Below are positions 1-21,806 of a DNA stretch of 21,806 bases, piece by piece. The stretch comes from a virus: positions 1 to 21,806 of the IMG/VR virus record IMGVR_UViG_3300035158_000481; one strand, written 5' to 3'. The position numbers and the translations under genes were made by a program. The notes below the pieces were generated by a model. That model was not told the origin of the DNA, searched no databases, and worked only from the letters and a program-made list of their open reading frames with translations. Each line of letters opens with the position of its first letter. Within the stretch, counting starts at the first letter, position 1.

Positions 1-52
1 CCTTCGAGAAAGCCTTCCGTGAAGCCTTCGAGAAAGCCTTACCGAAAGCCTT
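1..52 (+). repeat. 12-bp tandem repeats (iteron-like) at left edge
   Basis: The heptamer AAGCCTT occurs at 10-16, 22-28, 34-40 and 46-52, exactly 12 bp apart, and CCTT at 1-4 continues the series to the left. The inverted form AAGGCTT lies nearby at 69-75. The repeat keeps the reading frame (four codons per unit). It could be a protein repeat or replication-origin iterons inside an initiator gene; the sequence alone does not decide. Confidence 0.7.
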
Positions 53-662
53 CATGTCTAAGATTCGAAAGGCTTCCCTTAATCAGGAACAGGAACAGGA
101 ACAGGAACAGGATACTCCCCCTACCCCCTCAGAGGATTCCGACACCGACCAGGAACAGGACCCGGAACCGGAGCCAGAGGGGGAGGGGGTGTGGGGGGAG
201 CTTCGAGAGAAGATCAGCAGCCGCGTCCTCGCCTCCATTCGAAACGACTACTCCGAGGACCGGGTCCGCACTGCCTGGGAGTGGACGAAACACCAGGCCT
301 CAACCAACAAGATGACCGGTTCGTATCAGTCTTGTCTCCGGTGGGCTCTCGAAAACGACAAGACCCTGGAGGCGCCAGTTTCGTCGGTACCCGAGAAGAT
401 CAAGTGGCCCTGCCCCCTATGCTCCAAGCAGCCCGACACCACCCGGAAGTCGTGCCAGCTTTGCGCGGCTCGTGGGTTTCTCTTCACCACCACCGAGGAG
501 CAGCAACGGATACGCGAGCAGCTCGGCCAGGGCTACATTGGCCCGCACTGCGACGTCATCGCGCCAGCTCCGGGAGATCCCAAGACCGCCGAGTCTCCGG
601 AGGGGTTCGAGCCGGACAGGCACGATGGAAGCGATACGCGCCAGCTTCCCGAGCTGATATGA
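3..662 (+). CDS. C-terminal part of a possible phage replication protein, 5' end off window
   Basis: The frame is open from base 3 through the first ATG (54) with no stop, and no Shine-Dalgarno precedes that ATG, so the gene very likely begins to the left of the window. The visible N-terminal part is a four-residue repeat (FEKA, FREA, FEKA, LPKA) coded by 12-bp units, then a Gln/Glu run coded by CAGGAA hexamers and an acidic Pro/Glu/Asp linker. The rest is a globular region with CPLC (codons from about 414) and CQLC about 11 residues later, a likely zinc-binding pair. I do not recognise the family. Phage replication initiators often carry such low-complexity linkers and origin repeats inside the gene, which is the only basis for the replication guess. 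It ends in ATGA overlap with the next gene. Confidence 0.5.
   Translation, partial: FEKAFREAFEKALPKAFMSKIRKASLNQEQEQEQEQDTPPTPSEDSDTDQEQDPEPEPEGEGVWGELREKISSRVLASIRNDYSEDRVRTAWEWTKHQASTNKMTGSYQSCLRWALENDKTLEAPVSSVPEKIKWPCPLCSKQPDTTRKSCQLCAARGFLFTTTEEQQRIREQLGQGYIGPHCDVIAPAPGDPKTAESPEGFEPDRHDGSDTRQLPELI
84..110 (+). repeat. CAGGAA hexanucleotide repeat coding (QE)n
   Basis: CAGGAA is repeated about four times in a row, coding alternating Gln and Glu. A shorter relic of the same pattern occurs around 149-160. It is a simple in-frame microsatellite in a low-complexity linker, and copy number could vary between relatives. Confidence 0.8.
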
Positions 663-838
663 CCAGGAGGAAGCGCCCACACCTGCCGACCGCCAAGTAC
701 CACCCGATCCGCTGTCCCAAGTGCGACTCAGACCGCAAGAAGCTCTACAAGGTCCGCAAGCCGTACCGGTACTGCGTCTGCCTCTCCTGCGGACAGCGAT
801 ACAAGGCTGTGCCTGTGTTCGGTACGAACCGGGCATAA
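659..838 (+). CDS. Small zinc-ribbon protein (59 aa)
   Basis: The ATG (659-661) overlaps the TGA of the preceding gene (660-662) as ATGA, so translation is probably coupled; no separate Shine-Dalgarno is obvious. The product is basic and has CPKC then CLSC about 17 residues later, the spacing of a zinc ribbon. It starts with a basic stretch (MTRRKRPH) that could contact nucleic acid. This suggests a small DNA- or RNA-binding regulator of the kind common in phages, but the exact family is not recognisable. It is the last gene of the leftmost rightward unit, ending directly before a hairpin terminator. The longer in-frame ORF starting at 191 is a shadow of the previous gene; the overlap start is preferred. 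Confidence 0.6.
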   Translation: MTRRKRPHLPTAKYHPIRCPKCDSDRKKLYKVRKPYRYCVCLSCGQRYKAVPVFGTNRA

Positions 839-841
839 AGA

Positions 842-873
842 AGCCCCGGGCGACCCGAAGGCCTCCCGGGGCT
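842..873. terminator. Hairpin terminator between convergent genes
   Basis: Perfect 9-bp stem AGCCCCGGG/CCCGGGGCT (842-850 and 865-873) with a 14-nt loop. It lies between the end of the rightward gene (838) and the end of the leftward gene (894). Reading leftward it is followed by a T-rich run (TTCTTTAT), so it resembles an intrinsic terminator best in that direction, but it may serve both. Confidence 0.6.
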
Positions 874-893
874 CTCCCTCTCCGGAGCACAGT

Positions 894-1133
894 CTACGAA
901 CTCGCCGCCTCCGCCGACTCCACGATCTCCGGCATGATCCCCGCCAGCCACCGCATCTCATCCAGCGACAGCCGCCCCGCCTTCCGGTGGGTCAACGAGC
1001 CGTCCCGCTTCTCCACGGTCCTCGGGCCGATCTGAAACTTCACCGCCCCGCCGTTGTACTGCCTCAGCGATACTGCCAAGTCCTCATGCTCCCACGCCGC
1101 CACAGTCATGTCTTTGGTTTCATCGAACGCCAT
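894..1133 (-). CDS. PC4/p15-like ssDNA-binding protein (79 aa)
   Basis: The core (LAVSLRQYNGGAVKFQIG, then LSLDEMRWLAGIMPEI) follows the pattern of the PC4/p15 transcriptional coactivator fold: a beta-rich stretch with V-x-x-x-x-Y-x-G, then a helix of the type LS.E.W..L....PEI. Family members bind single-stranded DNA as dimers, and phage versions are thought to act in replication, recombination or transcription. The length, about 80 residues, fits. The start has a strong Shine-Dalgarno (GAGGAGGT) just upstream. It is the last gene of the leftward operon, directly before the hairpin terminator. The assignment rests on pattern similarity by eye; a fold prediction would settle it. Confidence 0.55.
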   Translation of the reverse strand: MAFDETKDMTVAAWEHEDLAVSLRQYNGGAVKFQIGPRTVEKRDGSLTHRKAGRLSLDEMRWLAGIMPEIVESAEAASS

Positions 1134-1142
1134 CGTACCTCC

Positions 1143-1403
1143 TCAGCTCGGGTTTTCCTCGTGGTTCACTACCGCCGTGATGTTCTCGCTGCACTCCGGG
1201 CAGTAGATGTCCTCAACCTTCCAGATGCGGTGTCCCGCATACGTGATGTTCTCGCTGCACTCCGGGCAGTAGATGTCCTCAACCTTCAAGATGCGGTGTC
1301 CCGCATACAGCGTCAGCGTGCAGCCGTCCAGCTTACCGTCGCACTGCCCCGCGTACGTCACGTCAGCCTGGTCAATGTGCTCCCGACAGTACGGACAGAT
1401 CAT
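1143..1403 (-). CDS. Small multi-CxxC protein with internal duplication (86 aa)
   Basis: The start ATG (1403-1401) overlaps the stop of the upstream gene as ATGA and has an excellent Shine-Dalgarno (AAGGAGG, 5 nt before the ATG). The protein has CPYC near its N-terminus and then two nearly identical 22-residue units each holding KVEDIYCPECSENIT. The units are encoded by a 66-bp tandem duplication (1177-1308). The CxxC pairs suggest zinc binding: CPYC with the first CPEC could form one ribbon, leaving the extra CPEC as a spare half-site. Before the duplication the protein would have been 64 aa, a usual size for a phage zinc-ribbon protein. Function unknown. Confidence 0.65.
   Translation of the reverse strand: MICPYCREHIDQADVTYAGQCDGKLDGCTLTLYAGHRILKVEDIYCPECSENITYAGHRIWKVEDIYCPECSENITAVVNHEENPS
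1177..1308. repeat. 66-bp perfect-frame tandem duplication
   Basis: Units 1177-1242 and 1243-1308 are identical except at one base (C at 1222, A at 1288), which changes Trp to Leu on the coding (minus) strand. The unit is 22 codons and keeps the frame. The near identity implies a recent event, or less likely an assembly artefact. Confidence 0.95.
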
Positions 1404-1540
1404 GCCGACCTCCTTGCCCGATCCCTCACCCGCCGGAGCATCCTGCGGACCTCCCGGCGCTGGTGTGACCGTGGCCTCTTGGCGTAGTAGGCCTCTTCGA
1501 GCGCCTCATACGCCTCTCTCACGTCCTCCTTACTCGCCAT
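1400..1540 (-). CDS. Small basic protein (46 aa)
   Basis: The start chosen is the ATG at 1540-1538, because AAAGGAG lies 8 nt upstream; longer in-frame versions lack a ribosome site. The peptide begins MASKEDVREAYEALEEAYY, a likely amphipathic helix, and ends in an Arg-rich tail (VRRMLRRVRDRARR). The charge split (acidic helix, basic tail) resembles small phage nucleic-acid or protein-binding factors, but no family is recognised. Its stop overlaps the next gene's start as ATGA, so the two are probably co-translated. Confidence 0.55.
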   Translation of the reverse strand: MASKEDVREAYEALEEAYYAKRPRSHQRREVRRMLRRVRDRARRSA

Positions 1541-1628
1541 GTTCACCGCTCCTTTCGCCGGTTCCCGGGTACCGGCCGACCCGTAAGACTCCCACCGCCC
1601 GGCCCCGTAGGACCGGACAGTAGACTCC
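1541..1628. other. Intercistronic leader with inverted repeat
   Basis: This 88-nt gap between two leftward genes contains the 20-bp inverted repeat GCCGGTtCCCGGGtACCGGC (1557-1576), with only the two inner T positions unpaired, just before the ribosome site of the 46-aa gene. It can fold as a hairpin in the transcript or act as a dyad binding site. No T-run follows, so it is not a clear terminator. Confidence 0.4.
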
Positions 1629-1973
1629 CTACAACCTGTCGAAATACTCAATCCCCGCCGTCTGCCGCTCCCGCTCCTCGCCCACAACGATGCGGCACAG
1701 CTCCTCCGGAGCACTCACCGCCTTGCACCGGTCCCGGAGATCGTAGAGCAGCCAGTGTCCCCGGTGATCCTTCGCGCCGTGCCACCAGTAGTACGCCGTG
1801 TCCTCGGCCTCCCGCGCGTCGTAGTGCACCAGGCACCGCCCGGGCGTCGGAATGAACCGCTCACATCGAAACGTGCGGCCGCATACGTGACATGTGCCGT
1901 AGTCGTACTCGTCGTGGTCGCCCTCGCGACGGTGAAACCGGAGCGCCGGACCGTGTTCCGGACACTCCCTCAC
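1629..1973 (-). CDS. Cys/His-rich putative zinc-finger protein (114 aa)
   Basis: The GTG start (1973-1971) overlaps the TGA of the upstream RadC-like reading frame (1972-1970) as GTGA, which supports both frames being genuine. The N-terminal third has CPEHG, H-x-x-x-E, then CHVCGRTFRC, giving several possible zinc ligands. The rest contains a Trp/Tyr/His-rich patch (DTAYYWWHGAKDHRGHW) and a C-terminal helix-rich part. No enzyme family is recognised. Position in the leftward operon suggests an early or accessory role rather than a virion role. No strong Shine-Dalgarno is present (GAGGCAGG is the nearest), so translational coupling probably drives expression, which makes the state of the upstream frame important. 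Confidence 0.6.
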   Translation of the reverse strand: MRECPEHGPALRFHRREGDHDEYDYGTCHVCGRTFRCERFIPTPGRCLVHYDAREAEDTAYYWWHGAKDHRGHWLLYDLRDRCKAVSAPEELCRIVVGEERERQTAGIEYFDRL

Positions 1974-2257
1974 AGCGCACCTGCCTCGTTGAACGAGTAG
2001 ATACGACCGTCCCCAATGACCACGTGGTCAATCAAGGTGATGTCGTGAATGTCGCACGCCTCCTTGAGCTTCTGTGTGAATCTCCGGTCATCTCGGCTCG
2101 GCTGAGGATCTCCGGACGGGTGGTTATGCAGCACCGCGATCCCCGCCGCCCACTAAAAAGACGCCCGGCGCACAGGCGAACGGTCGGCCATGGCGGGCCG
2201 TGATTCTCCTGATTGCCGGGCGCGTTCCCAACTTCCGGTAGGTGTTGCCATGTTCAC
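1970..2257 (-). pseudogene. radC: RadC-like JAB/MPN domain gene interrupted by in-frame TAG
   Basis: Reading leftward, codons after the TAG (2155-2153) give a typical RadC C-terminal half: WAAGIAVLHNHPSGDPQPSR, then DD, and further on DHVVIGDGRIYSFNEAGAL and a TGA at 1972-1970. The JAMM metal motif HNHPSGDPQPSRDD (HxHP, then Ser and Asp) is intact. The upstream reading, same frame, runs from a GTG (2257) or ATG (2251) behind GGAGG, and its last residues (VRRASF) align with the RadC segment just before the motif, so the TAG replaces a sense codon. The usual N-terminal part with the catalytic Glu is not visible. Either this is a decaying remnant, or the C-terminal 60 residues are made by reinitiation or readthrough. 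The preserved GTGA coupling to the next gene argues that the frame was used until recently. Confidence 0.7.
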
Positions 2258-2279
2258 CGTTCGACCTCCTGACGCCAAT

Positions 2280-2307
2280 AGGATACTGTCGCATTTTCCC
2301 CTGTCAA
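2280..2307 (-). promoter_or_regulatory. Sigma70-like promoter of leftward operon
   Basis: On the minus strand TTGACA (2307-2302) is followed by a 16-bp spacer and TATCCT (2285-2280). Transcription would start near 2273 and enter the leader with GGAGG ahead of the RadC-like frame. The -35 is a perfect consensus match; the -10 matches at four of six positions. Confidence 0.6.
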
Positions 2308-2481
2308 GGCCTCGTCTGATGACCCTTTTGTGTGGCCCGGAGCTTGTGCGCTGTAAGTGACCCAAGACCCACGCGGTTACAACGAAAAAAAAAGTTTCTC
2401 AAAAATAAAGTGTCCGCTATATGGACAAACAGAGCACGCCAGGCCTTGCGCAACTACTGACTCGCTGTAGACTCTGGCGAC
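2308..2481. other. Divergent intergenic control region
   Basis: This gap between the leftward promoter and terS holds no convincing gene. It carries a weak TGTAA/TTACA dyad (2352-2356 and 2378-2382), the A-tract and the TGTCC-N7-GGACA dyad annotated separately, and a possible second promoter just before terS. No tRNA cloverleaf was found here. Confidence 0.6.
2380..2427 (+). promoter_or_regulatory. Candidate late promoter with A-tract and operator-like dyad
   Basis: An AT-rich island stands out in this GC-rich genome. A run of nine A (2384-2392) precedes TTTCTC (2395-2400), a 17-bp spacer and TATATG (2418-2423). The dyad TGTCC-N7-GGACA (2411-2427) is centred on that -10, as expected for a repressor site. 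A second possible promoter closer to the gene is TTGCGC (2446-2451), 16 bp, TAGACT (2468-2473). Both would drive the packaging/head operon. Neither -35 is a good match. Confidence 0.4.
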
Positions 2482-3138
2482 ATGAGTACTGCACTGGTTG
2501 AACAGAGACCGAAGATCGGAAGGCCGGAAGAGATCACGCCATCCGAGGCGGCGGAGTACTTCGAGTACATCGAGGCGGGCGCAAGTCTAACGCAGGCTGC
2601 GGCTTTGGTTGGGCATTCGCGGCCCGGTATGGAGGAATACGTCCAACGACACCCGGAGCTTGCCTCCGCACATGGGCGCGCGAAAGCCGCTCACGTCCTC
2701 AAGCACAGCAAAAATCTGGACCGCATCAGCTCCACAGAAGACCCCAGGGCGTACAATGCAGCCGTCCGCGCCTCGGAGATCCAGCTCGCCGCGCATGACG
2801 AACGCTACCGGAAGGTCAAGGACGGCGGCAGCGGCCCGGGCTCCGGCGTGCAGATCGTCGTACAGTGCAACGTGCCGGGCCCGCAGGTCTCGGCGTTCGT
2901 CGGTGCCGGTGGTGACGTGCAGGGCGAGGCGGTGACGGTGATCGAGCACAAGGCGGCGCCGGAAATCCCCGAGGCGGCGCCGGCCGGACGGATTGCGACA
3001 GGTGCCCCGGTGCCGGTGGCACCAGATGTGGTGTCGGCCCACGAGGCGCCTGCCACCCAGGCAGCACAAGATGTGGCGATCCCGGCGACCAGGGAGGAGC
3101 AGGGGAGCGGGAAGTCCGGAGGTGCCGAGTGGTTCTGA
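2482..3138 (+). CDS. terS: Terminase small subunit (TerS)
   Basis: This is the DNA-recognition subunit of the packaging motor. The N-terminal third has a helix-turn-helix-like stretch (EAGASLTQAAALVGHSRPGM, residues about 32-51) followed by helices (HPELASAHGRAKAAHV) typical of small terminases, and the mid-region (YNAAVRASEIQLAAHDERYR) fits the helical oligomerisation part. From about residue 150 it becomes Ala/Pro/Val-rich and low in complexity, probably a flexible tail that meets TerL. At 218 aa it is slightly longer than many TerS proteins. It is the first gene of the rightward late operon and one gene before terL. No Shine-Dalgarno is visible before the ATG (upstream bases read CTCTGGCGAC), unlike almost every other gene here. 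Confidence 0.75.
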   Translation: MSTALVEQRPKIGRPEEITPSEAAEYFEYIEAGASLTQAAALVGHSRPGMEEYVQRHPELASAHGRAKAAHVLKHSKNLDRISSTEDPRAYNAAVRASEIQLAAHDERYRKVKDGGSGPGSGVQIVVQCNVPGPQVSAFVGAGGDVQGEAVTVIEHKAAPEIPEAAPAGRIATGAPVPVAPDVVSAHEAPATQAAQDVAIPATREEQGSGKSGGAEWF

Positions 3139-3353
3139 GGCGGCAGGGAGCGGAAGGGGGGGGTGCGGCCCCGGCGGTCCGGGAGAGAGGGTTATACCAC
3201 CCCACACAACACAACACGCGCGCCCCGCTCGACCTGTCAATCTCCCCCCACATCACGGAGCTGTGGCGTCAGAGTAGCCCGCGCGTGCGGCTCCCGTTTC
3301 ACTGTGACCCCGACGTGTACGAGGCTCTCGAGAAGCTCGGGAGGCTGCGGTGA
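3129..3353 (+). CDS. Small protein between TerS and TerL (74 aa)
   Basis: A GTG start at 3129 has GGAGG at 3118-3122 with ideal spacing, overlaps the end of terS by 10 nt, and the frame runs to a TGA (3351-3353) that overlaps the GTG of terL as GTGA. The first half is low-complexity and basic. The second half (SPHITELWRQ, then VRLPFHCDPDVYEALEKLGR) looks like a folded helical segment. No family is recognised. Its tight coupling to both terminase genes suggests a packaging accessory role. An alternative is that only the C-terminal half is translated, or that the gap is a packaging-site region with a chance ORF. Confidence 0.5.
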   Translation: MVLRRQGAEGGGAAPAVRERGLYHPTQHNTRAPLDLSISPHITELWRQSSPRVRLPFHCDPDVYEALEKLGRLR

Positions 3354-4822
3354 GCGAGCAGATCGTGAAGCTCCCGTACGAGCCGCAGACCAAGCAACGG
3401 CTATTTCACTCGTGTCCGGCAGACGAGGTGTTCTACGGGGGCGCGGCGGGCGGTGGGAAGTCGTACGCGCTGCTCTACGATGCGCTGAACTTCTGCCTGA
3501 AGTATCCAAACATCGACGCGGTGCTGTTTCGGCGGACGTTCCCGCAGCTCGAGATGTATCACATCCAGAAATCGCGGCAGGAGTGGCCGTCGACGATCGG
3601 GCGGTACAACGCATCGAAGTACTACTGGCAGTTTCACAACGGTTCGCGGCTGTTGTTCCGGGCGCTCAAGAACCCGGGGGACCAGTACGAGTATCAGACG
3701 GCGGAGTTCCCGTGGATCGGGTTCGACGAGCTGACGCATTTCCTGGAGGACCAGTACACGTACCTGCTGTCGCGAAACCGTTCCGCGTCGGTACCGGCGC
3801 ACGTTCCGCGGCAGGTGAAGTCCGCGTCGAACCCGGGGAACATCGGGCACGCCTGGGTCAAGCGGCGCTTCGTGGATCCGGCGAAGCCGAACACGATCTT
3901 CGTGCGCAAGACCGAGGACGGCCAGATGACGAGGTGTTTCATTCCGGCGACGGTGTACGACAACGATCGGCTGATGGAGGCGGACCCGTCGTATTTGAAC
4001 AAGCTCAAGTCGCTGGACAAGAACGAGCGGGAGAAGCTGCTCGATGGGAACTGGGAGATCGCGGAGGGGGCGGCGTTTCCCGAGTGGGCGTCGATGCGCG
4101 AGGGTTTGCCGTGGCACGTGATCGAGCCGTTTTCCGTGCCGTCGTCGTGGCGGGTGGACATGTGCATGGACTGGGGCTACTCGCGGCCGTTTTGGATCGG
4201 GTGGATCGCGTGGAACTACGACGACATGCCGTTTTTGGTGCGCGAGTGGTACGGGTGCAGGCTCGAGGAGTACGGGGAGGAGAAGGGGGCGAACAAGGGG
4301 ATCGAGATGGCGGCGGTGGACGTGGCGCGTCGGACGCTGAAGGACAAGGAGTCGGCGGCGTGGCACGTGAAGCGACGGATCGTGCCGCAGGACATCTGGG
4401 AGCAGAAGGGGACGGAGCGGACGATCGCTTCGGAGTTGATACGTGGGGGCTTTCGGGGTCTGGTGCGGGCGAACCGCGCACGCGAGGCGGGTAAACAACG
4501 GATGCACACGCTACTGCGGCAGTCGCGGGTGACGGGGGAGCCGTTTCTGCGGGTGTTCAACACGTGTCGCGGGCTGATCCGGACGCTGCCGCTGATCCAG
4601 TTGGACGAGAAGAACCCCGAGGACGTGGATTCGGACGGTGAGGACCACCCGTATGACGGGCTGCGGTACGGGCTGATGGCGCACCGGCTTCCACCGGAGG
4701 CGGAGGATACCGAGCGCGACGGGCGGGAGCAGCAGAGGCGCGACTACATGAACCGGATGAAGCGCCGGCGCGGGCCGGTGATGGTCGGGGCGGGGTCGGG
4801 TAGGAGCTGGAAGACGAACTGA
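3350..4822 (+). CDS. terL: Terminase large subunit (TerL)
   Basis: ATP-driven packaging motor and headful nuclease that docks on the portal. Residues 30-38 (GGAAGGGKS) are the Walker A motif with Lys37. WIGFDELTHF (122-131) is Walker B with Asp126-Glu127. SASNPGN (158-164) is the coupling motif. The RNase H-like nuclease begins with MDWGYS, Asp274, and closes with HPYDGLRYG, Asp436. At 490 aa the length is usual for the Terminase_6/Terminase_3-type large subunits of short-tailed and siphoviral phages. The start is a GTG overlapping the previous stop as GTGA. The stop overlaps the portal start (TGATG), so the two are coupled. All expected catalytic residues are present. Confidence 0.95.
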   Translation: MSEQIVKLPYEPQTKQRLFHSCPADEVFYGGAAGGGKSYALLYDALNFCLKYPNIDAVLFRRTFPQLEMYHIQKSRQEWPSTIGRYNASKYYWQFHNGSRLLFRALKNPGDQYEYQTAEFPWIGFDELTHFLEDQYTYLLSRNRSASVPAHVPRQVKSASNPGNIGHAWVKRRFVDPAKPNTIFVRKTEDGQMTRCFIPATVYDNDRLMEADPSYLNKLKSLDKNEREKLLDGNWEIAEGAAFPEWASMREGLPWHVIEPFSVPSSWRVDMCMDWGYSRPFWIGWIAWNYDDMPFLVREWYGCRLEEYGEEKGANKGIEMAAVDVARRTLKDKESAAWHVKRRIVPQDIWEQKGTERTIASELIRGGFRGLVRANRAREAGKQRMHTLLRQSRVTGEPFLRVFNTCRGLIRTLPLIQLDEKNPEDVDSDGEDHPYDGLRYGLMAHRLPPEAEDTERDGREQQRRDYMNRMKRRRGPVMVGAGSGRSWKTN

Positions 4823-6747
4823 TGAGTTTCCAGGAAACAGAAGCGAACATCGTGCCGGTGACGGAGGACGTCGAGAAGGCGAACCGCTTGTGCGAGCTTT
4901 TCGAGAAGGACCTCCGCCACCAGGTTGCGTGGCGTCGGAACCTAGCGGCGCGTGACGAGCGGTACTATCACAACGAGCAGCGCACGGCCGAGGAGATCAA
5001 GGCCCTCGAGGACAAAGAGCGTGCGCCGGTCCAGATCAACGAGATCGGCCCGGTGCTGGATTCGATTCTCTCGGATGCCCTGGACGTCGAGTTCGACTGG
5101 GAGGTCATTCCGATCCCGGGCGTCGAGTCGGTGCTCGAGACGGAGGAGCTTGCGGCGTCCGTGTACACGTGCCTGCTGAACGAGGCGAAGACGCGGTCGG
5201 GAATCGAGTTTTCGCAGGACGACGTGAAGGAGGACGGGCTGATCGTCGGCCGCGGGTGGGTGGAGATCGATTTTGACGGTCCGAACATCAGTCTTCTGCA
5301 CGTGCCCTGGCGGGACATGTGGTGGGACTGCTACGCGCAGGACAAGTATACGCTCTCCGATGCGCGGCACGTCGAGCGGTCGAAGTGGGTGCCGTACGAG
5401 TGGGCGCTGAAGACGTACAAGAAGCAGGCCCGCCAGCTCAAGGATCTCTACGAGGAGACGACCGACGAGGGGGTCGTGGGCGAGGGGCAGTACCCGGCGA
5501 CGCAGGACTACGAGCTTTCCGCCGGCGAGGGCGACAAAGAGAAGCCGAAGTACGTCGACAAGAAGAACAAGCGGATCCGCCTGGTCGAGATGTGGTACTA
5601 CGGGGATGATGGCCGGGTCCGGAAGGCGCTCTTCTCGAAGAAGATCCTGATTTCGGACGTCGATCGGCTCGAGGTGCGGCCGAAGCCGCTCAAGGTGAAC
5701 ACGCTCCCCTTCCGCTCGTACACCGTGAAGGTCGACCACAAGGGATTCCCGTACGGAGTCGTCCGGCCGCTCGTCGACCTGCAGGACATCATCAACAAGC
5801 GGTACTCGAAAGCCGAGTTTCTCCTGGACGTCAACCAGGTCATTACCCAGGAAGGCCTCTTCGAGGACCTCAACGACCTCGCGCAGAAGGCGGCGCAGCC
5901 CGACGCGGTGATCGAGATGCCGGCGGGCGCGGAGTACGGCAAGCATTTCGTGATTGAGCGCGGCGGGGAGCTGTCGACCCAGCAGTACTCGATGTTCGTC
6001 GACGCGATTCAGCGCATCCGGGAGATCGGGTCGCGTAACGCCGAGGCGCTGGGGTTGCCGTCGAACGCGCGAACGGGTCCGGCGATCGCGCGCCGGCAGC
6101 AGGCCGCGGCGAACACGGTCTACAAGGCGTTTCGGAACATGAAGCGGTTCTGGTACGAGCTGGGACTGGTCATGCAGCGGTTCATCCGCGCGTACTACAC
6201 CGACGAGCGGATCATCCGGGTTACGAACGAGGAGGGGGCCGTCGAGTACGTGAACGTCAACGGCGACGAGGCGCGTCTCAATCTCAACGACCCCCGGAAC
6301 CATTTCGACCTCGAGATGACGTCCGTGCCGGCGTCGCGTGACGCACGGGATCGCGAGCGCGAGCGCATGGAGAACCTGGGGAAGACGCTCGGGCCGGACG
6401 TGTTCCCGGCGGAGATGTGGGTGGAGAACTCGGGGCTTCGGCACAAGAAGAAGATCATCAAGTGGATTCGCCAGATGCGCGAGGCGAAGTCGCAGCCGTC
6501 GCCCGAGGAGCAGGCCAAGACGCAGAAGCTCATGGCCGAGGCGCAGGCGATCATGATCGAGGCGGGCCTGGATGAGGCGAAGGCACAGGAAGTGCTCGCG
6601 AAGGCCGGCCTCGAGCGGGCGCAGACGGAAGGCACGCAGATCGAGAATGCCTTGCTTCTCGAGAAGCTCGAGGCGCTCGATTCGGGCGTGGCGTCGATCA
6701 AGACGTGGATCGAGGGCCAGCCCAAGGAGTCGACCGATGCCTCGTGA
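4822..6747 (+). CDS. Portal protein, P22-like
   Basis: Dodecameric ring at the capsid vertex through which DNA enters and leaves. The N-terminal region (ARDERYYHNEQRTAEEIKAL, then ERAPVQINEIGPVLDSILSD) has the pattern of P22-family portals: a charged helix, then a motif where a conserved Pro/Asn pair precedes a helix. The central part (YGVVRPLVDLQDIINKRYSK; then a helix-rich segment with ARTGPAIARRQQAA) is also typical, and the C-terminal 90 residues form a long Ala/Glu/Lys coiled-coil (QAKTQKLMAEAQAIMIEAGL), comparable to the P22 barrel region. At 641 aa it is close to P22-type portals (about 700). It sits between terL and scaffold. The start ATG overlaps the terL stop; GGAG lies upstream. 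Confidence 0.88.
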   Translation: MSFQETEANIVPVTEDVEKANRLCELFEKDLRHQVAWRRNLAARDERYYHNEQRTAEEIKALEDKERAPVQINEIGPVLDSILSDALDVEFDWEVIPIPGVESVLETEELAASVYTCLLNEAKTRSGIEFSQDDVKEDGLIVGRGWVEIDFDGPNISLLHVPWRDMWWDCYAQDKYTLSDARHVERSKWVPYEWALKTYKKQARQLKDLYEETTDEGVVGEGQYPATQDYELSAGEGDKEKPKYVDKKNKRIRLVEMWYYGDDGRVRKALFSKKILISDVDRLEVRPKPLKVNTLPFRSYTVKVDHKGFPYGVVRPLVDLQDIINKRYSKAEFLLDVNQVITQEGLFEDLNDLAQKAAQPDAVIEMPAGAEYGKHFVIERGGELSTQQYSMFVDAIQRIREIGSRNAEALGLPSNARTGPAIARRQQAAANTVYKAFRNMKRFWYELGLVMQRFIRAYYTDERIIRVTNEEGAVEYVNVNGDEARLNLNDPRNHFDLEMTSVPASRDARDRERERMENLGKTLGPDVFPAEMWVENSGLRHKKKIIKWIRQMREAKSQPSPEEQAKTQKLMAEAQAIMIEAGLDEAKAQEVLAKAGLERAQTEGTQIENALLLEKLEALDSGVASIKTWIEGQPKESTDAS

Positions 6748-6928
6748 GCTGGAACTGAAACTGCTTCGAGCGGCGCACCGGCGCGGGTACGGGAAGAAGC
6801 GTACCGGCGCGTTCGTGTACGGGACGATGAGGAAGACCGGCTGGAAGCCGCGACGGGAAGTCGAGGCGGCCAGGTGCGCGCACCGGAGGGCGCGCAGCCG
6901 GGCATTGAGACGTAAGCTCGCGTCATGA
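6737..6928 (+). CDS. Small very basic protein (63 aa)
   Basis: The ATG at 6737 has AAGGAG at 6724-6729, spacing 7 nt, and overlaps the end of the portal gene by 11 nt. The product is rich in Arg and Lys, with GYGKKRTGAFVYGTMRKTGW in the middle and an Arg-rich tail. It may bind DNA or the acidic scaffold, but no family is recognised. Its stop overlaps the next tiny frame as ATGA. Position between portal and scaffold suggests a head-assembly helper; this is inferred from context only. Confidence 0.6.
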   Translation: MPRELELKLLRAAHRRGYGKKRTGAFVYGTMRKTGWKPRREVEAARCAHRRARSRALRRKLAS

Positions 6929-6999
6929 GCGCGGGATACGGATATACGGCGAATCAGGAGCCGCCGGAAGTGCTCCTGGATTACGTTACTCCGCGGTAA
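6925..6999 (+). CDS. Tiny peptide (24 aa), tentative
   Basis: An ATG overlaps the preceding stop as ATGA and the frame ends with TAA 12 nt before the scaffold ATG, filling the gap exactly. The peptide is MSAGYGYTANQEPPEVLLDY plus four residues. It contains no known motif and there is no clear Shine-Dalgarno of its own. Support is only positional; conservation in relatives would be needed. Confidence 0.3.
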   Translation: MSAGYGYTANQEPPEVLLDYVTPR

Positions 7000-7011
7000 A
7001 GGAGGGTTTCG

Positions 7012-8070
7012 ATGGGGGATACGGCAACCGAGGCCAAGGAAGGCACGGAGGCTCAGGAGGAGAAGAAGGATTTTTTCGAGGCGTTCGCGTCCGAGGATGA
7101 CTTCGCTCCGCCCACCGACGAAGAGGACGAAAAAGAAGGTTCGCAGGACGACTCGTCCACGTCCAGCGACGATACGTCTGAGGGCGACGCAGACGGCAAC
7201 AAAGACGTCGCCAACGAGACCGATTCCGAGGGAGAAGGTGCGGGCGCGTCCGATTCCGATGATGACGACGAGTCCGCTGCCGGCGAGACGATCCCGAAGG
7301 GCCGTTTTGGCAAGGTCGTTGCCCAGCGCAACGAGCTTCGGGAGGAAGTGTCACAACTGAAAGCGCGGCTTGCCGCGAAGGATGAAGTGCAAAAGTCTCA
7401 GGCCAAGCCCGAGGATGAGAAGAAGGAGGACGAGGACGAGGAGGACCTTGACGAGCCGTTCATGGGAACGAGACGCGATTTCCGTGAGGCCGTGCGCAAG
7501 GAGGCGAAGGCGATCGCCGAGGAACAGACCGGTTCTGTTCGCGGCGAGGTCACGAAGCTGCACATGCGCATGTCCGAGCGGGAGTTTCGTCAGTCCCACA
7601 ATGACTACGACAAGGTCGTGTACGAGTCCGGCTTCATGGAGAAGCTGCAGAACCTCGCAAAGGGAGGCGACCGGGAAGCCCAAAGCATCGTTCGTGACAT
7701 TCTCGCGAGCGAGGACCCGGCTGCCGAGCTGTACGATGCGGCTCGCGAGGTGCAGGGGCTCAAGCCTCCTGCGGTTGACGAGATCGACGCGGATAACTGG
7801 GACCAGGTAAAGCCGGTCCTTGACGCGCTCGGCTTGAAGACCACCAAGGAGAAGTGGGCCAGCCGCCGGAAGGGAGCCACGGGTGACGGCGATGCCGACG
7901 CCGGAGGCGAAAAGAAGGCGGCGAAGAAATCCAAGAAGAAGTCCGACGACGACTCATCCGGCGACGCCGGCAGTCTTCGCAAGGCTCCGTCCGGAGCCGG
8001 CGATACGGGCAAAAGCACCGCTCCCGAGGTCATCGATCTCGACGATCACTTTGGCAGTACGTTTTCTTGA
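7012..8070 (+). CDS. Scaffolding protein (352 aa)
   Basis: Likely internal scaffold for procapsid assembly. It lies between portal and major capsid protein, the usual place. The sequence is extremely acidic and low in complexity in the first 100 residues, then GRFGKVVAQRNELREEVSQL begins a coiled-coil (residues about 100-125), a helix-rich middle, and a Lys-rich segment (GEKKAAKKSKKK) near the C-terminus, where scaffolds often contact the capsid. AAAGGAGG lies 7 nt before the ATG. The sequence does not contain a protease signature, so it appears to be scaffold only. Identification is by context and composition, since scaffold sequences are poorly conserved. Confidence 0.75.
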   Translation: MGDTATEAKEGTEAQEEKKDFFEAFASEDDFAPPTDEEDEKEGSQDDSSTSSDDTSEGDADGNKDVANETDSEGEGAGASDSDDDDESAAGETIPKGRFGKVVAQRNELREEVSQLKARLAAKDEVQKSQAKPEDEKKEDEDEEDLDEPFMGTRRDFREAVRKEAKAIAEEQTGSVRGEVTKLHMRMSEREFRQSHNDYDKVVYESGFMEKLQNLAKGGDREAQSIVRDILASEDPAAELYDAAREVQGLKPPAVDEIDADNWDQVKPVLDALGLKTTKEKWASRRKGATGDGDADAGGEKKAAKKSKKKSDDDSSGDAGSLRKAPSGAGDTGKSTAPEVIDLDDHFGSTFS

Positions 8071-8088
8071 AGCGATAAACGCTTCGGG
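8066..8088 (+). promoter_or_regulatory. Hairpin in leader of the major capsid gene
   Basis: GAAGCG (8069-8074) pairs with CGCTTC (8080-8085) around a 5-nt loop, and three flanking pairs (one G-C, two G-U) may extend the stem. It overlaps the scaffold stop codon and ends a few bases before AAGGAG of the capsid gene. No T-run follows, so an mRNA-stabilising or processing hairpin is more likely than a terminator. Confidence 0.45.
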
Positions 8089-8103
8089 GAAAGGAGTGCG
8101 TAG

Positions 8104-9123
8104 ATGGTGTACACCATCGAGGCTACGCACGATTGCTCTGTACAGCAGTACGCCCGTTGGGTCTGGACGCAGTACATCCGGAACGCCTTTTGGTCGAGGT
8201 TCATGGGGACCTCGGACAACGCGGTGATCCAGGTGAAGAAAGAACTGCAGAAGATCCCGGGCGACAACATACAGATCCCAATCCGTGCGAAGCTCAAAGG
8301 CACGTCCAGAACCGAAGGTGACAATACCCTCAAGGGGAACGAGGAAGGGATCGAGTTCGAGACCCAGCGCATCACGGTCGACGAGGTGCGGTGGGGCGTT
8401 GCTCGTAAGGGCAAGATGTCTCAGAAGCGCGTCGCGTTCAGTCTGCGCGAGCAGACCCGCGGAGCGCTCACGGACCTGGCCCAGGAGGAGCTCGACCGGG
8501 ATATCACGACGGCAATGGTCGCAACGCCGGCGGGTACCGATCGAATACTCTACGGCAACAGCGTCTCGAACACCGCCCTGACCGATATCGACAGCACCGA
8601 CGACAAGTGCACGGCCGACGGCCTGCGCCTGGCGAAGCGGTTGCTGAAGAAGCAGGTCGATCCTCGCATTCGTCCCGCCAAGATGAAGAACGGAGACGAG
8701 CTCTTCATCGCTGTTCTGGACACGTACGCGGTCCGTGACCTCAAGGAGGACACGGGCACGACCGGGTGGGCGCAGATTCAGCTGAACGCTGCGGCCCGCG
8801 GGAAGAACAACCCGATGATGACCGGAGCATTGGGAATGATCGAGAATATCGTGCTCTACGAGTACGAGTATCTCCCGATCCTGTCAGGTGCAGGTGCGGG
8901 CAGCATCGACGTCGCCCAGAATCTCATCCTGGGTGCGCAGGCTGCGGCAGTCGTATGGGGTCAGATGACCGAGTATTCGGAGGATCTGGACGACTACAAG
9001 CACAGGCACGGGTTCAGTATCGATGAGATTCGAGGGATCGAGAAACTGAAGTTCAGCTTCGACGATACCTCGAAAGACCATGGCGTCTTCACCTGGTACA
9101 CGTCAGGTGTCGCCGATAGCTAA
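8104..9123 (+). CDS. Major capsid protein, N4-gp56 family
   Basis: HK97-fold shell protein. Several stretches match the N4-gp56 major-capsid pattern: IPGDNIQIPIRAKLKGTSR and then EGDNTLKGNEEGIEFETQRI (residues about 58-92), VRWGVARKGKMSQKRVAFSL (about 96-115), the RILYGNS loop, the AKRLLKKQVDPRIRPAKMK stretch, NPMMTGALGMIENIVLYEYE (about 237-256) and LILGAQAAAVVWGQ (about 275-288). At 339 aa the length is usual. AAGGAG (8091-8096) precedes the ATG by 7 nt. It follows the scaffold and a leader hairpin, as expected for the most abundant virion protein. Confidence 0.93.
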   Translation: MVYTIEATHDCSVQQYARWVWTQYIRNAFWSRFMGTSDNAVIQVKKELQKIPGDNIQIPIRAKLKGTSRTEGDNTLKGNEEGIEFETQRITVDEVRWGVARKGKMSQKRVAFSLREQTRGALTDLAQEELDRDITTAMVATPAGTDRILYGNSVSNTALTDIDSTDDKCTADGLRLAKRLLKKQVDPRIRPAKMKNGDELFIAVLDTYAVRDLKEDTGTTGWAQIQLNAAARGKNNPMMTGALGMIENIVLYEYEYLPILSGAGAGSIDVAQNLILGAQAAAVVWGQMTEYSEDLDDYKHRHGFSIDEIRGIEKLKFSFDDTSKDHGVFTWYTSGVADS

Positions 9124-9134
9124 GGAGGCTGACG

Positions 9135-9668
9135 TTGGGTAGCAAGTACGTAGACAGTGCTGGCCGGACCTACGAGGACCTCGGGGAGCTGGTCGGCGCT
9201 GTCGTGCAAACGGCGAAGATGAAGATCGCCTCGACTACGCTCACCAAGGGCCAGTCCGTGCTCCAGTACCTCGGCGGGATTCCCGCCGATGGTATCCGGG
9301 TCGTGGGCGGCGCGGTGGACGTGACGATCGTTCAGGAAGGAAGCGGCACGCTGGCGCTGTCGATCGGTACTCCCGCGGACCCCGACAGGTTCGCGGAGTT
9401 CGACAACAGCGACGCGGGCTACGACGCCTCGTTCGTGGAGGACTTCACGGACGCGGACGCCTCGCTGATCGATCCGATCATCGAGTCGACGGACATCACG
9501 GCCAACTCGCCGGCAGTCATATCCGTGAAGCTCGAAGAGCGGAACGATGTGACGGGCGACTCGGTTGTGGTGTCGGGTTTCGTGTATCTGGACTACGTTC
9601 AGCTCGGCGCCGTATCTGCTCGCCAGGTGCGGAAGGCCGACGGCAACGTGGATACGGATCGCACGTGA
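9135..9668 (+). CDS. Putative head decoration / capsid-associated protein (177 aa)
   Basis: TTG start at 9135 chosen because AAGGAGG (9122-9128) is at ideal spacing and the frame begins immediately after the capsid gene. The protein is predicted mainly beta: VVGGAVDVTIVQEGSGTLAL, then VISVKLEERNDVTGDSVVVS, separated by acidic turns. No Cys or His motifs and no signal peptide. A small beta-rich protein right after the major capsid gene, and before a strong terminator, fits a decoration or cement protein made in similar amounts to the capsid. The family is not recognised by sequence, so the role is inferred from position. Confidence 0.6.
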   Translation: MGSKYVDSAGRTYEDLGELVGAVVQTAKMKIASTTLTKGQSVLQYLGGIPADGIRVVGGAVDVTIVQEGSGTLALSIGTPADPDRFAEFDNSDAGYDASFVEDFTDADASLIDPIIESTDITANSPAVISVKLEERNDVTGDSVVVSGFVYLDYVQLGAVSARQVRKADGNVDTDRT

Positions 9669-9687
9669 TCGCCGTAAGGGATTTTAC

Positions 9688-9713
9688 CGCCGGGGGGCTT
9701 CGGCCCCCCGGTG
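9688..9713 (+). terminator. Strong UUCG-loop hairpin after capsid genes
   Basis: An 11-bp stem (9688-9698 with 9703-9713), including nine perfect pairs CCGGGGGGC/GCCCCCCGG and a TTCG tetraloop. It is followed by CCCTCTTTC, a modest T-run, so termination may be partial. It separates the head genes from the neck/tail genes and may raise capsid mRNA relative to downstream genes. Confidence 0.75.
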
Positions 9714-9735
9714 CCCTCTTTCACGAGGTGGTGCA

Positions 9736-10584
9736 GTGAATCGGCGCGAGATGCGGGAGAAGGTGTTCTCGCTGCTCCAGGAGGAGCGGGCGAATCCTCG
9801 TCAGTGGACGCGGGAGGAAGTGAACGACTATCTCAACGAGGGCGAGGACGAGCACAACAAGCTGTCGCGGCAACTACGCGAGCGCGTGTCGTACACGGTG
9901 GGCCTTTATGGCAACACGTTCCCGGTCCCGGGAGGAGCGCTCGAGATCGCCAGCGCCCACTACTGGGACGGGACTGACGAGAAACCGCTTGAGCTGAAGA
10001 CGCGCCGGGACAACGACAGGGACTACGGCGAGGGGTGGGAGGACGAGACGACCTCGCAGCCCTGGCGGCTGTTCGAGTCGTTGCTCGAGGAGACTCCGTA
10101 CTTCGGGATACGGGACTACCTGAGCCTCTACCCGATATCGAGCGCGGACGACATCACGATCGCGCAGGAGGACCTCTCCGCGGAGCTCAACGGCGTCGGT
10201 GAGCTCGTGTGGCTCGAGGGCGACACGTCGCGCGGGATCCCCGTGGGTCTGTCGGACGACGAGATCTACCCGGTCGACGGCCAGCAGTTCGGCATGGTGG
10301 TGGGGGTGTACGAGCGCGACGCCGACGACGATGACGCGCTTTTCATCGAAACCCCTCGATGCCCGCGCGGAATGGAGTCGGACGGCGACGAGCCGGAGAT
10401 CAGAAAGTCGAATCACATGGCGGTTGTGAATTACGCCATGTACAGGTGCCTCTCGCGCCCGGGCGAGACGCAGGACATGAAGACCGCGGCGCACTACCTG
10501 AAGCTCTTCGACAGCGATCGTCGGGCGAATCGCGGGCAGCCGGTGGTGAGGGCCGACATACGGGTGAGACCATGGAGGGTGTGA
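9736..10584 (+). CDS. Putative head-tail adaptor (neck) protein (282 aa)
   Basis: GTG start at 9736 chosen because GAGGTG lies 5 nt upstream; the in-frame extension to 9565 runs through the terminator and the previous gene. The N-terminus (REMREKVFSLLQEERANPRQ, WTREEVNDYLNEGEDEHNKL) is helical with W-T-x-x-E-V-x-x-Y-L-N, the pattern of phage adaptors that attach under the portal. The middle is beta-rich and acidic, and the C-terminus (NYAMYRCLSRPGETQDMKTA) returns to helices, again as in neck proteins of podoviruses. The position after the capsid and decoration genes supports this. The exact family was not verifiable without a search. Confidence 0.6.
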   Translation: MNRREMREKVFSLLQEERANPRQWTREEVNDYLNEGEDEHNKLSRQLRERVSYTVGLYGNTFPVPGGALEIASAHYWDGTDEKPLELKTRRDNDRDYGEGWEDETTSQPWRLFESLLEETPYFGIRDYLSLYPISSADDITIAQEDLSAELNGVGELVWLEGDTSRGIPVGLSDDEIYPVDGQQFGMVVGVYERDADDDDALFIETPRCPRGMESDGDEPEIRKSNHMAVVNYAMYRCLSRPGETQDMKTAAHYLKLFDSDRRANRGQPVVRADIRVRPWRV

Positions 10585-10585
10585 G

Positions 10586-10822
10586 ATGACCGTTGAAGTA
10601 GTGAAGTCGCGGGTGTGCAAGGAGGACATCAAGTTCGGGACCGGGAGTTTTACGCGCCAGGTCGGAGAGACGCAGATGCAGTCGTGCACGGAGGTCTATG
10701 CCGCGCACGTGCCGATCCGCGACAAGAAGGGGAAGTTCACCGCGGAGAACGTCGAGGCCGCCCTGGCGGAGGTCATGACGATCGCGCGGTTGGTGAATCA
10801 GAAGATCGACGCCTTGACGTAG
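10586..10822 (+). CDS. Stand-alone paralogue of the giant protein's N-terminal domain (78 aa)
   Basis: The ATG follows GGAGGG directly after the adaptor gene. Residues 13-65 align without gaps with residues 11-63 of the next gene: ED-x2-FG-x-G, R, H-x-PI-x-D, KF, VE-x-AL-x-E and T are shared, about 19 identities in 53 positions by my count. The protein therefore seems to be a free copy of the domain that starts the 1251-aa surface protein. Its role is unknown. It could be an anchor or ring subunit on the virion to which the large protein attaches, or a cap competing for the same site. TAG stop. Confidence 0.65.
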   Translation: MTVEVVKSRVCKEDIKFGTGSFTRQVGETQMQSCTEVYAAHVPIRDKKGKFTAENVEAALAEVMTIARLVNQKIDALT

Positions 10823-10834
10823 GCGGGAGCAGAG

Positions 10835-13800
10835 ATGTCAGTACTTCGTGGGCTCGCGGGCGAGGAGGATTTCGCGTTCGGTCTCGGGACTGAGCATCGA
10901 ATGGAGGGGTTCGGCCGGAAGGCCGTTCGGACGCAGATACAGGCAAGGCACTTCCCGATCCTCGACGCCCTGCAGAAGTTCGACTTGGCGGACGTTGAAG
11001 GCGCCCTCGAGGAGTGTTGGACGGTTGTTTACCAGATGCTCGTCGATGCCGCGGACGCCCTGTACGACGGCGGCTACATCACGGACAAGGAGAGCTTCAT
11101 CGACGATATCCTCGATGAGGCCAGCGACGTCGCCGAGGACATCAACGACGACACGGATGAGGGCGGCTACGACGGCGGCTCGGACATTGGAGACACGCCG
11201 ACACCAGTGACGGACGGCGTGATCTACGTGCGGTACCCGGCTCGCGTGCGGCCGTCGACCAGGGCGATCCTGTGGGTTGAGGGCGTCGGCGGACTGGCGC
11301 CGTACACGTGGGAGATCCTGGCGAACAATACTGGCGCGACGCTTACCGCCCAGGGAGACACGTCCCGCGTTCTGTACACCGCCGGCACTGTCGAGGCGAG
11401 CGATACAATCAAGGTGACGGATGCGAACGGGCTGACAGCAACGTGCATCATCGAAATCGCCTCGGACGCGCCGGTCATCACGATCTACGGGGCGACGACC
11501 GCGGTAGTGAACGGCCCGGCCGTGGCGCTGCACGCGACCGGCGGGGCGACGCCGTACACGTGGGACCTGTACGCGGACGTGACGGGCGGATCGCTGACGG
11601 CGAACTCCGGCTATTTCGTGGGCCAGGGGTCTTGCGACTACTACCCGGGCACCATAGCGGGCACCGACACCGTTCGGGTGACGGAGCTCAACGGCTCGGT
11701 CGACCTGCACGACATCGTCGTTTCCGCAACGGATCCCGCGCACCCGAACCCTCAGATTCACGGGGCGACCTGGTGCCGCGTGCGCGGCGCGAGCGACCCG
11801 AACAGCGCGGACGTCTCGACCGACGAGGACTACGTGCTCCTCCTGCAGTGCGTGGGCGGCGAGGGGATGATCGACTGGGAAATCTCAGACGACAATTCCG
11901 GCGCGTCCATCTACCCGAAGGTCTCGCTGCCCGTGGACGGGAAGGACCTCGGGGACGCGCGATCGCCGGCGGCGGTCGAGGCCTCCTGGTACCGCAGTCG
12001 GCCGCGCGAGGCGGGACCTCCGTGGGAGGAGGGCGCGTGCCTCATGAACCTCGCGTACAGCGTTGCCAACGAGGACGCCCTTGAGACCGTCTGCACGACG
12101 ATCGGAGCGGAAATCGTGAAGTGGATCGGTGACGACATCGGCGTGAGCTTCCCGTGGGTTCACATCCGGACGACGACGGGGCAGACTACCGAGGACCTCA
12201 TCGACGCGCTCGACGACCACTACACGACCGAGTGGATTACGCCGAACTATCGCCGGTACCGGGCGGGATCCACCCCGATCTACATGTCCGGCGATGCGTC
12301 CGATACGACCGACTCCGCCCTGGCCGTCGAGGTGATCGCGGTGTACGTTGCGGGGACGACCTCTGGCGTCACCGACACCGTGAAGGTCACGGACACGAAC
12401 GGAATGACCGACGAGCACACCATCAGCGTGCTCGCGGAGGCGACGACGACGGAGCCTGAGATATACGGCTGGACCGAGTGCGTCGAGAACGGCGAGCTCA
12501 TCCTCAAGGTCTACGGGGGAACCCCGCCGTACGACTGGGAGATCCCAACGAACAACAGCGGCTCGCAGATGTTCGAGACGGAGGAGGACGAAGACGGCCA
12601 GAATCGCTACAAGGCCGGGTCCACCGCGGACGTGTCCGACACCGTGCGGGTCACGGATGCCAACGGAAAGACCGACGAGCACACCATCAGCGTGTACGAC
12701 AGTTCCGAATCGGGAGACCACGACGACGACAACCCGTACTCCTGGCCGCCGTACTGGAACGACGACACCGGGTACCTGCAGGTAAACATCGCACCCCAGG
12801 AAGCGATAACCGACGGGGCCCAGTGGCGCGTCAACGGCGGCACGTGGATGGATAGCGGCGAGCGCGTTGACGGGCTCGACGTGGGCGACGCGGCCTACGT
12901 CGAGTTCAAAGCGATCGACAACTGGACGATACCGGACCCGCAGACCGTGACGATCGTGGCGGGTGCGAACGTTGTGTCCGGGACGTACGAGCAGGCGGCC
13001 GGGGTCATTGCGTCTTTTACGGTCTCGTGCGACCGAGATTATTACCCGGGCCGCGTACTTCGGCTGACGATCACCCCGAAGGACTCGGAGGGCAACCAGG
13101 TCTTCGTGGCCGAGACTGACATCATCATTACGTCGTCGGCCGAGGGGCTGGACCTGTACGGCTCCGGTACCTGCCAGCGGACGGACGCGACAGAGTCGCT
13201 CGAGACGACGATCGGCGGCGGAGGCACGTACTACAAGGACGTCGCGTGGTGGGGCGAGACCCCGTTCGACGATCCGATGACGATCACCGTGAAGCTGGCC
13301 GACGACGAGTCGATCACAGGATCCGTGCAGGTGGACCTCGACGCGGCTACGCTGGCGCTCACGGACACCGGGTCAGGCCAGTACATCAACGAGACGAAGT
13401 ACGAGCACCTTTCTGTGGCCGTCAAGGACAGCGGTGGGGCCACCTGCGCCGAGTTCGACGGGGACGTGCTGCTCTCGCCGAGCGAGGGGGAGATATCGCT
13501 CGACGGCGTCACGTACGGCGCGAGCGCGACGCTGTCCATCACGAACGGGTCCGGTTCGACGGACCTGTACCTCAAGAGTTGCAGCGGCGACGTGACGATC
13601 ACTGCTGTTCTCGTGGACGATACCTCTCTGACCGATACGGCAGACCTTGAGGAGGTGCCAATTACGTTCGAGTTCGGTGGTGCCTGGGACGCGGCGAACA
13701 AGACGGGGCTCATTTCGGATGCCACCGCGTTCGAGATCACGATCACCGCGAAGCGCGGCAACGATACCGTGACGACCTTTGCGGAGGCCTGCACGGTCAC

Positions 13801-14590
13801 TCCGGACTCGGGGACACCGAGCAACAACACGATCGCTGCCGGCGACTGGTCGAACGGCGAGGTGACACTGGCGTCGCTTACGATCGACTGGGACGGGACG
13901 CCCTCCGAGATCGTGCTGACGTGCGCGGACGACGCGGCCGGCACAAAGACCGGTACCCGCACGGTCAAGACGGACAATGCCACGGCCTCAACGACTGAGA
14001 ACATGACGATCAAGATCGCCAGGAAGTACGCCACGTCCGCATCGAAGGCGACGGCCGAGTTGGCGTTCGATGATGCCAAGACCAAGTACGACGGATCCCC
14101 GAGCTATGGCGCTATCGTGTACTACGCCGACAAGAACGAGAAGCACTGGGGCGACACGTACGGGGAGTACTGCAGGTTCGACTATGGCGTCAGTCTGTTG
14201 CACGTGGCGCTGACGAGCTTTGGCGACGACGAGCAGCTCTTCCTCGAGTTGACGTTTGACAACCCCGCGAAGGCGGCGGCTGTCTGGAGCCAGGCGGACC
14301 TCTACATTGTTCAGCCGCCGACGTCGTCGGACTACACGGCCGCCACGGACGAGGCCCAGTGGGAGGCTGGCGTCGACCTCACTACACTGCGACTCATCGA
14401 CGAGAGCGTGATTGTGAACTCGGGCACGATCTTGGTGGACCTCAATATGACGAAGGCCGACTTCACGCCAGGGATCCCGATGCAGGTCTTCATCCGCCCG
14501 GCCGTCAGTACCGCGTGGGGCGCCTACGTCAGCGACAGCACGAAGAACACCCGGTACTACCCGGCGTCCGCGAAACTGAAAGGGTACTAA
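10835..14590 (+). CDS. Giant Ig-like repeat virion surface protein (1251 aa)
   Basis: Probable long appendage or head/tail decoration. Domains by eye: N-terminal anchor-like domain (residues about 9-75, related to the 78-aa neighbour); acidic linker; four Ig-like repeats with GG-x-x-PYTWEI, N-x-SG, DTVKVTDANG and a final I-x-V strand (about 129-210, 214-300, 308-537 interrupted, 542-622); a Trp/Gly-rich domain with GAQWRVNGGTW common in bacterial surface proteins (about 646-712); two or more further Big/Ig-like domains (about 716-1050); and a C-terminal beta domain (about 1056-1251). Inside repeat 3, residues about 395-477 resemble a subtilase propeptide (I9 type) ending in WITPNYRRY. It is rich in Thr and Ser. 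GGGAG precedes the ATG. Adhesin and glycan-binding roles are both possible. Confidence 0.7.
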   Translation: MSVLRGLAGEEDFAFGLGTEHRMEGFGRKAVRTQIQARHFPILDALQKFDLADVEGALEECWTVVYQMLVDAADALYDGGYITDKESFIDDILDEASDVAEDINDDTDEGGYDGGSDIGDTPTPVTDGVIYVRYPARVRPSTRAILWVEGVGGLAPYTWEILANNTGATLTAQGDTSRVLYTAGTVEASDTIKVTDANGLTATCIIEIASDAPVITIYGATTAVVNGPAVALHATGGATPYTWDLYADVTGGSLTANSGYFVGQGSCDYYPGTIAGTDTVRVTELNGSVDLHDIVVSATDPAHPNPQIHGATWCRVRGASDPNSADVSTDEDYVLLLQCVGGEGMIDWEISDDNSGASIYPKVSLPVDGKDLGDARSPAAVEASWYRSRPREAGPPWEEGACLMNLAYSVANEDALETVCTTIGAEIVKWIGDDIGVSFPWVHIRTTTGQTTEDLIDALDDHYTTEWITPNYRRYRAGSTPIYMSGDASDTTDSALAVEVIAVYVAGTTSGVTDTVKVTDTNGMTDEHTISVLAEATTTEPEIYGWTECVENGELILKVYGGTPPYDWEIPTNNSGSQMFETEEDEDGQNRYKAGSTADVSDTVRVTDANGKTDEHTISVYDSSESGDHDDDNPYSWPPYWNDDTGYLQVNIAPQEAITDGAQWRVNGGTWMDSGERVDGLDVGDAAYVEFKAIDNWTIPDPQTVTIVAGANVVSGTYEQAAGVIASFTVSCDRDYYPGRVLRLTITPKDSEGNQVFVAETDIIITSSAEGLDLYGSGTCQRTDATESLETTIGGGGTYYKDVAWWGETPFDDPMTITVKLADDESITGSVQVDLDAATLALTDTGSGQYINETKYEHLSVAVKDSGGATCAEFDGDVLLSPSEGEISLDGVTYGASATLSITNGSGSTDLYLKSCSGDVTITAVLVDDTSLTDTADLEEVPITFEFGGAWDAANKTGLISDATAFEITITAKRGNDTVTTFAEACTVTPDSGTPSNNTIAAGDWSNGEVTLASLTIDWDGTPSEIVLTCADDAAGTKTGTRTVKTDNATASTTENMTIKIARKYATSASKATAELAFDDAKTKYDGSPSYGAIVYYADKNEKHWGDTYGEYCRFDYGVSLLHVALTSFGDDEQLFLELTFDNPAKAAAVWSQADLYIVQPPTSSDYTAATDEAQWEAGVDLTTLRLIDESVIVNSGTILVDLNMTKADFTPGIPMQVFIRPAVSTAWGAYVSDSTKNTRYYPASAKLKGY
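12369..12694 (+). repeat. DNA-level repeat between Ig-like units 3 and 4
   Basis: A 25-bp stretch is identical at 12406-12430 and 12670-12694, coding TDEHTISV. The bases before it (about 12369-12405 and 12633-12669) are also very similar, coding DTV(K/R)VTD-x-NG. The spacing is 264 bp. This indicates recent duplication or gene conversion between adjacent Ig-like units. Confidence 0.85.
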
Positions 14591-14591
14591 G

Positions 14592-15500
14592 ATGGACGTG
14601 ACGATTATCATCCCGTGCGTGCGGCTCTCCAGGTTTCTCGAGAAGGTGACGCTGCCGGCGATCGCGGCACACACGCCGGGCAACGTGCGGATGGTGATCG
14701 CGCACGAGCCGGACCTCAACGTGTCGGAGTGCCGCCAGAAGTGGATGGAGCTTGCCGAGACGCGGTACGTGTACTTCATGGACGTGGACTCGGTCATCGA
14801 CGAGGACGAGTGGCTCGAGAAGCTCATGGACCTCATGGAGGAGCACCAGGCGGGAGCTGTCACGCCGCAGGAGCACTGGGGCGGGAAGGCCGTAGGTGGA
14901 GAGGAGCCGTTCGAGCGCACGGGATACTTCGGGACCATACGGCGCACCGCCGGCGCGGGGTGCCTGTACGACACGCGCGTCGGGGCCTGGTGGGATCCGA
15001 ATCTTGGCGAGACGTACGGTTACATCGGGCGCGAGCTCGAGGACGTAGATTTTGCGTTGTGCATCCGGTCCCTTGGATTCATGACGTACGGCACGGACAT
15101 CGTGTCTTTCTGCCACGACTGGCACGACGAGAACTTCAAGAAGTCCGACGAACGCGCCATGTGGGAAGTGGTGGGGCTGCTCATCGAGGCGAAGTGGACG
15201 CTGCCGCCGGGCCGGGACCGCGACTCCTTCTTCCGGTTGATTCACCCGCTGCAGTCGAGGGGGTTCGAGAAGAACCACGACATCGTCAATTACGCCAGGG
15301 GCCGCGCGGCCGAGCATATCTACGGCGACATCGTTGAGTACTGGGGCGGGGATGCTTCATTGCTCCGCTCGATCGCAGAGAATGGCCGCGCAGTCGGGGA
15401 CGGGCTTTTCCCTCGCGGTCTCACCACCCCGGAACAGCGCGGCGTCGAGGACGTCTGGTCGAAGCGGTACCGCGCGTGTAAACCCAGGAGTCCGAAGTGA
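14592..15500 (+). CDS. Glycosyltransferase, GT2-type (GT-A fold) (302 aa)
   Basis: Predicted inverting sugar transferase. The N-terminus VTIIIPCVRLSRFLEKVTLP is the nucleotide-sugar Rossmann strand-helix; NVSECRQKWMEL resembles the GT2 N-x-x-x-A-R-N-x-G region; YFMDVDS holds the DxD-type metal motif (Asp64, Asp66); ELEDVDFALCIRSLGF holds the acidic ED motif (Glu150-Asp151) with the D-x-x-x-x-x-R-x-x-G pattern of the catalytic-base region; and FCHDWHD contributes a late His. At 302 aa it is a minimal soluble enzyme with no membrane segments. It lies between the giant surface protein and the nozzle gene, both translationally close (1-nt gap, GTGA overlap). It probably modifies a virion protein, or less likely the host surface; the target is inferred. 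Confidence 0.8.
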   Translation: MDVTIIIPCVRLSRFLEKVTLPAIAAHTPGNVRMVIAHEPDLNVSECRQKWMELAETRYVYFMDVDSVIDEDEWLEKLMDLMEEHQAGAVTPQEHWGGKAVGGEEPFERTGYFGTIRRTAGAGCLYDTRVGAWWDPNLGETYGYIGRELEDVDFALCIRSLGFMTYGTDIVSFCHDWHDENFKKSDERAMWEVVGLLIEAKWTLPPGRDRDSFFRLIHPLQSRGFEKNHDIVNYARGRAAEHIYGDIVEYWGGDASLLRSIAENGRAVGDGLFPRGLTTPEQRGVEDVWSKRYRACKPRSPK

Positions 15501-16819
15501 GCGATGGAGTATTCGAGGAATTTCACGGCCTCAACACGGAGGACCCGTCCACCGAGATCGGCGAGACCGAGGCGACTCATTGTCACAACTGCGACCTTCG
15601 TTCGGGGATTGAACTGCTCACCGGATTCGAGCCTTCCTACGGCCGCCCTGTAAGCTGGCAGGGCCATGACTTCTCGCTTCTCGCTGGCGAGATCCTCCGC
15701 GACGGTGTTCCCCTCGGCGTTCCCCAGCCCACCGAACCGACGGTGACGGCCGCTTCCGGCGGGTCTCTCGACGCGGGCCGGTACGAGTTTCTCGTGACGT
15801 TCCTTGTGGGAATGGAAGAGGGCGTCGGGAGCGAGTCGGCTGCGGTCACAGCCGATGCGAACGAGAAGATCACCGTGGACTGGTCGGCCTCGACGATCCC
15901 CGATCGCGTGACGACGGCGAAAGTGTACGCGCGCGGGGGGCCCAACTACGTTATCGAGTTCTGCGAGGTTGCGCACGTCTCCAGGAGCGTGACGAGTCAG
16001 ACGTTTCTCACGATGGACATCGACCCGACGGAGGGCATTTACGAGAGCTTCGATAACGCCGAGCCGCCGAGCGATGTGGACTACCTCTACTGGCAGAACG
16101 CGCGTCTCTATGCGGTCGCCGCAGACAAGGTGTACTACTCGAACGTGGGGGACCTGCACTACGGGTTCCATCCGGACCAGGTGTGGCGCGTGCCGGACAA
16201 CGTCACAGGCCTCTGCGGGATCGGTGAGGACCTGGCGATCGCATGGTCCACCGGAATCGCGAACATCTTCGGACAGATCAAGACAGCGCTGCAGAAGCGC
16301 GAGACGAGCGTGGTGGTTGGGCCAACCGATTTTCTCACGTTCATCTCCGTGGGTGGCCCGGTTCTCTACGTCAACAAGAACAAGGGCATCTACCAGTACG
16401 ACGGCCGCGCGGAGAAGAAGGTGTCGCACAAGATCAATCCGACATTCCCGCTCACCGGGGACCTGCGTGCCGCCTGGGACGGGCGGTACTACTGCATCGA
16501 CCACGGCATCGGCATGGACTTCGAGCGGGGCGACTTCTTCACGTTCGACTCGCAGCTCCAGCGATTCATCTACACGACGAAGGACTTCCGGTACGACATG
16601 GTGCGAAAGACCGGCGCACGCTTCGCGGTCGGCTACAAGGGCTCGCCGACCGTGCGGATTCTGCGTGACGGCCGGAATGTCGAGACGTATCCGCTGCCTC
16701 ATAGCCGCGAGAGAACCGTCGCGAACCGTTACTTCCCGAAGGGCCGGTACCAGCGCATGAGCCTGACGTTCTCTGGCGGTGCCGGCGACAAGGTCTACGC
16801 GTGGAGGCTCAAGCCGTGA
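15497..16819 (+). CDS. Putative tail nozzle / tail stabilisation protein (440 aa)
   Basis: The GTG overlaps the previous stop as GTGA, with AGGAG 7 nt upstream. The protein is mostly beta. The first 80 residues (FHGLNTEDPSTEIGETEATH, then HNCDLRSGIELLTGF) have the pattern of podoviral tail proteins that begin with 'G.N..D.P..I...EA....N.D', then an Ig/Fn-like domain (SLDAGRYEFLVTFLVGMEEG to VYARGG), then repeats of W-x-x-x-LYAV..D-x-VYYSNVGD and VLYVNKNKGIYQYDG typical of a beta-propeller. This matches nozzle proteins such as P22 gp10 in architecture. It would form the end of the tail tube. Alternatively it is a different propeller-type tail protein; homology was not checked. Confidence 0.65.
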   Translation: MSDGVFEEFHGLNTEDPSTEIGETEATHCHNCDLRSGIELLTGFEPSYGRPVSWQGHDFSLLAGEILRDGVPLGVPQPTEPTVTAASGGSLDAGRYEFLVTFLVGMEEGVGSESAAVTADANEKITVDWSASTIPDRVTTAKVYARGGPNYVIEFCEVAHVSRSVTSQTFLTMDIDPTEGIYESFDNAEPPSDVDYLYWQNARLYAVAADKVYYSNVGDLHYGFHPDQVWRVPDNVTGLCGIGEDLAIAWSTGIANIFGQIKTALQKRETSVVVGPTDFLTFISVGGPVLYVNKNKGIYQYDGRAEKKVSHKINPTFPLTGDLRAAWDGRYYCIDHGIGMDFERGDFFTFDSQLQRFIYTTKDFRYDMVRKTGARFAVGYKGSPTVRILRDGRNVETYPLPHSRERTVANRYFPKGRYQRMSLTFSGGAGDKVYAWRLKP

Positions 16820-19800
16820 GGCGGGTCATCGAGGTCATTGAGGACGTCAACGACGTCGATGTCGATGGGATCCCGGCGGACAACGAGGTCCTCGCGTACG
16901 ATTCAACGACCGGCAAGTGGACCAACCAGACTGCAGCCGAGGCGGGACTCGCGGCCTCGTCGCACACCCATGATGATCGGTACTACACGGAAGCCGAAAC
17001 GGATGCGGTTGCGGTGGCGGCGGCCGGGGCCGCGGTAACAAGCCACGAAGCGTCTTACGACCACGACAACTACGACACCGCGTACGGATGGGGGGACCAC
17101 GGGGCCGCTGGCTACACCACGGCCCATGCCCTGCTTTCCGCTTCTCACACCGATACTGTGGCAGCGGGCGTCTCCCGAGGGTCCATCATCATCGGGAGCG
17201 CGACGCCCAAGTGGGAGGAGCTGGTGATTGGAGCGTCAGGGACGTACTTGTGCAGCGACGGCACGGACATCTCCTGGTCCACTATCCAGGCCGGGGACCT
17301 CCCGGCGCACACCCACGACGGCGACATTTTGGAGCATGACGGCCAGACAATCACCGGGGATACATATCTCATCGACACCGACAAGTGGGTATGGACGCCG
17401 GGCGGCAGCGACGAGGCAATCAACGCTGCGATAGATGCGCTGAATGCTGGTGGTGGGATGGTGCAGGTGATGGCAGGTACTCACACTGTCAACTCGTCGG
17501 TCGAGATCGATGTTGACTACACTGTGCTTGATGGCGGTGGTCGAGGCTGCTACCTCGATGCCCAAACCATAGCCGCTGATATACCTATTGAGTGCGTGAA
17601 TCATGACCATGTAGCTCTTCGGAACTTTAGGGTAGAGGGGCCGGGTGGTGGAACGCATCCCAATGTTTTGGCGAGTCAGTCGTTGTACTGCGAGTGGTCG
17701 GGTATTTACAGCACTAATGCTGGTAGAGACGGATTTTCTCGACAGACCATATCTTCGTATGGTTCACTATTCAACTGCATCGCTGAGAGCAACGGACGGT
17801 ATGGGTTCTCTATCCTGTCATCGACGCTGATGGCGTGTAGCTTCAACCAAGCGATTTCAAATAACCACTACGGCTTCTACTTCGCACAAGCTGGGCACAT
17901 GTCGATGGTGAATAACATTTGCGCGTACAATACGTATGGGTTCTACTTGGACGTTGACGGCGGCTCTTTTGTGTCGAACATCTCGTACTTCAGCGGCTCC
18001 GATGGATACGGCTGGTTTCACAAGGGCGACAACACTACCATGACGGGCAATGTCGTTAGGTGGGGAGAGTACGGAGCAGTTATCGACGGGAACTATAACA
18101 CGATTTGTGCAAACACGTTTGAACGTCAGGAAGTAGCTGGCATACAGATCAACCCCGGCGAGAGCGAAAATATGTTCCTCGGAAACACCTTCGATACTAT
18201 GGTCAACGGTGGAGTGGACATTAACCTGGTTGGGCAGAACGACCGCATCGGGATAGTTGCGAACATGTTTTACGCCACGGCTGGCAACACCGAGACGGCG
18301 CTTAATGTGGTGGACGGTGACGATGGGGTTGCTGTTGCAAACATCTCGGTTGGCCACGATACGTCTTCGTTTACACTGGATGCTACAAGCGCTGGATGGG
18401 TAATCGGGTGGAACAAGCTGGAGGCGAAGCCCACGCTGACCGGGGCTGCGAACATCAACAACATTATGCTCTATCCCGACACAGCCAACATGATAAACGA
18501 AGGCAACTACGCTCAGAGCTGGATAGCCGCAGACGGAGCGCGGGACAACCAGTACGTCGGCATCTTCCACAACCTTGAGAGTGATGCAGGGCGTAGCTAC
18601 GGCCTCTACATCCAGGCGGGGACCGACGCGGACGATGCGGCGTTGACCATCTATGACTACGATGGATCGAACCTGCTGCTAAACGTGACTGGTGCGGGCA
18701 CGGTATCTGGTACGGCCATACTGGACGAGGATGACATGGCGTCCGACAGCGCAACGCACCTTGCCACCCAGCAGAGCATCAAGGCGTATGCTGACGCTGT
18801 GGCTGGCGGCGCTCATACTCATGATGGGGATACACTGCAGCTTGACGGGATCAACTCAGACGGAGGAGCGTTCAGCTTCACCACCTCGGGGGCGGTGACA
18901 TTCTCGCAGAGCGTCGTGACCAGCGGGGGCTTCGGCGCAGAGGGAACGGGCAACGCTAGCGTCTACTACTATGTTAGCGGAACGCGAGCCTACGGTGGAT
19001 GGTTTCAGAGCACCAAGAACGACGGGAACGCTTGGGGTGCGGTGCTCCAGGCGTCCACAGACAACACTGGTGACAATGTGGCCCTTCAGGCATACGCCAC
19101 CAATGCTGGGGCAGGAGAAGCTATTGGTGCGTACATCCGGGGTATTGACTGTGCTGTCAAGATTGGAGACGGTCAGTATATCGGCTCGGAGTCCGTCTAC
19201 AACGCCATCCAGATAGAGGCCGACGGGGATGTGGTGTTCTCACAGGATATCACGGTGCAGTCAGGAATCGTGTACGCTGGGGTGAACGACACCACCCACG
19301 GCTGGTACTATGCCTACGGGAGTGGGGCAGGGTCGCCGCAAGGGGGCGGTTTGTTCGCATTTACGGCGGCTGACTATGACACGAACATCGCATATTATGG
19401 CTTCTATGTGCAACAAGATGACCTGTTCATCGGCCCCAACACCGACCAAGACTTCATTAAGATAATCGGCGCCGCCGCTGCGGCTGATGTGGCGTTGCAG
19501 ATTGCAGGCAACGTTGGGATAGGGGTTGCGGCTCACGCCACATCAAAGCTATACGTATGCTCTTCCCTTACCACTGACTACACCTACGCGGCCGAGTTCT
19601 TTCACGACGAAGACGACGGTAAGGCCTATGGAATTAAGGTGAGGTGCGGGAACGACTCTGTGGCAGGAGGTAACTACTGCTACGCTGTTGACCTGTATAG
19701 AGGAGATGACACCAAGGAGGGTGGGTTAAGAATCAATGCGGGGACTGTTGAGATTTGGAATAGCAGTTCAAGAAGGATCAAGGATAGGGTCCGCATGACG

Positions 19801-20058
19801 ACGATGGACAGCCGTAGTATCGTATCAGGGATAAAGGTGCGGGATTACACGCGCAAGGATTTCCCAGGCTCTTGGCACACGGGATTTGTAGCGGAAGAAA
19901 TGGCCGAAGTCTATGAACCCGCTGTGGCACGGCATCTCAATCCGAAGGACCCGCTGGGCGTGGTTCCGGGCAACCTTATCCCCGTGCTGGTGAAGCGGTG
20001 TCAGGAGTTGCAGGAGGAATTGGACAGGGTGAACAGGTTGTTGGCCGAAAGGAATTGA
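16816..20058 (+). CDS. Tail fiber/tailspike with beta-helix and S74 chaperone domain (1080 aa)
   Basis: Receptor-binding protein, probably trimeric. The start is set at GTG 16816 (GTGA overlap with the nozzle stop; GGAGG at 16803-16807) instead of 16801. N-terminal part: phage-fiber adaptor pattern (VLAYDSTTGKWTNQT), histidine turns (SHTHDDRYYTEAET). From residue about 197 (DEAINAAIDALNAGGGMVQV) a pectate-lyase-like right-handed beta-helix runs to about 550, possibly a polysaccharide-degrading or binding domain. Then a stalk with MASDSATHLATQQSIKAYAD (641-660), a second AHTHDGD segment and Gly/Ala-rich beta repeats. The C-terminal about 100 residues (SSSRRIKD from 983, GFVAEEMAEVYEP, coiled-coil end) are a Peptidase_S74-type intramolecular chaperone that trimerises and self-cleaves. 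Several long stretches are visibly richer in A/T than neighbours. Confidence 0.88.
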   Translation: MRRVIEVIEDVNDVDVDGIPADNEVLAYDSTTGKWTNQTAAEAGLAASSHTHDDRYYTEAETDAVAVAAAGAAVTSHEASYDHDNYDTAYGWGDHGAAGYTTAHALLSASHTDTVAAGVSRGSIIIGSATPKWEELVIGASGTYLCSDGTDISWSTIQAGDLPAHTHDGDILEHDGQTITGDTYLIDTDKWVWTPGGSDEAINAAIDALNAGGGMVQVMAGTHTVNSSVEIDVDYTVLDGGGRGCYLDAQTIAADIPIECVNHDHVALRNFRVEGPGGGTHPNVLASQSLYCEWSGIYSTNAGRDGFSRQTISSYGSLFNCIAESNGRYGFSILSSTLMACSFNQAISNNHYGFYFAQAGHMSMVNNICAYNTYGFYLDVDGGSFVSNISYFSGSDGYGWFHKGDNTTMTGNVVRWGEYGAVIDGNYNTICANTFERQEVAGIQINPGESENMFLGNTFDTMVNGGVDINLVGQNDRIGIVANMFYATAGNTETALNVVDGDDGVAVANISVGHDTSSFTLDATSAGWVIGWNKLEAKPTLTGAANINNIMLYPDTANMINEGNYAQSWIAADGARDNQYVGIFHNLESDAGRSYGLYIQAGTDADDAALTIYDYDGSNLLLNVTGAGTVSGTAILDEDDMASDSATHLATQQSIKAYADAVAGGAHTHDGDTLQLDGINSDGGAFSFTTSGAVTFSQSVVTSGGFGAEGTGNASVYYYVSGTRAYGGWFQSTKNDGNAWGAVLQASTDNTGDNVALQAYATNAGAGEAIGAYIRGIDCAVKIGDGQYIGSESVYNAIQIEADGDVVFSQDITVQSGIVYAGVNDTTHGWYYAYGSGAGSPQGGGLFAFTAADYDTNIAYYGFYVQQDDLFIGPNTDQDFIKIIGAAAAADVALQIAGNVGIGVAAHATSKLYVCSSLTTDYTYAAEFFHDEDDGKAYGIKVRCGNDSVAGGNYCYAVDLYRGDDTKEGGLRINAGTVEIWNSSSRRIKDRVRMTTMDSRSIVSGIKVRDYTRKDFPGSWHTGFVAEEMAEVYEPAVARHLNPKDPLGVVPGNLIPVLVKRCQELQEELDRVNRLLAERN

Positions 20059-20074
20059 GGAGGCTGGAGGGACA

Positions 20075-20413
20075 ATGAAGGTTTCGATAACAGATACGAG
20101 CGCGGAAGAGTTTGAAAAGATCGCACGGGCAAAGGGGTACGAGGCGACGATAATGAAGACGACTTCAAAGATCGTCGAAGTGCCCGCGCCTGAGATTGGC
20201 CCGAGCGCGACGAAGGAGGAGATCCGACAGACCGAAGAGGAAGTGCCGAATCCCGAAAGCGCACAGGCGTTCGTGGAAAGGCTTGTGCTGGAAGACCTGT
20301 CGGAGAATCGTGACCGCATGACGCTTGCCGATTGGCAGGACGAGAAGGCCGCTATAGGAGACGCGGCAGAAGCAGAGTGGGAGGAGTCGAATCCGGCTCC
20401 CGTTTTAGGTTAG
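20075..20413 (+). CDS. Acidic hypothetical protein after the fiber (112 aa)
   Basis: The ATG follows GGAGG/GGAGGG by a good distance (GAGGAGGCTGGAGGGACA). The N-terminal 35 residues look like a small folded unit (MKVSITDTSAEEFEKIARAK, then a beta strand), then an acidic helix-rich part. No membrane segment or known motif. Its place directly after the tail fiber suggests a chaperone or small virion protein, but this is context only. TAG stop. Confidence 0.6.
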   Translation: MKVSITDTSAEEFEKIARAKGYEATIMKTTSKIVEVPAPEIGPSATKEEIRQTEEEVPNPESAQAFVERLVLEDLSENRDRMTLADWQDEKAAIGDAAEAEWEESNPAPVLG

Positions 20414-20457
20414 TATGTGTAGGCTCGAGAAGTACGAGGAGCCGAAGGAGGTAGTCG

Positions 20458-20880
20458 ATGGGCAGTAGGAGCAAGCGCAAGCCGGACGAGGATACGCGGA
20501 AGATCGCGCTCGACAAAGAGGCCAAGGACCTCGACAACGAGGTCATGCGGTACACGCCGCCGATCGTTCGGGTGAAGCTCTGCAAGGAGTGTTCCGCAGA
20601 ATACCGGAAGCTCCAGGGCGAGAAGATCACCGTGCGGTCGCTCTGCCTCGATGCCCTCAAGGCCCCCGTGCCGAGTGACCAACGCGGCGAAGCTCCCGAC
20701 CCCTCGCGGCGCAAGCGGTTCGTGCTGGCGACGAAGATCGCGGCGGCCGGAAAGACGATGCAGCTCAAGAACGAGGACCTGATCGCGCTGCAGAAGGTGG
20801 TTGAGGAGCAACTTGTCGACCCCATACAACTCGGTCGGGTGCTCGAGGTTCTGGATCCGGAAGGTCTCAAGGAGGAGTAA
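20458..20880 (+). CDS. Hypothetical protein with CxxC (140 aa)
   Basis: AAGGAGG (20445-20451) precedes the ATG by 6 nt. The N-terminus is highly charged (MGSRSKRKPDEDTRK), followed by VRVKLCKECSAEYRKL with a CKEC pair and a third Cys (SLCLDAL), then a helical half (ATKIAAAGKTMQLKNEDLIA, LQKVVEEQLVDP). One CxxC plus a single Cys could bind a metal or be a disulfide. No family recognised. Its location between fiber and the membrane-protein gene fits a late structural or lysis-associated gene. Confidence 0.6.
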   Translation: MGSRSKRKPDEDTRKIALDKEAKDLDNEVMRYTPPIVRVKLCKECSAEYRKLQGEKITVRSLCLDALKAPVPSDQRGEAPDPSRRKRFVLATKIAAAGKTMQLKNEDLIALQKVVEEQLVDPIQLGRVLEVLDPEGLKEE

Positions 20881-20882
20881 CA

Positions 20883-21128
20883 ATGGACTGGACGCAGCTC
20901 GGTATCGCGGCGCTCGTCGTCATCGTCGTACTGGCGTTTCTCAGGTTTCTCAAGAGCGAGCGCGAAGACCGGGCCGTTGAGCGGGAGGGCCTTGTTAAGA
21001 CGATCGAGAATCATATCAACCACAACACCGAGGTCCAGGACGAGCAGAACAAGGCGATGCGCGAGTTCAGCGAGACGATAAAGGTCTTCTCGGAACGAGT
21101 AAGAAACTGTCCGGCAAAAGGGGAATGA
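20883..21128 (+). CDS. Single-TM coiled-coil protein, candidate holin or i-spanin (81 aa)
   Basis: AAGGAGGAG precedes the ATG. Residues about 6-24 (LGIAALVVIVVLAFLRFL) form one clear membrane helix at the N-terminus. The remaining 55 residues are a charged coiled-coil (REDRAVEREGLVKTIENHIN and onward), with one Cys near the end (RNCPAKGE). This shape fits inner-membrane spanins or small N-terminal-TM holins of the BhlA/UviB type. No endolysin is visible within the window to strengthen the case, and no outer-membrane spanin frame was noticed. A virion membrane-interacting role is another possibility. Confidence 0.5.
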   Translation: MDWTQLGIAALVVIVVLAFLRFLKSEREDRAVEREGLVKTIENHINHNTEVQDEQNKAMREFSETIKVFSERVRNCPAKGE

Positions 21129-21129
21129 C

Positions 21130-21711
21130 GTGACCGTGACCGACACATTCGAGATAGCTGAGCACGATAGCCTGTCGCAGGGCGATTTTGCCGTAACGTT
21201 CCTGCAGGACGGCGCCGCGCAGACGCCGGACTACACGATCACCAACGACGGCGGCGGAAGCTATACGCTCGCGTTCGACCCGAGCGCCACGGGTCGGTGG
21301 CAGGTGGACGTGTCCTACTCGACGTACAAGTTCTCGGAAGTCTACGACGTCGGCCCGATCGAGCCGGAGAACGATATTCCGATCGAGCACCAGACGCACC
21401 GGAAGGGTGAGGAGCGGGAGACGATATGGTCCGACAGGATCATGGTGCGCGACGGGGAGTCGCACCGCGTGTGGCTTCCGCGCAGCGCCGGCAAGGGCTA
21501 CAGCGTCATGGTGACGCGCGAGGAGAACCGGGGCATGGAGGTCTCGGTGAAGAAGGCGTTCACCTTCTTCGATATCCGATGCAAGATGTTCGACACGCTC
21601 GCGGGGAACAAGTCGAGCGCGGTCGTTGAATATACGGTTTGTATGTGGGACGAGCTGTCGAAGCAGCTCGACAGGGCGAACACTGAACTCAGAAGGAGGG
21701 TCAAGGTATGA
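21130..21711 (+). CDS. Ig-like beta-sandwich protein with C-terminal coiled-coil (193 aa)
   Basis: GTG start at 21130 directly after the previous stop, with AAGGGGA upstream. The N-terminal 75 residues (FEIAEHDSLSQGDFAVTFLQ, YTITNDGGGSYTLAFDPSAT, GRWQVDVSY) have the alternating pattern of a small Ig-like or FN3-like domain as found in phage baseplate or fiber proteins. The second half (HRVWLPRSAGKGYSVMVTRE) is mixed beta, and the last 25 residues are helical (DELSKQLDRANTELRRR). Likely a late virion or adsorption protein; function unknown. It ends in ATGA overlap with the next gene. Confidence 0.6.
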   Translation: MTVTDTFEIAEHDSLSQGDFAVTFLQDGAAQTPDYTITNDGGGSYTLAFDPSATGRWQVDVSYSTYKFSEVYDVGPIEPENDIPIEHQTHRKGEERETIWSDRIMVRDGESHRVWLPRSAGKGYSVMVTREENRGMEVSVKKAFTFFDIRCKMFDTLAGNKSSAVVEYTVCMWDELSKQLDRANTELRRRVKV

Positions 21712-21806
21712 CGCTACCGTACATGTCGGTGACGCCCTTCGGCCCCTACGGGAACATCGTTGACCTCATGGGGTCCGTCGATCGTGGGGCGCTCGAGGAG
21801 GCGCAG
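21708..21806 (+). CDS. Start of next late gene, cut by right edge
   Basis: ATG at 21708 overlaps the previous stop (21709-21711) as ATGA, with AAGGAGG 8 nt upstream, so this is a genuine start. Only 33 codons are visible: MTLPYMSVTPFGPYGNIVDL and then a short acidic helix. Too little to assign. Confidence 0.6.
   Translation, partial: MTLPYMSVTPFGPYGNIVDLMGSVDRGALEEAQ

Follow-up and report, generated by a model that had tools for sequence, protein, structure and literature searches.

Subtilase prodomains fold and block their own subtilisin-type protease in cis, and a few of them act as standalone inhibitors. Standalone propeptide-like inhibitors have been described in fungi, yeast and apicomplexans, and one of them, SUB1-ProM, is encoded beside subtilase genes and is a potent and selective inhibitor (PMC6993865). 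For phages, our literature search on I9 or subtilisin-propeptide domains found nothing relevant. The domain presented here is a known one in a new setting: residues ~396-479 of a 1251-aa phage protein are, on the evidence of sequence comparison, very probably homologous, though strongly diverged, to subtilase prodomains of the fervidolysin type (PF22148).

Gene neighbourhood and position of the insert

The record IMGVR_UViG_3300035158_000481 is a virus record on its own, and the window analysed is its whole stretch of 21,806 bases. Its content is a tailed-phage structural cassette, in which the following genes were recognized:

3350-4822, large terminase
4822-6747, P22-type portal
7012-8070, candidate scaffolding protein, on the basis of position
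8104-9123, capsid
~9733-10584, SU10-type adaptor
10835..14590, + strand, open frame of the 1251-aa protein with Ig/PKD-like repeats, a probable virion surface protein
14592-15500, family-2 glycosyltransferase
15497-16819, head-closure-like protein
16801-20058, beta-helix/S74 protein of 1085 aa

The phage is podovirus-like, as seen from the P22-type portal and the SU10-type adaptor. The gene of the 1251-aa protein is preceded by the adaptor gene and followed by the glycosyltransferase and head-closure genes. In Pam5, a distant relative, the head-completion gene comes after the adaptor with nothing between, so that this position here holds two additional genes, those of the 1251-aa protein and the glycosyltransferase. 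Gene order, the sole basis for this assignment, suggests that the 1251-aa protein is probably part of the virion. The glycosyltransferase gene begins one base past the stop of the 1251-aa protein gene, within the structural cassette, and its product could be a virion modifier. The 1085-aa protein is a probable tail spike or fibre: it includes a right-handed beta-helix region, and its C-terminal part matches the S74 chaperone with 22.1 bits, just at the cut-off.

Internal repeat comparison of the 1251-aa protein gave four Ig/PKD-like repeats within residues 128-624, library support being confined to a sub-threshold PKD_6 match of repeat 1. The features of this region are:

11216..11467, + strand, Ig/PKD-like repeat 1, residues 128-211 (internal repeat; PKD_6 E 0.022, below cut-off)
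11468..11737, + strand, Ig/PKD-like repeat 2, residues 212-301 (internal repeat)
11741..11920, + strand, first part of Ig/PKD-like repeat 3, residues ~303-362, alignable to repeats 1, 2 and 4 as far as SGASIYPK
11921..12328, + strand, extra stretch in repeat 3, residues ~363-498, domain and two linkers, edges approximate (repeat spacing)
12020..12271, + strand, subtilase-prodomain-like domain, residues ~396-479 (own profile, hhalign, BLASTP; alignment-driven AlphaFold2 model)
12239..12247, + strand, T469-P470-N471, position at which subtilase prodomains have the helix-capping Glu-x-Asp/Asn pair (alignment; PMC6993865)
12329..12439, + strand, last strands of Ig/PKD-like repeat 3, residues ~499-535, matching repeat 4
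12458..12706, + strand, Ig/PKD-like repeat 4, residues 542-624 (internal repeat)

An initial annotation of this DNA, made from the letters alone, had described a propeptide-like domain interrupting repeat 3, and the spacing of the repeats agrees with it. The W-E-I motif starts at 11305 in repeat 1, at 11872 in repeat 3 and at 12532 in repeat 4, which corresponds to ~283 nt for each step from repeat 1 to 3 versus 660 nt from repeat 3 to 4. The excess of ~376 nt (~125 aa) implies that repeat 3 contains ~125-135 extra residues, at ~363-498. The last strands of repeat 3 are 83% identical to the equivalent part of repeat 4 over 81 nt. The segments quoted in the annotation, GACLMNLAYS, ALETVCTTIGAEIVKW, TTEDLIDALDDHY and WITPNYRRY, are all present within 12017-12265. 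The 83 aa flagged there gave the position of the domain rightly and understated the extent of the insertion, as the full extra stretch is longer and comprises the domain and two linkers. The open frame is continuous through the insert, and the GC and third-position GC of the insert are like those of the rest of the gene. The annotation also stated that no catalytic protease domain was seen in the window, in accordance with which the whole record gave no PF00082 match at E <= 10.

Two further stretches of the protein can be mentioned. Directly past the domain, at 12251-12322, RYRAGST...SDTTD is similar to RYKAGST..SDT in Ig repeat 4, and may be a repeat-strand remnant at the insertion edge, or chance. 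A unit of the GAQWRVNGGTW type at 12728-13015 (residues ~632-727) has a 37% match in one phage record, MT836778.1, from human faeces.

Homology to subtilase prodomains

Searches of the 1251-aa protein and its pieces against Pfam, NCBIfam and PHROGs returned nothing for the insert, and the PDB sequence search with the insert returned a chance match only. PF22148 gave no match on the phage protein at E <= 10, neither in hmmscan nor in the six-frame search. Since the score lies below the Pfam cut-off of 21 bits, we describe the domain as a remote homologue and not as a PF22148 member in the sense of Pfam.

We therefore relied on a profile of our own. A generic fervidolysin-type prodomain consensus was written, which Pfam scores as PF22148 with 76 bits; a slightly varied form of it fetched 80 genomic loci, and the profile was built from the natural sequences therein. 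The VEYAEPNY motif was included in the fetching patterns, so selection explains part of its conservation among the 80, and members found with Pfam's own model show more variation at it. With filters off, the profile matched residues 422-476 of the phage protein (envelope 398-481), with 14.1 bits and E 2.3e-6 on the segment alone and 8.8 bits on the whole protein. The reversed segment scored 1.1 bits, and shuffled segments reached 9.0 at most, none out of 5000 attaining 14.1. The best score among 103-residue windows of six-frame ORFs from 87 related phage loci was 7.3 (n=11,657), and windows of the 1251-aa protein away from the insert stayed at or below 0.4. Profiles from random halves of the members gave 9.6-14.6 bits, and 13.7 bits were retained when the profile was made without five of the closest family sequences.

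BLASTP against the 80 loci pointed in the same direction. The best match was a 140-aa standalone PF22148 protein (L012) with 35.8 bits, 29% over 78 residues, in an alignment spanning PPWEEG/PPFVPG to TPNY/EPNY, while the maximum for shuffles was 26.6 bits (n=1000). With hhalign, a probability of 80 and E 1.4e-5 were obtained over 77 columns. The prodomain likeness annotated at residues ~395-477 is hence above chance by own profile, BLASTP and hhalign. The type given there, I9/fervidolysin, stands for its fervidolysin (PF22148) half. Classical Inhibitor_I9 (PF05922) had no match in the Pfam search of the record, and our own profile of it scored -2.2 bits, a value which 238 of 2000 shuffles equalled or exceeded. 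Profiles of ACT and HMA, families of the same fold class, scored -2.0 and -1.4 bits, values that shuffles matched.

The signal is mostly located in beta3-alpha2-beta4, i.e., in the C-terminal half. The part before the last strand scored 2.4 bits by itself, and beta1-beta3 alone lacked significance, being equalled or beaten by 55 of 1000 shuffles. The domain is diverged in that the beta1 motif PGExxVKF is lost and the beta2-beta3 turn is longer than in prodomains. In the tree of the domain the phage branch is unplaced and very long, 4.3 changes per column.

Predicted fold and the capping site

Modelling with AlphaFold2, named in the initial annotation as a check, gave a divided outcome. The single-sequence model of residues 346-528 was poor (pLDDT 40), had the order E-H-E-H-E over the insert, and was left out of fold matching. 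With 63 genomic prodomains as alignment the prodomain fold beta-alpha-beta-beta-alpha-beta was obtained, with a core pLDDT of ~90. This second model is alignment-driven and, because the alignment itself carries the fold, is to be taken as compatibility and not as proof. The predicted elements are:

beta1, residues 397-406
alpha1, residues 413-422
beta2, residues 425-431
beta3, residues 441-446
alpha2, residues 452-462
beta4, residues 465-472

As beta1 and beta4 are adjacent in this fold, both ends of the domain come close together, which is suited to insertion into a loop. In Foldseek, the standalone subtilisin inhibitor POIA1 ranked with the top PDB matches and had the highest target-normalised TM-score, 0.64, among the matches listed, in a search that was not discriminating, as many ferredoxin-like proteins had similar E-values.

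At the helix-capping pair, whose role is taken from PMC6993865, the phage domain keeps the second residue, N471, and has Thr (T469) at the first position, which is usually Glu. Ala, Thr and Val occur at this first position in genomic subtilase prodomains, so T469 would be compatible with binding. The phage domain has a tethered C-terminus instead of a free one; for the PfSUB1 propeptide, the C-terminal tail is dispensable for inhibition (PMC6993865).

Prodomains outside proteases, and the search for relatives

Among the bacterial loci, standalone PF22148 proteins of ~120-150 aa, apparently exported, were found directly upstream of a subtilase gene in seven cases (L004, L015, L032, L049, L050, L060 and L070). 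The subtilases downstream mostly had a prodomain of their own, and the small proteins are candidate inhibitors or folding aids in trans. Similar standalone proteins were encoded in four loci (L012, L021, L028 and L036) with no subtilase gene in the stretch examined. Two GspD-type secretins from Nitrospirota carried a C-terminal PF22148 domain (L040:503-2710 and L080:494-2713; 71 and 45 bits), with both parts confirmed by Pfam and no protease within either protein. On these secretins the domain may be where a secreted subtilase docks. The standalone genes beside subtilases and the secretin tails together suggest that prodomains may be employed for binding more often than the name implies.

No relatives of the 1251-aa protein or of its insert were found in the viral contigs, phages, plasmids and genome contigs searched; weak matches to Rhizobium plasmids had E 0.1-0.3. 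The prodomain-like domain was absent from 80 viral contigs found by portal similarity, and from seven phages found by capsid similarity, the latter in a search run without positive control. Eight viral contigs (L081-L088) contained Bacillus-like subtilase genes with prodomain, one of which (L082) stops early. Their PF22148-like matches were rejected as relatives of the phage domain. Subtilase catalytic sequence follows the prodomain in all eight, so they have the look of genes from hosts on prophage-type contigs, and the DNA is probably that of a host next to a prophage.

Interpretation

We propose that a fervidolysin-type prodomain was captured by a podovirus-like phage and placed in a loop of Ig-like repeat 3. 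It would then be presented on the Ig-like arm of a long, probably virion-exposed protein, and the record supplies no catalytic partner for it. Through its sheet face and the strand-4 edge (TPNY) it could bind a subtilase that the host or its neighbours secrete or display, by which the virion would be anchored, or shielded from that protease. A displayed protein-binding module, which may dock on or inhibit a host subtilase, is the likeliest role for the domain, and we give the binding of a subtilase a chance slightly below even. The more specific proposal, of a captured prodomain which the virion displays so as to dock on or inhibit a host or community subtilase, is in our estimate unlikely as a whole. 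The binding reading is drawn from the kept PNY edge and from the occurrence of the family in trans; the Thr at the first capping position and the strong divergence of the domain count against it.

About as likely is that the homologous domain has been re-used structurally, its protease binding gone, and now helps within the Ig arm as a compact spacer or in folding, or touches another virion protein or a glycan; we hold this to be plausible, if short of probable. The very long branch, the lost beta1 motif, the longer beta2-beta3 turn and the tethered C-terminus lead to this reading, and the lack of a subtilase in the record and the fusion of the domain to two secretins, which are non-proteases, fit it as well. 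However, the best-kept part of the domain, strand 4 with PNY and N471, is the part that meets the protease in known complexes, and a spacer need not keep it.

Both of these readings presuppose homology, and a chance likeness, in which another ferredoxin-like or an unrelated fold happens to resemble a prodomain, is improbable in our judgement. Such folds are common and Foldseek fails to single out prodomains among them, the AlphaFold2 model made without alignment is poor, the N-terminal half alone is not significant, and the phage protein was chosen by eye. Nevertheless, profile, BLASTP and hhalign concur in register across the domain, other ferredoxin-like families are without signal, and none of the 11,657 control windows scores as high. 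A piece of a host subtilase gene, recently inserted by chance and functionless, could also be imagined, because the similarity reaches about to the junction between prodomain and mature protease (STP versus TPND). This explanation was rejected on composition and divergence, and we regard it as very improbable: the frame is open throughout, the base composition matches the rest of the gene, and the divergence is too deep for a recent capture.

If the proposed role is true, the use of prodomains would extend to viruses of bacteria, and the contact between virion and host would be aimed at extracellular proteases. The phage would then carry a protease inhibitor on its virion, or a binding module with a protease as receptor. 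Diverged prodomains of this kind are missed by curated libraries.

Comparison with known systems

Several putative Ig/PKD-like repeats, great length and a gene in the structural cassette are traits which the 1251-aa protein shares with Ig-like repeat proteins of phages. It differs from them in matching no phage record searched and no PHROG family, and none of the other phage records searched had its prodomain-like insert. With the PF22148 cis prodomains of S8 subtilases the domain has in common the sequence profile, the register, the predicted order of secondary structure and the PNY at strand 4, whereas it scores below the Pfam cut-off, is not followed by an S8 catalytic domain and lies inside an Ig-like repeat. 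The standalone bacterial PF22148 proteins, both those with no subtilase gene in the stretch examined and those upstream of one (here L049, L050, L060 and L070), are likewise prodomains without a protease of their own. However, they are proteins of 130-150 aa with an apparent N-terminal export signal, while in the phage the copy lies inside a protein of 1251 aa, and the tree leaves it unplaced. The two GspD secretins resemble the phage protein in that the domain is re-used in a non-protease protein, but theirs is C-terminal in a bacterial secretion channel, involves no insertion and has diverged much less. The phage domain also differs from POIA1, SUB1-ProM and further standalone propeptide-like subtilisin inhibitors (MEROPS I9), which occur as free proteins, end in a free C-terminus and inhibit in measurements; it has Thr for the first Glu, and its inhibition is putative. 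They are like it in predicted fold, and SUB1-ProM has Asn at the second capping position, as does the phage domain with N471.
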